A DNA stretch of 64,000 nucleotides from Fictibacillus marinisediminis. GTDB taxonomy: Bacteria > Bacillota > Bacilli > Bacillales > Fictibacillaceae. The stretch lies in assembly GCF_023149135.1 (NCBI RefSeq), contig NZ_JAIWJX010000002.1, positions 930,001-994,000 of the forward strand. The letters are read 5' to 3'. Below, piece by piece: positions 1-64,000 of the stretch (positions are counted from its first letter, which is position 1; each line of letters opens with the position of its first letter). The notes under the pieces were generated by a model. That model ran no database searches and had not been told where the DNA came from. It worked only from the letters and a program-made list of their open reading frames with translations. Made by a program: the position numbers and the translations under genes.

Positions 1-1413
1 GCTGTGTTTTTTCAGCTGTATGCCTCTTTTGGACCTCCCTATCAGCTTATATTGGAATGGAAAAGCAAGAGAGGAAAACTAAAAAATGAACAGCAGGAAG
101 CCATGATTTCTTCAGCTGATCAGCGAGAGAGCAGCACAAAGAATGCTGAACCAAAAACGAGAAAACGGGTGATTCAAAACATACTGTCTGTTGATGAATG
201 GAAAAAGAACTTTAATCAGCGCTTTGAAGACTTTGAAAAGAATAAGATGCAGAATCTGACCTTTAAAGAGCTGGAAAAGGGAGAAGGGTATACCTTCACC
301 CACATCCATAAGGAGTTTTATCCAGGTCTATTGAATGCTGCCAGTTTTATGGATGATGACATTGGAAAGCTGTATCGGTTTCATGCACAGCTTGAAACCT
401 TCCTAAGGCTTACGGAATATGAAAAGCAATATGGGGTGCCCGATTATTTAGCTTCACATTTTAAACTTAATCTCAGCCAGCTGGTCGATGGGATGTTCAA
501 AACGGCTATGGAGATTCAGGCAGAAAGGCTTAAGGCGGAACATCTGGATTTAATTGAAGAAAGTTTAAAAGAATTCCAGAATATTTTTAAGCTTCCCGCC
601 CGTTATTTTGATATTATTTTTCGTGTCTTTCAAGTAGGCTGGGCGACCATTTACCATGTGGATCAATGGGTGGTAGCTTATGAAAAGCAGCTTCTGGAGG
701 AAAAGGAAAAGGGTTCCCGGGCTCAGTTTCTGGATATGGCGCTCGTTCACTTTGCCTTTTTGAGGGATGACCTTACAGAAGCTTATCAGCGGATGGAAAA
801 AACAGAGCAGTTTTCTTCCCGTCATGCATTAATTTGGCTTGAGCTGCTTTTTCATTGGGAAAAGTGGGAGTCTTTACTGAAATGGCTGCTCGCCTTGAAG
901 CCGGAATTTTACCGGAAGACGCAGGATTATTACCGGGATACGTCTGTTCGGGAACAGTTTCACCAATATATTGAATACTTTTGGAAATATGCACAGTACA
1001 CGGGGGAGGAAATGGAGTATGAACAGATGCTCGTTGACTGCCTTCCGGTAACTTTTTATGAATATAATGAATTTTTGCACGTCCAGCAGGATTTTAAGCG
1101 CTGGGTCGAGCTTCAGATCTTAATGGGATACTCGCCTTCCTTGATTAATGGTACGGATTTAAAAGAAGTGGAGCAGCTGGATATGGAAGTGCTTCTTCCG
1201 CTGTACCACCAGTCCGTTGACCGGCTCATCAGGGAGAAAAACCGCAAATCCTATAAGCTGGCCATCCGTTTCTTGAAAAAGCTTCAGTCCATCTATAAAA
1301 AGCTGGGCCGAGACGTGCAGTTTGATGATTATATTGAAAAGCTGGCTAGCCAGTATGCCAGACTCCGCGCTTTTCAGGAAGAGCTAAGGAAAGGAAAATT
1401 CATACATGATTGA
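1..1413 (+). CDS. ywqB: SWIM zinc-finger domain protein, C-terminal part (5' end outside window)
   Basis: The frame is open from base 1, so the true start lies upstream. The first residues in frame (AVFFQLYASFG) resemble the stretch that follows the last CxH ligands of a SWIM zinc finger, so the zinc finger itself is probably just outside. The remaining 470 residues are helical, rich in Glu, Lys and Tyr, and have no signal peptide or membrane segment. The stop overlaps the start of the SNF2 helicase by 8 bases (ATGATTGA), implying translational coupling. The same pair exists as ywqB-ywqA in Bacillus subtilis. SWIM domains bind nucleic acid or protein; a role with the helicase in DNA transactions is inferred from the pairing only. 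Confidence 0.75.
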   Translation, partial: AVFFQLYASFGPPYQLILEWKSKRGKLKNEQQEAMISSADQRESSTKNAEPKTRKRVIQNILSVDEWKKNFNQRFEDFEKNKMQNLTFKELEKGEGYTFTHIHKEFYPGLLNAASFMDDDIGKLYRFHAQLETFLRLTEYEKQYGVPDYLASHFKLNLSQLVDGMFKTAMEIQAERLKAEHLDLIEESLKEFQNIFKLPARYFDIIFRVFQVGWATIYHVDQWVVAYEKQLLEEKEKGSRAQFLDMALVHFAFLRDDLTEAYQRMEKTEQFSSRHALIWLELLFHWEKWESLLKWLLALKPEFYRKTQDYYRDTSVREQFHQYIEYFWKYAQYTGEEMEYEQMLVDCLPVTFYEYNEFLHVQQDFKRWVELQILMGYSPSLINGTDLKEVEQLDMEVLLPLYHQSVDRLIREKNRKSYKLAIRFLKKLQSIYKKLGRDVQFDDYIEKLASQYARLRAFQEELRKGKFIHD

Positions 1414-4183
1414 TGTGACCGCCATTGTACTTCATGCCAGATGGCTGAACGACAACAGAATGGTGTTCTGGGGAGAGCAGAAAGGGCGCAGACTCCATGT
1501 GGATGACTGGATGCCCATGCTTTTTGCCTGGCATGAAAAATCTTATTATGGAACGTTTATCGAACAAGATGATGATCAAAATGTTTATGTGTCTGCTGTT
1601 GATGCGTTTCATCTGTTCACAGGGCATCCGCGTTTTTTCCTGAAACAGGACAATTGGAGCGCAGAGGCTCAAGACATGATCACTCACGCCCGGGAGCTGG
1701 ATGTATCACTGCAGGAACGTCAAGTAAAACCCAGTTTTGAATCCTGGAAAAAAGGTGAATGGAAATGGGAGATAGAAGCCACCGGGAAAGAACTGTCACA
1801 TTGGCTGAACACGGCGATCGATGAACTCGCTCTTGAAGAACCAGAAAGATTGGATGCGGATTCTGCCTTTTTCGACCGGTTTCCGTTTCAGCATCTTCTC
1901 GAAAAAAATACTCTTTATGAAAATCTGTCAGAGGAATCATGGCTCGTTAAACTGGGTTGGAAAAAGGACGAAAAGCCGTTCGATGTCCTTCTTGAGCTTC
2001 AGGAACCTGAAGAAGATGACCGATATTGGAAACTGGATGTGCTGCTGGAGGATAAGGAGAGCAGCATTCAATTTGACTGGACAGGGGCAGCGGAAGATCT
2101 CCCGGAAGAATGGCAGCCCTTTAAGCACCGAATAGCAGAAGATCTTTCTTTTGCCGGTACACTTGTATCTTTTCTTCAAAAGAAGGATGGCTCTTTTAAG
2201 ACGAAGCTGACGGAAAATGAAGCATGGGATTTTTTAAATGAGAAGAGTCAATGGCTGGAAGAAGGGGGATTTAAAATCCTTCTTCCTTCATGGTGGGAAG
2301 CGCTGAAAGATCTTCAGCCGGACCTGAAAGCGAAGGTGAAAAGTTCAACTGGCGGATACGCTCCGTCATTTTTAGGGCTGGATTCCATCGTGCAGTTCGA
2401 CTGGAAAGTTTCCACAGGCGACATCGAATTGAGCGAAGAGGAGTTCCTGAAGCTCGTCGACAGCCGCAGGCGCCTAGTGAAAATTAAAGGGAAATGGTTC
2501 AAGCTCGATCCTGCTTTTATCCGTGAGGTCAGACAGGTTATGAAGAGTGTTAACCGCAAAGGCCTTCAGCTGAAGGATATTTTGGAACAGCACCTCATGC
2601 AGCCCGTGAAAGACGGCAATGAAGAAGAGCCTTCCATGCTGCGCTATGTCAATATTGAGCTGAACACAGACCTTGCCAAAATGGTCGAACAGCTGTCTGA
2701 AGTGAAAGAGATCCCGATTCAGCCTACGGCCCCAGGCTTTCGGGGAAGTCTTCGGGACTATCAAAAAACAGGGAGCTCCTGGCTTCAATTTTTAAGGAAG
2801 TTCGGTCTTGGAGGATGTCTGGCGGATGACATGGGACTGGGGAAAACAATCCAGACCATCGATTACCTGCTTCAAACAAGAAAAGATAATGAAGAGGGGG
2901 GATTTCCTGCTCTTCTAATCTGTCCGACTTCTGTCATTGGAAACTGGCAGAAAGAACTGCAGCATTTTTCACCTGATTTAAACGTGTTTCTTCATTATGG
3001 GTCTTCAAGGATAAGAGGAGAGCCATTTATCAAGTCGATTCAGGGGGCGGATGTTGTATTAACCTCGTATACGACCGCACAGCTGGATGAAGAAGATTTT
3101 CAGCATGTCTTGTGGGATGCGATCATTTTAGATGAAGCTCAAAATATAAAGAACAGTTTTACAAAACAATCAAGGAGCATCCGCCGTTTATCGGGAAGGC
3201 ATAAAATTGCGCTGACCGGCACACCTGTAGAGAACCGGCTGCTTGAGCTTTGGGCCATTTTTGATTTTCTTAATCCCGGTTACCTGGGCAGTGAAGCCGC
3301 CTTTCGAAAACGGTTCGTCCTTCCTGTTGAAAGAGAACACGATAACAGCCGGCTGAAACAGCTGCAGAGCCTTGTTCAGCCTTTCTTACTGAGAAGGACC
3401 AAACAGGACCCTCACGTACAGCTGAACCTTCCGGAGAAACAGGAGATTAAAGAGTATGTCCATCTAACGGCAGAGCAGGCATCCTTATATGAACGGATGA
3501 TTCAGGATACGTTTCAGCAGCTTGAGCAAGAAGGCGGCATGAAGAGAAGAGGGCTGATTTTAGCTTTATTAGGCAAGCTGAAGCAGGTTTGTGACCATCC
3601 GGTTCTATATCTGAAGGAAGAAAAGAAGAACAGGCTCGAGGAGCGATCGAATAAATTTTCGAAGCTGGTGGAACTCTTGGAAGCCATAAGAGAAAAGGGC
3701 GAAAGGTGTTTGATCTTTACGCAGTTTTTATTTATGGGCAATCTGATTCAGGACTATATCGCAAACCGCTGGAACGAAGAAGTGCTCTTTTTGCACGGAG
3801 GAGTGCCTAAGGTTAAACGCGATGAAATGATTGAAAAGTTTCAGGATGGGAAGCACAGTGTGTTCGTGCTGTCCTTGAAAGCTGGGGGGACAGGGTTAAA
3901 TCTTACAGAAGCAAACCATGTGATCCATTTTGACCGCTGGTGGAATCCGGCTGTAGAAAACCAGGCGACAGACCGTGCCCACCGAATCGGGCAAAAACGG
4001 TTTGTGACCGTTCATAAGATGATCACGCTCGGTACGCTTGAAGAGCGGATTGATGAAATGCTTGAAAGCAAAAAAGAGCTTAGCGAAAAAGTCATCACGA
4101 GTGAAAACTGGATTACAGAGCTTTCTACTCAGGAACTCAGAGAGCTTTTTGTCCTGCGGAAGGAATGGGTAGAAAAAGAGTAA
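1406..4183 (+). CDS. ywqA: SNF2-family DNA-dependent ATPase/helicase
   Basis: A 925-residue cytoplasmic SWI2/SNF2 ATPase. Walker A reads DDMGLGKT near residue 474, the Walker B motif DEAQ lies near 576, motif III TGTPVENRL near 604, and the C-terminal RecA lobe carries GGTGLNLT near 828 and DRWWNP...QATDRAHRIGQ near 846-866. The first 430 residues correspond to the SNF2-associated N-terminal region usual in the YwqA group. Such proteins move along or remodel DNA-protein complexes; the bacterial substrate is not established. The ATG overlaps the upstream SWIM gene, so the two are an operon. An intrinsic terminator follows the stop by a few bases. The family call is secure; the biological role is not visible from sequence. 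Confidence 0.93.
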   Translation: MIDVTAIVLHARWLNDNRMVFWGEQKGRRLHVDDWMPMLFAWHEKSYYGTFIEQDDDQNVYVSAVDAFHLFTGHPRFFLKQDNWSAEAQDMITHARELDVSLQERQVKPSFESWKKGEWKWEIEATGKELSHWLNTAIDELALEEPERLDADSAFFDRFPFQHLLEKNTLYENLSEESWLVKLGWKKDEKPFDVLLELQEPEEDDRYWKLDVLLEDKESSIQFDWTGAAEDLPEEWQPFKHRIAEDLSFAGTLVSFLQKKDGSFKTKLTENEAWDFLNEKSQWLEEGGFKILLPSWWEALKDLQPDLKAKVKSSTGGYAPSFLGLDSIVQFDWKVSTGDIELSEEEFLKLVDSRRRLVKIKGKWFKLDPAFIREVRQVMKSVNRKGLQLKDILEQHLMQPVKDGNEEEPSMLRYVNIELNTDLAKMVEQLSEVKEIPIQPTAPGFRGSLRDYQKTGSSWLQFLRKFGLGGCLADDMGLGKTIQTIDYLLQTRKDNEEGGFPALLICPTSVIGNWQKELQHFSPDLNVFLHYGSSRIRGEPFIKSIQGADVVLTSYTTAQLDEEDFQHVLWDAIILDEAQNIKNSFTKQSRSIRRLSGRHKIALTGTPVENRLLELWAIFDFLNPGYLGSEAAFRKRFVLPVEREHDNSRLKQLQSLVQPFLLRRTKQDPHVQLNLPEKQEIKEYVHLTAEQASLYERMIQDTFQQLEQEGGMKRRGLILALLGKLKQVCDHPVLYLKEEKKNRLEERSNKFSKLVELLEAIREKGERCLIFTQFLFMGNLIQDYIANRWNEEVLFLHGGVPKVKRDEMIEKFQDGKHSVFVLSLKAGGTGLNLTEANHVIHFDRWWNPAVENQATDRAHRIGQKRFVTVHKMITLGTLEERIDEMLESKKELSEKVITSENWITELSTQELRELFVLRKEWVEKE

Positions 4184-4187
4184 AAAA

Positions 4188-4227
4188 AGAGGAGCAGACT
4201 CAGGATAGAGCAGCTCCTCTTTTTTTT
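4188..4227. terminator. bidirectional intrinsic terminator
   Basis: AGAGGAGC (4188-4195) pairs with GCTCCTCT (4213-4220). A run of A precedes it and a run of T follows, so it can end both the helicase operon and the convergent haemoglobin gene. Confidence 0.85.
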
Positions 4228-4228
4228 A

Positions 4229-4588
4229 TTATTTATAAAGTATGTCATCTCTTAGTGTATTGACGTGATCCACTGCTGTTTCAATATCTTGTTCGGGCAC
4301 GTTAAACTCCTGAAGCGCTTCCTTTAAGTGAAGAACAATGGCGTCGAAATGCTCAGGCTGGAGATTCATGCCTTCATGTACCTTTGCCATCGATTTTCCG
4401 GAATACTGACCAGGTCCGCCCAAAGCGAAACTCAAGAACTTGGTTTGATGTTTCCTCTGTTTTTCCATATCGGTATTTTCGAAAAAATAATTCACACTCG
4501 AATCGGCCAAAACTTTATCATAAAAACGCTCAACCACTTTTCCTATGGAATCTTTGCCACCCAATTTTTCGTAAAGTGATGTCTGCAA
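4229..4588 (-). CDS. truncated haemoglobin, probably group 1
   Basis: A 119-residue 2-on-2 globin: SLYEKLGG at the N-terminus, VERFYDKVLAD (helix B), HQTKFLSFALGGP (helix E region), then SMAKVHEGM with the likely haem-ligating proximal His, then HFDAIVLHL. The length is normal for trHbN-type proteins. Members bind O2 or NO at haem and are linked to NO detoxification or oxygen handling. A TATCTCCTCC-complement ribosome site precedes the ATG. It stands alone, convergent with the helicase and sharing its terminator. The group 1 assignment rests on the GGP-Y-G pattern and could be revised by alignment. Confidence 0.85.
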   Translation of the reverse strand: MQTSLYEKLGGKDSIGKVVERFYDKVLADSSVNYFFENTDMEKQRKHQTKFLSFALGGPGQYSGKSMAKVHEGMNLQPEHFDAIVLHLKEALQEFNVPEQDIETAVDHVNTLRDDILYK

Positions 4589-4651
4589 TGATATCTCCTC
4601 CTTATGTTACCATTTTCCCTACAAGAGGACAGACATAAACGCTAAGAAGAT

Positions 4652-4858
4652 TTATGGTTTGGACCTGAACACTTTTCTTGCGAATATGAGGTAAAAGAGA
4701 AGAGGAAACGGACATTGGATCAATCCCCATAGAGACCAGAACCAATAACGGTAGCCGCGTTTCCTTCCGTCCAGAAACAGCCATGTGCTCTGGCAAAGAA
4801 GAATGATGACAACGAGAATTAGTGTCCAAAGCGGCTGGCCGTGTATGTTATGTGTCAT
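4652..4858 (-). CDS. small two-helix membrane protein of the ECF sigma operon (YxlD/YxlE-like)
   Basis: A 68-residue protein starting MTHNIHGQPLW, with a hydrophobic segment (LILVVIILLCQSTWLF), a short basic loop DGRKRGYR and a second hydrophobic segment (SLWGLIQCPFPLLFYLIF). This layout is that of PLD-N-type small membrane proteins found in SigY-like operons. The chosen ATG is 7 bases after AAGGTGA and overlaps the end of the upstream gene by 11 bases. A longer frame reaches 4909 but lacks a ribosome site there. By analogy with yxlC-yxlD of Bacillus subtilis it may help hold the sigma factor inactive at the membrane; this is inference. Confidence 0.65.
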   Translation of the reverse strand: MTHNIHGQPLWTLILVVIILLCQSTWLFLDGRKRGYRYWFWSLWGLIQCPFPLLFYLIFARKVFRSKP

Positions 4859-5180
4859 TCCATTCACCTTCTTTTCTATGATGTTTATAAAGAAACAGAA
4901 TAGCCCCAATCAGTACGGGAGCCTGAAGGATGACGAAAACAGAAGGGAGCCGAATAAGCATAGCAGCTACGCAGAACAGAACTGCAGCAGCTATCACTCC
5001 AAACAGGGCAAGCTCTTTAGCGAGCTGTCTTTTATTTCTGCTGGTTTCCTCAGCTACCATTTGTTCAAAAAAGGCAAGGTCTGGCACACTGACTTCTTCA
5101 TATTTTTCAATCTGTGAGAGGCTTTCCTTGAGCTTATCTTCAAGGTTATTTGCTGAGTCTGAATTCTCCTTCACTTTCAC
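4848..5180 (-). CDS. probable sigma-factor negative regulator (YxlC-like)
   Basis: A 110-residue protein with a soluble acidic N-terminal half (residues 1-60, predicted helical) and two hydrophobic segments (about 62-82 and 85-100) ending in a basic tail. It lies directly after the ECF sigma gene, whose last 35 bases it overlaps, and just before the small membrane protein. The start is GTG at 5180 behind AAGGAG; a second in-frame GTG two codons later is also possible. Position and topology match YxlC, the negative regulator of SigY, but no ZAS zinc motif (HxxxCxxC) is present, as is also true of YxlC-type regulators. Confidence 0.65.
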   Translation of the reverse strand: MKVKENSDSANNLEDKLKESLSQIEKYEEVSVPDLAFFEQMVAEETSRNKRQLAKELALFGVIAAAVLFCVAAMLIRLPSVFVILQAPVLIGAILFLYKHHRKEGEWNDT

Positions 5181-5691
5181 CTAACTCCTTTCTAATGAAT
5201 CTTAACCCGGTATGAACCCGAGATTTCACCGTTCCGGCGGGAATATTCAGCATTTTCCCGATCTCGTCGTACGTATAACCGTAATAATGCTTTAGGATTA
5301 AGGGGATTCTTGTTTCTTCGTTTAAAAGGCTTACGGTATCTAGCACTTCATTCCATTCTTCATTGATGAAAACGGCTTTCCATTTCAGGTTTCGGGATTC
5401 CTGTTCGCGCTCTTGATACTTCTGCTCGGTTTTCTTGCGTCTGAACTGGTCGATGTATAGATGGGATGCGATGGAAATGAGCCAGGAAGAAAATTTGGAT
5501 TTTCCCTCGTATAACCCAATCTTTTGAATGCATTTAAGCATGGTCTCCTGTACAAGGTCTTCTGCTGTTGAACGGTTCATCGTTATTTTCAGTACATAAT
5601 GAAACAAAATAGAATAATTTTGCTGCAGCAAGAGAGAAAGAGAATGCTGGTCGCCATTTTTTGCTTTTTTGACTAAATCTTTTTCTTCCAT
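5146..5691 (-). CDS. sigY: ECF RNA polymerase sigma factor, SigY-like
   Basis: A 181-residue ECF sigma factor. Region 2 runs from about residue 20 to 90 (LLQQNYSILFHYVLKIT, AEDLVQETMLKCIQKI, KFSSWLISIASHLYIDQFRR). Region 4 runs from about 125 to 175 (LNEETRIPLILKHYYGYTYD, EIGKMLNIPAGTVKSRVHTG). The frame opens 24 codons earlier, but AGGAGGA lies 10 bases before the ATG at 5691, so that start is preferred. It heads an operon with a YxlC-like regulator and a small membrane protein, the arrangement of the SigY locus. The promoter just upstream has TGAACG as its -35 element, which fits autoregulation. Confidence 0.82.
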   Translation of the reverse strand: MEEKDLVKKAKNGDQHSLSLLLQQNYSILFHYVLKITMNRSTAEDLVQETMLKCIQKIGLYEGKSKFSSWLISIASHLYIDQFRRKKTEQKYQEREQESRNLKWKAVFINEEWNEVLDTVSLLNEETRIPLILKHYYGYTYDEIGKMLNIPAGTVKSRVHTGLRFIRKELGESEGEFRLSK

Positions 5692-5736
5692 CTTTATGGT
5701 GTCCTCCTTGCGACCTGATTCATGAATCAATAGTAA

Positions 5737-5762
5737 TACGTTTCGTGAAGGTAAATCGTTCA
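5737..5762 (-). promoter_or_regulatory. candidate autoregulatory ECF promoter of the sigY-like operon
   Basis: On the minus strand TGAACG (5762-5757) is followed after 16 bases by CGTA (5740-5737). SigY promoters are reported as TGAACG, 16-17 bases, CGTC. The site is about 45 bases upstream of the chosen sigma start, at the expected distance for a leader with a ribosome site. Confidence 0.6.
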
Positions 5763-5875
5763 TTCTGTTAAAAAATATCCTTTATTAATGGATAAAAGAG
5801 GGATACTTTGTTACGTTAGAAATATTCTGGTATCTGGCGAGTCTTTTTACAATTTAACTGAGAGGAAGATTGATC

Positions 5876-6646
5876 ATGTATTTACCGTCTTTTTCGTTGG
5901 AAGGAAAAACAGCATTGATCACTGGAGCAGGGCGGGGAATCGGCAGGGCACTGGCCATTGGTTTTGCGGAAGCTGGAGCGGATGTTGTACTGATCTCCCG
6001 AACTCGATCAGATCTTGATGAAGTTGCCGGCTCTATCGAGAAACTTGGGAGAAAGGCATATGGCTTTACAGTAGATGTGACAGAAAAGGAAGAAATTCAA
6101 TCATTATATGATTCTCTTACATCACGCCAAATTCCTTTACATATTCTAGTCAATAATGCCGGTATGAATATTAGAAGCAAAGCGCTGGAAGTTTCTGAAG
6201 AGGAATGGGAGAAGATCATGAACACCAACCTTCGTTCAGCCTTCTATTTTTCCCAGGAAGCCGCTAAACTTATGAAATCTCAAGGGAACGGGCGAATCAT
6301 CAACATTTCCTCTGTAGCAGGGCATGTTGCGTTAAGAACGGGAGTCGTATATGCTTCGACGAAAGCGGCGATGATCCAAATGACGAAAAACCTTGCACTG
6401 GAATGGGGCCCTTACGGAATCAATGTGAACTCAATCGGTCCCTGGTATTTCAGAACACCGTTAACAGCAGAACTGCTTGCAGATGAAAACTATTTGAATG
6501 ACATTCTATCCCGCACTCCACTGAACAGAGTGGGAGAACTGGCCGAATTAGTCGGTCCTGCCGTTTTTCTGTCTTCAGACGCTGGTTCCTATTGTACAGG
6601 ACAAACTCTTTTTGTAGACGGCGGAATGACCGTGTATGGATTCTAG
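5876..6646 (+). CDS. SDR-family NAD(P)-dependent oxidoreductase
   Basis: A 256-residue classical short-chain dehydrogenase. It shows the Rossmann glycine motif TGAGRGIG (residues 16-23), NNAG near 92, the catalytic Ser in INISSVAG and the YASTK active site near 155. The C-terminal half has NSIGPWYFRTP and CTGQTLFVDGG. The overall pattern is closest to gluconate 5-dehydrogenase and 3-oxoacyl-ACP reductase-like enzymes; the substrate cannot be told. The ATG at 5876 is 7 bases after GAGGAAG and is preferred over an in-frame TTG at 5870. The gene is monocistronic, divergent from the sigma operon and closed by a large hairpin. Confidence 0.85.
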   Translation: MYLPSFSLEGKTALITGAGRGIGRALAIGFAEAGADVVLISRTRSDLDEVAGSIEKLGRKAYGFTVDVTEKEEIQSLYDSLTSRQIPLHILVNNAGMNIRSKALEVSEEEWEKIMNTNLRSAFYFSQEAAKLMKSQGNGRIINISSVAGHVALRTGVVYASTKAAMIQMTKNLALEWGPYGINVNSIGPWYFRTPLTAELLADENYLNDILSRTPLNRVGELAELVGPAVFLSSDAGSYCTGQTLFVDGGMTVYGF

Positions 6647-6669
6647 AGAGAACAATTAAACGCTGCATG

Positions 6670-6720
6670 AAAGGAGCTGCCAGAAAGTCATAAACTGACC
6701 TTCTGGCAGCTCCTTTGTTT
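6670..6720 (+). terminator. long-stem terminator after the SDR gene
   Basis: A perfect 16-bp stem (6670-6685 with 6701-6716) encloses a 15-base loop and is followed by TTTGTTT. It is unusually long for a simple terminator. Confidence 0.75.
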
Positions 6721-6749
6721 GAAAAACATCTTCAGTGACAAGTTGAATG

Positions 6750-6867
6750 TAGTGGAAGGTGCGAGACTCCTGCGGGACGAGCGTGACAGGTGAAACCCGC
6801 AGGCGCAAGCGCCGAGGGGTTCAGCGCACGCCCCGCGGAAAGCGAGCAGCCTGGAACGGAAATCAAC
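6750..6867. repeat. GC-rich structured intergenic repeat of the Bacillaceae type
   Basis: This stretch is much richer in GC than its surroundings and opens no convincing gene. It contains CCTGCGGG (6769-6776) paired with CCCGCAGG (6796-6803), then the small hairpin GGCGC-AA-GCGCC (6802-6813), then CCCCGCGGAAAGCGAGC and GGAACGGAAATCAAC. I recognise this wording as a dispersed non-coding sequence common in Bacillus-like genomes; its function is unknown. Frames across it on both strands are low-complexity and lack ribosome sites. From 6868 to 7000 I see only AT-rich leader sequence of the HU gene. Confidence 0.6.
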
Positions 6868-7028
6868 GTCTGCCAAATAGACATCCTGTTTCTATGCTTG
6901 CTAACGGCTTATCGTACAGCTCCTTTTTGTGTTTGAAAAAATGGCTGTCAGATGTATAAAAAGTGAGAAAGCGTTAATAATGGTAGCAAATGCAATATAT
7001 TAAATTACTTTTTAGGAGGATTTTTTTC

Positions 7029-7307
7029 ATGAGAAAACAAGACTTAGTTGACGCAGTAAAATCTGCAACAAACATGAATAAAAAAGAATCAACCCTTGCG
7101 GTGGAAGCTGTTCTTGAATCGATTACCAATGCATTAAGGCAGGGTGAGAGCGTCCAGCTGATTGGATTTGGAACCTTTGAAACTCGCAACCGCAACGCCC
7201 GTAAAGGGCGCAACCCTCTAACAGGGGAAGAAATCATGATCGCCGCAAGCAGTGTACCTGCATTTAAACCAGGAAAATCACTGAAAGAAGCCGTTAAAGC
7301 AGTATAA
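7029..7307 (+). CDS. HU-family DNA-binding protein
   Basis: A 92-residue HU/IHF homologue, starting [14 protein letters not shown]. It has the conserved [18 protein letters not shown] arm region (residues 45-62) and the C-terminal [14 protein letters not shown]. It bends and compacts DNA as a dimer. The ATG at 7029 is chosen because AGGAGG ends 9 bases before it; a frame extension to 6990 has no ribosome site. The strong Bacillus HU gene usually sits near mtrB and the menaquinone genes, so this copy, alone behind an AT-rich leader, may be a second paralogue. A compact terminator follows. Confidence 0.93.
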
Positions 7308-7311
7308 ACTG

Positions 7312-7340
7312 AAAAGCCCCGGATCATGGGGCTTTTTTTT
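7312..7340 (+). terminator. intrinsic terminator of the HU gene
   Basis: AAAAGCCCC pairs with GGGGCTTTT around the 7-base loop GGATCAT, followed by a T run. Confidence 0.85.
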
Positions 7341-7480
7341 GTTGAACAAAATTTTTCCCCATGCCTATTATTGTCTCTATTTGTCGGTAAATTCTTGAAG
7401 GAAAACCTTACTCCATTATCTAATATAAAAGGGATTGAGACACAATACGACAGAATGATAGTTGAGGGTGTGGACTGAAA

Positions 7481-9331
7481 ATGATGCTAACCAAAGATGA
7501 ACTTCTTCCGAGACTTGGTGTTTTCAAAAAATTAATTGATGTTTTGCCTGAATTTATATGCTTGAAAAATAGAGAAGGCCATTGGATAGAGGCTAATGAA
7601 TTTGCGCTCCAGGTATTTGGAGTGGACCGCTGTAAGTATAAAGGAAAGGCCCTTGATGAACAGAACTCCTGGTGTAATGCAGGGATGATCGAGCGGTCAA
7701 ATGAAACAGACAATAAGGCTTGGGAAACAGGACATCCGATAAAAATTCAAGAAGAAGTGCAGCAAAAAGACGGATCGTATATTTATCTTGAATTAATCAA
7801 ACAAGCTACTTTTGACGAAGAAGGGAATCCTTTGTTTTTGTTTGTGACAGGAAGGGACATCACCCAGCATAAAGAAAAGGAAGAAGAGCTGAGTGTCGCG
7901 CTCGAACTTTTGGAATCTGTACTCGAAGGCACGACTGACGCCATCTTAATTGTCGATACAAAAGAAAATCTGATCAAGGTCAACCATGCCTTTGAGAACA
8001 TGTTCGGCTGGGAAGAGCATGACCTTCTAACCGATGAAATCGATTCGCACATTATCATACCGGATGAATTCAAAGCTGAATCTAAAAGTATTATGGGCCT
8101 TCTTGCCGAAGGAAGTACGGTTCCTTCCTTTGAAACCCAGAGAGTCCGGCGTGATGGATTAAAGATTGATGTATCCATATCGTTTTCTGCGATCCGCAAC
8201 ATGCAGGGCAGAGTCATCGGTTTCTGTTTGATTTACCGTGATATTTCAGCACAAAAAAAGGCAGAGCGGGCTCTCCGTGAGAGTGAAGCGAAGTACCGTG
8301 TCATTGCAGAGCATTCTAAAGATTTAATCGCCGTAGCCAATCCTAATGGGGAACTGATCTATAGTTCACCTTCCCATGAAGCCATCCTCGGATTCTCTAG
8401 TAACTTAGATGAAATAAATAGAATTCTTTTTTCAAGGATTCATCCGGATGATTGGGAATTTCTTAGAGCTGCCTTTGCGAAGGCCAAAATGAAAAAAAAA
8501 CCTTTTACCTTTGAATGTCGCCTGATGCATCAAAATGGAGATTGGCTGGTCATGGAGACTAATGCGGTTCCGGTACTTAACGAATGGAACGAGATAGAGA
8601 GCTTCGTAACGATCGCTCGGGATATTACAGCAACGAAGGAAACTGAGGAATTGATAAGAAAGTCGGAGAAGCTTTCTGTTCTGGGGGAGCTGGCGGCAGG
8701 AGTCGCCCATGAAATACGGAACCCCCTTACATCCTTAATCGGCTTTGCCCAGCTTTTAAAGGAAACAGATGAAGAGATGAAAACTAAATATGTTACAATT
8801 ATGCTGACGGAATTAAAACGAATTAATGACATTGTCGGGGAGCTTATGCTAGTGGCCAAGCCGCAAGCCGTCCATTTCGAATACAGTTCATTAGAAGATA
8901 TGCTTCAATCTGTGATCCGCCTCCTGGACACACAAGCCATTATTAAAAACATACAGATTCAATTAAAAGTGGATAAAGAAATTCCTTCTATTTATTGTGT
9001 GGAAAATCAGCTGAAGCAGTTATTTATCAATCTGTTAAAGAATTCCATTGAAGCCATGGATCAAGGTGGAATCATCACGCTTGCTGTCATAATGAAAAAA
9101 GGAAGCGTAGTGATTAAGATTGAAGACCAGGGTTCGGGCATACCGAAAAACAGGCTTGGAAAATTGGGAGAACCTTTTTATACGACGAAAGAAAAGGGAA
9201 CAGGGCTTGGTCTGATGGTATGCTATAAAATTGTAAAAGAACATTACGGTAACATTTCTTTTGAGAGTGAAGAGAATAAAGGAACAACTGTTCAAGTGAA
9301 ATTGCCCATCTATCCATTTTCAGTCGTTTAG
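7481..9331 (+). CDS. multi-PAS sensor histidine kinase (sporulation-kinase type)
   Basis: A 616-residue soluble histidine kinase with no membrane segment. Three PAS/PAC units lie at about residues 15-130, 140-260 and 270-390 (typical ends such as FVTGRDITQHKEKEEEL and FVTIARDITATKETEEL). A HisKA domain follows with the phospho-acceptor His410 in GVAHEIRNPLTSL. The ATPase domain has the N-box LLKNSIEAMD, DQGSGIPKNRLGKLGEPF and the G-box KGTGLGL. The H-box and three-PAS architecture resemble KinA/KinC/KinE-type kinases that feed Spo0F. No response-regulator gene is adjacent, which fits an orphan phosphorelay kinase. Which ligand the PAS domains sense cannot be read. Start choice between ATG 7481 and 7484 is open. 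Confidence 0.88.
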   Translation: MMLTKDELLPRLGVFKKLIDVLPEFICLKNREGHWIEANEFALQVFGVDRCKYKGKALDEQNSWCNAGMIERSNETDNKAWETGHPIKIQEEVQQKDGSYIYLELIKQATFDEEGNPLFLFVTGRDITQHKEKEEELSVALELLESVLEGTTDAILIVDTKENLIKVNHAFENMFGWEEHDLLTDEIDSHIIIPDEFKAESKSIMGLLAEGSTVPSFETQRVRRDGLKIDVSISFSAIRNMQGRVIGFCLIYRDISAQKKAERALRESEAKYRVIAEHSKDLIAVANPNGELIYSSPSHEAILGFSSNLDEINRILFSRIHPDDWEFLRAAFAKAKMKKKPFTFECRLMHQNGDWLVMETNAVPVLNEWNEIESFVTIARDITATKETEELIRKSEKLSVLGELAAGVAHEIRNPLTSLIGFAQLLKETDEEMKTKYVTIMLTELKRINDIVGELMLVAKPQAVHFEYSSLEDMLQSVIRLLDTQAIIKNIQIQLKVDKEIPSIYCVENQLKQLFINLLKNSIEAMDQGGIITLAVIMKKGSVVIKIEDQGSGIPKNRLGKLGEPFYTTKEKGTGLGLMVCYKIVKEHYGNISFESEENKGTTVQVKLPIYPFSVV

Positions 9332-9378
9332 AAATCGGCACCCGGGACATACTGATTCTAAAAAGGCAGGATGATGAG

Positions 9379-9654
9379 ATGTCCCCCTACCGAATTTTTT
9401 TCGTATACAGGATGAATGATCTTCGCTATCTGCATGTACACGGGATGGATATGGTAAATAAAAAGCTGTTTACTGTTCTGCTGTACTCACCGGATGATTC
9501 CATTGATCTTACTCTGAATACACAGCATTTGCCGCAGGAACTTCTGGAGACGCTGTCCAACGAAAAGGAAAACATTGATGGAGGCAGCTACGATCTTGCT
9601 CATTGGCAGCCGATGCAGTGGAATCAAGATTTAAATGCATTAAAAACGAACTAG
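9379..9654 (+). CDS. hypothetical small soluble protein
   Basis: A 91-residue protein I do not recognise. It begins MSPYRIFFVYRMND, has LHVHGMDMVNKKLFTVLLYS in the middle and a polar C-terminus with HWQPMQWNQD. No signal peptide or membrane helix is seen. The ribosome site (GGCAGGATGATGAG) is weak, but a clean terminator follows the stop within a few bases, supporting a real gene. It follows the kinase in the same direction with 47 bases between, so it could be co-transcribed. Confidence 0.6.
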   Translation: MSPYRIFFVYRMNDLRYLHVHGMDMVNKKLFTVLLYSPDDSIDLTLNTQHLPQELLETLSNEKENIDGGSYDLAHWQPMQWNQDLNALKTN

Positions 9655-9681
9655 ACCAGCTAAAATAGAGCTGGTTTTTTT
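9655..9681 (+). terminator. intrinsic terminator
   Basis: ACCAGCT pairs with AGCTGGT around AAAATAG, followed by seven T. Confidence 0.8.
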
Positions 9682-9740
9682 CATAGATGTGACCAATTTT
9701 CTTCTTCTTCCTATTACTACTAAACGGCTTGTATTATCCC

Positions 9741-9776
9741 CTAAAAAAAGAACCCTCTCAGATGAGAGGGTTCTTT
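9741..9776 (-). terminator. intrinsic terminator of the 22-residue membrane peptide gene
   Basis: On the minus strand AAAGAACCCTCTCA pairs with TGAGAGGGTTCTTT and runs into a T tract. It begins a few bases after the stop of the small ORF at 9782-9850. Confidence 0.85.
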
Positions 9777-9781
9777 AAGTA

Positions 9782-9850
9782 CTATCTTCTTCTTTTCATA
9801 AACAGAACGATAAGGATGACTACGAGTACAAGGATGATTAGAGTTTTCAT
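9782..9850 (-). CDS. 22-residue hydrophobic peptide
   Basis: The ORF encodes MKTLIILVLVVILIV followed by LFMKRRR: one membrane helix with a basic C-terminal end. GAAAGGA lies 10 bases before the ATG and a strong terminator follows the stop, so it has the full layout of an expressed gene. It is too short for usual gene callers. The shape fits small membrane peptides of Bacillaceae (regulatory or type I toxin-like), but I recognise no family, and no antisense RNA gene is evident nearby. Confidence 0.6.
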   Translation of the reverse strand: MKTLIILVLVVILIVLFMKRRR

Positions 9851-9924
9851 GGATTATTAGTCCTTTCTAAGGTAAGTTTGTACTTTATTATTACCCTGTC
9901 CGGATTCTCCTTAATCTGCTGTTT

Positions 9925-11301
9925 TTAAAATAAAACTTTCCCCGGGTTTAAAATATGGCGGGGGTCGAACTGTTCTTTGATCATTTTCATCAATGGCAGG
10001 GTGTCGGCATGTTCCTGCTGCAAATATTTCATCTTACCGATACCGATTCCATGTTCACCGGTACAGCTTCCTTTTTTAGAAAGGGCATACTCGACAATCA
10101 TCTCATTAATACGATTGGCTTTTTGTGTTTCTTCTTCGCTGCTCTTATCAAACATGAGAATAGAATGGAAATTCCCATCACCGACATGTCCGAGAACTCC
10201 GCCGTGCAGACCTTCCATTTCTATCAGTTCACGGGCGTAAACCACAGCGCCTGTTAATTCAGATAAGGGCACACACACATCTGTCAGCATCATCTCTCTT
10301 CCAGGAAACCCATGCTTAAATGCATAGGCAAGGTGATGTCTTGCTTCCCAAAGCTTTGCCTTCTTTATAGAATCTGTTTCGAATATCAGATCTTCAGATC
10401 CGTTAGCCGACAACAGTTCTTCAGCAAAGGTAACATCCTGCTGCATACCGGATGGGTTACCATGAAACTCCAGGAAAAGAGTGGGCTTTTCGGGATAGGA
10501 GGTTTCACTGTGCTGATTGACCTGCCTGATGGAATATTCATCAACAAGCTCTACACGGGCTAGTGAGTTTCCTGACGAAAGAAGAGATATTGCTCCATCT
10601 ACCGCCGCTTTAACACTAGGGAAAACCGCTCTTCCAGCAACAGTAGCCTCAGGAATGCCATAGACTTTGAGTGTAAGTTCAGTAAACACACCTAACGTGC
10701 CTTCCGAACCGACAAAAAGACTTGTCAAATGATACCCGGATGATGATTTTGCGGCGAGCCCGCCTGTATGGATAATCGAGCCGTCTGCAAGGACGACTTC
10801 CAGATCTCTGACTTGAGGCCGCATGATTCCATACCGCACGCTAGTCGTACCGCTCGCGTTCGTTGCTGCCATCCCGCCTAACGTAGCATCTGCTCCAGGG
10901 TCAACAGGGAAAAACAAACCGTACTTTTTTAATGCCTGATTCAATTGTGTACGCGTTACCCCCGGCTGCACCCTGACTAGGAAATCCTCTTCACGCACTT
11001 CCAAGATCTTGTTCATGTTCTGGAAATTAATAGAGATGCCACCCTGCAGTGGAATGCAGTGACCTTCAAGACTTGAGCCTGCTCCAAAAGGAACAACAGG
11101 AATCTTGTGTTCGCTGGCGTATTGTAATATAGAAGAAACTTCGGAAGCTGAATCAGGAAAAACCACCACTTCCGGAAGTACAGGTGAATGATGGGACTCA
11201 TCTTTGCTGTGCTGCTGAAGGATCGTCTCGTTGCTTGTTGCACGTTTTTCATCGGTAAGTTTTTTCATTTCTATAAGCAAATCTTCATGTAGTACTGGCA
11301 T
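9925..11301 (-). CDS. FAD-binding oxidase, D-lactate/glycolate dehydrogenase type (GlcD-like)
   Basis: A 458-residue member of the FAD-linked oxidase family (PCMH fold plus the C-terminal FAD-oxidase_C domain). FAD-binding residues lie in VVPFGAGSSLEGHCIP (about 68-85) and in DPGADATLGGMAATNASG (about 132-150), with SEGTLGVFTELTLK near 200. The C-terminal domain ends with CTGEHGIGIGKM and FDPRHILNPGKVLF, the substrate and cofactor region. Such enzymes oxidise D-2-hydroxy acids such as D-lactate or glycolate. No glcF-type iron-sulfur partner is adjacent, so a single-subunit D-lactate dehydrogenase is more likely. It is monocistronic on the minus strand with GGAGG before the ATG. Confidence 0.88.
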   Translation of the reverse strand: MPVLHEDLLIEMKKLTDEKRATSNETILQQHSKDESHHSPVLPEVVVFPDSASEVSSILQYASEHKIPVVPFGAGSSLEGHCIPLQGGISINFQNMNKILEVREEDFLVRVQPGVTRTQLNQALKKYGLFFPVDPGADATLGGMAATNASGTTSVRYGIMRPQVRDLEVVLADGSIIHTGGLAAKSSSGYHLTSLFVGSEGTLGVFTELTLKVYGIPEATVAGRAVFPSVKAAVDGAISLLSSGNSLARVELVDEYSIRQVNQHSETSYPEKPTLFLEFHGNPSGMQQDVTFAEELLSANGSEDLIFETDSIKKAKLWEARHHLAYAFKHGFPGREMMLTDVCVPLSELTGAVVYARELIEMEGLHGGVLGHVGDGNFHSILMFDKSSEEETQKANRINEMIVEYALSKKGSCTGEHGIGIGKMKYLQQEHADTLPLMKMIKEQFDPRHILNPGKVLF

Positions 11302-11432
11302 TTAAAAATCCTCCCTTGGGTGTATGTTGAATAATCTCTCTTAAGGGTACTTATAGATGTAGACATAAAAATCCTTTTTTTATTCTGGTAAAAAAACAAA
11401 AATCAGCCAAGACTATGTGTGAGGTGATTACA

Positions 11433-11945
11433 TTGAAAAACTGGCTGCTTATATTGGGGTTTATCATCGTTTTAGCCGGATGCGGCACAACGGAAAAGAA
11501 TGAGGCTAAGAAGGGAGAACCAGTAATGGGAGACGGAAACAAGCAGGAACAGAAAAAAGACGATCCTGAAAGAAACAATGGCGGAGGAATTGTTGCAGGC
11601 GCCATCGAGCCTAAACTTTCGATTCTCGAGCAAAAGGCTGGGAGCGCGCTATTGCGCTATGAACTGAAAAATCAGACAGAGCAAGTCAAAATATTTGAAT
11701 TCACAAGCGGTAAGAAGTTTGACTACATTGTGAAAAATAAAGAGGGCAAAAAAGTTTATCAATACTCAGAGGACCACATGTTTACTCAAGCTCTTTCGAA
11801 GATCACTTTAAAACAAGGAGAAACCTATACACAGGACATCATGGTCAAAAATTTGCCTGCCGGAACATATACGATTGAAATCTGGCTCACGGCAACAAAT
11901 GAGGATAACGATTACAGACAGAAGCAAACATTTGAGATTAAATAG
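11433..11945 (+). CDS. BsuPI-domain lipoprotein
   Basis: A 170-residue lipoprotein with a type II signal peptide: basic start, hydrophobic LLILGFIIV and lipobox LAGC. A charged linker (Lys, Glu, Asn, to about residue 60) leads into a beta-rich C-terminal domain with RYELKNQTEQ, FEFTSGKKFDYIV and LPAGTYTIEIWLT, the pattern of the intracellular proteinase inhibitor BsuPI family. The TTG at 11433 is preferred because GAGGTGA lies just before it; the ATG at 11415 has none. It is likely surface exposed. Inhibitor activity is a family inference only. It is monocistronic with its own terminator. Confidence 0.78.
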   Translation: MKNWLLILGFIIVLAGCGTTEKNEAKKGEPVMGDGNKQEQKKDDPERNNGGGIVAGAIEPKLSILEQKAGSALLRYELKNQTEQVKIFEFTSGKKFDYIVKNKEGKKVYQYSEDHMFTQALSKITLKQGETYTQDIMVKNLPAGTYTIEIWLTATNEDNDYRQKQTFEIK

Positions 11946-11947
11946 TG

Positions 11948-11978
11948 AAAAGCCCGCTCATGCAGCGGGCTTTTTTTA
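11948..11978 (+). terminator. intrinsic terminator
   Basis: AAAGCCCGCT pairs with AGCGGGCTTT, followed by a T run. Confidence 0.85.
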
Positions 11979-12111
11979 TTGGGTTGTGGTCTCGGATTCA
12001 TAAAAAAAACAGATCATTTGATTTTCAGGAACAAGAAGTGTAAGGTACTAGAAACCAAAGGTGATGATACCCACTAAAAATAAGCAAATATAAATTATTT
12101 GAGCAAAAACC

Positions 12112-12167
12112 TTGAAAGTCAAAGAAGGTCAAAGTATAATAAATCCATAAGGTCAAAGATAGTCAAA
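12112..12167 (+). promoter_or_regulatory. sigma-A promoter with two CtsR operators for clpE
   Basis: The -35 TTGAAA (12112-12117) and -10 TATAAT (12135-12140) are 17 bases apart. A CtsR heptad pair AGTCAAA-GAA-GGTCAAA (12117-12133) fills the spacer, and a second pair GGTCAAA-GAT-AGTCAAA (12151-12167) lies just after the expected transcription start. Both match the CtsR consensus RGTCAAA-NAN-RGTCAAA. Occupancy would block polymerase binding and escape, so clpE should be tightly silent until CtsR is inactivated by heat or protein stress. From 11985 to 12110 I see nothing else. Confidence 0.92.
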
Positions 12168-12213
12168 GTCAGACAAGACAAATGACCTATTACAATGAAG
12201 GAGGAAATGCTTT

Positions 12214-14373
12214 ATGCGATGTGAACAATGTAAAGTGAATCCTGCGACTATTCATATGAATGTTTCTTTTAATCAACACAAACAACAATTAACGCTTTGT
12301 ACAGATTGCTACCATAAAGTAACACAATCCATGAACACTGCAGGAGGTATGAATCCTATGAATCAATTCTCATCCTTTGACGAATTCTTTAAACAAATGA
12401 TGAGCAGCGGAATGAATTCAGGTATTTCCAGCGAGCAGCAGTCTCCTAAGACCCAGCAGGGTGGAGGAGGAGGATTCCTGGATCAATTCGGGCGCAATAT
12501 CAGCCATGCTGCGAAAGCAGGCTTGGTCGACCCAGTGATCGGCAGGGAAGAAGAAATCAGCCGTGTCATTGAAATCTTGAATCGCCGAAATAAAAACAAC
12601 CCTGTCCTCATCGGGGAACCAGGGGTAGGTAAAACAGCCATTGCAGAAGGTCTTGCATTAAAAATTGCAGAAGGCTCTGTTCCGGTTAAACTTTTATCTA
12701 AAGAAGTCTACTTGCTGGATGTGGCATCTCTTGTTGCTGATACAGGAATCCGCGGCCAGTTTGAAGAACGGATGAAGCAGCTGATCGCTGAACTTCAAAA
12801 ACGCAAGAACGTCATTCTTTTCATTGATGAAATTCATCAGATTGTTGGTGCCGGTTCTGCGGAGGGATCTATGGATGCGGGTAACATTCTAAAACCTGCT
12901 TTAGCACGAGGAGAGCTTCAAGTTGTTGGGGCAACCACGCTGAAAGAATACCGCAAAATTGAAAAGGATGCCGCGCTTGAACGCCGTTTTCAACCAGTAA
13001 TCGTTAATGAACCCACGCCAGAAAAAGCGTATGAAATCTTAAAAGGACTAGCTCCAAAGTATGAACAATATCATGAAGTAAGCTTTTCTGATGATGTTCT
13101 AAAAGCATGTGTAAATCTTTCTCACCGCTATATTCAAGACCGATTCCTTCCGGATAAAGCGATCGATCTCATGGATGAGGCAGGTTCAAAAATCAATCTG
13201 CTGCACTCAGGAAGTGAAACTTCTTCTATTGAAGAGCGATTAGAAGAAATTTCCAAGGGAAAAGAAAAAGCAGCATTGAGCGAAAATTATGAGCTTGCAG
13301 CCAAACTTCGCCAGGAAGAACTTCAGCTTCAGGAAAAACTGACCGAAAACGAAGCGAAAACGAAGGCAGAGGTTTCATTGGAGGATATTCAAAAAATCGT
13401 TGAACAGAAAACAGGAATCCCTGTAAGGAAGCTTCAAGCGGACGAACAGGCAAAAATGAAAGACCTTGCGAAAAGCTTATCCCAAAAAGTCATCGGACAA
13501 AAAGAAGCGGTGGATAAAGTATCAAAAGCCATCCGCCGAAGCCGTGCAGGCCTTAAGGCCAAAAGCCGTCCAATTGGATCCTTCTTGTTTGTCGGACCGA
13601 CTGGGGTAGGTAAAACAGAGCTTACGAAGTCACTTGCAGAAGAACTGTTCGGTGATAAGGAAGCCATGATTCGCCTCGATATGAGTGAGTACATGGAAAA
13701 ACATGCCGTGTCCAAGCTGATCGGTTCACCTCCAGGTTATGTCGGCCATGATGAAGCTGGACAGCTGACAGAACTGGTGCGCCGCAAGCCTTATAGCATC
13801 ATCCTGCTCGATGAAATTGAAAAAGCCCATCCGGACGTCCAGCACATGTTCCTTCAAATTCTTGAAGACGGGCGTCTCACTGACAGCCAGGGCCGTACGG
13901 TAAGCTTTAAGGATACAGTCATTATCATGACGAGCAATGCAGGTTCTGGAATTAAACAAACGAAGAAATTAGGATTTACAAACGAGGTGGCTGAAGTTCA
14001 AAAAGAAACAAGCATTCTCGATGCGATCGGTTCTTACTTTAAGCCAGAATTCCTTAACCGTTTTGACAATATTGTTCAATTTCAATCACTTAATGAAGAA
14101 GATCTTGTTCAAATCGTAGACCTTATGCTTACAGAATTGAAAGCAAACCTGGTTGAACAAGGCATCTCTATCAGTTTTACGGATGAGGCGAAAAAGAAAA
14201 TTGCTGAACTGGGCTATCATCCATCGTTCGGCGCACGTCCTTTGCGCAGAGTGATTCAGGAGAAAGTGGAGGATGCTATTGCAGACGTCCTTCTGGAGCA
14301 AGAAGAAAGTACAGAATTACGTGTTGATGTTCGTGAAAATGAATTAGTTGTAGAAAAAAGAGAAATAAAATAA
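12214..14373 (+). CDS. clpE: ClpE, HSP100 unfoldase with N-terminal zinc finger
   Basis: A 719-residue AAA+ chaperone. A four-Cys zinc finger (Cys3, Cys6, Cys29, Cys32) replaces the Clp-N repeats of ClpC, which defines ClpE. A Met/Gln/Gly-rich linker follows to residue 90. AAA-1 has GEPGVGKT at 134 and FIDEIHQIVGAG. A UVR-like coiled segment lies near 350-385. AAA-2 has GPTGVGKT near 461, LLDEIEKAHPD and the C-terminal ClpB-D2 domain. The enzyme unfolds substrates for ClpP after stress. GGAGGAAAT precedes the ATG. It is monocistronic, under two CtsR operators. Confidence 0.96.
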   Translation: MRCEQCKVNPATIHMNVSFNQHKQQLTLCTDCYHKVTQSMNTAGGMNPMNQFSSFDEFFKQMMSSGMNSGISSEQQSPKTQQGGGGGFLDQFGRNISHAAKAGLVDPVIGREEEISRVIEILNRRNKNNPVLIGEPGVGKTAIAEGLALKIAEGSVPVKLLSKEVYLLDVASLVADTGIRGQFEERMKQLIAELQKRKNVILFIDEIHQIVGAGSAEGSMDAGNILKPALARGELQVVGATTLKEYRKIEKDAALERRFQPVIVNEPTPEKAYEILKGLAPKYEQYHEVSFSDDVLKACVNLSHRYIQDRFLPDKAIDLMDEAGSKINLLHSGSETSSIEERLEEISKGKEKAALSENYELAAKLRQEELQLQEKLTENEAKTKAEVSLEDIQKIVEQKTGIPVRKLQADEQAKMKDLAKSLSQKVIGQKEAVDKVSKAIRRSRAGLKAKSRPIGSFLFVGPTGVGKTELTKSLAEELFGDKEAMIRLDMSEYMEKHAVSKLIGSPPGYVGHDEAGQLTELVRRKPYSIILLDEIEKAHPDVQHMFLQILEDGRLTDSQGRTVSFKDTVIIMTSNAGSGIKQTKKLGFTNEVAEVQKETSILDAIGSYFKPEFLNRFDNIVQFQSLNEEDLVQIVDLMLTELKANLVEQGISISFTDEAKKKIAELGYHPSFGARPLRRVIQEKVEDAIADVLLEQEESTELRVDVRENELVVEKREIK

Positions 14374-14379
14374 TACTAA

Positions 14380-14412
14380 AAAAGAGCCATGCGATGCCGC
14401 ATGGCTTTTTTG
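14380..14412 (+). terminator. intrinsic terminator of clpE
   Basis: GCCATGCG (14386-14393) pairs with CGCATGGC (14398-14405), flanked by A and T tracts. Confidence 0.85.
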
Positions 14413-14433
14413 TGTGAGATATGTGATGTAACC

Positions 14434-14517
14434 CTAATCGTTGTCCTTGGAGCGAATAATGGTCAGAACTAGCATTGAAAAACCAATCATTAACGACATT
14501 GCTTCGAATACTGTCAT
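14434..14517 (-). CDS. 27-residue putative holin-like toxin
   Basis: The peptide starts MTVFEAMSLMIGFSMLV and ends TIIRSKDND: a short polar N-terminus, one membrane helix and a charged tail. The MTVFEA opening and length are those of the small putative holin-like toxin family of Firmicutes. A very purine-rich ribosome site (GGGGGAGGG) lies just upstream, and a sigma-A promoter is visible about 70-95 bases before the start. Related peptides act as membrane toxins, some held by an antisense RNA. Here an antitoxin RNA is not evident. It is convergent with clpE. Confidence 0.8.
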   Translation of the reverse strand: MTVFEAMSLMIGFSMLVLTIIRSKDND

Positions 14518-14583
14518 ACCATTCCCTCCCCCTGATTATTTCGGGCTAGAACGTTGTATCAGGATAAGCAGCAACCCCTGTCT

Positions 14584-14613
14584 TATATATTCCTATTTTA
14601 TCCCGATTGTCAA
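14584..14613 (-). promoter_or_regulatory. sigma-A promoter of the holin-like toxin gene
   Basis: Minus-strand TTGACA (14613-14608) and TATATA (14589-14584) are 18 bases apart, giving a leader of about 60 bases before the toxin ATG. The rest of 14620-14848 is AT-rich; TACAAT (14824-14829) near its right end is a possible -10 for the next gene. Confidence 0.6.
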
Positions 14614-14848
14614 TTTATAACAAGAATCGTTAAGACTATTTCAAATCTTTTCCAATAGTGCGATGGTACCAAGTTACCAAGCAAAATGGAATAAATATTC
14701 TCTAATTTGAAATTTAAAGCAAAATACATGCCGTTTTTACTATTTTTTATCCCGGTTGTATTGATGCTGTTTTTGCAGGGAAATAGGTAAAAACATCAGC
14801 CGGGTTTTCTGTTTCACCGTTTGCTACAATAAAAGGGGAGGTTGGATT

Positions 14849-15115
14849 ATGCGGAAATATAAGCTTGATGTGGTGGATGTAATTGAATTAAAAGAGCATT
14901 ATATTGGAGAGACAAAAGAAGTAATGGTGGATACTGTCATCCTGAATGAGGATGGAAGCGAGTTTTTTCGCGGAATTACGGCAGTAAGATTTAACCGGCA
15001 TGGAATATTTCCGCAGATAGACTCCCTAAAGGGAATTTTTGAGGATAAAAACAGTTTTATGGACTTTGCGAGTTATTTAAAACGTTATATTAAACAGCAA
15101 GTGCGCTATTTGTAA
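14849..15115 (+). CDS. hypothetical protein
   Basis: An 88-residue soluble protein I do not recognise. It starts MRKYKLDVVDVIELKEHY and ends FASYLKRYIKQQVRYL, with a probable beta-rich N-terminal half and a helical C-terminus. GGGGAGG lies 8 bases before the ATG. The next gene starts 15 bases after its stop, so the two are probably one operon. Confidence 0.65.
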   Translation: MRKYKLDVVDVIELKEHYIGETKEVMVDTVILNEDGSEFFRGITAVRFNRHGIFPQIDSLKGIFEDKNSFMDFASYLKRYIKQQVRYL

Positions 15116-15130
15116 GAGAGGGGCAGATTG

Positions 15131-15748
15131 ATGAATTATGTATGGTATGCAAGTTACGGCTCAAATATGAACCAAGACAGGTTCAGCTGTTATATAGAGG
15201 GAAAGCAGGCAGAAGGCAGCTCTGAACCAGAGAGAGGATGCCGCAATTGTGATCCTCCCCTGGCTGACCAGCCGATAAACATTCAGTACCCGCTTTATTT
15301 TTCTAAACAGGAAAGCAAATGGGGAACAGGAGGAGTGGCGTTCATCGGCCACCGTGAAGGTGAAAATGAGAAGACAGCAGGAAGAATGTATTTGATTTCT
15401 GAAGAGCAGTTTATGGATGTAGCTTCACAGGAAAACGGAATCGATGGTTTAGAGATTGATTTCGCCCGAATTAAGGAATCCCGTTTTCTTCCCTTAACGG
15501 AGGGATGGTACGGAACCATCGTTTATTTGGGAGATTGCGAAGGCAAGCCGATTTTCACGTTTACATCCAACCATGATATGGGGGAGGAAGAGTTTGTGCC
15601 TCCTTCCTTTGCTTACCTCAAGACGATCGCCAAAGGGCTGGAGACTCTAGGGATGGATCGGCAGGAGGTTGTGGATTATCTGCTTGAGAAAAACGGGATT
15701 AACGGATTCATAAAAGGCGATCTGCTGGTTAAAGGATTATGGGGCTAG
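15131..15748 (+). CDS. gamma-glutamylcyclotransferase-fold protein
   Basis: A 205-residue protein whose N-terminus VWYASYGSNMNQDRF carries the YGSNM signature of the GGCT/AIG2 fold. The later EGWYGTIVYLG and the C-terminal helical segment are also compatible. GGCT enzymes release 5-oxoproline from gamma-glutamyl peptides. The insert at residues 30-60 (CRNCDPPLADQP) is longer than in minimal GGCT domains, so the substrate may differ. The ATG at 15131 is preferred to a TTG one codon earlier; AGAGGGG lies upstream. It probably shares a transcript with the preceding hypothetical gene. Confidence 0.7.
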   Translation: MNYVWYASYGSNMNQDRFSCYIEGKQAEGSSEPERGCRNCDPPLADQPINIQYPLYFSKQESKWGTGGVAFIGHREGENEKTAGRMYLISEEQFMDVASQENGIDGLEIDFARIKESRFLPLTEGWYGTIVYLGDCEGKPIFTFTSNHDMGEEEFVPPSFAYLKTIAKGLETLGMDRQEVVDYLLEKNGINGFIKGDLLVKGLWG

Positions 15749-15884
15749 CGTAAAGGTCTTAGTTATATCGTCTGACTGAAGGCTGTAATGCCAAGAAGAA
15801 GCAAAAATAGGCACCAAGTCGCAAGTCTCTTGATGCTTATCAATAAGATTTAAAGGTGAGATAATATAAATCCCCTATACATAT

Positions 15885-15917
15885 GAGGCACCTTTACAAA
15901 GGTGCCTCTATTTTTTT
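15885..15917 (+). terminator. intrinsic terminator
   Basis: GAGGCACCTTT pairs with AAAGGTGCCTC around a minimal loop and is followed by a T run. It ends the plus-strand unit before the convergent CPBP gene. Confidence 0.8.
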
Positions 15918-15928
15918 GCTAAATACAC

Positions 15929-16666
15929 TTAAGAATGAAGCTCGACAATGGAGACATACGTATTCCATAGAGCATGGACAAGCATGCCGGGAACGAGAGA
16001 TTTAGTAAAGTAGAACAGCATAGCAAAAACCATGCCCATGATACCGGCAGCCAGCGGATAACCGATATGCAAAGAGCCAAAGACAGCAGAAGAAACAGTC
16101 AGCCCCGCAATAAAATGATATCTCTCATGAAAGAAACGGAAAAGAAATCCCCGGAAGACCAATTCTTCAGTTACAGGTGCAGCAATGCAGGCACAAAAAA
16201 TAACAATAGCGATACCGGCGATACCAATCCCGCTTGTAAAAAGGCGGTCATCTCCTTTTGATCCGGGCTCTTCGAGATGAAGCACCTCAAAAATAAGATA
16301 TTGGGATACCTGGCAAATGATGAGAGCCCCGGCCATCAAGAAGTAGGTTTTCTTCTTTTTCAGGGCACCCAGCGTTAGTTTCTGGAATATAAACTGACGG
16401 GTGCGCTTAAAGACGAGCATGACGGCAATGAACGTTAAGGCATCAATCAGCAAAAAGACTGGGCTTTTTTCAAATCCAGCCATGGAAAAACCAAAAATGA
16501 CAGCTGCGAGCGCGTAAAACATGCCAGTCAGCAATGAAAACAAGATGATGAATCCAAGGTAAGCACCAAAAAAGCCGATGAATCCTCCCCAGGTCACCGG
16601 ATAGGCACGTTTCTTCTTCATCAATGGCTGAGGTATTTCTTCTGTATACTCCAAATGTTCTTCCAT
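15929..16666 (-). CDS. CPBP-family intramembrane metalloprotease
   Basis: A 245-residue membrane protein with about seven hydrophobic segments. The CAAX/CPBP (Abi) motifs are present: EELVFRGFLFR (motif 1, catalytic Glu pair and Arg), FGSLHIGYP (motif 2, His) and HALWNTYV (motif 3, His/Asn). Family members are glutamate-type intramembrane proteases, and bacterial ones are linked to peptide processing or immunity. The N-terminus is cytoplasmic and charged. A TCTCCTCC-complement ribosome site precedes the ATG. It is monocistronic and divergent from the Dph6-like gene. Confidence 0.87.
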   Translation of the reverse strand: MEEHLEYTEEIPQPLMKKKRAYPVTWGGFIGFFGAYLGFIILFSLLTGMFYALAAVIFGFSMAGFEKSPVFLLIDALTFIAVMLVFKRTRQFIFQKLTLGALKKKKTYFLMAGALIICQVSQYLIFEVLHLEEPGSKGDDRLFTSGIGIAGIAIVIFCACIAAPVTEELVFRGFLFRFFHERYHFIAGLTVSSAVFGSLHIGYPLAAGIMGMVFAMLFYFTKSLVPGMLVHALWNTYVSIVELHS

Positions 16667-16748
16667 TCTCTCCTCCTCATTGCTTTATAATCATATGTAG
16701 AATCTATTTCAATTACACCAAAAATAGGATACAAAAGGAAGTGAGACG

Positions 16749-17420
16749 ATGACAAAAAAAATTGTAGTTTCATTCAGCGGGGGCAAAGATTCCATGCTGG
16801 CTCTTCATAAATTGCTGGAATCAAAGGAATATGAAATCGATTCTTTGTTGACGACAGTCAACGAGGATTTTAAAAGGACGAGCATACATGGCATTCGGGA
16901 GGAAATTCTTGATGCGCAGGCTAACGCGCTTGGCTTTCCTGTCCGCAAAGTTAGAATTCCAAAAGTATGCACAAATGAGATCTACGAGGAGCGGATGCGG
17001 GAAGAAATGGACAAGGTGAGCCAAGCCGGCATTCAGCACGTGATGTTTGGAGACATTTTTCTTGCTGACATCAGAGAGTACAGGGAGTCCAAATTAAAAC
17101 CGGCTGGAATGGAAGCTGTTTTCCCTCTGTGGGGCGCAAAGTCAGAGGATCTCATCGACGAATTTCTCGCGTTGGGATACCGGACCGTCGTTACTACTCT
17201 TGATCGGACGAAGCTGAATGAAGATTTTCTGGGCCGTGAGATCAACGGCGACTGGAGAAGGGATTTACCCGAAAACGTAGATGCATGCGGAGAAAACGGA
17301 GAATTCCATACTCTTGTAATTGGGGGGCCATTGTTCAGGCAAAAGATTGAAGTGGTTCAGGGAAGTGAGACGGTTAGAGACGGCAATTTTGTTTATCGTG
17401 ACTTTATGCTCGCTGAATAA
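16749..17420 (+). CDS. Dph6-related ATP-pyrophosphatase
   Basis: A 223-residue N-type ATP pyrophosphatase. The P-loop SFSGGKDSMLALHKL is at residues 8-22. The conserved FGDIFLADIREYRE and the C-terminal CGENGEFHTLV are hallmarks of the DUF71/diphthine-ammonia ligase group. Bacteria make no diphthamide, so it presumably amidates or thiolates another small molecule; the substrate is unknown. AAGGAAGTGAG precedes the ATG. Its stop lies 17 bases inside the 3' end of the convergent SGNH hydrolase frame as sequenced. Confidence 0.85.
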   Translation: MTKKIVVSFSGGKDSMLALHKLLESKEYEIDSLLTTVNEDFKRTSIHGIREEILDAQANALGFPVRKVRIPKVCTNEIYEERMREEMDKVSQAGIQHVMFGDIFLADIREYRESKLKPAGMEAVFPLWGAKSEDLIDEFLALGYRTVVTTLDRTKLNEDFLGREINGDWRRDLPENVDACGENGEFHTLVIGGPLFRQKIEVVQGSETVRDGNFVYRDFMLAE

Positions 17421-18288
17421 AGATGAAAAGGCATTGTCCTCTGCTGGGACAATGCCTTTTATTTTTCTTATAAGGAGCTTTAAGTGTTTTAATCATCTGC
17501 TCCGCAATCAGTTCGTGGCCTTTGTCGTTGGGATGAATAGAATCATAAATCCATTCTTTCCTGTTTTCAGGCTTAAGCACTTCGCTGCTCGGTATCACAA
17601 CAGATGGTTTATATTTGGCTGTTGTTTCATAGGCAATCAGATTCCAGTCATTCAGCAATTTTTTAGTTGCCGGATAAAAGGATTCTCCCGAGTCCACAGC
17701 GTTATACAATTCATTGTATACGAGAATAGCATCAGGATTCTCTTTTCGAATCAATGAAAATATCTTATTTAAATTTTCTTCATAAGCAGATTTCACGTTT
17801 TGATAATCCTGAAGTGCCTGGACAGGCCCTTCCTTTAAAGCCAGTTTCACCAGGTCATTGCCCCCGATATTGATCGTAATAATATCTGCAGATTTTATCC
17901 GGTCCGACATACCTGGGGATGAGATGTAGTCAAGCAGATCACGGCTGGTCGCTCCTGAAATTCCCTGATTATCTAGCTGCACTTTTTTAGACGTAAGGAC
18001 AGCCAGATTACTGTTGGCCATTTTAATAAAACCGCCTTGATTAGAACCTCGGCCCTGAATGACCGAATCTCCCAAAGCTAGATGATGAATCTCTTTTGCA
18101 GGCAGGCTTTTTAAATGCTGAATATAAGAAACATCAGCCGAACGGGAATTCGTCCCGGCAGATTCAGTGGCTGCTGCATTCTGTGCCTTCAGGCGATCAA
18201 TCTTAAACTGGGGATAGTAATACCACCCTCCAGCAGCCAGCGTACATAATGCAAAAAGGATGAGCGTCAGCCATATCCATTTTTTCAT
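17404..18288 (-). CDS. SGNH/GDSL-family hydrolase, membrane-anchored or secreted
   Basis: A 294-residue esterase/lipase-type protein. An N-terminal hydrophobic segment (WIWLTLILFALCTLAAGGW) serves as signal peptide or anchor. The GDSL block is LALGDSVIQGRG (catalytic Ser), block III is INIGGNDLV and block V is DSIHPNDKGH (Asp/His). The last 18 residues (KRHCPSRGQCLFIFIQRA) are encoded by the terminator hairpin and by the tail of the convergent gene. One extra A in the A5 run (plus strand T5, 17462-17466) would give a TAA right before the hairpin, so the true end is probably near 17460. The enzyme likely acts outside the membrane on acyl esters. Confidence 0.82.
   Translation of the reverse strand: MKKWIWLTLILFALCTLAAGGWYYYPQFKIDRLKAQNAAATESAGTNSRSADVSYIQHLKSLPAKEIHHLALGDSVIQGRGSNQGGFIKMANSNLAVLTSKKVQLDNQGISGATSRDLLDYISSPGMSDRIKSADIITINIGGNDLVKLALKEGPVQALQDYQNVKSAYEENLNKIFSLIRKENPDAILVYNELYNAVDSGESFYPATKKLLNDWNLIAYETTAKYKPSVVIPSSEVLKPENRKEWIYDSIHPNDKGHELIAEQMIKTLKAPYKKNKRHCPSRGQCLFIFIQRA
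17427..17466. terminator. bidirectional terminator lying inside the SGNH frame
   Basis: AAAAGGCATTGTCC pairs with GGACAATGCCTTTT. T runs on the plus strand and A runs on the other side allow use in both directions. As sequenced, the hydrolase frame reads through it. Confidence 0.85.
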
Positions 18289-18448
18289 ACGGCTCCCCCT
18301 TTCAAAGTAACCATTTTAAACCATCATTACTTCTTCTATCAAATATATAAACTTTTGCAGGACATATGAGATTTCTTAAAATTGGATTTTACAGAAGAAG
18401 GAAAAAAGACAAGAGTAAAGAAGCCATAAAGAAAGAGGGGGAATACAG

Positions 18449-18514
18449 GTGGAAACAGCTATTCAAATTGAAAAACAGATACCGAAAAAGAAAAATGGAA
18501 AAGAGTGGCCGTGA
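18449..18514 (+). other. probable original N-terminus of penicillin acylase, out of frame by one base
   Basis: A strong ribosome site (AGAGGGGGAA) precedes a GTG at 18449. That frame encodes METAIQIEKQIPKKK and stops at 18512. Adding one A to the A5 run at 18491-18495 would continue it as KWKRVAVIML, joining the acylase frame and giving a normal basic-then-hydrophobic signal anchor. See the acylase entry. Confidence 0.75.
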
Positions 18515-20847
18515 TTATGCTGGCAGGACTGCTTCTTGTCACTGCCATTTCGGGATCGGCTGCCTATTGGGTACTAAGAAAGAGCCTTCCAGTTGTGAGC
18601 GGTACGAAAACCGTTCCATCACTTTCCGGAACGGCAGTAGCTGTCCGTGACAAGAACGGTGTACCTCATATCAAGGCTGGCAGTTTAAAAGATTTATATA
18701 CTGCCCAAGGGTACGTTACGGCCCAGGACAGGATGTTTCAAATGGATTTGAGCAGGCGCCAGGCGTCAGGACAATTAAGCGAAGTAATCGGTGAGAAAAC
18801 GGTGGAAAAGGACCGTTATTTCAGGACGCTCGGTTTACGAAGAGCTGCAGAGGCATCGTATGAACTGTATTCTTCTGAAGCGAAGCAAGTGCTGCAATGG
18901 TACGCGGATGGCGTGAACGCCTACTTAAGGGATGCCGAAAAGAAAAATTCCCTTCCGATCGAATTTTTGATGGTAGGGTACAAGCCAAAGAAATGGACGC
19001 CCGTCGATTCATTGACCATCGGAAAATATATGGCGTTTGATCTTGGCGGACATTGGGAAGGACAGGCATTCAGGCATTATTTGCTGCAGAATTTCCCAAA
19101 GGACAACGCACTTGATCTATTCCCTTCTTATCCTAAGGGAGGAGCAGAGATCATTGAAATCGCAAGCAAAGCAAAGGTGGATATTAAGAGCAGCCTCGCT
19201 AAAGCGGTCATTCCTAATGAATTCAACGGTTCGAATGATTGGGTGGTGGCTGGAACCAAAACAAAATCGGGTCTGCCGTATCTTGCAGATGATCCTCATC
19301 TTGGATTGAGCACGCCATCGATCTGGTACGAAAGCCATTTAAAAGCACCCGGCATGAATGTAAGCGGTGTCATATTTGCGGGGGTTCCGGGAATTATCGT
19401 TGGCCGGAACACACAGATTGCATGGGGAGTCACAAATGTAGGACCCGATGTTCAGGACCTTTACATTGAAAAAAGAAATGCCGATCATCCGGATGAATTT
19501 CTGTTTGAAGGAAAATGGGAGAAAGCCAAGATCATCACAGAAAATATAAAAGTGAAAGATCAAAAGACCCTTCCTTACAAAGTCACGATTACCCGCCACG
19601 GTCCGATCATGTCCGAATTTGCTTACGACAAGCAAAAGAATACGGCGCTTTCCATGAGATGGACAGCACTTGAACCCTCAACGGAACTTCAGGCTGTACT
19701 GATGTTTAATAAGGCAAAGAACTGGAATGAGTTTAAAAAGGCGCTGACTTATTTTCATACACCGGCCCAGAACTTTGTCTTCGCATCTAAAGACGGAACA
19801 ATTGCCTATCGCGCCAATGGACTGATTCCGATCCGTAAAGAAAAATATGCTTCTGTCCCAGTACCGGGCTGGGAAAAGAAATATGAGTGGAAAGGCTATA
19901 TTCCTTGGGATAAGCTCCCGACGGCCGTGAACCCAAAAGAAGGATTTATTGCAACGGCCAATAATAAAGTGATCGGTGACGACTACCCGTACCACATTAC
20001 TGATTCATGGGCCCAGCCTTACCGAGAGCAGCGAATAAAAGATGTTCTGTCAGCCAAAGAAAAGCTTTCCATAAAAGATATGCAGAAGCTGCAATTCGAC
20101 AGGAAAAATCTTCAGGCAGAAGAAATGCTGCCGATCCTTCTCACCCATTTAAAGACTGCAGACCTTGGAACAAACGGCAGAAAAGCGGTAAAACTATTGA
20201 AAGACTGGAATCATGAAGATGACAAAAATCTTGCTGCACCCCTGCTGTTCAACTTATGGATGCAAGAGGTCAGCGATGTTCTCTTTGAAAAAAAGATTGA
20301 TGAAAAGATGATGCCGTTGTTTGACGGCAAGGCTCAAGTCGTGGATGAACTGATCCGCCATGCGGCCGAGGGTAAGGAAGGTCCCTGGATCAAAGAGGCA
20401 GGGGGGCTGGACGAAGCCGCAACAATCTCCTTCAGCAGAACGGTTAAACAGGTGGAGAAGCTGCAGGGTGAAAATCCCGATAAGTGGAAGTGGGGAACGT
20501 ATCATACATTGCCGTTTGATCATCCTCTATCAGCGATAAAGCCGCTGAACCTGCTGTTTAATCCAAAAGAAACGCCGATGGGAGGAAGCAGGGTAACAGT
20601 AGGTGCTGCAGGCTGGGATTCTTTTACAGGAAAAGTGAACCATGGAGCCGCCTGGAGAACGGTTGTTGATCTGGCGGACTTGACGAAAACCTACAATGTC
20701 GTCGGTCCAGGACAGTCAGGACATGTCCTCAGCAAGTGGTATGATAACCAGATCGAAGATTGGACTTCAGGCCGTTATCATGTAACGGAAACGAATGAAT
20801 CCAGCTTTAAAAACGGAGAAAAACTAGTATTAAAGCCTGGTAAATGA
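18505..20847 (+). CDS. penicillin acylase family protein (Ntn hydrolase)
   Basis: A 780-residue secreted or membrane-anchored amidase. A hydrophobic anchor (VIMLAGLLLVTAISGSAAYWV) starts the protein. The alpha-chain region follows (VRDKNGVPHIKAGSLKDLYTAQGYV, QDRMFQMDLSRR). The autocatalytic cleavage site is GSNDWVVAG with nucleophile Ser near residue 243. The beta chain follows (DDPHLGLSTPSIWYE, WGVTNVGPDVQDLY). The family cleaves N-acyl amides such as penicillin side chains or acyl-homoserine lactones. The in-frame start here is a GTG without a ribosome site; the natural start at 18449 is one base out of frame. A terminator follows the stop. Confidence 0.88.
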   Translation: MAVIMLAGLLLVTAISGSAAYWVLRKSLPVVSGTKTVPSLSGTAVAVRDKNGVPHIKAGSLKDLYTAQGYVTAQDRMFQMDLSRRQASGQLSEVIGEKTVEKDRYFRTLGLRRAAEASYELYSSEAKQVLQWYADGVNAYLRDAEKKNSLPIEFLMVGYKPKKWTPVDSLTIGKYMAFDLGGHWEGQAFRHYLLQNFPKDNALDLFPSYPKGGAEIIEIASKAKVDIKSSLAKAVIPNEFNGSNDWVVAGTKTKSGLPYLADDPHLGLSTPSIWYESHLKAPGMNVSGVIFAGVPGIIVGRNTQIAWGVTNVGPDVQDLYIEKRNADHPDEFLFEGKWEKAKIITENIKVKDQKTLPYKVTITRHGPIMSEFAYDKQKNTALSMRWTALEPSTELQAVLMFNKAKNWNEFKKALTYFHTPAQNFVFASKDGTIAYRANGLIPIRKEKYASVPVPGWEKKYEWKGYIPWDKLPTAVNPKEGFIATANNKVIGDDYPYHITDSWAQPYREQRIKDVLSAKEKLSIKDMQKLQFDRKNLQAEEMLPILLTHLKTADLGTNGRKAVKLLKDWNHEDDKNLAAPLLFNLWMQEVSDVLFEKKIDEKMMPLFDGKAQVVDELIRHAAEGKEGPWIKEAGGLDEAATISFSRTVKQVEKLQGENPDKWKWGTYHTLPFDHPLSAIKPLNLLFNPKETPMGGSRVTVGAAGWDSFTGKVNHGAAWRTVVDLADLTKTYNVVGPGQSGHVLSKWYDNQIEDWTSGRYHVTETNESSFKNGEKLVLKPGK

Positions 20848-20882
20848 AAACAGCCTCGTCCAAAAGGGACGAGGCTGTTTTG
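20848..20882 (+). terminator. intrinsic terminator
   Basis: AAACAGCCTCGTCC pairs with GGGACGAGGCTGTTTT around AAAA. Confidence 0.85.
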
Positions 20883-20896
20883 CTGTATAGAGATGA

Positions 20897-21751
20897 TTAA
20901 GGATCGAGTCTTCGGTACTTCGCTTCAAAGAGCAAGTAGGCGCCATAAGCGACCAGTCCGAGAGCGACGATAGTAAGGAGCACTGGACCGAACGGCTGCT
21001 TTACAAGTTCAGCCAGAGCACCATCCAGCCCCTTTGTTTCATCTGGATCTGCCTGAATGGCTGTTCTGATTAAAAAGATGCCGATGATGGCGAATACTAC
21101 ACCATGTGCAAAAAGTCCGAACTTCCCGATATAACGTGCGGTCTTCCATTCTTTCTGATTCATCTCATGACGTTTAAGCCCTTTTTTGAATTTTTCCGTA
21201 TAGGCCTTGTAGAAGTTATAAACCCCTATACCGATAAATACAGCACCAATAACCGCAATGATTGTTTGTCCGAAGGGCTGTGCCAGCGCTTTTGCGGATA
21301 AGGTCTGGTATTTTTGACTTGACGAGTTGGCACTCGCTCTGAAGATTATTTTGATTGCACTAACACATAGACTGAAATATATGGCAGCGATGATGAGATA
21401 ACTGATTCGCGCCATCCATCCTTTTGCGTCATTTCCTTTATGTTCGGGGTCAAAGACCGTCATGATGACTTGCCACAGTGCATAGCCTGCAAGCCCCACA
21501 GCCAGCGCAGCGAGCATGACAGAGCCAAAGGGCTGCTTGGCAATGGTGTAGAGGGCACCTGAGGAAGTGGTTAATTTACCTTGCAAACCGAATGCTGTCA
21601 TTACAGCAAGTATTCCAATGACAATATAAACGGCTCCTTTTGAGAAATGGCCGAAGCGGGCCATCCGGACGATCCATGGTGCAGCTTCATCTTTATATTC
21701 TTCTGCTTTTCTTTGGGCATGTTCTTTGTGCTGTGACAAATCTTTTTCCAT
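20897..21751 (-). CDS. DUF1206 membrane protein
   Basis: A 284-residue membrane protein built of three repeats of the DUF1206 type. Each repeat holds a two-helix unit beginning MARFGHFSKGAVYIVIG, ARISYLIIAAIYFSL and IGKFGLFAHGVVFAIIG, and each ends with a QPFG motif (about residues 80, 180 and 260). The N-terminal 40 residues are charged and cytoplasmic. The function of the family is unknown. The start at 21751 follows a GAAAGGGG site; the frame runs 31 codons further upstream without support. Confidence 0.85.
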   Translation of the reverse strand: MEKDLSQHKEHAQRKAEEYKDEAAPWIVRMARFGHFSKGAVYIVIGILAVMTAFGLQGKLTTSSGALYTIAKQPFGSVMLAALAVGLAGYALWQVIMTVFDPEHKGNDAKGWMARISYLIIAAIYFSLCVSAIKIIFRASANSSSQKYQTLSAKALAQPFGQTIIAVIGAVFIGIGVYNFYKAYTEKFKKGLKRHEMNQKEWKTARYIGKFGLFAHGVVFAIIGIFLIRTAIQADPDETKGLDGALAELVKQPFGPVLLTIVALGLVAYGAYLLFEAKYRRLDP

Positions 21752-21898
21752 AAAGGAGCCCCTTTCAAGGTTTCTATCTTCTATATACCCATTTTCTCCA
21801 ATAGTTGAAACGGGCAGACTGCTGTCCACACCCGTTTTCCACAATTTGCATAAGATGCAGGGTAAGTACTGTAATCAGGGTAAAGAGGAGGTTTACTT

Positions 21899-22285
21899 TT
21901 GAAGGAACATTATTACGGTCTTTGCTGTCAGCATATTGGGCAAGACGTTGAAATTACCACCCATGACGGGAGTGTCTATAGAGGCTCCATCCAAAGCGTT
22001 AATACAGAAAATGTCTATCTCCTTCCCTATCATGACGATGGTTCAGGACGGTTCTTTCCGGTCCTTGGTGCAGCCTTGGTAGGTCTTGGACTCGGTTCCA
22101 TTGCAGGGTTTGCCCTTGCGCCCCGTCCGTTCGCTTATGGCTACGGTTACGGTTACGGCGGGGTTGCACCATATCCTGGCGGCTATGGCGGTTTTCCGGG
22201 AGGGTACGGCGGTTTTCCGGGCGGATACGGCGGTTTTCCAGGCGGCTATGGAGGCTTCCCAGGTGGAGGCTTTGGCGGGTTTTGA
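21899..22285 (+). CDS. Sm-like domain protein with glycine-rich repeat tail
   Basis: A 128-residue protein in three parts. Residues 1-45 (GLCCQHIGQDVEITTHDGSVYRG and so on) look like a short Sm/LSm-type beta barrel. Residues 52-70 are hydrophobic (VLGAALVGLGLGSIAGFAL). The tail repeats GGYGGFP four to five times, encoded by a 21-base tandem repeat (about 22180-22270). Such glycine-rich tails occur in spore-coat and surface proteins of Bacillaceae. A TTG start follows GAGGAGG. Function is unknown; a spore or envelope role is a guess. Confidence 0.7.
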   Translation: MKEHYYGLCCQHIGQDVEITTHDGSVYRGSIQSVNTENVYLLPYHDDGSGRFFPVLGAALVGLGLGSIAGFALAPRPFAYGYGYGYGGVAPYPGGYGGFPGGYGGFPGGYGGFPGGYGGFPGGGFGGF

Positions 22286-22296
22286 TAAGTAAAGAT

Positions 22297-22332
22297 AAAA
22301 AACTCTTCGCTGATAACGTGAAGAGTTTTTTT
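22297..22332 (+). terminator. intrinsic terminator
   Basis: AAAAACTCTTC pairs with GAAGAGTTTTT, followed by a T run. Confidence 0.8.
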
Positions 22333-22337
22333 GCTGT

Positions 22338-22425
22338 CTGAGAAATTGGCCTGTAAATGAGTGAGATTAGCATGTGAATCCGAAACATCGGCATGTAAAA
22401 CCCCCACACCGGACAGTAAACACTC
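22338..22425. repeat. degenerate short-period intergenic array (about 21-22 bp)
   Basis: Units beginning CCTGTAAA, CATGTGAA, CATGTAAA and ACAGTAAA follow each other at 21-22 bases. Three of them end in TTAG or CGG. No ORF of substance covers it. It lies between the Gly-rich gene terminator and the glyQS promoter. Confidence 0.45.
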
Positions 22426-22495
22426 TTCAACCATCTTGAATGAACCGGAAACTTCTGGCTTATAATAGGGGAAAGGGCCAACTGGCTGAAAAAAC

Positions 22496-22524
22496 TTGAC
22501 AATACGGCTGAAAAATTGTACTAT
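22496..22524 (+). promoter_or_regulatory. sigma-A promoter of the glyQS leader
   Basis: TTGACA (22496-22501), 17 bases, TACTAT (22519-22524). Transcription would start near 22531, just ahead of the T-box leader. Confidence 0.75.
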
Positions 22525-22539
22525 TTTCCCCATAATCTA

Positions 22540-22760
22540 AACATGTAAAGCTATGACAGACGAATAGTATCTGAGGTGCTTTTGTGAAAAGCGATCCGGG
22601 GGTGGTGGAAGCCCGGACAAAAGTTCAGAGAAACGGCAGTCTCGAGCGATTAATTGACCAAAGCGGATGCTTTTTTAAGCATCAATTAGGGTGGAACCGC
22701 GTGAGTATAAGCTCTCGTCCCTGGACAAGGATATTTGTCTATGGATGAGGGCTTTTTTGG
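22540..22760 (+). promoter_or_regulatory. T-box leader (tRNA-Gly sensing) of glyQS
   Basis: The T-box sequence AGGGTGGAACCGCG lies at 22688-22701. It is followed by a terminator whose stem (GCTCTCGTCC with GGATGAGGGC) precedes a T6 tract near 22753. The stem I and specifier region occupies about 22545-22660. Uncharged tRNA-Gly would pair with the T-box bulge and favour the antiterminator. The gene downstream confirms the amino acid; I did not fix the specifier codon. Confidence 0.92.
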
Positions 22761-22799
22761 TTGATTTAATTAGCATTTTCTAAAAAAGGAGAGATGGTC

Positions 22800-24182
22800 A
22801 TGAGTGTGACAATGGAACAGATCGTCAACATGGCAAAACAGCGCGGATTTATTTTTCCGGGTTCAGAAATTTACGGAGGCTTGTCCAATACGTGGGATTA
22901 CGGCCCGCTCGGCGTTGAACTGAAGAACAACGTGAAAAAAGCTTGGTGGAAAAAGTTTGTTCAGGAATCTCCATACAATGTTGGTTTGGATGCAGCGATT
23001 CTCATGAACCCGCAAACATGGGTAGCATCTGGACACATCGGAAACTTCAATGATCCAATGATCGACTGTAAGCAATGTAAAGCAAGACACCGTGCCGATA
23101 AATTGATTGAAGATGCACTTGCTGAAAAAGGAATCGAGAAGATTGTTGACGGGCTTTCTTTCGATGAAATGGAAAAGTTGATTGAAGAGCATAACATCGC
23201 ATGTCCGGATTGTGATGCGCACGACTTTACATCTATCCGCCAGTTTAACCTGATGTTCAAAACGTTCCAGGGTGTAACGGAATCCAGCACGAACGAAATC
23301 TATCTTCGTCCCGAAACAGCACAAGGGATCTTTGTAAACTTTAAAAACGTGCAGCGTACGATGAGAAAGAAATTGCCGTTCGGGATCGCTCAGGTCGGCA
23401 AAAGCTTCCGTAATGAGATCACACCTGGTAACTTCACTTTCCGTACCCGTGAGTTCGAACAGATGGAGCTCGAGTTCTTCTGCAAGCCTGGCGAAGAACT
23501 GAAATGGTTTGATTTCTGGAAACAGTATGCTCACGATTTCTTATTGAATCTTGGCATGAAACAGGATAAGCTTCGCCTGCGTGACCATGAATCCGAAGAG
23601 CTTTCCCACTACAGCAACGCTACGACAGATTTTGAATACCAGTTCCCGTTTGGATGGGGAGAGCTTTGGGGCATCGCATCCCGTACTGATTTTGACCTTA
23701 AACGCCACAGCGAGCACTCTGGTGAAGACTTTAACTATATCGATCAAGAAACGAATGACCGTTACATCCCTTATTGCATCGAGCCTTCACTCGGCGCAGA
23801 CCGTGTAACACTTGCGTTCTTGATCGACGCGTTTGAAGAGGAAGAGCTTGAAGGCGGAGATACAAGGGCTGTTCTTCACTTGCATCCAGCTCTTGCGCCG
23901 TTTAAAGCGGCAGTACTTCCTTTATCGAAAAAGCTTTCTGAAGAAGCAAGAGAAGTATTTGCCGGTCTTGCCAGCGACTTCATGGTTGATTTTGATGAAA
24001 CAGGTTCCATCGGAAAACGTTACCGCAGACAGGATGAAATCGGAACTCCTTTCTGTATTACGTATGATTTTGATTCTAAAGAAGATCAGCAGGTAACGGT
24101 ACGTGACCGCGACACAATGGAACAGGTCCGCATGCCGGTATCAGAGCTTCGATCCTTCCTGGAATCGAAGATCAAATTTTAA
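22800..24182 (+). CDS. glyQS: glycyl-tRNA synthetase, single-chain alpha2 type
   Basis: A 460-residue class II synthetase. It opens with [23 protein letters not shown] and [13 protein letters not shown]. Motif 2 contains [25 protein letters not shown] and motif 3 contains [14 protein letters not shown]. The zinc-like CKQC...CPDC insert sits near residues 82-140. This is the archaeal/eukaryote-like homodimeric enzyme used by many Bacillaceae, not the alpha2beta2 glyQ/glyS form. The ATG at 22800 lies 6 bases after AAGGAGAG and is preferred to an ATG two codons earlier. Expression is T-box controlled. Confidence 0.95.
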
Positions 24183-24235
24183 TCTCTTTACATTTTTGAC
24201 CTGAATGGTAAGATGAAGTTAATTAAATAACTATA

Positions 24236-24412
24236 GCAACACTGGGGGAGCCTTTGCCGGCTGAGACTGAACAACCTGTTCTAAACCCTTTGAACCTGAT
24301 CTGGGTGATGCCAGCGTAGGGAAGTGGAATCTGCACTGTATGACACATATAGCTGCTCTTGATTAGAAAACAGATAATCAGCCACTCTTTGCGAAAAGGG
24401 TGGCTTTTTTGC
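24236..24412 (+). promoter_or_regulatory. TPP riboswitch with terminator, controlling tenI-thiOSGF
   Basis: The THI-box elements are visible: GGGGGAGCC, GCTGAGACTGAAC, CCCTTTGAACCTGATCTGG and ATGCCAGCGTAGGGAAG (aptamer about 24240-24325). The terminator stem CAGCCACTC...GGGTGGCT with a T run ends at 24412. TPP binding should stop transcription before tenI. A TTGACC near 24197 is a weak -35 candidate. Confidence 0.94.
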
Positions 24413-24434
24413 ATGGGGAAAAGGAGGATGCAAG

Positions 24435-25073
24435 GTGGGGAAATTCGAGTTTCATGTAATGACGAATGGAAGGAAGCAGCCTGACGAAATCATCTCGGCC
24501 GCATCCATCCTGGCTCCATATGTGACATGCATACATATCAGGGAAAAAGACAGAAGTGCCAGTGAGATTTTCAATCTGGCAGAGAGATTGAAGAGAGCAG
24601 GATTGGGCCGGGAGCAGATCTATATCAATGACCGTGTGGATGTAGCCGTTGCTTCGGGAGCTGAAGGCGTTCACTTAAAAGGCTCCAGTCTTGATCCGGA
24701 AATCGTACACCGCTATTTTAGCGGGCTGAGAATCGGCCAATCCGTTCATTCCATAGATGAAGCGCTCTATGCTGAAGAAAAAGGAGCTCATTATTTGTTT
24801 TACGGGCACGTTTTTAAAACAGGAAGCAAAAAAGGGAGCGAGCCGCGGGGTCTGGATCAATTGCGGGAGGTTGCTGATGCGGTCACTGTTCCAGTTATCG
24901 CCATCGGAGGAGTTACACCGAGTAATACTAGTGAACTCATAAAAGCGGGCGCAAAAGGAATCGCCGTCATGTCGGGGATCTGGTCGGCGACGGATCCGGG
25001 TTTAGTAGCGAAAGGCTATGCGGAAGCTCTTAAGAAGGAGGAAATGTCAAAATGCCCAGGCACTATGATGTGA
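24435..25073 (+). CDS. tenI: TenI, thiazole tautomerase (ThiE paralogue)
   Basis: A 212-residue TIM-barrel protein of the TenI/ThiE family: HVMTNGRK, IHIREKDRSASE, YINDRVDVAVASGAEGVHLK, YLFYGHVFKTGSKKG and VIAIGGVTPSNT. In Bacillus TenI converts the thiazole tautomer released by ThiG to its aromatic form. Position at the head of a thiazole operon supports TenI over ThiE. The start is GTG at 24435 behind AGGAGG. Its 3' end overlaps thiO by 22 bases. Confidence 0.9.
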   Translation: MGKFEFHVMTNGRKQPDEIISAASILAPYVTCIHIREKDRSASEIFNLAERLKRAGLGREQIYINDRVDVAVASGAEGVHLKGSSLDPEIVHRYFSGLRIGQSVHSIDEALYAEEKGAHYLFYGHVFKTGSKKGSEPRGLDQLREVADAVTVPVIAIGGVTPSNTSELIKAGAKGIAVMSGIWSATDPGLVAKGYAEALKKEEMSKCPGTMM

Positions 25074-26182
25074 TCATTGCTGGGGGGGGGATAATCGGCT
25101 GTGCCATTGCTTACTATTTGCGCAAACATACAGAGTATACCGTGCTTGTGATTGAAAAGAACCGAATAGGCAGTGAAGCTTCATCGGCCGCTGCAGGCAT
25201 GCTTGGAGCGCAGGCAGAACTGAATGAGGCAGGGCCTCTTTACACGATGGCCCGTGAGAGCAGGAGTCTTTTTCCTGAGTTAAGCAGGGAACTGAAGGAA
25301 ATCAGCGGGATCGACATTGAGTTTATAGACAAAGGCCTGTTTAAAGCGGCAAAAAATAAAAAGGAAAGACTCCGATTGCAGCAACTCACTGATTTTCACA
25401 ACGATAACGGCCAGCCGGCAGAGTGGATCAGCGGATCGGAGCTTTTGAAAATGGAGCCGATGCTGTCAAAAGAATTGGAAGGTGCAATGTATTTGCCGAA
25501 AGACGGCCAGGTCAATCCATCTCAATTGACGAAAGCCTTTGCCCAATCGGCAGCAAAGCTTGGAGCTGATTTTTTAGATTATACCGAAGCAGCCGGTTTC
25601 GAAATAGGCCGGTCAGGGATTGGAATCCAAACGAGCGCGGGTATGTTTTTCGGAGAGAAGGCAGTGCTCGCATCAGGCGTCTGGACAGGGAAGCTGGCGG
25701 CCCAGACCGGATTGCACATGCCTCTTTTTCCAGTAAAGGGAGAGTGTATTTCTTTAACCTTTTTAGAACCGGTCATTACATCAACTGTCATCTCAGATGA
25801 ATGCTATCTTGTCCCTAAGCAAGGAGGCAGGCTCGTAATCGGAGCAACCATGGAAGCAGGTACATACGACAGAAAGGTTAGAGCAAAGGGAGTGTTGGAA
25901 CTGCTGACAAAAGCGCGTGAAGTCCTTCCTGCCATCGAACAGGGCGAATGGGAGAAGGCATGGACAGGGTTTCGGCCGCAAACTCCTGATGGCCTCCCGT
26001 ACATGGGGAAACATCCTTACCATAAAGACTTGTACATTGCGGCAGGCCATTTTCGCAATGGCATCCTGCTCAGTCCGCTGACAGGGCGATGGATGGCAGA
26101 GCTGCTGATCGGAAATCTGCAGGAAGAAAGATTAAAAGAGTTTGCGCCAGACCGGTTTGCCTATGAAAAGATGAAAGGATGA
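25052..26182 (+). CDS. thiO: glycine oxidase ThiO
   Basis: A 376-residue flavoprotein of the DAO family. The FAD dinucleotide motif is IIAGGGIIGCAIAYYLRK (residues 8-25). It also has SSAAAGMLGAQ, VKGECISL and, near the C-terminus, YIAAGHFRNGILLSP. ThiO oxidises glycine to the iminoacetate used for thiazole synthesis. AAGGAGGAAATG lies just before its ATG, inside tenI. It is immediately followed by thiS. Confidence 0.93.
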   Translation: MPRHYDVIIAGGGIIGCAIAYYLRKHTEYTVLVIEKNRIGSEASSAAAGMLGAQAELNEAGPLYTMARESRSLFPELSRELKEISGIDIEFIDKGLFKAAKNKKERLRLQQLTDFHNDNGQPAEWISGSELLKMEPMLSKELEGAMYLPKDGQVNPSQLTKAFAQSAAKLGADFLDYTEAAGFEIGRSGIGIQTSAGMFFGEKAVLASGVWTGKLAAQTGLHMPLFPVKGECISLTFLEPVITSTVISDECYLVPKQGGRLVIGATMEAGTYDRKVRAKGVLELLTKAREVLPAIEQGEWEKAWTGFRPQTPDGLPYMGKHPYHKDLYIAAGHFRNGILLSPLTGRWMAELLIGNLQEERLKEFAPDRFAYEKMKG

Positions 26183-26187
26183 GTCTC

Positions 26188-26388
26188 ATGAAACTGATGG
26201 TTAACGGAACAGCCTTAGATATAGCCTCAGCCCGTACAGTCCAGGAACTTCTGGGAGAGTTAAAGCTTGCCGGCAAAGGGGCAATCGTTGAATTGAATCA
26301 AGAAATTTTGGATAAAAGCCAACACGCAGAAACGCGTTTAGCAGATGGTGACAAAATAGAAATCGTACATTTTGTAGGAGGAGGATGA
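26188..26388 (+). CDS. thiS: ThiS sulfur-carrier protein
   Basis: A 66-residue ubiquitin-like carrier ending in the diglycine tail VGGG that is adenylated by ThiF and thiocarboxylated. It starts [11 protein letters not shown]; the ATG at 26188 has AAAGGATGA upstream and is preferred to the ATG at 26179 that overlaps the thiO stop. It sits between thiO and thiG, the usual order. Confidence 0.92.
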
Positions 26389-26392
26389 AGTT

Positions 26393-27157
26393 ATGCTGAA
26401 GATTGGAAACTATGAATTTCGCTCCAGATTGCTTTTAGGGACAGGTAAATTCCCTGATTTTGATGTCCAAAAAGAGGCAGTAAGGGTGTCGGGCACGGAA
26501 ATCCTTACATTTGCCGTAAGAAGGATGAACATTTTTGATCCTGACCAGCCAAACTTTTTAGAAAAGCTGGAGGCAGAGAACTTTACGCTTCTGCCGAACA
26601 CGGCGGGTGCGAAAACGGCAGAAGAAGCGGTTAGAATCGCGAAGCTGGCAAAAGCTTCGGGGCTATGTGATATGATAAAGGTAGAAGTGATAGGAGATTT
26701 TAAAACTCTTTTGCCTGATCCGCTGGAAACGCTGCGGGCTTCAGAAATGCTGTTGGAAGAGGGGTTTACGGTCTTGCCCTATGCTTCAGATGATGTCATT
26801 CTTGCACAAAAATTAGAGGAACTTGGCGTGCATGCCATAATGCCCGGAGCTTCCCCCATTGGATCTGGCCTCGGGATCATCAACCCGTTGAACATAAGCC
26901 TTATTATTGAGCAGGCCAATATCCCAGTGATTGTAGATGCGGGCATCGGATCACCGGCTGATGCGGCGGCGGCCATGGAGTTGGGGGCTGATGGAGTACT
27001 GCTGAATTCAGCGGTATCAGGGGCCGATAATCCAGTAAAAATGGCCGAGGCGATGAAGCTTGCCATTGAAGCCGGCCGTCTCGGGTATGAAGCGGGAAGA
27101 ATTCCAAAGAAAAGGTATGCAGCGGCAAGCAGTCCGCTGGAGGGAATGAGTATTTAA
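26393..27157 (+). CDS. thiG: thiazole synthase ThiG
   Basis: A 254-residue TIM-barrel enzyme that joins DXP, iminoacetate and ThiS-thiocarboxylate into the thiazole. It starts with [19 protein letters not shown]. The Schiff-base lysine is in [11 protein letters not shown] (about residue 98). [11 protein letters not shown] and [20 protein letters not shown] form the phosphate site. The stop shares one base with the thiF ATG. Confidence 0.96.
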
Positions 27158-28179
27158 TGAATGATCGCTACTCCAGGCAGATGTTATTCGAGCCTATAGG
27201 AGAAGAGGGACAGGATCTCTTGTCTGATAAACATGTTGTGATTATCGGTGCGGGTGCGCTCGGAACCGGCAATGCAGAAATTCTTGCCCGCGCGGGTGTG
27301 GGCAGGATCACGATTGCTGACCGTGACTATGTAGAATGGAGCAACCTCCAGCGCCAGCAGCTTTTCAGCGAGGAAGATGCAAAGTACCGGATGCCTAAAG
27401 CGGTAGCTGCAAGAGAACGGCTGGAACAGGTTAATTCCGATATCCACGTAGAGGGCCTTGTTTTGGATGCAGGAGCTGAAGAACTGAGGGAACTGACGGA
27501 GTTTGCCGATCTGATCATTGATGCGACAGATAATTTTGATACGCGTTTGCTGATCAATGACATCTCCCAGGAGAAGAAGATTCCTTGGATTTACGGCGCA
27601 TGCGTTGGAAGCTACGGACTCAGTTATGTGATTTTACCCGGGGAGACGCCTTGTCTAAGCTGTCTCCTGGAAAAGGTGCCGATGGGCGGAGCAACGTGTG
27701 ATACGGCGGGAATCATTGCGCCTGTTGTCCAAATGGTTGTCGCTCACCAGACGTCTGAAGCACTGAAGCTGCTGACGGGCAACACCGCTGCACTCCGCAA
27801 CAAACTGGTTTCCTTTGATGTATGGAACAATCATTATTTGGCGATGGATGTCCAAAAGCTAAAAAAAACGGACTGTCCTTCCTGTGGAAAGCATCCTCAG
27901 TATCCGCATCTGAATCCTGAAAATCAGACGAAGACAGCTGTTCTCTGCGGAAGGAACACCGTCCAGATCCGTCCTTCGGAAAAGGGAGAAAGGGATTTGG
28001 ATGAGCTTTCTTTGTCCCTGTCGCGGCTTGGCGGGAAAGTGGAACAGAACCCTTATCTGCTTTCATACAGCAATCAAGAAGAACAGCGGCTTGTCTTTTT
28101 CAAGGACGGACGCGTACTGATTCACGGCACGAAAGATATAACAGAAGCGAAAAATCTCTATTACAGTTTAATAGGATAA
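27157..28179 (+). CDS. thiF: ThiF, ThiS adenylyltransferase
   Basis: A 340-residue E1-like enzyme: IIGAGALGTGNAEILARAG nucleotide motif (about 30-48), DRDYVEWSNLQRQQLF, the acceptor region GGATCDTAGII and two zinc CxxC pairs (CLSC near 168, CPSC near 246). It activates the C-terminus of ThiS. The C-terminal 90 residues extend past the usual ThiF/MoeB core as a small domain of the length seen in Bacillus ThiF. It closes the thiazole operon. Confidence 0.94.
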   Translation: MNDRYSRQMLFEPIGEEGQDLLSDKHVVIIGAGALGTGNAEILARAGVGRITIADRDYVEWSNLQRQQLFSEEDAKYRMPKAVAARERLEQVNSDIHVEGLVLDAGAEELRELTEFADLIIDATDNFDTRLLINDISQEKKIPWIYGACVGSYGLSYVILPGETPCLSCLLEKVPMGGATCDTAGIIAPVVQMVVAHQTSEALKLLTGNTAALRNKLVSFDVWNNHYLAMDVQKLKKTDCPSCGKHPQYPHLNPENQTKTAVLCGRNTVQIRPSEKGERDLDELSLSLSRLGGKVEQNPYLLSYSNQEEQRLVFFKDGRVLIHGTKDITEAKNLYYSLIG

Positions 28180-28185
28180 TGAAAT

Positions 28186-28357
28186 AGCAATCTGCTAGGG
28201 GGGCCGTACGGCTGAGACTGAACCTTTGTGTTCTAGACCCTTGGAACCTGATCTGGATTATACCAGCGGAGGGAAGCACGCTGAAGCAACAAGCTGATTC
28301 AGAATAGATGACCTCAGCAAAAACCTCAGCCGCCATCTCCCATGAAGGCGGCTTTTT
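28186..28357 (+). promoter_or_regulatory. second TPP riboswitch, controlling the thiamin-salvage operon
   Basis: It shows GGGGGGCC, GGCTGAGACTGAAC, ACCCTTGGAACCTGATCTGG and ATACCAGCGGAGGGAAGC (aptamer about 28195-28278). A terminator AGCCGCC...GGCGGCT with T5 ends at 28357. It starts only a few bases after thiF, so it can also act on read-through from the first operon. Confidence 0.94.
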
Positions 28358-28371
28358 GCGTGGATTTCTTC

Positions 28372-28437
28372 GGTGCCAGGCACCGCCGTTACACAAGTGT
28401 GTAAAGCCTGGTGCCAGGCACCAGGATAATTGGCACC
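28372..28437. repeat. GGTGCCTGGCACC-type dispersed element, copy A
   Basis: GGTGCCAGGCACC occurs at 28372-28384 and again at 28410-28422, with the hairpin TTACACA-AG-TGTGTAA (28389-28404) between. A partial TGGCACCA follows. It lies between the TPP terminator and the ribosome site of ylmB. Confidence 0.85.
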
Positions 28438-28461
28438 AGATAAAAGATAAAGGAGGCTGCC

Positions 28462-29748
28462 ATGAGCGGATTACGAGAGAAGATTAATAGATTAGCGGAG
28501 GAGAGACAGGAGAGGCTGATTGAGATTTTAAGAGAGCTCGTTGCCTTCCAGACGGTCAGTCCTCCTGCAAGAAACACAGAAGAGGCACAAAGCTGCGTGA
28601 AATCCATCCTCTCTGGCCTTGGATTTAAGACGGAGGAGTGGGAGCTGTTTCCTGGCGACAAGATTGTCGCAGGATCAAAACAAGGAGATGCCTCAGAGGA
28701 ATATCAAAGCCTTCTTCTTAACGGCCACATTGATGTCGTGGCTGTCGGGGATGAAACGCAATGGAAGTATCCGCCGTTTGTGCTGACGGAGGAAGATGGA
28801 TGGCTCTATGGACGGGGCACAGCAGACATGAAGGGAGGCATGGCCTCTTCTCTGTTTGCTCTTCAGCTTCTTCAAGAGCTGGGGATCAAGCTGAAAGGGG
28901 ACCTCTTTTTTCAATCAGTAACCGGCGAAGAAGCCGGGGAAGCGGGTACCAAATCCTGCATAGACCGGGGAATGAAAGCTGACTTTGCGCTCGTGGCTGA
29001 TACGTCCAATCTTGAGATTCATGGACAAGGCGGCGTCATCACAGGCTGGATCACGATAAAAGGTAAAGAGACCTTTCATGATGGCCTTCGCTCGCGGATG
29101 ATTCATGCAGGCGGCGGAATAATAGGAGCGAGCGCCATTGAAAAAATGATGAAGATTATAGAAGGGCTGCAGGAACTTGAACGGCATTGGGCAGTAACCA
29201 AAACATATCCAAACTTTCCGTTCGGAAGCACGACCATCAATCCCTCTGTCATTGAAGGAGGCAGGAATGCTGCATTCATCGCTGATGAATGCAAACTCTG
29301 GGTTACTGTTCATTATTACCCGAATGAGACGTATGAAGATGTCGCAAAAGAAATTGAGGAGCACATTATTGCTATAGCAAAGGCCGATCCATGGCTGAAA
29401 AACAACCTGCCTCTGTTTAAGTGGGGAGGAATATCCATGATTGAGGAGAAGGGTGAAATCTTTCCTGCACTTGATGTTGATCACAATCATGAAGCATTGG
29501 CAGTACTGGAAGAACAGCATAATGCCGTTTCAGAACAGAAAGCTGCTGTTTCGATGTCGCCGACCGTTACAGATGCGGGGTGGCTTGGACAGGCGGGAAT
29601 CCCAACTGTCATTTATGGCCCGGGAGAGCTGAACGAAGCCCATGCTGTCAATGAAAAGGTGAGGATTCAACAGTTACTGGAGCATTCAAAGGTTCTCGCC
29701 GGATTTATTGCAAAGTGGTGCAATACAGAAAGGAGCAATAAACCATGA
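28462..29748 (+). CDS. ylmB: formylaminopyrimidine deformylase/M20 deacylase YlmB-like
   Basis: A 428-residue M20-family metallohydrolase: LNGHIDVVAVGD (metal His/Asp), YGRGTADMKGGMASS (bridging Asp) and VTGEEAGEAGT (catalytic Glu-Glu). It starts after AAAGGAGG. Its place behind a TPP riboswitch, next to tenA and thiXYZ, identifies it as YlmB, which removes formate from N-formyl-aminopyrimidine produced by thiamin breakdown. Without this context it would be called ArgE/DapE-like. Stop overlaps the tenA start (ATGA). Confidence 0.88.
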   Translation: MSGLREKINRLAEERQERLIEILRELVAFQTVSPPARNTEEAQSCVKSILSGLGFKTEEWELFPGDKIVAGSKQGDASEEYQSLLLNGHIDVVAVGDETQWKYPPFVLTEEDGWLYGRGTADMKGGMASSLFALQLLQELGIKLKGDLFFQSVTGEEAGEAGTKSCIDRGMKADFALVADTSNLEIHGQGGVITGWITIKGKETFHDGLRSRMIHAGGGIIGASAIEKMMKIIEGLQELERHWAVTKTYPNFPFGSTTINPSVIEGGRNAAFIADECKLWVTVHYYPNETYEDVAKEIEEHIIAIAKADPWLKNNLPLFKWGGISMIEEKGEIFPALDVDHNHEALAVLEEQHNAVSEQKAAVSMSPTVTDAGWLGQAGIPTVIYGPGELNEAHAVNEKVRIQQLLEHSKVLAGFIAKWCNTERSNKP

Positions 29749-30431
29749 CAAAGTCAAAGGAAGAACGATTTACAGATAGATTACACAGAAACGTGGAACC
29801 AATCTGGATGCATACTCATCTGCATCCGTTTGTTCAGGGCATTAAAGATGGTTCCTTGCCGAAAGAGCGCTTTGGTTATTACATGAAACAGGATTATGTG
29901 TTTTTAAAGGATTATGCAAAGCTCTTTGCGTTAGGGACGATAAAATCCAAGGATACAGAGACGATGAGCTGGTTTTCAAGCCTGCTTCATGAAACATTGA
30001 ATACAGAAATGGATCTTCACCGCGAGTACTGCCATGAAATTGGCATCGAGCCCGAGGAATTGGAGGCTGAGCAGGCTTCTCCAATTAACCTTGCGTACAC
30101 TCGCTATATGCTGAACGCCTCCCAGCAGGGAACACTTGCTGAGTTGATCTCATGCATGCTGCCGTGCATGTGGAGCTACCACGAGATCGGAACGCTATTA
30201 AAGAGGGAAGCAGGCAGCCTCGCAGAGCATCCGTATACCCGATGGATTGAGATGTATGCATCAGAAGAGTTCGGTGCACTTGCACAGTGGCTGATTAATG
30301 AACTGAACAAGTTGGCGAAAGATAAGACAGAACAGGAATTGGCGGTGCTGGAGGAGCATTTCCTGACCACATCGCGCTTTGAATTCATGTTTTGGGATAT
30401 GGTGTATTACGGTCATGGGTGGCCGGTGTAA
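29745..30431 (+). CDS. tenA: TenA, aminopyrimidine aminohydrolase (thiaminase II)
   Basis: A 228-residue all-helical enzyme. It has HPFVQGIKDGSLPKERFGYYMKQD (split here as HPFVQGIKDG and RFGYYMKQDY), the catalytic Cys in SCMLPCMWSY (about residue 135) and the acidic region YASEEFG. It converts aminopyrimidine to HMP in thiamin salvage. Translationally coupled to ylmB. Confidence 0.93.
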   Translation: MTKSKEERFTDRLHRNVEPIWMHTHLHPFVQGIKDGSLPKERFGYYMKQDYVFLKDYAKLFALGTIKSKDTETMSWFSSLLHETLNTEMDLHREYCHEIGIEPEELEAEQASPINLAYTRYMLNASQQGTLAELISCMLPCMWSYHEIGTLLKREAGSLAEHPYTRWIEMYASEEFGALAQWLINELNKLAKDKTEQELAVLEEHFLTTSRFEFMFWDMVYYGHGWPV

Positions 30432-30454
30432 TCACCTTTTGAAGGAGAGTTTTT

Positions 30455-31204
30455 ATGTCAATAATCTTTAAGAATGTATCTTATTCTTTTACGGAGCAAG
30501 AACAAGCCCTCCCGCTTCTCAAGAACATCAATTTTGCAGCAGCGCCCGGAGAATTTGTATCGATCATCGGCAAGAGCGGAACCGGAAAAAGTACCCTGCT
30601 CAAGCTTGCCTGTGGACTGGAGAAACCTGATCAGGGAGAGATTATCGTACATGAGAAGCCAGTCTATCCTGGAGCGGCGGGATACATGCCTCAGAAGGAT
30701 TTACTTCTGCCTTGGTGTACGGTCATGGAAAATCTTCTTCTTGCTCCTGAGATTCAGAACCAGAAGGGACAGAAAGTAGAAGAGGGGGATTCATGGCTGA
30801 AAAAAGTAGGACTGTGGAATTACCGGAATGCTTATCCGCATGAACTTTCAGGGGGGATGCGCCAAAGAATAGCCTTTCTCCGCACCCTGCTGACTGGAAA
30901 AGAAGTACTTCTTCTTGATGAACCATTCGGTGCTTTAGATGCGATGACTAAAAAGGAAATGCACGAATGGATTTCTTCCCTATGGAAGGATTTAAACAAA
31001 ACCATTCTTTTGGTTACACATGATCTTCATGAAGCGGTTTTTTTAAGTGACCGAATCATCTTGCTGCATCCATCTGGTGAAACAGAAGAGGTAAAGATTA
31101 GGCTTCCGAGGCCGAGAAATAGAGTATTAACGAATGAGATGGTGGGATTAATCAATAAATTGGAGAGCAGAATTACAAATGAACAGCATGAAACGATTTT
31201 TTAA
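30455..31204 (+). CDS. thiZ: ThiZ, ABC transporter ATPase for thiamin pyrimidine precursor
   Basis: A 249-residue ABC ATPase: Walker A IGKSGTGKST, Q-loop MPQKDLLLPW, signature LSGGMRQR, Walker B VLLLDEPFGALDA and switch THDLHEAV. The LPW motif is typical of the nitrate/taurine/HMP class. It overlaps thiX by 26 bases. It powers import through ThiX with ThiY as binding protein. Confidence 0.9.
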   Translation: MSIIFKNVSYSFTEQEQALPLLKNINFAAAPGEFVSIIGKSGTGKSTLLKLACGLEKPDQGEIIVHEKPVYPGAAGYMPQKDLLLPWCTVMENLLLAPEIQNQKGQKVEEGDSWLKKVGLWNYRNAYPHELSGGMRQRIAFLRTLLTGKEVLLLDEPFGALDAMTKKEMHEWISSLWKDLNKTILLVTHDLHEAVFLSDRIILLHPSGETEEVKIRLPRPRNRVLTNEMVGLINKLESRITNEQHETIF

Positions 31205-31979
31205 AGACTATTATTTATTTTTGGCTGCTGCTGCCGTCTTGCTCGTACTATGGGAATGGCTTGTGAGGACAGACAAGGTGCCTTCGTTTATTTTGCCGGC
31301 CCCTACAGGAATCCTCGTTTCGCTCTTTGAAAACAAAGAGGTTCTTCTAGGACATACCTGGGCGACATTCAAGGAAGCCATCCTCGGTTTTTTAATCGCA
31401 GCCGTTGCAGGTGTTTCGCTTGCTGTTGCCATGTTTTTTTTCAAATCTGTACAGAAAATGGTCTATCCTGCGGTCTTGATCTCCCAGACGATACCGATCA
31501 TTGCACTGTCTCCGATCTTTGTCCTTTGGTTCGGCTACAGCATCTGGAGCAAAGTGGCGGTTACCGTGCTGATTGCCTTCTTTCCCATCGTCGTCAGCAC
31601 GTATGATGGTTTGAACCATCATGACCGAGATTATGTGGATCTTCTGCGTTCCATGGGAGCACGGAGATGGCAGGTCTTCAAAAAGGTGCAGCTGCCAATG
31701 GCGCTTCCGGCTTTCTTTTCAGGGATAAAACTCGCCGCTGTATTTTCAGTAGTAGGAGCGACGATCGGCGAATGGCTTGGTGCCAGCGAGGGGCTTGGCT
31801 ATTATTCCAGAAGGATGTCGGGAAGCCTGAATGCAGAAGGAGTATTTTCTGCTATTTTTCTATTGTCATTGCTCGGGATCTGTTTGTTCGGAGCAGCTGC
31901 ACTCGCAGAAAAACAAATGTTTAAATGGAAAGCTAACAGAGAGGATGTACAACATGAACAAATGGATAAAACGAAGTAG
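31179..31979 (+). CDS. thiX: ThiX, ABC transporter permease
   Basis: A 266-residue permease with about six membrane segments and the EAA motif MGARRWQVFKKVQLPMALPA (written here in two parts: MGARRWQVFK and VQLPMALPA). AMFFFKSVQKM and GEWLGASEGLGYY are typical of the taurine/HMP-type permeases. It starts inside thiZ and its end overlaps thiY, so the three are tightly coupled. Confidence 0.9.
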   Translation: MNSMKRFFKDYYLFLAAAAVLLVLWEWLVRTDKVPSFILPAPTGILVSLFENKEVLLGHTWATFKEAILGFLIAAVAGVSLAVAMFFFKSVQKMVYPAVLISQTIPIIALSPIFVLWFGYSIWSKVAVTVLIAFFPIVVSTYDGLNHHDRDYVDLLRSMGARRWQVFKKVQLPMALPAFFSGIKLAAVFSVVGATIGEWLGASEGLGYYSRRMSGSLNAEGVFSAIFLLSLLGICLFGAAALAEKQMFKWKANREDVQHEQMDKTK

Positions 31980-32964
31980 CTGGCTCTTCTTTGGGAGCCT
32001 GCTTCTCCTATTAAGTGCTTGTTCCTCAGGGGACACAGCCAATCAAGGAGGAAAAGGGGATTTTAAAAAAGTGAGCATCATGCTCGATTGGTATCCGAAT
32101 GCAGTACATGCCGGCATTTATGACGCCATCGAAAAAGGATATTTTAAGAAAGAAGGCATCCAGGTTGATGTGAAGATGCCAGCAGAAACGAACGATCCGT
32201 TGAAACTGGTGGCTGCCGGCAGGACCGATCTTGCATTAACGTACCAGCCTCAGGTCGTTCTTTCCAGGTCAGAAGATATTCCTGTTGTTTCTTTGGGAGC
32301 GCTGGTCAGGCATCCATTAAACCATTTGATGGTTCCTAAAAACAGTTCAATTCGTTCACCCAAAGATCTGGAAGGGAAGAATGTAGGCTATCCTTCTATT
32401 CCCATCAATGAAGCGATGGTCAAAACAATGGTGAAACATGATGGAGGCAATCCTGAAAAAGTGAAGATGACAGATGTCGGCTGGGATATCATCCCCGCGA
32501 TGGCGGCTCACAAAGCTGATGGAATATCTGGAGGGTACATCAACCATGAACAGATCCTTTTGAATAAAGAGGGCCATCCTGTACGGTCCATTGATCCTGT
32601 AAAGTACGGTGTTCCTGATTATTATGAGCTCGTTCTTGTTTCCAGTGAAGATGGACTGAAAAAGAACCGAAAGCTTTACCAGAAGTTTTGGCATGCGCTG
32701 GAAAAAGGCCAAAAGGATGTACACAATCATCCTGACCAGGCACTGAATGTCTTATTTAAGCATGAAAACAAAGAATTCCCGCTGGATCAAAACGTAGAAA
32801 AGAAAAGCCTGCAGATCCTGCTGCCTTTAATGGACAGCGGAAGGAAGCCTTTTGGCTATCAGGACAAGCGTTCATGGAAAAACGTTTCGGATTGGCTCTA
32901 TGAAACCGATATGATTAAAAAGAAGGAAGATCCACGGAACGCTTATATTAATTTTATGCAATAG
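31954..32964 (+). CDS. thiY: ThiY, substrate-binding lipoprotein for formylaminopyrimidine
   Basis: A 336-residue NMT1/THI5-type binding protein. Signal peptide plus lipobox LSAC lie at residues 15-24. The sequence VSIMLDWYPNAVHAG and YFKKEGIQVDVK is the characteristic pyrimidine-binding start. AGRTDLALTYQPQ follows. ATG at 31954 is chosen for its ribosome site and signal peptide; the frame extends upstream within thiX. Operon context favours FAMP over HMP as ligand. Confidence 0.9.
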   Translation: MNKWIKRSSWLFFGSLLLLLSACSSGDTANQGGKGDFKKVSIMLDWYPNAVHAGIYDAIEKGYFKKEGIQVDVKMPAETNDPLKLVAAGRTDLALTYQPQVVLSRSEDIPVVSLGALVRHPLNHLMVPKNSSIRSPKDLEGKNVGYPSIPINEAMVKTMVKHDGGNPEKVKMTDVGWDIIPAMAAHKADGISGGYINHEQILLNKEGHPVRSIDPVKYGVPDYYELVLVSSEDGLKKNRKLYQKFWHALEKGQKDVHNHPDQALNVLFKHENKEFPLDQNVEKKSLQILLPLMDSGRKPFGYQDKRSWKNVSDWLYETDMIKKKEDPRNAYINFMQ

Positions 32965-33018
32965 AAGAATAGACTCCTCGAAAATGGTTACGGTAATAAC
33001 CAAAGAGGAGGTGCCGTT

Positions 33019-33159
33019 ATGGCTAACAGTGAAAAAATCCGCAAGCAAAACGCTGAACAGCGAAAAGGGAAAGTTGATATTCCAAAAGGAACGTTTGCCG
33101 ATCCGATTGCCAATCAGGGAGACATAGCTGAAGCAAAAAATATCAAAGAGAATAAATAG
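33019..33159 (+). CDS. small hydrophilic protein, unknown
   Basis: A 46-residue ORF beginning MANSEKIRKQNAEQRKG and ending AEAKNIKENK, with IPKGTFADPIANQGD in the middle. It is charged, has no hydrophobic segment and no Cys. A good ribosome site (GAGGAGGTG) and a terminator just after the stop support it. Composition resembles small spore or stress proteins, but I recognise no family. Confidence 0.7.
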   Translation: MANSEKIRKQNAEQRKGKVDIPKGTFADPIANQGDIAEAKNIKENK

Positions 33160-33165
33160 CAAGGA

Positions 33166-33197
33166 AGGCGCACTCTAATCAATGGGTGCGCTTTTTC
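33166..33197 (+). terminator. intrinsic terminator
   Basis: GGCGCAC pairs with GTGCGCT-type sequence, followed by T5. Confidence 0.7.
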
Positions 33198-33259
33198 TTA
33201 TCTGGAAAGAACGATAGTATACAGGTTATGATGGATTCAGATAAAAGGGGGAAACTGTT

Positions 33260-33727
33260 GTGCTGACATGGGCGAAGAGCGGTCCTGACAAAGCTATGGA
33301 CGAACTGGAGATCATGAACACCAATCCGTTTTACAATAAGCTGTTTTACGGTCGCGGCGAAGTGACATTTGAAGAGGTGACGGAAGAATTAAAGGAATTG
33401 GAGGGCTCTCCGAGACAACGCTATTTGATTAAAGCGGATGGCAACAACGCTGCGATCGTTGAGTACATTCTGAACAACCCGAAAGATCATAAACCGTGGC
33501 TCGGATTTTTAATGGTACACAGCACCTTCCACAAACAGGGGATCGCAAAGGAAATCTATCTTGCGTGCGAAGAAGAGATAAAGAAAAATAACAAACAATA
33601 CTTGCGTCTCGGTGTACTTAGCGGGAATATCCCTGCGCTCTCTTTTTGGTACAGGATGGGTTTTGCAGAAATAGAAGTAAAGGAAAGCGAGGGAAAGCTT
33701 CTTCATATTCTTGAAAAATCTCTTTAA
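33260..33727 (+). CDS. GNAT-family N-acetyltransferase
   Basis: A 155-residue acetyltransferase. The acetyl-CoA site is in LGFLMVHSTFHKQGIAKEIY (about residues 80-100; Q/G/IA replaces the usual R/QxxGxG/A) and the C-terminal LRLGVLSGNIPALSFWYRMGF motif is present. The GTG start follows AAAAGGGGGAAA. Substrate unknown. It is monocistronic. Confidence 0.82.
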   Translation: MLTWAKSGPDKAMDELEIMNTNPFYNKLFYGRGEVTFEEVTEELKELEGSPRQRYLIKADGNNAAIVEYILNNPKDHKPWLGFLMVHSTFHKQGIAKEIYLACEEEIKKNNKQYLRLGVLSGNIPALSFWYRMGFAEIEVKESEGKLLHILEKSL

Positions 33728-33886
33728 ACCGCTAATCAAGTCTTTTTTCCTAAATTCATTCTTACTCACATAAAGGCGAGTGTGCACGCATATCCTCATT
33801 GGTGTGCATAAAAGCTAAACCAGCTTAACATGTGCTTAATGATAGTACATTAAAATGGCAGGGAAGAAGAATAGGAGTGAAAGGTA

Positions 33887-34135
33887 ATGAAGACATATTG
33901 CTTTTTGCAGGAAAAAATGGATTCTGCGACAATTAACAAGCTCGTTCTTAAGGCGAACGAATATGAAGAGTGCCAGATCTATTTTGAACTTGATAACTGC
34001 CAGATGAACGCCAAAAGCATGCTTAGTATGAGCAAGCTTCGCGGTATTGCCGGGCTATGCTGCATATCTGCCCAGGGCATGGATAAACAGCACGCATTGG
34101 AAGGTCTGAGACAGATCTGCGCTGGGAAAATATAA
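33887..34135 (+). CDS. HPr-like domain protein lacking the phospho-His
   Basis: An 82-residue protein with the size and layout of HPr. The Ser46-region motif of HPr (KSIMGVMS) is matched by KSMLSMSKLRGIAG at about residues 45-58. The His15 region is replaced by KMDSATINKLV, so phosphorelay through His is not expected. Like Crh it may have kept only a regulatory-Ser role, or none. AGGAGTGAAAGG precedes the ATG. Standing alone, it has no PTS gene nearby. From 34136 to 34365 I see no gene; one TAATTGAGCC word occurs near 34187. Confidence 0.65.
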   Translation: MKTYCFLQEKMDSATINKLVLKANEYEECQIYFELDNCQMNAKSMLSMSKLRGIAGLCCISAQGMDKQHALEGLRQICAGKI

Positions 34136-34365
34136 CCATAAGAAATAATCGGGCGAACTATGATTTTTGAACATATTTCGGATTTTTTGAAAATAATTGA
34201 GCCGAATTTGAACATAAATCCTTATTTCAGCGATTTGACAAATTCATTTCAGCTTTCTGTCCCGACGCACAATAGATAAGCTTGCACCGCATTATTTGGG
34301 CCAAGCTTATCTATGGCTTATTCCTCTCCTGGCTTTTCCCCATCTCAGAGGAGGAATGGGGAAAG

Positions 34366-35444
34366 TCATCTTTTTGCTTCTTCATTAATGATGGAAAACA
34401 GCTGGTCTAACGCATTACTAAGCTGGCTTTCTTCCATTCTTCTGATATAGGCTTCCTGATTTGAATAAAGCTGCTCGATGCCTTGCAGAAGGGATTCAGC
34501 ATTCAGGTCTTCCTCAAACAGAACTTCGCAATAGCCTTGTTTTTCAAATGATCGGGCATTTTCAATCTGGTCTCCGCGGCTTGCTTCTTTAGAGAGTGGA
34601 ATGAGAAGCATTGGCTTTCTCAGTGACAAAAACTCAAAGATAGAATTAGAGCCTGCTCTTGAAATGACAAAATCCGTTGCTGCAAGGATATCTGGGAGCT
34701 CATCCGATACATATTCGAACTGGATATAGCCTTTTTTCAGAGTGGAAGAATCCTTCTGGCCTTTTCCGCAAAGATGAATGATTTGAAAGCGGGGAAGCAG
34801 AGCGTCCAGGCTTAATCTTACGGCCTCATTTATTTTTTTTGATCCAAGACTTCCTCCCATGATCAAGATGATCGATTTACCAGGAGTCAAACCACAGAAA
34901 GCTCTCCCCTTGGCTGCGATCCCTTCATGCAGCTCCTTACGGATAACCGCACCGGCGTATACCGCTTTTTCCCTTGGGAGATGATCAGCGGTTTCAGGGA
35001 ACGTTGTACACACTTTGTTAGCGAACGGAAGTGAAAGACGGTTTGCAAGCCCTGGACTAAGATCGGATTCATGGGATACAATCGGCACCTTGTTCATCCG
35101 GCTGCCGAGGATTACGGGAACAGATACGAACCCCCCTTTGAAAAGACTACGTCTGGTTTTATGGTCTTGATGAGCCGAAATGCTTCAAATGCTCCTTTCA
35201 TGACACGGAACGGATCTTTAAAATTGTTCCAGTCAAAATAGCGCCTTAGTTTACCAGTAGAGATGCTGTAATAGCGGACGCCTTCGATGGTTTCTGTCAG
35301 TTTCCGTTCAATTCCTCCTTTGGAACCGATATAGCTGACTTCCCAGCCTTCTTTTAAGAACAAAGGAATCAGCGCCAGGTTAACAGAGACGTGCCCGGTG
35401 GAACCTCCCCCGGTGAATACGATTTTCTTGCCCAAACCTTCCAC
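34366..35444 (-). pseudogene. murG: murG paralogue split by a one-base frameshift
   Basis: Two adjacent frames together make one UDP-GlcNAc:lipid I transferase-like protein of about 358 residues. The first (35444-35112) has the MurG P-loop [18 protein letters not shown] and ends [10 protein letters not shown]. The second (to 34366) has [29 protein letters not shown] and [17 protein letters not shown]. One extra G in the G6 run (plus-strand C6, 35131-35136) would join them in frame as [20 protein letters not shown]. It stands outside any cell-wall cluster, as a second MurG does in some Bacilli. Loss of function, or a sequencing slip, are both possible. Confidence 0.88.
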
Positions 35445-35561
35445 CCCTTTTATTTATGTGTTTCTATCATACCAAAAATAATCTGCAATGATTCCAGAAA
35501 TATCTGAATAATGGTTGACGCTCTCCTGTCTGCCGTGATAGAGTAAGACTAATTTAATGAA

Positions 35562-35722
35562 GCTTATCAAGAGCGGCGGAGGGAAAGGCCCAATGAAGCC
35601 CGGCAACCTTCAAGTATTCTACTTGAAAAGGTGCTAAATCCTTCAAAGGTAAAACTTTGGGAGATAAGAGACGGATCGGAACCATACAGCTCTCTTATCT
35701 TCGTGATAAGGGGGTTTTTTGT
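35562..35722 (+). promoter_or_regulatory. SAM-I riboswitch 1 of a tandem pair upstream of hom
   Basis: S-box core: CTTATCAAGAG (P1), GGCGGAGGGA, GGCCC, GAAGCCCGGCAACC, AAAGGTGCTAAATCC and GATAAGAG (P1 3'). Its terminator CTCTTATC...GATAAGGG with T6 ends at 35720. TTGACG (35515-35520) upstream is a possible -35. SAM binding should terminate the transcript. Confidence 0.93.
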
Positions 35723-35768
35723 ACTAAAAAAATAAAGTGCTACATAACATGTTTCAATCTCATGATAA

Positions 35769-35923
35769 TACTCTTATCCAGAGTGGCGGAGGGAAAGGCC
35801 CGATGAAGCCCGGCAACCTTCAAGTATTCTACTTGAAAAGGTGCTACTACCTGCAGGAAAGAACCCTGGATGATAAGAGGAGGCCGGACTGCAGACCTCT
35901 TCTTTAGGAAGAGGTTTTTTCTT
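35769..35923 (+). promoter_or_regulatory. SAM-I riboswitch 2 of the tandem pair upstream of hom
   Basis: A second complete S-box: CTCTTATCCAGAG, GGCGGAGGGA, GAAGCCCGGCAACC, GGTGCTACTACC and GATAAGAGG, then its own terminator ACCTCTTC...GAAGAGGT with T6. About 44 bases of the core (from ATGAAGCCC to GGTGCTA) are identical to riboswitch 1, while the P1 and expression platforms differ. Confidence 0.93.
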
Positions 35924-35989
35924 TTGCCATCATACAGATACCATTCATCCACTAATAAGAAATTTACTTTTGAAGAAGGAGTGATTGTA

Positions 35990-37255
35990 TTGAAAGAATT
36001 AAAAATAGCACTGCTGGGTCTGGGGACTGTAGGATCCGGTGTATATACATCCATCATGGATAGAAAAGGAGCTTTAGAAGAATTGCTGGGTCATCGTCTG
36101 AAGCTGTCCAGTATTTTGATTAAGGATTCTTCCAAAGCAAGGCCTTTCGTAAAGGGGGTACCGTTGACGTCCGAATTCGAGAAGGCGATCGGAGAAGAAG
36201 TGCCTGATGTGGTCATTGAGGCGATTGGCGGAATCGAGCCTGCACGGTCTTACATCATACAATCACTTGAAGCGGGATGCCATGTGATTTCCGCGAATAA
36301 AGATTTGATCGCCCGGCATGGAGAAGAATTAACAGAGCGTGCTGCCGCAAAGGGTGTCCGTTTTGTCTATGAAGCGAGCGTAGGCGGAGGAATACCGATT
36401 TTGAGAACATTGAGGGAACTTTTAAGAATCAATCGGATTCAGCATGTAGAAGCCATTTTAAACGGAACGTCCAACTTCATTCTTTCGTACATGAGAACGA
36501 CAGGTTCCTCGTTTGAAAAAGCGCTGGAACTGGCACAGAAAAAAGGATATGCAGAGCCGGATCCGACAAATGACATCGAAGGCTTGGACGCATTTTACAA
36601 AGCGATGGTGCTGAGCAAATGGATTTATGGCGTGCAGCCATCCTGGGAAGAAGTGCAGGTGGAGGGGATTGGAAATGTGCTTCTTGAGGAGATTCAACTG
36701 GCTGAGCAGATGGGGCTTCGGCTGAAGCATCTCGTCCTTTTAAACGATAGACTTGATCTCCAGGTACAGCCTGTATTTGTGGATAGCGATCATCCGCTGT
36801 ATGGTGTGGAAGGCGTGGACAATGCCATCCGTATTCAGACAGACCTTCTCGGCTGTTTGACCTTGCAAGGGCCGGGAGCTGGTGCAGAAGCAACAGCAAG
36901 TGCCATTGTGGAAGACTTATTATCGATCTATGAAACTAGGGAAATATATAGAAACAAACCGGCTGTATCGGAACTCTGCCCTAAGAAACAAGAACAAGAG
37001 GTGAATACCTACCTTCTCGTCGGTGAAAAAATTAATTTTACAAAGGAAAGGATTTCAGCAATTGAAAAGCATGGAATCATTATAGACCGGACTTCTCTTC
37101 GTTTTCAGCCTATTTCCCTTGCTGCCCTGCTTTATGAAGGGCCGCTCCCTCTGGAACAGGAGGATGAGTTCATTTCAGTGATCAGCATCTATCCGGTCCG
37201 TCTGTCAAAAAGCGGTAAGGGGATAGAGAAAGAAAAGGTGCCGGTGGCCGAATAG
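35990..37255 (+). CDS. hom: homoserine dehydrogenase
   Basis: A 421-residue NAD(P)-dependent enzyme reducing aspartate semialdehyde to homoserine. The NAD motif is LLGLGTVGSGVY (about 8-19). Catalytic-domain sequences SANKDLIARHG, ASVGGGIPILRTL and ILNGTSNFILSYM are clear, as is the dinucleotide/substrate loop DPTNDIEGLDAFYKA. The last 80 residues (VNTYLLVGEKINF onward) form an ACT-like regulatory domain. TTG at 35990 follows AAGAAGGAGTGA. Control by two SAM-I riboswitches implies that this copy serves methionine synthesis; thrC and thrB are not next to it. Confidence 0.92.
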   Translation: MKELKIALLGLGTVGSGVYTSIMDRKGALEELLGHRLKLSSILIKDSSKARPFVKGVPLTSEFEKAIGEEVPDVVIEAIGGIEPARSYIIQSLEAGCHVISANKDLIARHGEELTERAAAKGVRFVYEASVGGGIPILRTLRELLRINRIQHVEAILNGTSNFILSYMRTTGSSFEKALELAQKKGYAEPDPTNDIEGLDAFYKAMVLSKWIYGVQPSWEEVQVEGIGNVLLEEIQLAEQMGLRLKHLVLLNDRLDLQVQPVFVDSDHPLYGVEGVDNAIRIQTDLLGCLTLQGPGAGAEATASAIVEDLLSIYETREIYRNKPAVSELCPKKQEQEVNTYLLVGEKINFTKERISAIEKHGIIIDRTSLRFQPISLAALLYEGPLPLEQEDEFISVISIYPVRLSKSGKGIEKEKVPVAE

Positions 37256-37264
37256 AAACAGGAA

Positions 37265-37299
37265 TATCCGTGGAGAGTCGGCTCTCTGCGGATTTTTTT
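37265..37299 (+). terminator. intrinsic terminator of hom
   Basis: ATCCGTGGAGAG pairs with CTCTCTGCGGAT around TCGG, followed by T7. Confidence 0.85.
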
Positions 37300-37309
37300 A
37301 CCCATCATG

Positions 37310-37338
37310 TTGACAATGGAAAGGATTTTACATATGAT
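37310..37338 (+). promoter_or_regulatory. sigma-A promoter of an unassigned leader RNA
   Basis: TTGACA (37310-37315), 17 bases, TATGAT (37333-37338). Transcription would start near 37345. Confidence 0.75.
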
Positions 37339-37344
37339 GGAAGT

Positions 37345-37672
37345 AACAAAAGGAAGGGAGTTGTATGGATGAGCGTTCACGTTCTTAACTAAGCGAATTG
37401 GATAGTTGGAGCAAAAAGGCCGTGCTTGAAGCGGTTGTATTCTTGATGTCTTTTTGCGGCCACCAATAGTTAAGAACAGCGGTCAGCATACAACATTTTC
37501 ATTTTCGTGTACGTATTTTGTGCAGCGAACGATGCCGCGCTCTTTGGGCGTATTTTTTTATGCTTTTTACAGCTTCCATAAGTCAGGGGACAGCTGTATG
37601 GAGAGGCGTATCCTTCCACACGAAAATTGATTACAGGCAGAAATGGCGGCGGTCCATTTCTGCCTTTTTTTA
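37345..37672 (+). ncRNA. candidate structured leader RNA or small RNA, no known family recognised
   Basis: A transcript of about 330 bases is framed by a good promoter and a strong terminator (GGCAGAAATGG 37636-37646 with CCATTTCTGCC 37654-37664, then T7). Two domains are each closed by a perfect inverted repeat: GTTCTTAACTA/TAGTTAAGAAC (37381-37391 with 37467-37477) and ATTTTCGTGT/ACACGAAAAT (37501-37510 with 37618-37627). Inside the first, GCAAAAAG (37411-37418) pairs with CTTTTTGC (37450-37457). Inside the second, TCCATA pairs with TATGGA. No S-box, T-box, THI, lysine, cobalamin or tmRNA signature is present. The terminator lies about 90 bases before the MutS-like start, which fits a cis-regulatory leader. 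Confidence 0.55.
37365..37388 (+). CDS. possible 7-residue leader peptide
   Basis: A short ORF MDERSRS behind GGAAGGGAG, within the leader RNA. Its last codons and stop overlap the 5' arm of the 11-bp inverted repeat, the layout of attenuator leader peptides. It may also be chance. Confidence 0.3.
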   Translation: MDERSRS

Positions 37673-37762
37673 TTGTCATGATCTGGCCCTGTTCCCAGGA
37701 AAGGGGGGTACGGAAGGTTTTATAGATTAATAATTCGAAAAAATATGAGGAGGCAACTACCA

Positions 37763-39721
37763 TTGAACACCCATACAATGAACATGCTCGAATTTAATAA
37801 AATTACAGAAACCTTATCTGCGTATGCATTAAACGAGAGTACAAAAAGAAAAATTTTAGAGCTTATGCCCTCTGGACAGATCACAATCATTAAGAATTGG
37901 CTAAGAGAGACGACGGAAGCGGCAGCAATTCTTAGAAAGTCTTCAAGCGTTCCTATTGCGAACTTGAACGGGATCGACCATGTGATGACGATTCCGGATA
38001 AAGGCCTTCTCTTAAGTCCTGAACAGCTGCAGCTTATTTACGGGCTTGCAGAAAACGTAGAGCGTTTGCAGCGGTATATGAAAGACAAAGAATTTCTTGC
38101 ACCCGCTGTGTCTGCTTATGCTTACTCCCTGTTTGAACTGAAAGACCTCAAATCTGAAATTCAGCGCTGTATCCGTAATGGAAGAGTGGATGACGGAGCC
38201 AGTAAGCCGCTTGAAAAAGTAAGAAAGAGGATGCTTGCCTGTGAGGAAAAAATCAAAGCAAAGCTGGATCATATTCTAAAGTCACCGGCCTATCGGGATA
38301 TGCTTCAGGAACCAATGATTTCGGTGAGAGACGGAAGGTATGCCATCCCTGTAAAAAGTAAATTTAAACGGAGCATGGATGGGCAGATCATTGATTCCTC
38401 TTCCAGCGGATCCACCGTTTTTATTGAACCGAAAGATGTCCGCAAGCTGCAGGATGAGCTTCAGCTTCTGCAGGCAGAGGAAGACATCGAAACAGCAAGG
38501 GTGCTGGGCAGATTAACAGGTCTGGTTGCAGGCTGCAAACATGAGATTTCAGTTAATATTGAAGGGATGCTTCATTATGATTTTATTTTTGCCAAAGCCA
38601 AATACAGCATCGCCCTTGATGGCAGGGAGGTTTCACTTAATCGTGAAAAACGGACCATTATCCATGAAGGAAGGCATCCGCTGCTCGGAAGCCATGCTGT
38701 TCCTTTGAATTTCCGACTCGGTGAAAACTATGGAGCCCTCGTTATTACGGGTCCGAATACCGGTGGAAAGACGGTAGCCATAAAAACGGCAGGACTGCTG
38801 ACGCTGATGGTTCAGTCGGGGCTTCATATTCCTGCAGGAAAGGGGAGCGAGTTTGGAATCTATTCAGATGTGCTGACAGATATCGGTGACCATCAGAACA
38901 TTGAACAGTCGCTGAGCACATTTTCGGCGCATATGACGAACATTATCTCCATCCTTCAGAAGGCCGGTCCTGATACGCTTGTCATCCTCGATGAACTTGG
39001 TGCAGGAACCGATCCTGCTGAGGGAATGGGGCTGGCTGTAGCCATTCTTGAAGACTTGTTTGAGAGAGGCGCTTCCATTCTAGCCACGACCCATTACAGT
39101 GAGATTAAAGAGTTTGCTTATCTTACTCCAGGATTTGAGAACGCATCGATGGCTTTTGACCTCGAATCTCTAAAGCCGCTTTATGAGCTGAAGATTGGGG
39201 AAGCTGGTGAAAGCCAGGCCTTTTCCATCGCGTGGAAGCTGGGTCTCGAACAAAAGCTGATCACAAGGGCAAAACAAATAACGAGCAAAGAGGTTTCAGA
39301 AAAGAAAGAAAGCACTATGTTCGATTTACTGCATGTAGAAGCACAAACGCAAATGATAAGGAAAAGAAGAGAAGCAGAAGAAGGGAGAAACCGCAAGATA
39401 CGAGAAGCAGAAAAGAAAACGGAAGAAAAACCGGAAGCCCGGACGTTCGAAGTGGGGGATCGGGTGTATGTATCCAGTTTAAAAACGGGGGGCATCATCT
39501 GTTCGGAAGAAGATAAAAGAGGAGAATACGAAGTGATTGTCCAAGGAGAAAAGGTGAAGATCCATAAGCTTCGCCTCACCCTCCATATTTCAAGAACCGA
39601 GCTGTATCCTGAGGGATATGATATGGATATTGTTTTTGAAACCAAGGAAAACCGAAAAAAAGACCGGCTCTTGAGCAAACGTCATGTTGATGGAATGGTG
39701 ATCAACAGAGACGAAGAATAG
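37763..39721 (+). CDS. MutS2-like ATPase without Smr domain
   Basis: A 652-residue MutS-family protein. The core and clamp helices span about residues 20-310 (FIEPKDVRKLQDELQLLQAEE). The ATPase has Walker A GPNTGGKTVAIKT near 330, the ST-motif STFSAHMTNI and Walker B TLVILDELGAGTDPAEG. A coiled, Lys/Glu-rich segment follows (about 515-560), then FEVGDRVYVSSLKTGG. It ends near the point where MutS2 would continue into the linker and Smr nuclease, about 130 residues short of usual MutS2. MutS2 acts in recombination control or ribosome rescue; without Smr any nuclease activity must be absent or separate. TTG at 37763 follows AGGAGG. Confidence 0.85.
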   Translation: MNTHTMNMLEFNKITETLSAYALNESTKRKILELMPSGQITIIKNWLRETTEAAAILRKSSSVPIANLNGIDHVMTIPDKGLLLSPEQLQLIYGLAENVERLQRYMKDKEFLAPAVSAYAYSLFELKDLKSEIQRCIRNGRVDDGASKPLEKVRKRMLACEEKIKAKLDHILKSPAYRDMLQEPMISVRDGRYAIPVKSKFKRSMDGQIIDSSSSGSTVFIEPKDVRKLQDELQLLQAEEDIETARVLGRLTGLVAGCKHEISVNIEGMLHYDFIFAKAKYSIALDGREVSLNREKRTIIHEGRHPLLGSHAVPLNFRLGENYGALVITGPNTGGKTVAIKTAGLLTLMVQSGLHIPAGKGSEFGIYSDVLTDIGDHQNIEQSLSTFSAHMTNIISILQKAGPDTLVILDELGAGTDPAEGMGLAVAILEDLFERGASILATTHYSEIKEFAYLTPGFENASMAFDLESLKPLYELKIGEAGESQAFSIAWKLGLEQKLITRAKQITSKEVSEKKESTMFDLLHVEAQTQMIRKRREAEEGRNRKIREAEKKTEEKPEARTFEVGDRVYVSSLKTGGIICSEEDKRGEYEVIVQGEKVKIHKLRLTLHISRTELYPEGYDMDIVFETKENRKKDRLLSKRHVDGMVINRDEE

Positions 39722-39736
39722 AAGCTGCTAAAATGG

Positions 39737-39790
39737 TTGGTGCCAGGCACCACAATTACACAAGTGTGTAATTACGGTGCCTGGCACCAA
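39737..39790. repeat. GGTGCCTGGCACC-type dispersed element, copy B (complete inverted form)
   Basis: GGTGCCAGGCACC (39739-39751) and GGTGCCTGGCACC (39776-39788) flank the perfect hairpin AATTACACA-AG-TGTGTAATT (39754-39773). The whole element is one inverted repeat with TTGG/CCAA ends. Confidence 0.88.
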
Positions 39791-39833
39791 AACCAAAACC
39801 AAAACCAAAACCAAAACCAAAACCAAAACCAAA
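39785..39833. repeat. hexanucleotide tandem repeat (CAAAAC)n
   Basis: About eight copies of CAAAAC run directly out of the end of repeat element B (CACCAAAACCAAAACC...) up to CAAACAAAAAG. It lies in the intergenic space before a bidirectional terminator, so unit number can vary without breaking a gene. Confidence 0.85.
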
Positions 39834-39835
39834 CA

Positions 39836-39870
39836 AAAAGATCCAGACGCCTCCGCCTGGATCTTTTTGT
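39836..39870. terminator. bidirectional terminator
   Basis: AAAAAGATCCAGACG pairs with CGCCTGGATCTTTTT around a short loop. Shared by the MutS-like gene and the convergent glycine-rich gene. Confidence 0.8.
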
Positions 39871-39882
39871 TCTGCAGTAAAA

Positions 39883-40137
39883 TTAGCAGCTGCTGCTGGA
39901 TTCACATCCACCGAGATGGCCAATCCCGCACGAACAGCCGATGATGATCAAGAGGATAAACAATACGATAATAATCGCAAATCCTCTTCCGCCGCCGTAA
40001 CCGTAGCCGCCGTAGCCGCCGTAACCGTAACCGCCATATCCGTGACATCCGCCGCCATAACCGTACCCGTAAGAAGCTGCAACAGGAACGTTTAGCGGAG
40101 CATTCATCGGTACATTAATCGGTGCGTTTGCATACAT
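39883..40137 (-). CDS. small glycine/tyrosine-rich membrane protein, YjcZ-like
   Basis: An 84-residue protein. An N-terminal [16 protein letters not shown] segment leads into a GYGYGG-type glycine/tyrosine stretch (residues 23-52), then the hydrophobic segment [14 protein letters not shown] and a Cys-rich end ([14 protein letters not shown]). The hydrophobic core is that of the YjcZ sporulation protein family. GGAGGAATTT lies before the ATG. Expression in the forespore or coat is likely by family analogy only. Confidence 0.75.
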
Positions 40138-40303
40138 ATTAAATTCCTCCTTCAAAATACTATTCCAACATCCTCGATACAGTATATGAAGGATCAGCCA
40201 CTCGGGCTGGACGAATGCCTTGATGGCAAGCCTAAATCCTGGAGCAAAGAAAAAACGACGCTCTGGACCGTATTCCAGGGCGTGCGTTTTATGGAAAAAC
40301 TTT

Positions 40304-40788
40304 TTATTGCTGTGCAAGCAGCGATTCAATTTCTTTTTTCATATCTTTGGGTGATGTCTGAGGAGAATGGCGGGATACAACGTTTCCATTTCGATCAACA
40401 AGAAACTTTGTGAAATTCCATTTGACCACCTTTGAGCCTAAAATGCCAGGCGCTTCTTTTGTCAGGAAAGCAAAGAGAGGATGAATGTTGTCTCCTTTTA
40501 CATCAACCTTTGCGAACATGGGGAATTTCACTCCATAATTCAATTCGCAAAACTCCTGAATTTCTTCTTCACTCCCAGGTTCCTGGCCTGCAAACTGGTT
40601 ACAAGGGAAGCCAAGGATCTCAAGACCTTGTTCTTTGTACTGGTCGTAAAGTGCCTGAAGTTCCCTATATTGAGGAGTGAAACCGCATTCACTCGCTGTG
40701 TTGGCAATGATTAAAACCTTGCCTTCGTAGTCCCTGAGAGATTTTTCTTCCCCATGATCGTCTTTGCTCGATACTCATAAACAGACAT
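40304..40788 (-). pseudogene. bsaA: glutathione peroxidase family gene (bsaA type) with a one-base frameshift
   Basis: The N-terminal frame starts at 40788 ([14 protein letters not shown]) behind GGAGGGG. After Gly-Lys it must shift to read [21 protein letters not shown] with the peroxidatic Cys, then [28 protein letters not shown] and [13 protein letters not shown] to the stop at 40304. The shift lies within plus 40742-40753; one extra A in the coding strand (AAAGAAAAA for AAGAAAAA) restores [11 protein letters not shown]. The total of about 160 residues equals full-length BsaA. The enzyme reduces peroxides using thiols. Mutation or under-called homopolymer cannot be separated here. Confidence 0.87.
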
Positions 40789-40881
40789 TGTGCCCCTCCT
40801 ATTATATAAACGAAAGTATATAGCTTCAGTGTAGTAGGTTTTATTCAGAAAGAAAAATAAAACGCTTACCATTACATGTAC

Positions 40882-40930
40882 GGTGCCAGGCACCGCCTTT
40901 TGACACTTGTGTAATTGCAGTGCCTGGCAC
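40882..40930. repeat. GGTGCCTGGCACC-type dispersed element, copy C
   Basis: GGTGCCAGGCACC (40882-40894) and GTGCCTGGCAC (40920-40930) flank a degenerate middle with GACACTTGTGTAATT. It sits between the peroxidase gene start and the MFS gene end. Confidence 0.8.
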
Positions 40931-40942
40931 GCCAAAAAATCA

Positions 40943-40980
40943 AAAAAAGCGACAGGGAGAATTCTCCTTGCCGCTTTTTC
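40943..40980. terminator. bidirectional terminator
   Basis: AAAAAGCGACAGGGAGAA pairs with TTCTCCTTGCCGCTTTTT with few mismatches; it ends the MFS gene on the minus strand. Confidence 0.75.
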
Positions 40981-40996
40981 TATTCATTTATGCTTC

Positions 40997-42166
40997 TTAT
41001 GCCGCGGATGTTGAGAGTTTTGCCCGCACACTATAAAACTGATAAAGGACGAGGGCGATGACGGACAATATGATTCCTGAGATATACGGTAGTCCCGCTG
41101 CAACAGAAAACAGCCAGCCGCCAAGCGGAGGCCCGATGATCCGTCCAAGCGAATCAAAGGAAGAGAGCAGTCCGGTTACACTGCCATGCCCTGAAGTTGA
41201 GGTTTTTGTTAATAGTGCAGAGACACTAGGGCGGATTACACCATTGCCAATCCCGAAAATAGAAAGATAGATGGCCGCCGTCGTAAAGTTATGAACTAGA
41301 AGGATCAAACCAAACCCGACAGCAGAAATAACAATGCCGGCCTGGATGACTTTTCCTTCGCCGAATTTTTTGGTCAGTCTGCCGACAAGTCCTCCTTGAA
41401 CAAGAGCACCTGCAAACCCCATGATCATAAATATGTAGCCAAGGTGATTGGTATCAAGTCCAGCTTTTTTTGCAGCAAAATAAGCGAAAGTCGCTTCAAG
41501 TCCTGATAACGAAAGGGAAATGAACAGCTGAAGCACGAACAGAATGGATACGGCCCCCGTAAAAGCTTTCCATCTCGATCCAGGTTCAGACGGTCCATTC
41601 GTCCGCAGCTCTTTAGGCAGTGATTCCTTCAATACAAAAAGAACGAGAAAAAACGTGATAATTGATGAAATTCCAGCAAGATAAAACGGTGTGTTCAAGC
41701 TCGTCTTGGAAAAAACACCGCCGATAGCCGGGCCGAAAATAAAACCAAGACCGACAGCTGCACCGATGATACCCATACCTTTACCCCGGTTTTCCGGGGT
41801 CGTAATATCGGCTACATAAGCCATCGTTGTCGGCATGTTGGCGGATGAAAGCAGGCCGCCGATAATCCGTGCCGCAAAAAGCATCCAGAGCTGGCTGGAG
41901 ACAGCCATCAAAAAGAAGGAAATAGAAAGTCCGGCGATTCCGATCAGCATGACCGGTTTTCGGCCGATCCTGTCAGAAACTCTTCCCCAGATAGGGGCGA
42001 AAAGAAGCTGCATCAATGAATAAACAGCCATCAGCAAACCGAGCTGTGCGGGATTTGCTCCAACCTTTTCCGCAAAAAAAGGAAGGACAGGAATAATGAT
42101 TCCGAATCCAACCATCACTAAAAACATGACTAAGAATAAGATTGGCAACGCTTTTTTATTTTCCAA
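40997..42166 (-). CDS. MFS drug/proton antiporter (DHA1 type)
   Basis: A 389-residue transporter with 12 predicted membrane helices. Motif A of drug antiporters is WGRVSDRIGRKP (about residues 60-71) and motif C-like glycine-rich sequence is GLGFIFGPAIGG (about 140-151). The pattern is close to Bmr/NorA/TetA-type efflux pumps. Substrate not readable. It has GGAGGGG before the ATG and no regulator gene beside it. Confidence 0.87.
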   Translation of the reverse strand: MENKKALPILFLVMFLVMVGFGIIIPVLPFFAEKVGANPAQLGLLMAVYSLMQLLFAPIWGRVSDRIGRKPVMLIGIAGLSISFFLMAVSSQLWMLFAARIIGGLLSSANMPTTMAYVADITTPENRGKGMGIIGAAVGLGFIFGPAIGGVFSKTSLNTPFYLAGISSIITFFLVLFVLKESLPKELRTNGPSEPGSRWKAFTGAVSILFVLQLFISLSLSGLEATFAYFAAKKAGLDTNHLGYIFMIMGFAGALVQGGLVGRLTKKFGEGKVIQAGIVISAVGFGLILLVHNFTTAAIYLSIFGIGNGVIRPSVSALLTKTSTSGHGSVTGLLSSFDSLGRIIGPPLGGWLFSVAAGLPYISGIILSVIALVLYQFYSVRAKLSTSAA

Positions 42167-42279
42167 TCTTGAGTCCCCTCCTGATCAAATCATATATCTA
42201 TGTATTTTTATTTTGAAACGAAAACCTGCATTAACTCTATAAACGTACCTCTTTTAACGGTTTTTATCAACTTCTGCAT

Positions 42280-43194
42280 CTATACACCATGAGAAACAGC
42301 AGGATCTTTTACATGATGTGAGGGCCTGTTTGTTCTCAAAAATAGATACAGCCCTGTGCAGACAAGAAAACCTCCGGCTGCCTGGAATGCAGATATATGC
42401 TCATTCAGCATGAAATAGGCCAGTATGCTCGCGCCAACAGGCTCACCAAGGATATTGACAGAGATGGTTGTTGCACTTACGTATTTCATCAGCCAGTTAA
42501 AGAGGACATGGCCGAAGACGGTGGGAACAATGGCAAGTAAAAAGAAAACGGTCCAATCATGTTTGGAATAACCGGCCATAGGGATGCCAGCCCCCAAATT
42601 ATAAAAAGCAAAAACAGCAATAGCGGATACAAAAACAGAAAGACTATAAAAATAAGAAGGAATACGCCGTAAAAGATGCTGTCCGATCAGCATATGAACC
42701 GCTACTGCAAACGTCCCGAGAAGGGAAAGTACGTCTCCAAGCAAATTTTCGGGCGATATGCCAACGTCACCCCAGCCAATCAGCACAGCGCCGCAGATGG
42801 CGACCCCCATCCCGGCAAGCGAAGCGGCGGTTGTTCTTTCTTTAAATAGAAAGAAGGCCCCAATCAGAACAAAGACAGGCTGCAAAGCGAGTATGATCGT
42901 AGAGCTTGCGACAGTCGTCAGCTTCAGGGAACCCATCCAGAGCAAAAAATGAAGAGCAAGAAACATTCCCGACAAAAAAAGTAGCAGCCACTGACGGGGA
43001 GTAACTTGTTTCGTATGCTTGAACTGCTTACCTGCAAAAGGAAGCATGAACAGAACAGTAAAAAGCAGCCTGTACATCCCCTGAACGGAAACGGGAGCAT
43101 CAGAAAGCTTAACGAAAATAGAAGAAAAAGAGACTGCGACAATACCGACGATTAACGGAATAAATACCGGAACAGGGCACTTTTGTTTATCCAT
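42280..43194 (-). CDS. EamA/DMT-family transporter
   Basis: A 304-residue permease with ten hydrophobic segments in two EamA halves (about 15-145 and 160-295). It has VQGMYRLLFTVLFMLPF in the first half and LGEPVGASILAYFMLNE at the equivalent of the conserved EPV motif in the second. Members export amino acids or metabolites. The ATG at 43194 has AGGAGG before it; the frame reaches 43260 without a site. Monocistronic. Confidence 0.85.
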   Translation of the reverse strand: MDKQKCPVPVFIPLIVGIVAVSFSSIFVKLSDAPVSVQGMYRLLFTVLFMLPFAGKQFKHTKQVTPRQWLLLFLSGMFLALHFLLWMGSLKLTTVASSTIILALQPVFVLIGAFFLFKERTTAASLAGMGVAICGAVLIGWGDVGISPENLLGDVLSLLGTFAVAVHMLIGQHLLRRIPSYFYSLSVFVSAIAVFAFYNLGAGIPMAGYSKHDWTVFFLLAIVPTVFGHVLFNWLMKYVSATTISVNILGEPVGASILAYFMLNEHISAFQAAGGFLVCTGLYLFLRTNRPSHHVKDPAVSHGV

Positions 43195-43290
43195 AGAGGC
43201 CTCCTGTATTCTCATTATGCCTATATGAAGTATACAGGATTTTTTATAAAAATCAGCCATTTTCTTACGGATATCCCCAATAGAAATTCA

Positions 43291-43322
43291 AAAAAACGGC
43301 TGGCTGCTTATGCAGACCAACC
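43291..43322 (-). terminator. terminator after the TspO-like remnant
   Basis: Minus-strand GGTTGG-CTGC pairs with GCAG-CCAGCC with one bulge, followed by GTTTTTTT. Confidence 0.65.
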
Positions 43323-43337
43323 TATTTTTTTATCTGT

Positions 43338-43563
43338 TTATTGAAGGCGGCGTTTGAAATGCTTGTTTCTTATAAAATGACGGTAGATGACATGAAGCGC
43401 AGGAACACCAGCCACTAATAGTGCGGCTAGTTTAATGTCTTGTAAATCAAAGCTGTCCAGTCGTTTTGCCGTTTAACGGGAGTGCATTTGCGAGGTAACT
43501 CACTGCCAATACAACGATCAGTCCGGCAACATTTGCAAGTAAACGTAACTTGTCTGATTTCAT
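43338..43563 (-). pseudogene. remnant of a TspO/tryptophan-rich sensory protein gene with the middle deleted
   Basis: A good ribosome site (AAAGGAGTAGG) and ATG at 43563 open a frame encoding MKSDKLRLLANVAGLIV, then LANALPLNGKTTGQL, and stop at 43447. The PLNGKTTG word is typical of the first helix end of TspO-family proteins in Bacilli. In another frame a hydrophobic tail follows (FDLQDIKLAALLVAGVPALH, ending HFKRRLQ, to 43338) that could be the last helix. About 180 residues would be missing between the two. A terminator follows, so the old transcription unit persists. The TspO link is from short matches only. Confidence 0.5.
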
Positions 43564-43687
43564 CCTACTCCTTTCTGTTAAGAAATATCTTTCTAACACC
43601 CCATTCCCTTCTTCCTTCATGCCTGGATGGAAATTCCGCTTTTGGAAAAACTGATAGAAGAATAAGTTCAAAAGGAGAAGGTGAACA

Positions 43688-43804
43688 ATGGATAAGAAAC
43701 GAGATACCATTAATGAATTCTCCAAATATAAGCGGAAACACAATGAAAAGAAGAAAACTGAGTACATAAAAAACTTGAAGCAAGAACACCAGGATAAAAA
43801 CTAA
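43688..43804 (+). CDS. small lysine-rich protein, unknown
   Basis: A 38-residue ORF, MDKKRDTINEFSKYKRK at the start and KQEHQDKN at the end, almost wholly charged and probably helical. AAAAGGAGAAGG precedes the ATG and a hairpin follows the stop. No family recognised. Confidence 0.6.
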   Translation: MDKKRDTINEFSKYKRKHNEKKKTEYIKNLKQEHQDKN

Positions 43805-43808
43805 TAAA

Positions 43809-43848
43809 GGGGTGGCTCCTTGAGCGTAATGAGAGCCGCTCTTTTTTA
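43809..43848 (+). terminator. intrinsic terminator
   Basis: GGTGGCTC pairs with GAGCCGCT, followed by T6. Confidence 0.7.
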
Positions 43849-43943
43849 AATTGCCAACTTAATATACGGGGAAATTATGGACTCGGACGGTGCAGATCAG
43901 CTTCTCAGGTGATTTAAGCAGCAGCAACAAAACAAGCGGCACG

Positions 43944-43999
43944 AAAAAGAAAAGCCAGCGGCGAAAGGTATTTAAGAATACTTTTCGCCGCTGGCTTTT
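43944..43999. terminator. bidirectional long-stem terminator
   Basis: AAAAGCCAGCGGCGAAA pairs with TTTTCGCCGCTGGCTTTT around an AT-rich centre. It ends the minus-strand secreted protein gene at 44007. Confidence 0.8.
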
Positions 44000-44006
44000 G
44001 TTAAGT

Positions 44007-44792
44007 TCAGTTTGCTTTATGCACGCTGCTGCTCACAAGCTCCCAGCGTGTGTACTGAAATTTCCAGACAGAGTCTGCGAAGGCAACTGAGTCTGCGTTG
44101 GCGATCCCGGATATCCTCTGAACACCCCGCAGTTCGAATATGCCATCACCATTAATGTCTACAGGTGTGAGCATGCTGAATTTATTAGCGGATACCTTGA
44201 TCGGTTTTACAAGGGTACCATTTTTATAGACCTCAGAAGTATCATATTTTTGTTTTCGTTCTTTTAAATTAATAGAAGTGATTTTTCCAGTGTTTTTAAC
44301 TAAAATCGTAGCGTTGTAGCCGTCTGTAAATCTTCCGCTGATTCCTAAAGAAGAAGGAACCGGAATTTCGAACACATGGTTATTTTTTGCAGATACTAGA
44401 TGAAAGACAGAAGTTCCTCCGCGCCCGCCTGTTTCAGCCGAAATGTATGTCTCGGGAATATGGTCACCATTGAAATCAAAGAACTGAATGTGAGGATGAT
44501 ATCCCCCATCATTTAAATTTAAGGTTGTGAACCGATGGGTTGCTGAGTCTTGAAGAATCAAAAATAGATTTTCAGAGTAAATATTCTCCTGTTTTTCCTT
44601 TTGGCCCATTAACGTTACGACGTCAGGGCGCCGGTCACCTGTTACATCCATTTTTCGCTGTGACAGCACATAGATGGATGAACCGCTTTTATTTTCATTA
44701 CTTTCCTGGCTGAGCGGGTTGGCAAGTGTCGGCGTTCCGGCGGTAATCAGTAAAATGAGGAAAAGAAGCATGTTGAAAAATATGGTCTTCAC
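44007..44792 (-). CDS. secreted protein with FG-GAP/EF-hand-like calcium loops
   Basis: A 261-residue exported protein. The signal peptide ends near TLA-NP (residues 1-24). Three acidic loops, DVTGDRRPD, DFNGDHIPE and DINGDGIFE, have the DxNGDxxxE spacing of calcium-binding FG-GAP/dockerin-like repeats, at about residues 49, 101 and 212. The rest is beta-rich with LFLILQDSATHRF and VFHLVSAKNNHVFEI. No catalytic motif is recognised; it is probably a wall- or medium-located repeat protein. Confidence 0.75.
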   Translation of the reverse strand: MKTIFFNMLLFLILLITAGTPTLANPLSQESNENKSGSSIYVLSQRKMDVTGDRRPDVVTLMGQKEKQENIYSENLFLILQDSATHRFTTLNLNDGGYHPHIQFFDFNGDHIPETYISAETGGRGGTSVFHLVSAKNNHVFEIPVPSSLGISGRFTDGYNATILVKNTGKITSINLKERKQKYDTSEVYKNGTLVKPIKVSANKFSMLTPVDINGDGIFELRGVQRISGIANADSVAFADSVWKFQYTRWELVSSSVHKAN

Positions 44793-44952
44793 GAATTCTG
44801 CCTCCTTTATATCCTAATTATGGTTAATATGCCGATATTTCCATCGGTTCATACACATGGCTATCGAATTATTTTTTTGTAAATAAAATGAAATGTTTTT
44901 ACAGGTTATCACTGCTTCAAACAGGGTATAAACCACTAAGGAGGGTTCGAAT

Positions 44953-45225
44953 ATGAAACAAACAATGAGTATGAAACCATGGATATTAGTGGGTATTGGT
45001 ACATCGGCTGCAGCCGTATGGTTATCGTCAAAGCCTAACAGAATTCGAACAAAACTTGCATTTAAAAACATTAAGAGGAAAATTAAGCCTGACTATTCAG
45101 ATAGGACGAAGGTTCTCCCTGTGGAAAAAGGCGGCCATCCTGATCCGAGCGATTATGAAGATTCAAAAATGGTTTCAGAAGGTTCAGCCTATGGGGTCCA
45201 TTATTTCAATGAAAAAAAGCAGTAA
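44953..45225 (+). CDS. small membrane-anchored hypothetical protein
   Basis: A 90-residue protein with one N-terminal hydrophobic segment (PWILVGIGTSAAAVWLSS), then a strongly basic stretch (KPNRIRTKLAFKNIKRKIK) and an acidic C-terminus (HPDPSDYEDSKMVSEGSA). GGAGGG lies before the ATG. Not recognised; the tail would be cytoplasmic by the positive-inside rule. Confidence 0.65.
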   Translation: MKQTMSMKPWILVGIGTSAAAVWLSSKPNRIRTKLAFKNIKRKIKPDYSDRTKVLPVEKGGHPDPSDYEDSKMVSEGSAYGVHYFNEKKQ

Positions 45226-45266
45226 ATAGGATAAACCTACTGTTTTATGAATATCAGTTAAGTTAG

Positions 45267-45309
45267 CCTCGCGCGTATGTTACTATGTTGAAATAACATA
45301 TACGCGAGG
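45267..45309 (+). promoter_or_regulatory. hairpin covering the ribosome site of the next gene
   Basis: CCTCGCGCGTATGTTA (45267-45282) can pair with TAACATATACGCGAGG (45294-45309), 14 of 16 positions, around an 11-base loop. The 3' arm includes the start of the ribosome site GAGGTGAT (45306-45313), so folding would hide it. It could instead be a protein operator. Confidence 0.5.
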
Positions 45310-45319
45310 TGATTTCGTT

Positions 45320-45700
45320 TTGAAGGCAAAAACTATCCTTTTTACAGCATTCCTTTTATTGGTAACAGGCACTGTTTATGCAGCCAGCTCAGTCCAAGTA
45401 AGGTCAAATGGAGGAGATAAGTCCTCGTCTGCTGTTTCGTTTGACGACACCTATGCGACCATTTCGATAAAGAAGACGACAGGAAGCGGAAAGCTGAAAC
45501 TTGAGCTTTGGCAAAAGCATTTATTTTTCACGGATGAAAAAGTAGGCCAGACACCTTGGATAACAGAAAAGGGAGTAGGCTATCAAAAGGTGATCAATCT
45601 CGCTGAATCAGGGGATTATTATCTTAAAGTGATAGACTCAGGCAAAGCTGGAGGAAATGGAATCGGCGTAAATTATAAGGCAACATCGTTTCTGCAATGA
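45320..45700 (+). CDS. secreted beta-rich hypothetical protein
   Basis: A 126-residue exported protein. The signal peptide is AKTILFTAFLLLVTGTVYA with cleavage likely after VYA-A. The mature part repeats short polar strands (ATISIKKTTGSGKLKLELW, GDYYLKVIDSGKAGGNG). No Cys and no known catalytic motif. TTG start at 45320 follows GAGGTGAT, which lies in a hairpin. Confidence 0.65.
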   Translation: MKAKTILFTAFLLLVTGTVYAASSVQVRSNGGDKSSSAVSFDDTYATISIKKTTGSGKLKLELWQKHLFFTDEKVGQTPWITEKGVGYQKVINLAESGDYYLKVIDSGKAGGNGIGVNYKATSFLQ

Positions 45701-45753
45701 TTGATAGCTAAAAAGGCAGGGATTTCTTCCTTGTCTTTTTATCATTTTCGCAC

Positions 45754-45786
45754 AAAAAAAAGAGAATACATTACTGTATCCTCTAG
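45754..45786 (-). terminator. intrinsic terminator
   Basis: Minus-strand AGAGGATACA pairs with TGTATTCTCT, followed by T8. Confidence 0.8.
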
Positions 45787-45790
45787 CATT

Positions 45791-46168
45791 TCAATAATGT
45801 TCATGTCTCTCGCCTGGATAAAACTTTTCACCTAATTCCCATGATTCTACCATCTGGTAAGCGGCTTGCTGAGGGTATCCTTTTCCGTACAGATAAGCCA
45901 TGGCAGCAACCTCCCGCAAAGCATGTTCATAGGAGGTTTTCGGCGCTTCAGCTAATCCCCGTTTAACAAACCACTCGACGGCTGTCAAGGTCGATAACTT
46001 CAGGGGATTATTGTATGGAGTGTAGTAATCTCCGGCACCTGGACCTGGACCTGGATAGCCCGGGTCTGGATAGCCCGGGCCTGGAACGGCCCATCCCTGG
46101 GGCCCAGGAGGTCCTGGAAAGGGTGCTGGCCCCGGATAGGGTAATGGAGGACCTGGATAAGGTAGCAC
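45791..46168 (-). CDS. proline/glycine-rich protein with conserved C-terminal domain
   Basis: A 125-residue protein. The first 50 residues repeat PYPGP, PGPGYP and GPGPG-type units. The rest is a helical domain (LSTLTAVEWFVKRG, YEHALREVAAMAYLYGKGY, YQMVESWELGEKFYPG). The Pro/Gly head resembles spore-coat or exosporium proteins, but the C-terminal domain is not one I can name. It ends in HEHY. AGAGGTGAAA precedes the ATG. Confidence 0.65.
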   Translation of the reverse strand: MLPYPGPPLPYPGPAPFPGPPGPQGWAVPGPGYPDPGYPGPGPGAGDYYTPYNNPLKLSTLTAVEWFVKRGLAEAPKTSYEHALREVAAMAYLYGKGYPQQAAYQMVESWELGEKFYPGERHEHY

Positions 46169-46357
46169 GTTCGTTTCACCTCTCGTTTTAAGTAGCTTTA
46201 TGACAATCTAGTGTATGCAAGCGCCTAACACTCTGTGCAGAAGACATTGTTCCCTGCCTTTAAAGCTCAGAAACAGAATACTTAACCTATTTCAAAATTC
46301 AAGTATAATATATACATGAAAGAACATTTTGGAAAGTTAAAAAGGCAGGTAATGAAC

Positions 46358-46915
46358 ATGAAAATTTTAGTAATGAACGGCAGTCCAACTGCAGAATCAA
46401 GAACCAGAGGCATTGCCGAATATGCAGCAAACCTTCTGAAAGAAAAAGGTATAGATGTTTCCTTTTTCGACGCGGGGAAAGACCGTCTTCCATTATTCAC
46501 GGGAGATACGGCGGAGCGGGAAGATGAAGCTGTTCGCGGTTTGAGTAAAGCGGCTGATGAAGCGGAAGGTTTTTTTATTTGCACGCCGGAATATCACAAT
46601 GGAATGAGCGGGGCTTTAAAAAATGCACTTGATTTTTTAAGCGGCAGCCATTTTAAGAACAAGCCAGTTGCCATCGCAGCGGCTGCTGGCGGCGGAAAAG
46701 GCGGAATTAACGCATTAAACAACCTGCGTACGGTGATGAGAGGTTTATACAGCCTTGTACTGCCGGATCAATTTGTTGCTGATCCCCTTCATTTCAATGA
46801 AGAACGGGAGCTGTCAGAAGAACTGGCTACGTTAAGAGTGTCTGCACTGGCCGATCAGCTTATTGACTTAACAAAGGTCGTATCCGCCAACAGACAAAAC
46901 CTGACTGAAGAATAA
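46358..46915 (+). CDS. NADPH-dependent FMN reductase family protein
   Basis: A 185-residue flavodoxin-like protein. The phosphate-binding loop is NGSPTAESRTRGIA (about residues 7-20). TPEYHNGMSGALKNALDFLS is the family signature for FMN binding, and AAGGGKGGINAL follows. Such proteins reduce FMN, quinones or azo compounds with NADPH. The ATG at 46358 is 8 bases after AGGCAGG; an ATG two codons earlier is too close. A terminator follows. Confidence 0.87.
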   Translation: MKILVMNGSPTAESRTRGIAEYAANLLKEKGIDVSFFDAGKDRLPLFTGDTAEREDEAVRGLSKAADEAEGFFICTPEYHNGMSGALKNALDFLSGSHFKNKPVAIAAAAGGGKGGINALNNLRTVMRGLYSLVLPDQFVADPLHFNEERELSEELATLRVSALADQLIDLTKVVSANRQNLTEE

Positions 46916-46921
46916 TAAAGG

Positions 46922-46955
46922 AAAACATTCTGCCCGAGGGCAGAATGTTTTTTTT
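46922..46955 (+). terminator. intrinsic terminator
   Basis: AAAACATTCTGCCC pairs with GGGCAGAATGTTTT, followed by a T run. Confidence 0.85.
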
Positions 46956-46984
46956 TCGAAGAAGTGAAGTCTAGCTTCAGCTTT

Positions 46985-47074
46985 TCATTTGAACCAGCTT
47001 ATGATTTCGAAATACCACATGCCGGCAAGGAAAATAACCCCCAGTGATAAGACGATAAATTTGACGTATTTCAA
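46985..47074 (-). CDS. 29-residue membrane peptide
   Basis: TTG at 47074 behind CAGGAGAATCC opens a frame for a peptide starting MKYVKFIVLSLGVIFL and ending EIISWFK: basic start and one membrane helix. Too short for usual callers; family unknown. The ribosome site is the main support. Confidence 0.45.
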   Translation of the reverse strand: MKYVKFIVLSLGVIFLAGMWYFEIISWFK

Positions 47075-47270
47075 AAGGATTCTCCTGTCTTTTTTCAATA
47101 GTATGACCAATAGCCTATATGATAACGCGGCTTTTCAAAGGGAAGTTTGTATTGTTTTGTAACTTTATCACTTCTTTTGTTGAATCCCTTCTCAAACGTC
47201 AAATTTTTATAGATAATATCACTTGTGTATCTGATTATGTTGGAATTGATAGAAAAGGAGAGCATTGTTT

Positions 47271-47438
47271 GTGAGTAATGTAGAGTATCGCCAAAAATGG
47301 CTTTTAGAATCGATTGGAGCAAAAAAAGAAGAGCTGATCAGGCTGGCATTTCTCAGAGGGTTTACTAGTCATGAAACGGTGCAGTGCAGCCAGGAGCTCG
47401 ACGGCCTGCTGAACGAGTACCAAAGAAACGTTTGCTAA
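47271..47438 (+). CDS. Spo0E-like aspartyl-phosphate phosphatase
   Basis: A 55-residue helical-hairpin protein ending in SQELDGLLNEYQR, the SQELDxLLNxY signature of the Spo0E/YisI/YnzD family that dephosphorylates Spo0A-P or related regulators. GTG at 47271 follows AAAAGGAGAG with a 10-base gap. It is convergent with the next small gene, sharing 4 bases at their ends. It links this region to control of sporulation entry. Confidence 0.85.
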   Translation: MSNVEYRQKWLLESIGAKKEELIRLAFLRGFTSHETVQCSQELDGLLNEYQRNVC

Positions 47439-47623
47439 TTCATCGTTACGAGCTGCTTCGTTAACAGATCGACCCTTGTCAGGATCGCACGTTTAATCAG
47501 CAGCGGATAATCATTTTGAAACTCACTGAGAAGTGCCCGAATCTCGGTGATCAAGTCCAGTTCGTTTTCAAGAATAACATCTCTGCTCACTTGCTTAGGG
47601 AAGTCAATGACATTATTTTTCAT
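47435..47623 (-). CDS. small hypothetical protein
   Basis: A 62-residue protein starting MKNNVIDFPKQVS with an acidic helical middle (ENELDLITEIRALLSEF) and LIKRAILTRVDLLTKQL near the end. GGAGGTG lies 6 bases before the ATG. Not recognised. The frame runs further upstream without a ribosome site. From 47650 to 47880 I see only AT-rich sequence with a small hairpin near 47800-47826. Confidence 0.6.
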   Translation of the reverse strand: MKNNVIDFPKQVSRDVILENELDLITEIRALLSEFQNDYPLLIKRAILTRVDLLTKQLVTMN

Positions 47624-47894
47624 CAAAACACCTCCGCGTAACTTACTTCTACATGAATGTACTATTCCATAAAAAAGGAAACACTCCTGCACATAATTGT
47701 AAATGTTTTGAAAAGACAGCGTCAATTTTGAAAGAAAAAGCATCAGAATCTAAAAGAAGAAACGTTTTTTTCTTTCCTGATTATGGGTATATTCGTAAAG
47801 GCAAACGCCTGCATATTTGTCAGGCATATCTTTTCTTGTTTCTGAAGATTTATGCGAAAATGTCGATATATTCATCATCTAAGGAGGGAATAAG

Positions 47895-48725
47895 ATGGCT
47901 AAACATCTTCAAGACACAACAACATTGCATAACAGCGTTAAAATGCCTTGGTTCGGCCTTGGGGTTTATAAAGTGGAAGAAGGGGACGAAGTCTACCAAT
48001 CCGTTAAATCGGCCTTGAGCAAAGGATATAAAAGCATTGATACAGCAGCAGTATACGGAAATGAAGAAGGCGTAGGCCGTGCGGTCAAAGATTCCGGCAT
48101 CCCGCGTGAAGAATTATTCATCACGACGAAAGTATGGAATGCAGATCAAGGTTATGAAACAACATTAGCAGCATATGAGGAATCTCTCAAAAAGCTTCAG
48201 CTTGATTATGTGGATCTTTACCTCATTCACTGGCCAGTGGAAGGAAAATATAAAGAAACATGGCGTGCTTTGGAGAAATTATACATAGACGGCCGTGTCC
48301 GGGCGATCGGTGTGAGTAACTTCCACATCCACCATTTAAAAGACGTAATGGCAGACAGTGAGATTGTACCGATGGTTAACCAGGTAGAGTATCATCCGCG
48401 GTTAGCTCAAAAAGAATTGCTTGCATTCTGTAAAGGAAACAACATTCAGATGGAAGCGTGGAGCCCTCTGATGCAGGGTGAGCTCCTAAACAATCCAGTA
48501 CTTTCTGAGATTGCGGAAAAACACAACAAATCCGTGGCACAGGTCATCCTGCGCTGGGATCTTCAAAATGGTGTTGTGACCATTCCAAAATCCGTAAAAG
48601 ATCATAGAATTCAAGAAAACTCCGAAGTCTTTGACTTTGAACTAAGCGCGGAAGACATGGAGAAAATCAATACGCTAAACGAAGATCAAAGAGTCGGGCC
48701 CGATCCGGATAACTTTGACTTCTAA
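47895..48725 (+). CDS. aldo/keto reductase
   Basis: A 276-residue NADPH-dependent TIM-barrel reductase. The catalytic tetrad is Asp and Tyr in [15 protein letters not shown] (about 45-58), Lys in [12 protein letters not shown] and His in YLIHWP. NADPH-binding parts are [17 protein letters not shown] and the C-terminal [15 protein letters not shown]. Similar to YtbE/YvgN glyoxal and methylglyoxal reductases. Near-identical in layout to the gene at 59581. AAGGAGGG precedes the ATG. Confidence 0.9.
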
Positions 48726-48738
48726 GACTAAAATGATA

Positions 48739-48778
48739 AAAAGAGGACGACTCAATTGGGTGAGCCGTTCTCTTTTTT
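48739..48778. terminator. intrinsic terminator
   Basis: AAAGAGGACGACTCA pairs imperfectly with TGAGCCGTTCTCTTTTTT. Confidence 0.75.
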
Positions 48779-48887
48779 GTTTGCGCATAGAATGGTAAAT
48801 AGTTCCCTGCCCGTTGATTACAGTTAGCAAAATTGGAGGATTCAAGGCTGAATTCCATGAAGAGAATTCAGCCCGGGGTGTGCGTTA

Positions 48888-50360
48888 TCATGATTTATAA
48901 AAGTTGTTCATTTCTTGTAAAACGGCCTTCAAATAATCCCATGTCCGAATGGTGGAAGGTACACTGAGGTGTTCTTCAGGAGTATGCACATCAAACATAT
49001 CAGGACCAAGGGAAATCGCATCGATATGTGGAAGTTTTTCTGTGAAAACCCCACATTCCAGACCTGCATGAATGGCTACGATCTCTGGAGGGTTGCCGTA
49101 TAAATCTTTGTAGACCGTTTCAAACAAGCGGCGGACTTTTGAATCTGGGAGGTAAGGCCATTCCGGATAATCAGCTTCTGTGGAGAACCGAGATTCTGTA
49201 AGCTGTGCAATCAGGTTATTCTGCTCAACAGTCTGCTGCTTCAGACTTTTCACAGAGCTTCGTATCTCACTGACAAAACGAACTTCCTGGCTGTTGCTCG
49301 TTACCACTCCAAGGTTGGTTGAACTCTCTGTTAAACCTACAATCTCCTGGCTCATGGACAGCACACCATTTGGGATCAGCATGAGTGAGGTGATCACGTT
49401 GTGTGTGGTTTTGACGGAATATAGTTTGTCCGGGCATTCCGCGGTTTCTTCGACTGTAACTGAGATTCCCGGATCAGCTGTCCGCAGCTCATTTTTAAGA
49501 ACATGCTCCCAGTTGGACACCAGCTTTGGCAGATCGATTGAAGCATCTGCAGGTAAATAGATTACAGCTTCGGCTTCCCGAGGGATCGCATTTGATTTCA
49601 GCCCTCCATTGATTGAATGAAGGCTGAATGGGTACTGGACGGAAAGATCATGCAGCATTCTTCCAAGGAGCTTGTTGGCATTGCCTCTTCCTTTTTGGAT
49701 GGACATGCCGGAGTGGCCGCCGAAAAGCCCGCTCAACTGGATCTTGTAGCCTTTAAGCCCTTTTGGAGCAGTTTCCCATTGTATAGGAAGAGCTTGCATG
49801 GCCGTTATGCCGCCTGCACTGCTGACCAATAATTTGCCTTCTTCTTCTGAATCAAGATTAATAAAAATTTCTCCGGAAAAAATTTCAGGACTGGCTTCTA
49901 GCGCGCCTTTCATGGTTGTTTCTTCTTCTGTAGTGATGATGATTTCAAGGGCAGGATGAGGAATATCACTCGAATCAAGGAGGGCGAGGGCGTAAGCAAC
50001 GGCTATCCCGTTATCCGCTCCGAGTGTCGTATTGGACGCATAGAGCATGTCATCTTTTAGCTGTAGAGAGATGGGGTCGTGTTCGAAATCATGGGCCGTT
50101 CCTTTATTCTTTTCACATACCATATCCATATGGCCTTGAAGAATGATGGCAGGGACATGCTCATAGCCTTCTGAAGCGGTTTTTTTTATGAAAATGTTAA
50201 GAGCTTCGTCCTGTACCGCTTCAAGGTTCCTTTCTTTTGCAAAACGCAAGAGGTAATTACTGATTTCTTTTTCGTTGCCGGATCCGCGGGGAATGGCGGA
50301 AATTTCGGCAAAATAATGAAATACCGGGTGCTTTTTTACATCTTCAAGTGTTGTGTGCAT
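48888..50360 (-). CDS. pepD: aminoacyl-histidine dipeptidase PepD (M20C)
   Basis: A 490-residue metallopeptidase: AEISAIPRGSGNEKEIS near the start, ILQGHMDMVCEK (metal ligands), NTTLGADNGIAVAYAL, ITTEEETTMKGA (catalytic Glu) and a C-terminal VIAIHAGLECGVF. The family hydrolyses dipeptides such as Xaa-His. The ATG at 50360 follows AAAGGATGA and is preferred to ATGs at 50366 and 50378. Confidence 0.92.
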   Translation of the reverse strand: MHTTLEDVKKHPVFHYFAEISAIPRGSGNEKEISNYLLRFAKERNLEAVQDEALNIFIKKTASEGYEHVPAIILQGHMDMVCEKNKGTAHDFEHDPISLQLKDDMLYASNTTLGADNGIAVAYALALLDSSDIPHPALEIIITTEEETTMKGALEASPEIFSGEIFINLDSEEEGKLLVSSAGGITAMQALPIQWETAPKGLKGYKIQLSGLFGGHSGMSIQKGRGNANKLLGRMLHDLSVQYPFSLHSINGGLKSNAIPREAEAVIYLPADASIDLPKLVSNWEHVLKNELRTADPGISVTVEETAECPDKLYSVKTTHNVITSLMLIPNGVLSMSQEIVGLTESSTNLGVVTSNSQEVRFVSEIRSSVKSLKQQTVEQNNLIAQLTESRFSTEADYPEWPYLPDSKVRRLFETVYKDLYGNPPEIVAIHAGLECGVFTEKLPHIDAISLGPDMFDVHTPEEHLSVPSTIRTWDYLKAVLQEMNNFYKS

Positions 50361-50509
50361 ATAATTCATCCTTTGCAAGAATTTTTGGACATGAACTTAT
50401 GTATAATTATAGAGTAGAGAAAGAGGCTGAAATAATCAACCTGCCCAAACAAAAGGCTTTTCAAAAGGCTTGTAATTTTGTATAATACACTTTGTTGACC
50501 AAAAATATT

Positions 50510-50585
50510 GGCTCCGTAGCTCAGTGGATAGAGCGTCGGTTTCCTAAACCGTGCGTCGCAGGTTCAATTCCTGCCGGGGCCGCCA
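50510..50585 (+). tRNA. trnR: tRNA-Arg, anticodon CCT
   Basis: The 76-base cloverleaf begins GGCTCCGTAGCTCAGTGGA and the acceptor 3' arm is CGGGGCC, then G and an encoded CCA (50583-50585). The anticodon loop reads TTCCTAA, giving CCT (codon AGG). The T-arm has GGTTCAATTCC. TATAAT at 50481-50486 is a likely -10. Confidence 0.95.
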
Positions 50586-50750
50586 CTAATAAACCATACG
50601 ATGGCTGCACGCGGCTGTCTTTTTTTATGTCTGAGATTTGAACGATTATTGAACAGTATAAGAACATAATGTGACATTTATCACAAACTAGTGTTAGGTC
50701 TGTTAAAATAGAGACATACTATATGATAGATATGAAAAGATGGTGATTTT

Positions 50751-51650
50751 ATGGGTGAAAATGCTGCTCCAAGCATTTTAAAAGACTATATACAAATAAC
50801 AAAGCCGGGTATTATCTTTTCTAACCTGTTAGGAACAATTGCTGGCTTTTGCATCGGTGCGAGAAATCTCTCTTCAAGCCTTAGCTTATGGGAGCTTTTC
50901 TTCTGGACCGTTCTCGGAACCATTTTTGTCATTGGTTCATCTGCAATCGTGAATAATGTTTACGATGCGGACATCGATAAATACATGGAACGGACAAAGA
51001 ACCGGCCGATTACCAATGGGAGAATATCAAAACGGAACGCGATCTTCATGTCGATTGTTCTTATTGTGATCGGTGAGGCTATTTTAGGTTTCATGGTGAA
51101 CCCGATTGCTGCACTTATTGGTTTCATCGGATTCGTTTTCTACGGATTTGTTTATACGATGTCCAAAAGGGTAACAGTGGTCAATACGGAAATCGGATGT
51201 ATTTCAGGTGCTACACCGCCGATTATCGGTTATACGGCTGTTACAGGACACTTTGATCTGATTGCACTGCTTTTATTTGTATTCATGTTCGCATGGCAGC
51301 CTCCGCACTTCTTCGCTCTCGCAATGAAACGGGCGGAAGAGTACAAGAGTGTAAATGTACCGATGCTGCCGAACGAAGTGGGCTTTAAGCAAACGAAGGT
51401 TCATATTTTAATCTATACCGTATTTGCGGTAGCAGCATCTCTTCTCTTGTACTTTTTTAACGTACTGGGAATCTGGTACTTAATCGTTGCGGGTATTTTA
51501 GGAGCAGTCTTCCTTTACCGTGCGATGCAGTCCTTTAAGTACAAAGAAAAAGAAACGGAAATTGCGTGGTCAGGAAAAATGTTTAAATTCTCCATTATGT
51601 ATTTAACGCTCATGTTCGTGACCATGATGTTTGCTCCGATTTTCAGCTAA
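50751..51650 (+). CDS. ctaB: protoheme IX farnesyltransferase CtaB
   Basis: A 299-residue UbiA-type prenyltransferase with about nine membrane helices. The first Asp-rich motif is NNVYDADIDKYMERTKNRP (about 64-82), followed by ITNGRI. The loop GATPPIIGYTAV and AWQPPHFFALAMKR are CtaB hallmarks. It farnesylates haem b to haem o for cytochrome oxidases. ctaA and the cta oxidase genes are not adjacent, so this may be a second or relocated copy. Confidence 0.93.
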   Translation: MGENAAPSILKDYIQITKPGIIFSNLLGTIAGFCIGARNLSSSLSLWELFFWTVLGTIFVIGSSAIVNNVYDADIDKYMERTKNRPITNGRISKRNAIFMSIVLIVIGEAILGFMVNPIAALIGFIGFVFYGFVYTMSKRVTVVNTEIGCISGATPPIIGYTAVTGHFDLIALLLFVFMFAWQPPHFFALAMKRAEEYKSVNVPMLPNEVGFKQTKVHILIYTVFAVAASLLLYFFNVLGIWYLIVAGILGAVFLYRAMQSFKYKEKETEIAWSGKMFKFSIMYLTLMFVTMMFAPIFS

Positions 51651-51666
51651 TAGCTTAACACAATAA

Positions 51667-51713
51667 AAACCCCCATTGAAACGGTGCCTGGCACCGCCTC
51701 AATGGGGGTTTTT
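51667..51713 (+). terminator. ctaB terminator carrying repeat element copy D in its loop
   Basis: AACCCCCATTGA pairs with TCAATGGGGGTT and a T run follows. Within the hairpin GGTGCCTGGCACC occupies 51683-51695, the core of the dispersed element seen at 28372, 39737 and 40882. Confidence 0.85.
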
Positions 51714-51715
51714 TA

Positions 51716-51763
51716 ATCCAGCTCCAGCGCTGGTCAGGGCTGATCGCGGCGCTTCCGCTTTTT
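51716..51763. repeat. possible fragment of a Bacillaceae intergenic repeat
   Basis: TCCAGCTCCAGCGCTGG, then TCGCGGCGCTTCCGC and T7. The CAGCTCCAGCGC wording is common between genes in Bacillus-like genomes. Only a short match; function unknown. Confidence 0.35.
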
Positions 51764-52417
51764 TTAATGGCTGATTTCTTTCGTTGATGAGGGAATTGGT
51801 TTGGATTTTACTGAAGGTGACCAATTTCTCTCGGAGACAAAACATAGTGTCTCTGCCAACAAGACGGCAGCAAACACATCCAGAAGGACATGCTGTTTAA
51901 CCATCAGAGTTGAAACAATAATAATCACGGAAAAGTACGTAATCATACTTCTGTTCCAGGTTGTTGAGAACGGTGCCTTTCGCACTACCCGGACCAGCAG
52001 GTAGCTGGAAAAGCAATGGATGCTTGGAAAACAATTATAAGGGGCATCCATCTTGTAGACCCGGTTTACAAGAGATTCCAAGAATGAAGAGCCAGCAACG
52101 AGCGGCCTAGGAACGGTGGTCTGAAAAAGACTGTATACCGTATAGCAGACCAGCAAGCCTGCAATGTAAACAAACAGTGTCTTGAAGTACGTCTTCTTAT
52201 CTTTGAAATAGAAATAAATCAAGGTTCCGTAAATATATAAGGTCCACAATAGGTAAGGGATAATAAAAACAGCAGAGAATGGTATATTCCTGTCAACGGT
52301 TGTAACTAGGCTATGCACTTCGCTCCCGGGGTGATTGACCCAATCATACATCAAGGAGCAAACCGGCAAAAATCCTAAAGAAAGCAGCGGTAACAGATTT
52401 TGCAGCTTTTTCTTCAT
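51764..52417 (-). CDS. PAP2-superfamily membrane phosphatase
   Basis: A 217-residue protein with six membrane helices. The phosphatase motifs are YNCFPSIHCFSSY (PSxH block) and KQHVLLDVFAA (HxxxD block); the upstream KxxxxxxRP block is replaced by TTVPRP. The pattern is that of PAP2-like/inositolphosphorylceramide-synthase-like enzymes acting on lipid phosphates. ATG at 52417 follows GGAGGAAATT. Confidence 0.82.
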   Translation of the reverse strand: MKKKLQNLLPLLSLGFLPVCSLMYDWVNHPGSEVHSLVTTVDRNIPFSAVFIIPYLLWTLYIYGTLIYFYFKDKKTYFKTLFVYIAGLLVCYTVYSLFQTTVPRPLVAGSSFLESLVNRVYKMDAPYNCFPSIHCFSSYLLVRVVRKAPFSTTWNRSMITYFSVIIIVSTLMVKQHVLLDVFAAVLLAETLCFVSERNWSPSVKSKPIPSSTKEISH

Positions 52418-52587
52418 AATTTCCTCCATGGCAGCTAACTCTTTTGCCATTTCCCTAGTATACATCAGCTCAAACAGAATAGGGCAAATGGAAAACATTG
52501 CTTGCTAAATGATAAGGCTGCTGGTTTAAGGGTAAGCTAAAAAAGGTATTTATCCTGTAATCCAAGCATGTTCAGGGGGTACAATCC

Positions 52588-53787
52588 ATGCAGATAAGCA
52601 GACCAGCAATTGTTCCGCGTTATACATTTTCTGAAATTTACGGTCCGGATCTCATTTTTAATCCGAGGCCTTCCTTTGCTCATAATAAGTGGATTCCCGA
52701 TTGTCCAGTAAAGCTTGATCTTCTGACGGGAAGCCAGTTTGCGGTATTGGGAAGCATGCCGGTCATCTGCAACAGGTCGGTAACTACCAAAAAAGCAACG
52801 GAGCTGTATGAACGGGCGGGTCTCCAGCTTCGTTTTTCTGTACACGAATATTCGACAGAGGCGGATTATCGAAACATTTTCAGCCGCTTAGAACAAGAGC
52901 AGAAGAAGATGGTAGTTCAGCATATTCACCCAGAAGAAGAAATGTCATCAGAGAATTATTGGATTGATCCGCGCCTTGTTCAGTATTTAAACAATAAAGC
53001 TAATTTAGAAGAGCTGGTTCCTTCTGGACATGCTCCGAAACGAAAATCAACAACAGCTGCAGATCTTCATGATCAATTAGAAACCTTCCCATTTCCATGT
53101 GTGGTTAAGGCAGCGACAAATGAGGCAAATGCGGCGGGTTTTGATGTATTTATCTGCAAAAATCAGGAGGACATTGACAGGGCAGCAAACTTTTTCGCCT
53201 CCTGTGAAGGAATCGTCATAGAAGAGTACTTGGAGATCGAGCACAATTACTGCGTTCAGTTTGCCTGTACAGCAGATGACCGTCTGATCTATCTGGGCAG
53301 TACGGTCCAAAATATTACGGAAGACGGAAAATATAAAGGAAACTGGGTCGATAAAGAGTCAGAACCCGATGATGAGGTCATCAAGGTCGGGAGAAGAATT
53401 ATGGAAGAAGGCTGTAAAAGAGGCTATAAAGGGATTGCTGGATTTGACATTGCGGTAACGGCTGATGGAAGGAAAATGGCCTTTGATTTAAATTATAGAG
53501 TCAACGGTTCTACCGCCGCACTTCTTCTGAGAGAAAGTATTGAAGAACAGCTCGGTAAAAAGGTAATCAAATTCGTTTCCTGGAAATCCAAGGGCGGTAT
53601 AGAACCCCTGTATGATGAAGTGAAACGGGGGATTGAAGATGGATATTTCATTCCGCTGTCGATCTACAATGGCAGTGAAAGCCCTTATAAAGATGCCGAC
53701 ACGCTTCTACAGGGCCTCGTACTGGGAGACACAAGGGAAGAGGCGGATCAAAAGGAATATATTTTTCAAAGAGCCGGTCTATCCTAA
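52588..53787 (+). CDS. ATP-grasp ligase of unknown substrate
   Basis: A 399-residue soluble protein. Residues 1-120 form a pre-ATP-grasp-like region. The ATP-grasp fold follows: FPCVVKAATNEANAAGFDVF (about 170-190, Lys and glycine loop), IVIEEYLEIEHNYCVQF, GIAGFDIAVTADGRK and FDLNYRVNGSTAALLLRES (metal-binding Asp/Asn/Arg). Such enzymes join a carboxylate, activated as acyl phosphate, to an amine or thiol. No partner biosynthetic genes lie beside it. GGGGG lies before the ATG. Confidence 0.75.
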   Translation: MQISRPAIVPRYTFSEIYGPDLIFNPRPSFAHNKWIPDCPVKLDLLTGSQFAVLGSMPVICNRSVTTKKATELYERAGLQLRFSVHEYSTEADYRNIFSRLEQEQKKMVVQHIHPEEEMSSENYWIDPRLVQYLNNKANLEELVPSGHAPKRKSTTAADLHDQLETFPFPCVVKAATNEANAAGFDVFICKNQEDIDRAANFFASCEGIVIEEYLEIEHNYCVQFACTADDRLIYLGSTVQNITEDGKYKGNWVDKESEPDDEVIKVGRRIMEEGCKRGYKGIAGFDIAVTADGRKMAFDLNYRVNGSTAALLLRESIEEQLGKKVIKFVSWKSKGGIEPLYDEVKRGIEDGYFIPLSIYNGSESPYKDADTLLQGLVLGDTREEADQKEYIFQRAGLS

Positions 53788-53853
53788 AAGAGAAAACCAT
53801 CTATAGCTCCCCGGAATTTGTAGGGGAGTTATCTTATCCTTATGATGACACCT

Positions 53854-53878
53854 GTTTACAGATATAGGGTTGGGGTAA
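53854..53878 (+). promoter_or_regulatory. sigma-B promoter of the general stress gene
   Basis: GTTTAC (53854-53859), 13 bases, GGGTAA (53873-53878) agrees with the sigma-B consensus GTTTAA-N12-14-GGGWAW. The ribosome site lies about 30 bases further on. Confidence 0.85.
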
Positions 53879-53920
53879 ATACTAGTAATAAAATCAGACT
53901 TTGATTAGGAGGTCATACAT

Positions 53921-54364
53921 ATGAGCAAAATGGTGATTGGAGTGTATGAAACAGAGAACGAAGCTGTTGATAGTATACAATCCCTGGTGAATAAAGGATA
54001 CAGTGCAAAGGACATCTCCATCCTTGCTAAAGATGATGGAAAGATGGATCGTGTTGCCGATAAAACGAATGTTTCAGAAGAACATCTGGACGAAGATGTA
54101 AACGAAGCCGCCTATGGAACCATTGCAGGTTTTCTGACTGGTATCGGCGGAGCCATCGCGGTCCCAGGCCTTGGTGTTCCCGGTATTGGTCCGCTGCTTG
54201 CTGCTGGTCCATTTGCATCCATGTTTAATGAAGATTCAGAGGATGATTTAAAAGAAGTTCTCATGTCCCTGGATCTTTCAGAACGGACGGCTGAGCGTTA
54301 TGTGCAAAAAATAGAACAGGGCAGCATTATGGTTTTCTTAGAAAAAGATGCGGTGAAACTTTAA
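53921..54364 (+). CDS. general stress protein, YflT/GSP17M type
   Basis: A 147-residue protein with the YflT N-terminus (VIGVYETENEAVDSIQSLVNKGY) and a central glycine-rich amphipathic segment (AAYGTIAGFLTGIGGAIAVPG, GLGVPGIGPLLAAGPF). Members are made under sigma-B control after heat, salt or ethanol stress, and the sigma-B promoter here agrees. Biochemical function unknown. GATTAGGAGG precedes the ATG. Confidence 0.87.
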   Translation: MSKMVIGVYETENEAVDSIQSLVNKGYSAKDISILAKDDGKMDRVADKTNVSEEHLDEDVNEAAYGTIAGFLTGIGGAIAVPGLGVPGIGPLLAAGPFASMFNEDSEDDLKEVLMSLDLSERTAERYVQKIEQGSIMVFLEKDAVKL

Positions 54365-54447
54365 CAATAGAGTATACCTGAACGCATAAAATAGTCCTCC
54401 ACATGAAAGGATATGTACATAAAAAGCAAGTTAAAGTGAGGGCGGAT

Positions 54448-55095
54448 ATGAAAAAAGAGAATATGGCAATTGTAAGCGGCGTTATGATAATGGGTATTTT
54501 AGCTTTAAGACTAATGAACAGGCTTCGTAATGATGATCATTGGATGAAACTCGACGGAATCGGAAGCTTGGCTATATTTTCAGCACGGGGCGGAGGTTTC
54601 GTGGATTTCTTTCTGAGAAGTTACTCTTTTCTTGGTTCTGGATTTCTGTTGATTCCTGCCACTATTTATTCTGCATACAGATACAGGAAAAAAGGAAAGA
54701 GAAACATTGTTTTTTTATTAATAGCCAACCTGATCGGATGCCGTTTGATTAACTCTGTTTGGAGAAAGAATTGGAAGCAGCGGCCTCCATCCACTAAGCC
54801 TTTTTACATAAGGTATGGATATCCGAGTGCTCATTCGATGAATGCAACAGCTCTTTATGGTCTTTTTACACTCTTATCAAAAAAGTTTGTTAGAACGAAA
54901 TTTTGTATATTGGCGGTGCACCTTGGATTTATTTGCTGGAGCAGAATTTATCTTGGCATTCACTATATTACGGATGTACTGGCTGGAGTTGCCGGAGGAG
55001 CAATGTGGCTGGCTTTTATGGCTTCAGTGTTTTTATTCCGATCTGAGAACTCCGAAAAAAGATTTGACATCGACTTAGATCATGGTATAAGATAG
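54448..55095 (+). CDS. PAP2-family phosphatase (undecaprenyl-PP phosphatase type)
   Basis: A 215-residue membrane protein with the three PAP2 blocks: KNWKQRPP (KxxxxxxRP, about 104-111), YPSAHSMN (PSxH) and SRIYLGIHYITDV (SRxxxxxHxxxD). This complete set favours a BcrC/YodM-like undecaprenyl-pyrophosphate phosphatase recycling cell-wall carrier lipid. ATG 54448 follows GTGAGGGCGG; an earlier ATG at 54403 lacks a site. A promoter for the met leader lies in its last codons. Confidence 0.85.
   Translation: MKKENMAIVSGVMIMGILALRLMNRLRNDDHWMKLDGIGSLAIFSARGGGFVDFFLRSYSFLGSGFLLIPATIYSAYRYRKKGKRNIVFLLIANLIGCRLINSVWRKNWKQRPPSTKPFYIRYGYPSAHSMNATALYGLFTLLSKKFVRTKFCILAVHLGFICWSRIYLGIHYITDVLAGVAGGAMWLAFMASVFLFRSENSEKRFDIDLDHGIR
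55064..55091 (+). promoter_or_regulatory. candidate sigma-A promoter of the metNIQ leader, inside the PAP2 gene
   Basis: TTGACA (55064-55069) is followed after 16 bases by TATAAG (55086-55091), or after 18 by TAAGAT (55088-55093). It is the closest promoter-like pair before the first SAM-I aptamer. Confidence 0.55.
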
Positions 55096-55117
55096 ATCTC
55101 ATCAAGTAAATATGAAC

Positions 55118-55297
55118 GTGTTTCTTATCCAGAGAGGTGGAGGGATATGGCCCTATGATACCTCGGCAGCAGGTTTTTCTTTTGAAAAACACTGTGCCAA
55201 TTCCAGCAAGTTCCTTTAAGGGGCTTGGAAGATAAGAAGAGCAGCTCGTTTCCTTATGGATACAAAATCTCTTCTTTCTTTAAGAAGAGATTTTTTT
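55118..55297 (+). promoter_or_regulatory. SAM-I riboswitch 1 of the tandem pair upstream of metNIQ
   Basis: TTCTTATCCAGAGAGGTGGA, GGCCCTATGATACC, CGGCAGCAGG, GTGCCAATTCCAGCAAG and AAGATAAGAAGAG form an S-box aptamer (about 55121-55240). The terminator TCTCTTCTT...AAGAAGAGA with T7 ends at 55297. The GATAC in place of GAAGC in the core is a deviation from consensus. Confidence 0.9.
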
Positions 55298-55315
55298 ATT
55301 TAATTGAACATTATT

Positions 55316-55495
55316 TGTTTCTTATCCAGAGAGGTGGAGGGATTGGCCCTTTGAAGCCTCGGCAGCGGGTTTCCGGTTTAATGGGAATACTGTGCCAAGT
55401 CCGGCAAGCGATTAGCGCTTGGAAGATAAGAAGAGATCAGCCACTCATTTCGATGCTTCAGGCCTCTTCTTGTTTTCAAGAAGAGGCTTTTTTTG
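55316..55495 (+). promoter_or_regulatory. SAM-I riboswitch 2 of the tandem pair upstream of metNIQ
   Basis: TTTCTTATCCAGAGAGGTGG, GGCCCTTTGAAGCCTCGGCAG, GTGCCAAGTCCGGCAAG and GGAAGATAAGAAGAG form a canonical S-box (about 55317-55434). The terminator GCCTCTTCTT...AAGAAGAGGC with T7 follows. Confidence 0.95.
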
Positions 55496-55530
55496 ATGTT
55501 TTAACAGTAGCGAGAAAGGAGATCACATCA

Positions 55531-56562
55531 TTGATTCGATTTGAAGAGGTAACCAAAATTTATGAGAGTGGCAAAAGCCAAGTAAGAGCGTTAAACAATG
55601 TGAGCTTTGAGATAAAAAAAGGAGAGATCTATGGTGTTGTGGGATACAGCGGAGCAGGAAAGAGCTCCTTGCTGCGATGTGTGAATCTTTTGGAGAAGCC
55701 GACATCAGGGCACGTCTTAGTAGGAGAGGAAGACATGGCGAGATTGTCTCCGAAGGAACTGAGAAAAAAACGAAAAAATATCGGCATGATTTTTCAGCAT
55801 TTTAATCTGCTGAACGCAAAAACGGTATTTGATAATATTGCGACACCGCTTTATCTTCTCGGCAAGAAGAAATCATTCGTTAAAGAGAAGGTGAACGACT
55901 TGCTGGAATTTGTGGGCTTGTCCGAGCATGGGCATAAATATCCCGACCAGCTCTCCGGCGGACAAAAACAGCGGGTAGGCATTGCCAGGGCGCTCTCCAC
56001 TGATCCGGAAGTGCTATTGTGTGATGAAGCAACATCGGCATTGGATCCGCAGACGACCTCCAGTATTTTAAAGCTTCTGAAAAAAATCAATAAGGAATAC
56101 AACATTACGATCCTTATCATCACCCATGAGATGAACGTCATCCGGGAGATATGTGATTCCGTTGCTGTGATGGAGGGTGGCGAAGTGATCGAGAAGGGGA
56201 GCGTTTTTGATTTGTTTGCCAGGCCACAGACTGAGACGGCAAGGCGTTTCGTCAGTTCGGTTCTTCAGGATGAACTGCCTGAGTCCCTTAAAAACCTATT
56301 GAAAAAGCAGGACAGGAATCATCAGATTTTCAGGATCGTATTTACCGGAGCATCCACAGGACAGCCGCTGCTGTCACAGATTGCCAAAAAATTCAACGTG
56401 GACGTCAGTGTTCTATACGGCCATGTCACAGAACTCCAAGACGTTCCTTTCGGAAACCTTGTCGTTCAATTTTTCGGGGACGAACAGGAAATCCGAAGAG
56501 CAATCTTTTTCGTGAACCAGAGTGAAGTCGAAATAAGGGAGGTTGCACCTTATGCAAGTTGA
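55531..56562 (+). CDS. metN: MetN, methionine ABC transporter ATPase
   Basis: A 343-residue ABC ATPase with Walker A GYSGAGKSS, signature LSGGQKQR, Walker B VLLCDEATSALDP and switch THEMNVI. The C-terminal NIL domain (about 265-343, RIVFTGASTGQPLLSQIAKKF) senses methionine. The TTG at 55531 follows GAAAGGAGA; the frame continues upstream through the riboswitch and must not be used. Overlaps metI by 11 bases. Gated by two SAM-I riboswitches. Confidence 0.95.
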   Translation: MIRFEEVTKIYESGKSQVRALNNVSFEIKKGEIYGVVGYSGAGKSSLLRCVNLLEKPTSGHVLVGEEDMARLSPKELRKKRKNIGMIFQHFNLLNAKTVFDNIATPLYLLGKKKSFVKEKVNDLLEFVGLSEHGHKYPDQLSGGQKQRVGIARALSTDPEVLLCDEATSALDPQTTSSILKLLKKINKEYNITILIITHEMNVIREICDSVAVMEGGEVIEKGSVFDLFARPQTETARRFVSSVLQDELPESLKNLLKKQDRNHQIFRIVFTGASTGQPLLSQIAKKFNVDVSVLYGHVTELQDVPFGNLVVQFFGDEQEIRRAIFFVNQSEVEIREVAPYAS

Positions 56563-57214
56563 TTGGAGTACATTTTGGGTGGACATTTTAAATGCGGCCG
56601 GTGATACCTTAACGATGGTTGGATTTTCCTTATTGTTCTCGGCTGTAATCGGCATTCCGCTTGGGGTAGTACTCGTAGTCACGAGGAAGGGCCACATTCT
56701 TGAAAACCTGGCCGTCTTTAACGTTTTGAACGCGATTGTAAACGTTCTGCGTTCGATACCGTTCATCATCTTAATGGTGGCGATTATCCCGTTTACGAGA
56801 TTAGTAGTCGGTACCTCAATCGGGACATCGGCCGCGATTGTCCCATTGATTGTATATGCCGGCCCCTATATCGCAAGGCTCGTGGAAAACAGCCTGCTTG
56901 AGATCGATCCGGGCATTGTAGAGGCCGCAGAGGCCATGGGAGCTACTCCTTGGCAGACCATCTTTCGCATACTGCTGCCGGAAGCATTCAGTTCACTGAT
57001 CCTGTCGTTTACGATTGCAACGATCGGCTTGGTCGGAGCTTCGGCGATGGCAGGGGCTGTTGGTGGAGGAGGCTTGGGCGATCTGGCCATTGCCTACGGC
57101 TATCAGCGATTTGATACAGACGTGATGATTGTCACCGTCGTTCTGCTCGTCATCCTTGTTCAAGGCTTGCAGAGTACCGGAAATATACTCTCCAGAAAAA
57201 TTAGAAGAAGATAA
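56552..57214 (+). CDS. metI: MetI (MetP), methionine ABC transporter permease
   Basis: A 220-residue permease with five membrane helices and the EAA loop EAAEAMGATPWQTIFRILLP. ILMVAIIPFTRLVVGTSIG and GGGGLGDLAIAYGYQRF are MetI hallmarks. ATG at 56552 follows AAGGGAGG, inside metN. Confidence 0.95.
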   Translation: MQVDWSTFWVDILNAAGDTLTMVGFSLLFSAVIGIPLGVVLVVTRKGHILENLAVFNVLNAIVNVLRSIPFIILMVAIIPFTRLVVGTSIGTSAAIVPLIVYAGPYIARLVENSLLEIDPGIVEAAEAMGATPWQTIFRILLPEAFSSLILSFTIATIGLVGASAMAGAVGGGGLGDLAIAYGYQRFDTDVMIVTVVLLVILVQGLQSTGNILSRKIRRR

Positions 57215-57242
57215 AAAGAGAAAAAGGGAGAAGGGAAATCTT

Positions 57243-58073
57243 ATGAAAAAATATTCATTGATCATTTTAGTCATCGGGGTTTTAATGTCGGCATTCTTGA
57301 GCGCATGCAGCGGCGGAGATAAAAAGGGGCTTGAAAAAGTAAAGATGGGCATCAGCGGATCTGACAGTGACGTGTGGAAGTATATCGCTAAAAAAGCAGA
57401 AAAAGAAGGCATTGATTTGGAAATCGTAGAGTTCTCCGATTATGTCCGTCCGAATCAGGCATTGGCTGACGGGGATATTGATGCCAATGCGTTTCAGACC
57501 ATCTCTTACTTCAACGCATTTAAAAAAGAACACAAATTGGATTTAGCACCAATTGCAACAACCGTCATTGCGCCTATGGGCGTTTACTCTAAAAAATACA
57601 AGGACATCAAGGATATCCCGGCTGGATCAACCATTGCTTTGCCGAATGAAGCTACGAACATGGGTCGTGCATTGCTTCTTCTGCAGAGTGCAGGGCTAAT
57701 CAAACTGGAAAAGAACTTTGATGGAAATGGTGATCTGAAAAAAGTGGTGGAGAACAAAAAACACTTAAAGCTTAAACCAGTAGTCGCAGGCCAGACACCA
57801 CGGGTGCTTCCTGATGTGGCCGCTTCAATCATTAACAATGGCGTTGCTGTCGATGCTGGAATGAATCCGAAGAAAGATTCGATCTTCCTTGAAAGCAAGA
57901 CTGCAAAGCCATATATCAATATCATTGCAACAAGAACTGAAGATAAAAATAAAAAATCGCTGAAAAAAATTGCGAAGATCTATCAATCAAAAGATACAGC
58001 CAAGAAGATTAAAGAAATCTATAAAGGTGCAACCATTCCTACGTTTGTACCGCTAAGTGAAATTGGAGAGTAA
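57243..58073 (+). CDS. metQ: MetQ, methionine-binding lipoprotein
   Basis: A 276-residue NLPA-family lipoprotein. Signal peptide with lipobox LSAC (Cys22). Family motifs include VKMGISGSDSDVWKYI, IDANAFQTISYF (DANxFQ), PIATTVIAPMGVYSKKY and PNEATNMGRALLLLQ. Binds D/L-methionine for MetNI. AAAGGGAGAAGGG lies upstream. Confidence 0.95.
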   Translation: MKKYSLIILVIGVLMSAFLSACSGGDKKGLEKVKMGISGSDSDVWKYIAKKAEKEGIDLEIVEFSDYVRPNQALADGDIDANAFQTISYFNAFKKEHKLDLAPIATTVIAPMGVYSKKYKDIKDIPAGSTIALPNEATNMGRALLLLQSAGLIKLEKNFDGNGDLKKVVENKKHLKLKPVVAGQTPRVLPDVAASIINNGVAVDAGMNPKKDSIFLESKTAKPYINIIATRTEDKNKKSLKKIAKIYQSKDTAKKIKEIYKGATIPTFVPLSEIGE

Positions 58074-58095
58074 TAGAGAGAAAGGATCTGAGATC

Positions 58096-59316
58096 ATGAC
58101 TGTAATCAGCAGAACTACGGGAGAAATCCAGGAACAAATCCGTACGAACATTGATGTAAACCAAGCGGCTTACATTCAAACTTCTCACGAGATCCATGAC
58201 AATCCAGAAATCGGAAATGAAGAAGTGTTTGCATCCAGCCTGCTTACATCGCTGCTCGAAAAAGAGGGGTTTCAGGTAGAACGCGGAGTGGCCGGTCACG
58301 AAACGGCATTTGTTGCCCGTAAGCGTTCTATTCTAGATGGGCCATCCGTTGCCTTTTTAGCAGAATATGATGCACTTCCCGGCATCGGTCATGCATGCGG
58401 CCATAATATCATCGGTACATCAAGTGTGGCAGCGGCCATCGCTCTTGCTTCTGTTATCGATGAGATCGGAGGAGAAGTAGCTGTTTTTGGAACGCCTGCT
58501 GAAGAAGGCGGAGAGAACGGAAGTGCGAAGGGAAGCTTTGTGAAACACGGTTTACTGGACGGCATTGATGCTGCGTTAATGTTCCATCCGGGTAATGCTA
58601 ACCGCATTACCGGGACATCGCTTGCCGTTGATCCGATGGACTTTGAATACATCGGGAAGCCCGCTCATGCGGCTGCAGCACCGGAAAAGGGAATTAATGC
58701 GCTTGATGCAGTTATTCAGTTGTTTGTCGGGATTAACGCACTGCGCCAGCATGTGGCGGACGATGTGAAAATTCATGGCATCATTACACACGGGGGAGAC
58801 GCTCCTAATATTGTGCCTGAATATGCGAAGGCCCGTTTTTACATTCGTGCTTCCACAAGAGCAAGACTGGATGAGACAACGAAAAAAGTAACAGCCATTG
58901 CAGAAGGTGCTGCCCTTGCAACAGGCGCAAAGCTTAATGTTATTGCTTTTCAGAATCAGGTGGATAACCTTTTATTGAATCGGTCGTTTGATAAAGTGTT
59001 TCAAGAACAGCTGGAGAGCCTTGGAGCGGCAGTCGATACTTCGCACCGCAGCGGTTTGGGATCAACTGATGCCGGAAACATCAGCCAGGCCGTGCCGACC
59101 ATCCATCCCTATCTTCAAATCGGCCCTGATCACATAGTCGGACATACGGATGAGTTCAGAGAGGCCGCAAAATCAGAACAAGGCGATCAAGCGCTTATCC
59201 TCGGCGCAAAAGCTCTTGCCTTGACAGGCTATCAGCTTCTCACGAACGGAGAAGTGCTTGCTGGGATTAAGAAAGAATTTGAAGTAAATAAAGCGAAGGA
59301 ACTTGCTTCGGTCTAA
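58096..59316 (+). CDS. M20-family amidohydrolase in the met operon
   Basis: A 406-residue metal-dependent amidohydrolase of the AbgB/YxeP group: HEIHDNPEIGNEE at the start, GHACGHNIIG (metal Cys/His), GTPAEEGGENGSAKG (Glu-Glu), MFHPGN and the C-terminal LQIGPDHIVGHTDEF. Members release acetyl or aminobenzoyl groups from amides. Being 22 bases after metQ under SAM-I control, it probably frees methionine or cysteine from an N-acylated form taken up by MetNIQ; this is inference. ATG at 58096 follows GAAAGGATCTGAG. Confidence 0.85.
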   Translation: MTVISRTTGEIQEQIRTNIDVNQAAYIQTSHEIHDNPEIGNEEVFASSLLTSLLEKEGFQVERGVAGHETAFVARKRSILDGPSVAFLAEYDALPGIGHACGHNIIGTSSVAAAIALASVIDEIGGEVAVFGTPAEEGGENGSAKGSFVKHGLLDGIDAALMFHPGNANRITGTSLAVDPMDFEYIGKPAHAAAAPEKGINALDAVIQLFVGINALRQHVADDVKIHGIITHGGDAPNIVPEYAKARFYIRASTRARLDETTKKVTAIAEGAALATGAKLNVIAFQNQVDNLLLNRSFDKVFQEQLESLGAAVDTSHRSGLGSTDAGNISQAVPTIHPYLQIGPDHIVGHTDEFREAAKSEQGDQALILGAKALALTGYQLLTNGEVLAGIKKEFEVNKAKELASV

Positions 59317-59329
59317 AGAGCGATTTTGT

Positions 59330-59445
59330 CGATATTGAGCTTATTTTTGATTAATTGAGCCGAACTCAACTTTTTTGAGCTAAACTTCAATTAATTGAGC
59401 CAAATCAGAAATAATTGAGCCTAACTTCAATTAATTGATCCTATT
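59330..59445. repeat. degenerate array of ATTGAGC units (about 20-22 bp period)
   Basis: Six words of the type (A)TTGAGC or ATTGATC recur, spaced by 18-23 bases: near 59334, 59355, 59377, 59396, 59415 and 59435. Several are preceded by CAATTA. No ORF or promoter is seen. A single similar TAATTGAGCCGAA occurs near 34187, downstream of the HPr-like gene. Confidence 0.6.
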
Positions 59446-59485
59446 TCATTATTCAGACTTCTTCGCAAGATTTTTGTTAACTCTT

Positions 59486-59517
59486 AAAAGCCCTCAATCT
59501 CCCTGGAGGGCTTTTTT
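59486..59517 (+). terminator. intrinsic terminator
   Basis: AAAAGCCCTC pairs with GAGGGCTTTT, T6 follows. It lies about 170 bases after the met operon and beyond the repeat array. Confidence 0.8.
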
Positions 59518-59580
59518 CCTAGCACAATTTTTTCATTTTCTCCGGCCAAGTGGTACCATACAAACAAGGAGGCGGTACAT

Positions 59581-60405
59581 ATGATAAAAAGTATTTCTGA
59601 TACAGCTTTATTACAAAACGGTTTAAGGATGCCATGGCTGGGTCTTGGCGTATATAAAGCAGAAGAAGGCCAAGAGGTTATTGATGCAATTAAACATGCG
59701 GTCGCCGCCGGCTACAGAAGCATCGATACAGCTTCGTTCTATAAAAATGAAGAAGGTGTAGGAGAGGCTGTTAAACAGGTGGATGTCCCGCGTGAAGAGC
59801 TTTTTATTACGACCAAGGTCTGGAATTCAGAACAGGGGTATGAGGAGACGCTGCGCTCATTTAAAGAGAGCCTGGAAAAGCTTGATATGGATTACGTAGA
59901 CCTGTTCCTTGTTCATTGGCCGGTGTCTGGCAAGTATAAAGAGACGTGGAAAGCATTGGAATCGCTTTATAAAGAGGGTAAGACCAAAGCAATTGGTGTT
60001 TGTAATTTTAAAATTCATCATCTGGAAGACCTTATGAAAGACTGTGAGATTAAACCGATGGTCAATCAAGTGGAGTACCATCCCCGCCTTACACAAAAAG
60101 ATCTGTTGGCTTTCTGCAAAGATCAAGGCATTCAAGTTGAAGCATGGAGACCATTGTTAAAGGGTGAAATCTTTGATGAGCCGATCCTGACGGCATTGGC
60201 AGAAAAGCATAATAAAACAGTTGCACAGGTTATTCTTCGCTGGGATCTTCAGAATGGAGTAATAACCATTCCTAAATCAGTGAATGAAAACCGTATTAAG
60301 GAAAATGCCGATATCTTTGATTTTGAATTAAGCATGGAAGATATGGAGCAGATTGATTCATTGAATAAAGATCTTCGAAACGGCCCAGATCCGGACGAGT
60401 TTTAA
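59581..60405 (+). CDS. aldo/keto reductase (second paralogue)
   Basis: A 274-residue reductase closely similar to the gene at 47895. Catalytic residues lie in SIDTASFYKNEEGVG, ITTKVWNSEQGY and FLVHWP; the cofactor parts are [17 protein letters not shown] and DLRNGPDPDEF. In the substrate loop it has EAWRPLLKGEIFD where the other has [23 protein letters not shown] precedes the ATG. Probably a glyoxal/methylglyoxal-type reductase. Confidence 0.9.
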   Translation: MIKSISDTALLQNGLRMPWLGLGVYKAEEGQEVIDAIKHAVAAGYRSIDTASFYKNEEGVGEAVKQVDVPREELFITTKVWNSEQGYEETLRSFKESLEKLDMDYVDLFLVHWPVSGKYKETWKALESLYKEGKTKAIGVCNFKIHHLEDLMKDCEIKPMVNQVEYHPRLTQKDLLAFCKDQGIQVEAWRPLLKGEIFDEPILTALAEKHNKTVAQVILRWDLQNGVITIPKSVNENRIKENADIFDFELSMEDMEQIDSLNKDLRNGPDPDEF

Positions 60406-60461
60406 GAAAAACTAAATTAGACATTGAGGTTTAATCAGGGTGAAAGGGAATTGAATTGCCA

Positions 60462-60500
60462 AGACAGGGATCAGGGAGCTGATCCCTGTCTGCTTTTCAG
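60462..60500 (+). terminator. hairpin terminator after the aldo/keto reductase
   Basis: AGACAGGGATCAG pairs with CTGATCCCTGTCT; the following T tract is broken (TGCTTTTCAGGCTTTTC). The stretch 60500-60638 shows no gene; it could hold a small RNA ending at the next terminator, but I see no promoter of quality. Confidence 0.6.
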
Positions 60501-60638
60501 GCTTTTCATTTGTTTCACAAACTTTCAAGCAACAGTATGCGATGTCCTTTACGAACGAAAATCAATCTTCGGCTTTAGCGAAGCGTAAGAGTTTGATAAC
60601 TTAATATTTGCAGACTTACAGTAAAATCGTCCTTAGTG

Positions 60639-60678
60639 AGGCCCTCTGTTATAGAACAGAGGGCCTATTTTTATTTTT
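60639..60678 (+). terminator. intrinsic terminator without an assigned gene
   Basis: AGGCCCTCTGTT pairs with AACAGAGGGCCT, followed by ATTTTTATTTTT. The transcript it ends is not identified. Confidence 0.75.
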
Positions 60679-60692
60679 ATTTAAAAAAAGTG

Positions 60693-60755
60693 TTGCACAA
60701 ATCATCTCGACTGTTATATATTATTTTACAAGATAAATATCTGTTTTATAACAGT
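60693..60755 (+). promoter_or_regulatory. promoter and inverted-repeat operator for the aceBA unit
   Basis: TTGCAC (60693-60698), 18 bases, TATATT (60717-60722). A perfect inverted repeat ACTGTTATA (60710-60718) and TATAACAGT (60747-60755) spans the -10 and the start region; a nested CTGTT-TTAT-AACAG lies at 60741-60754. The arrangement suggests a repressor site that loops or covers the promoter. Confidence 0.5.
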
Positions 60756-60788
60756 GAACCTATCTCGTAATAAGGAGGAGAAATCGTG

Positions 60789-60938
60789 ATGAATTGTGCC
60801 AGCTGCCATGGGAATGGTGAAGAAACATGCTTAGAGTGCAACGGATCAGGAATGCATCAAAATGGAAACTGCCCGGACTGCATGGGCGAAGGATGTGTCT
60901 GCTGCAAGCGCTGTAATGGAAACGGAATCATTGACTGA
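60789..60938 (+). CDS. 49-residue Cys-rich DnaJ-type zinc-finger miniprotein
   Basis: The small protein consists almost wholly of four CxxCxGxG-like units: CASCHGNG, CLECNGSG, CPDCMGEG and CKRCNGNG. This is the spacing of the central DnaJ zinc-binding region, without J domain or substrate domain. AAGGAGGAG precedes the ATG. It ends 15 bases before aceB, so it is probably the first gene of the glyoxylate operon. It may act as a thiol/zinc chaperone; function unknown. Confidence 0.8.
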   Translation: MNCASCHGNGEETCLECNGSGMHQNGNCPDCMGEGCVCCKRCNGNGIID

Positions 60939-60953
60939 ACAGGAGGTTAACAC

Positions 60954-62555
60954 ATGGAAAATTCGGTAGTAACATCTAAAATACAATCTGTTGCAGTACA
61001 GGGAGGTGTGGACCATGAAATACTGTCAGCAGAAGCCATGTCTTTTCTTGAAAAGCTTCATGATCGTTTTCAGAATGCAAGATTGCAACTCTTGCAGAAC
61101 AGAGTAAATAGACAGGAAAAGATAGATCAAGGTGAGTTTCCAGATTTTTTGCCTGAAACAAAGAAAATACGGGAAAGCAATTGGTCTGTTGCAGATGTGC
61201 CTGATGATTTGCAGGATCGAAGAGTAGAAATTACCGGGCCAGCTGGTGATGCAAAGATGGTCATCAATGCTTTGAACTCAGGAGCCAAGGTCTTCATGGC
61301 AGATTTTGAAGATGCCAACTCCCCGACGTGGGAAAACAGTCTGCTCGGACAGGTGTATTTGCGGGATGCGATTCGGGGAGAGCTGGAGTATACTTCTCCG
61401 CAAGGAAAAGAGTACCGCTTGCATGAGAAAACAGCGACTCTCGTTGTACGGCCAAGGGGCTGGCATCTTGAGGAGAAGCATCTGTCGTATAATGGTGAGC
61501 CAATGTCTGGCAGTTTAGTAGATTTTGGACTTTATTTTTTTCATAATGCTAAAACGCTGATCGAAAATGGCTCCGGCCCCTACTTTTATCTGCCGAAGCT
61601 TGAGGGGCATCTGGAAGCCAGACTTTGGAACGAAGTGTTTGTCTTTGCCCAAGAGGAGATGGGAATTCCTCAGGGGACGGTCAAAGCAACTGTTTTGATT
61701 GAAACCATCCTGGCGACCTTTGAAGCGGAAGAGATTCTTTATGAATTAAAAGAACACAGCGCTGGATTAAATTGCGGACGCTGGGACTATATTTTCAGCT
61801 ACATCAAAAAGCTTAAGAATCATACGTCCTATCTGCTGCCCGACCGGGCACACGTCACGATGACGGTGCCTTTTATGAGAGCGTATACACAGTTTGTCAT
61901 TAAGGTCTGCCATAAAAGAGGTGCTCATGCCATCGGGGGAATGGCGGCACAGATTCCGATCAAAAACAATCCCGAAGCCAATGAAGAAGCACTGCAAAAA
62001 GTAAAAACAGACAAAGAAAGAGAAGCGGCTGACGGGCATGACGGCAGCTGGGTAGCCCATCCCGGATTAGTGCCGGTCGTCCTTGAAGTATTTGACCGTC
62101 TGATGCCTTCGGCAAATCAATTGGAGAAACAGCGGGATGACGTAGTAGTAACGGCTGAGGATCTTCTGCAGCCGACGATCGGGCCGATTACTGAATACGG
62201 CCTGAGGACCAATATCTCTGTAGGAATTCAATACATTGCCGCATGGCTTACAGGCCGCGGAGCAGTACCGCTTAACCATCTGATGGAGGATGCGGCTACA
62301 GCTGAGATCTCCAGAGCTCAAGTCTGGCAATGGATCCGCCACACGCAAGGCGTCCTGGAAGATGGCAGACAGGTAACCCTTGAGCTTGTGGGACAAGTGA
62401 CGGAAGAAGAAGTTCAGAAAATCAAAACATCACTGAATGAGCAGCAATGGGAAGATGGCCGGTTTGAAGAAGCCATCACTCTCTTTGAGCAGCTGGTTAG
62501 ACAAGATGAGTTCATCGAATTTTTAACATTGCCTGGTTATACCCATATTAAATAA
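60954..62555 (+). CDS. aceB: malate synthase A
   Basis: A 533-residue enzyme condensing glyoxylate with acetyl-CoA. Recognised parts are [64 protein letters not shown] (catalytic Glu, here within 20 residues), [15 protein letters not shown] and [13 protein letters not shown]. Length is normal for the A isoform. AGGAGG lies before the ATG. Forms the glyoxylate shunt with aceA, 13 bases downstream. Confidence 0.95.
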
Positions 62556-62568
62556 GGAGTGGAATAGA

Positions 62569-63849
62569 ATGAATCAAAAAGATACGGCAGCACAAATTAA
62601 TGAGAATTGGAAAGTAAAACGGTGGGAAGGAATCGAAAGGACGTATACGGCAGAAGATGTTGCCAAACTGAGAGGCTCGGTTCAAATTGAACATACCCTA
62701 GCCAAAAGAGGAGCAGAACGGCTATGGAAATCACTCCAAGACGAGAATTATGTTCATGCGCTTGGAGCACTGACGGGAAATCAGGCAGTTCAGCAAGTGA
62801 AGGCGGGGCTGAAGGCGATCTACTTAAGCGGCTGGCAAGTGGCGGCCGATGCCAACCTTTCCGGACATATGTATCCTGACCAAAGCCTTTACCCTGCAAA
62901 CAGTGTACCTAATGTCGTGAAAAAGATTAACCAGGCGCTGCAGCGTGCTGATCAGATTGAATTCTCCGAAGGAAAAACCGACATCGACTGGTTTGTTCCA
63001 ATTGTCGCGGATGCCGAGGCAGGATTTGGCGGAGCACTTAACGTTTTTGAGATGATGAAAGCGATGATTGAAGCAGGAGCCTCAGGGGTTCATTTTGAAG
63101 ACCAGCTTTCTTCGGAAAAGAAGTGCGGTCACCTTGGCGGTAAAGTGCTCCTGCCGACACAGCAGGCGGTGCGCCATCTGGTTTCCGCCAGGCTGGCAGC
63201 AGATGTGATGGGAGTGGATACCATCTTAATCGCGAGGACGGATGCCAACGCCGCAAATTTAATCACGAGCGATGTGGATCCTTATGACCACCAGTTTTTA
63301 ACCGGGGACAGGACTACTGAAGGATTTTACAGAACGAATGCAGGAATCGACCAGGCGATTGCCAGAGGGCTTGCTTACGCGCCGTACGCAGACCTCATCT
63401 GGTGCGAGACATCGGAACCGAATCTTGAAGAGGCTCAGAAGTTTGCCGATGCCATCCACGAGCGTTTTCCTGGTAAAATGCTAGCCTATAACTGCTCTCC
63501 GTCTTTTAACTGGAAAAAGAAGCTGGATGATGAGACAATTGCTACCTTCCAGCAGCAGATTGCATCGATGGGTTACAAGTTCCAGTTTGTTACTCTTGCA
63601 GGATTCCATACTCTTAACCATAGCATGTTCGAACTGGCAAAAGAATATAAAACTAGAGGAATGGCCGCCTATTCAGAGCTTCAGCAGAGGGAGTTTGCAA
63701 ATGAAAAAGATGGATACACGGCAACTCGCCATCAGCGTGAAGTAGGCACAGGTTACTTTGATGAAGTGGCACAAGCTGTTTCCGGCGGGCATTCCTCTAC
63801 TACAGCACTTAAAGGTTCAACAGAAGAAGAACAGTTTACAATAGCTTAA
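62569..63849 (+). CDS. aceA: isocitrate lyase
   Basis: A 426-residue enzyme splitting isocitrate to glyoxylate and succinate. The catalytic signature is [12 protein letters not shown] (about residues 182-193). [15 protein letters not shown] and [12 protein letters not shown] carry Mg and substrate ligands, and [10 protein letters not shown] is conserved near 305. Ribosome site AAGGAGTGG. Closes the aceBA operon with a terminator. Confidence 0.96.
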
Positions 63850-63856
63850 TAAAGTG

Positions 63857-63887
63857 AAGCAGCCTTTAATGAGGCTGCTTCCTTTTT
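63857..63887 (+). terminator. intrinsic terminator of aceBA
   Basis: AAGCAGCCT pairs with AGGCTGCTT, followed by CCTTTTT. The last 110 bases of the window hold no gene I can support. Confidence 0.8.
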
Positions 63888-64000
63888 AATATTTGTCTAG
63901 TTCCCTTTGTTTATAGACAAATAACGAGATTTGGACAATAATTAATGGAATGGAAATGCAGGAAGAAGAAAGGAATTACGCAAAAATGCTGCAGCAAGCT

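Follow-up and report, generated by a model that had tools for sequence, protein, structure and literature searches.

Transcription attenuation is already known as a general mechanism, and in its closest described relatives to our locus a ribosome on a short leader ORF takes part. The hflXr gene of Listeria monocytogenes lies behind the leader rli80, an attenuator with a short ORF that overlaps the anti-antiterminator, and it encodes a homologue of a ribosome-splitting factor (PMC6310831). The vmlR leader of Bacillus subtilis has an upstream ORF (uORF) within an anti-antiterminator hairpin, a TTNTTT pause hairpin and an intrinsic terminator (PMC9226507), and the tlrB (yxjB) leader combines ribosome stalling by its leader peptide with NusG-dependent pausing and a terminator (PMC6851288). 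Stalling at the stop codon of the very short msrD leader uORF, which encodes MsrDL (MYLIFM), permits RNA polymerase to bypass an intrinsic terminator (PMC10314930), and the Escherichia coli uORF toiL is described as sensing at least five drug classes (PMC12121999). As to the targets, B. subtilis MutS2 splits stalled ribosomes, and its Walker B mutant is erythromycin-sensitive, with SMR and KOW mutants being only modestly so (PMC10897456). We analysed a stretch of 64,000 nucleotides from Fictibacillus marinisediminis (the window), in which a structured leader precedes a MutS2-like gene. The leader is likely a ribosome-mediated transcription attenuator with an MxxxVLN peptide, for which we infer the trigger and the switch: a ribosome translating the seven-residue leader peptide probably decides on the transcription of the MutS2-like ribosome-rescue gene, and a translation inhibitor probably serves as the trigger.

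All leader features in the window are on the forward strand. The sigma-A-type promoter named in a preliminary description of this DNA is present at 37310–37338 (TTGACA at 37310–37315, a 17-nt spacer, and TATGAT at 37333–37338); it matches the consensus and is by itself not significant, as 2 promoter-like sites were observed and 2.2 are expected in shuffles. Both perfect inverted repeats of that description are exact, the 11-bp repeat GTTCTTAACTA/TAGTTAAGAAC at 37381–37391 and 37467–37477 with a span of 97 nt, and the 10-bp repeat ATTTTCGTGT/ACACGAAAAT at 37501–37510 and 37618–37627 with a span of 127 nt. The terminator T2 (37635–37672) had been placed correctly together with its T7 tract, and only its stem has to be corrected, from 11 to 12 bp, enclosing a 7-nt loop. 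Overlooked were the terminator-like hairpin T1 (GCGCTC-TTT-GGGCGT and a T tract, 37537–37559) and a translation signal that gives the 11-bp repeat a new meaning: a Shine-Dalgarno-like AAGGAAGGGAG at 37350–37360, recognized from its letters, is followed at 37369–37392 by a leader ORF of seven codons (ATG AGC GTT CAC GTT CTT AAC TAA, encoding MSVHVLN), which is also backed by comparison with relatives. The 5′ arm of the 11-bp repeat is the end of this ORF, and the 5′ arm of the conserved stem (segment 1, 37381–37391) thus comprises the codons V-L-N and part of the stop codon. Directly 3′ of the stop codon, a conserved motif of the AATTNNATA type (AATTGGATA in the window, 37397–37405) has inner letters that covary with the bases preceding segment 2. 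Segment 2 (37467–37487) consists of the 3′ arm TAGTTAAGAAC and AGCGGTCAGC and may serve as antiterminator. The leader hence has a short ORF with a Shine-Dalgarno site upstream of a terminator, and this ORF overlaps one arm of a conserved alternative stem. Between 36800 and 38200, there are 6 terminator-like sites versus 1.5 expected, and the folding energy of the region is −143.1 kcal/mol versus −118.8 ± 4.9 in 100 shuffles, none of which was as low. The 10-bp repeat encloses T1 and had been regarded as the closure of a second RNA domain; as this repeat is complete in only one of four relatives tested (both arms in L038, the 5′ arm alone in L039, neither arm in L040 and L041), we do not consider this domain to be conserved.

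The protein search for relatives of the MutS2-like protein yielded 80 loci, from Fictibacillus, Bacillus, Sutcliffiella, Paenibacillus, Brevibacillus, Cohnella and a few other genera, and most of these genes are preceded by GTTCTTAAC and, farther downstream, by GTTAAGAAC. A uORF with a complementary downstream arm was found at 73 of the 78 loci that have upstream DNA (2 of the 80 have none), when we demanded an SD-like site; a start codon followed by three residues of any kind and then by V or I, L or F, and N; a stop codon after at most two further residues; and a downstream arm pairing at 8 or more of 10 positions. In five of these 73 (L075, L088, L091, L093, L100), just 8 of 10 positions pair, which may be fortuitous, and such a uORF is absent from the remaining five of the 78 loci (L050, L077, L079, L083, L099). 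Seven antisense peptides such as MISVVLN were removed before counting, since the other arm has CAU opposite the start codon and the reverse strand consequently also reads ATG; leaders with arms more than 180 nt apart, including L068, were left out of the sets of 120 and 76 leaders. Three of 20 fetched pattern sites (L159, L160 and L169 from genomes G425, G254 and G210) have no complementary arm and were rejected as chance matches.

The peptide consensus is M-S/L-V/A-x-V-L-N-stop. Ser is found at codon 2 in 38 of the 76 non-redundant leaders, encoded by TCN in 28 and by AGY in 10, and Val at codon 3 in 41, through four different codons. Codons 5 to 7 are nearly fixed even as nucleotides (GTT 76/76, CTT 74/76, AAC 76/76), although this set is biased, having been selected by the V-L/F-N pattern and the complementary arm. 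Outside or at the edge of the set, synonymous changes occur with CTG (L075, L088, L091, L100, L096, L250), GTC (L093), GTG (L246) and AAT (L250), next to the non-synonymous replacement of V by I (L098), of L by F (L052, L056) and of N by S (L247, L249). In our own grouping into change events, 6 of 11 are synonymous versus about 26% expected (binomial P 0.04), and we take both the peptide and the RNA to be constrained. The near invariance of the V-L-N codons could also be expected of an attenuator that responds to starvation for Val, Leu or Asn. We consider this highly improbable, as a leader contains few V codons at most, one L and one N codon, with variation at positions 2 to 4, as the target genes are not amino-acid genes, and as the window has no T-box match. 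Fixation of the V-L-N nucleotides beyond the coding need, seen in the pre-selected 76 leaders, would also suit a new riboswitch or a protein-bound RNA with an incidental uORF, and so would the upper-stem sequence of T2, which is kept in many copies. Against this stand the recurrence of the in-frame start, SD site and stop, the synonymous nature of several V-L-N changes, and the four different target families, and we regard such an RNA as quite improbable. Of the 'riboswitch or attenuator class' of the preliminary description, the attenuator is thus the part that we retain.

The conserved stem was evaluated in alignment A1, which comprises 75 leaders (L056 was left out). Its 16 pairs are formed by standard pairs in 88.0% of cases, and 57 cells changed on both sides, as compared to 28.9 ± 3.8 with shuffled partners and at most 36 with slid partners, kinship being kept in the shuffles. 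The covarying pairs that the preliminary description wanted to see in relatives are hence present, and they lie mostly in the stem portion past the stop codon, where AATTGG faces CCAAT and AATTCC faces GGAATT, and where only 67.8% of the helix is paired. All 76 leaders have at least one terminator-like hairpin in the 250 nt that follow segment 2 (19.3 expected in shuffles), and 57 of them have at least two (2.0 expected). By loose patterns, T1 often contains GTGCT..AGCAC (45/76) and T2 ATGRAC..GTTCAT (36/76). The upper stem of T2 (37635–37665 in the window; L040, L065, L118, L171) is alike before unrelated targets, and judged by its sequence this likeness exceeds the needs of a plain terminator. 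The sequence TTNTTT, known as a NusG pause motif (PMC9226507), occurs 22 to 42 nt upstream of segment 2 in 43 of 76 leaders, versus 9.4 after dinucleotide shuffling (at most 15 over 50 rounds); the window's own leader copy has no exact TTNTTT.

Rfam offered no known class for this RNA. In the window region, no family reached the gathering score and the four permissive matches were all weak, and among six related loci the best E value was 0.36, below threshold, which agrees, as far as tested, with the earlier statement that the leader matches no known class. When 149 genomes were searched at the DNA level, 20 including the genome itself had matches, all of the same family, and four of the five other genomes of the genus had none, which speaks against a simple picture. 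We found the pattern ATG-N9-GTTCTTAACTA in 73 of 398 Bacilli genomes and its backwards control in 20 (our own count). A covariance model, R1, whose training alignment contains many of the leaders that it recovers, has matches in 76 of the 398 Bacilli genomes at E ≤ 0.01. The R1 table has 91 rows by our count, one of which is the antisense of the G186 copy, leaving 90 distinct leaders. Behind these, we found 67 MutS2-like genes, 21 BpsA-like genes, one GNAT gene (PF13302, 77.1 bits) and one APH-family kinase gene that is barely above threshold (24.4 versus 23.2 bits). The 67 include weak R1 matches in G421 (MSVCVLS) and G492 (MSVMVVLN) that look real and a doubtful one in G292 (MSVVGSK). The BpsA-like targets carry the domain BpsA_C (PF01861, 142.9 bits for L136), and their PDB relatives are named N4-bis(aminopropyl)spermidine synthase. 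In 13 of the 76 genomes, two or three leader copies stand before different genes: 11 of these genomes combine one MutS2-like with one BpsA-like gene, G514 has one MutS2-like and two BpsA-like genes, and G350 one MutS2-like and the APH-like gene. The BpsA-like copy stands alone in eight genomes. BpsA-like copies are mostly found in genomes of a family (f68) that we take for Brevibacillaceae, because its leaders resemble those of the named Brevibacillus loci. A phylum-wide sample contained the inverted-repeat pattern in 6 of 398 genomes, all of the taxonomic class to which the window belongs, although Candidatus Formimonas (L047) also carries the leader. Elsewhere in the F. marinisediminis genome, only weak or short matches were seen. 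Three pattern matches in viral contigs (L210–L212) have neither a start nor a stop codon at the proper place and, judged by the open frames, lie inside coding sequence; they were dismissed as chance. The window leader had no plasmid match; the BpsA-type leader had one, covering 24% of the query, in the Paenibacillus plasmid pHD01 (L213), where a MutS2-like gene follows the leader fragment at a distance of about 430 bases, with an integrase nearby.

This distribution bears on two further explanations. The preliminary description had also considered an independent small RNA, which would act in trans and merely be situated before the gene. Its own promoter and strong terminator would fit, both models predicting a short terminated transcript, but since the leader precedes the same genes in many genera and, in those 13 of 76 genomes, occurs repeatedly before different genes, we regard this as barely conceivable and support the other proposal made there, a cis-regulatory leader of the MutS2-like gene. 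Alternatively, the leader peptide could sense a metabolite or ion, for example polyamines, or a general slowing of translation, rather than a drug. The 21 of 90 copies before BpsA_C proteins, with their relation to N4-bis(aminopropyl)spermidine synthase, point in this direction, but 67 of 90 precede the MutS2-like gene, which has no known polyamine link, and the GNAT and APH targets, single cases though they are, suit a drug response better; we therefore judge this explanation to be unlikely. A ribosome-mediated attenuator that responds to translation inhibitors remains our preferred reading.

The MutS2-like ATPase of the window is encoded by the ORF at 37745–39721 (forward strand), as indicated by family profiles and relatives. 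Its start codon is probably the TTG at 37763, which lies behind AGGAGG (37748–37753) and is preferred because relatives begin with MN..T..LEY. The protein shares 98% identity with its counterpart in Fictibacillus sp. FJAT-27399, and its Walker motifs are intact, columns 336–343 and 416–417 being invariant in 24 sequences. It reaches 603 bits with the MutS2 profile TIGR01069 (positions 2–531 of 790), above the curated cut-off of 400, and a second, separate match covers profile positions 598–689. Pfam gave no match to an Smr domain, so that the C-terminal Smr domain typical of MutS2 is lacking, and there is a conserved C-terminal tail, LYPxDYDMDIVFESKENRKK. A full-length MutS2 (1024 bits) is encoded elsewhere in the same genome. 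The absence of Smr is compatible with a ribosome-splitting role, because the SMR mutants of B. subtilis MutS2 are just modestly erythromycin-sensitive. Around this gene, the window also holds a short tandem repeat encoding a KT/FG dipeptide run (39756–39944, between the MutS2-like gene and the ORF that follows it); two pairs of SAM riboswitch aptamers in tandem (35561–35670 and 35771–35879, preceding a homoserine dehydrogenase-like ORF, and 55122–55238 and 55319–55432); two TPP riboswitches about 4 kb apart (24234–24339, 28187–28291); and, on the minus strand at 34366–35444, two adjacent ORFs in different frames that by eye jointly resemble a MurG-type glycosyltransferase, possibly split by a frameshift.

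The attenuator could work as follows. RNA polymerase would slow down within the hairpin as a ribosome is loaded onto the uORF. Without stress, the ribosome would finish and leave, segments 1 and 2 would pair, T1 and T2 would form, and the gene would be off. If translation is blocked at or near the uORF stop codon, the likeliest cause being an antibiotic that targets the ribosome and acts together with the MxxxVLN nascent peptide, the stalled ribosome would cover segment 1, and the freed segment 2 would catch the 5′ arm of T1 during its synthesis, so that transcription enters the gene. The MutS2-like protein would then split or rescue the blocked ribosomes, as proposed by analogy to hflXr behind its Listeria attenuator. 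The antiterminator is the weakest link of this scheme, and folding supports it only weakly. In modelled nascent RNA ending before the 3′ arm of T1, masking of segment 1 raised the capture of the T1 5′ arm by segment 2 from 0.048 to 0.206, with a rise in 70 of 76 leaders; since a shuffled segment 2 reaches 0.146 (real higher in 36/76, P 0.13), this capture cannot be called specific. With T1 complete and the uORF masked, the mean pair probability of T1 at equilibrium fell only from 0.868 to 0.853, and capture exceeded 0.3 in one of 76 leaders. A duplex test of the antiterminator, in which 37 of 76 leaders could be parsed, was marginal, since 203 of 5000 permutations did as well, and a ribosome-mask folding of 15 leaders was set aside, as several ended before T1 was complete. 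The scheme would also require both tandem terminators to be overcome, which speaks against it.

In the literature searched, which left most subscription papers and preprints outside, we found no description of this leader class, its peptide or its targets; bis-aminopropyl spermidine synthase did not occur there together with a leader, and MutS2 together with a leader peptide occurred in a Pseudomonas review alone. Tentatively, and with slightly less than even confidence, we propose that the MxxxVLN-stop leader acts as a drug-sensing attenuator which is new and widespread in Bacilli and marks two unrecognized translation-acting tolerance families, an Smr-less MutS2 paralogue splitting drug-blocked ribosomes and a BpsA-like aminopropyl transferase, and that GNAT- and APH-type enzymes took the leader over singly. 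An unexplained RNA thereby becomes a concrete, testable switch, with model R1 as a searchable signature of its class. If the proposal is true, MutS2-type ribosome rescue is tied to an inducible stress or drug response, with BpsA-like enzymes as another branch, and the leader could be used as a marker to find genes with a hidden translation-stress role behind it.

Judged by sequence, and as far as the sources cited describe their systems, the parts of the leader, a uORF in a putative anti-antiterminator, a pause motif, a terminator and a presumed translation-stress gene, correspond to the layout of vmlR, tlrB, msrD and hflXr. The target shares the clamp/ATPase core and a match in the KOW region with B. 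subtilis MutS2 (PDB 7qv3, 8qpp), but is a shorter paralogue without Smr and with its own conserved tail. The differences from each leader, according to these sources, are as follows: the hflXr ORF has 14 residues with an RLR motif, and the gene family is HflX (PMC6310831); the vmlR uORF encodes the tripeptide MIN, stalling occurs at initiation, and the target is an ABCF protein (PMC9226507); the tlrB peptide has nine residues with RYR, its target is an rRNA methylase, and translation attenuation is also involved (PMC6851288); and msrD differs in peptide and target and has a known inducer, a macrolide (PMC10314930). The V-L-N-stop end matches none of RYR, RLR, MYLIFM and MIN as given there, and the inducer may therefore be another drug class or stress; since toiL senses at least five drug classes, the MxxxVLN leader could also be a broad sensor.
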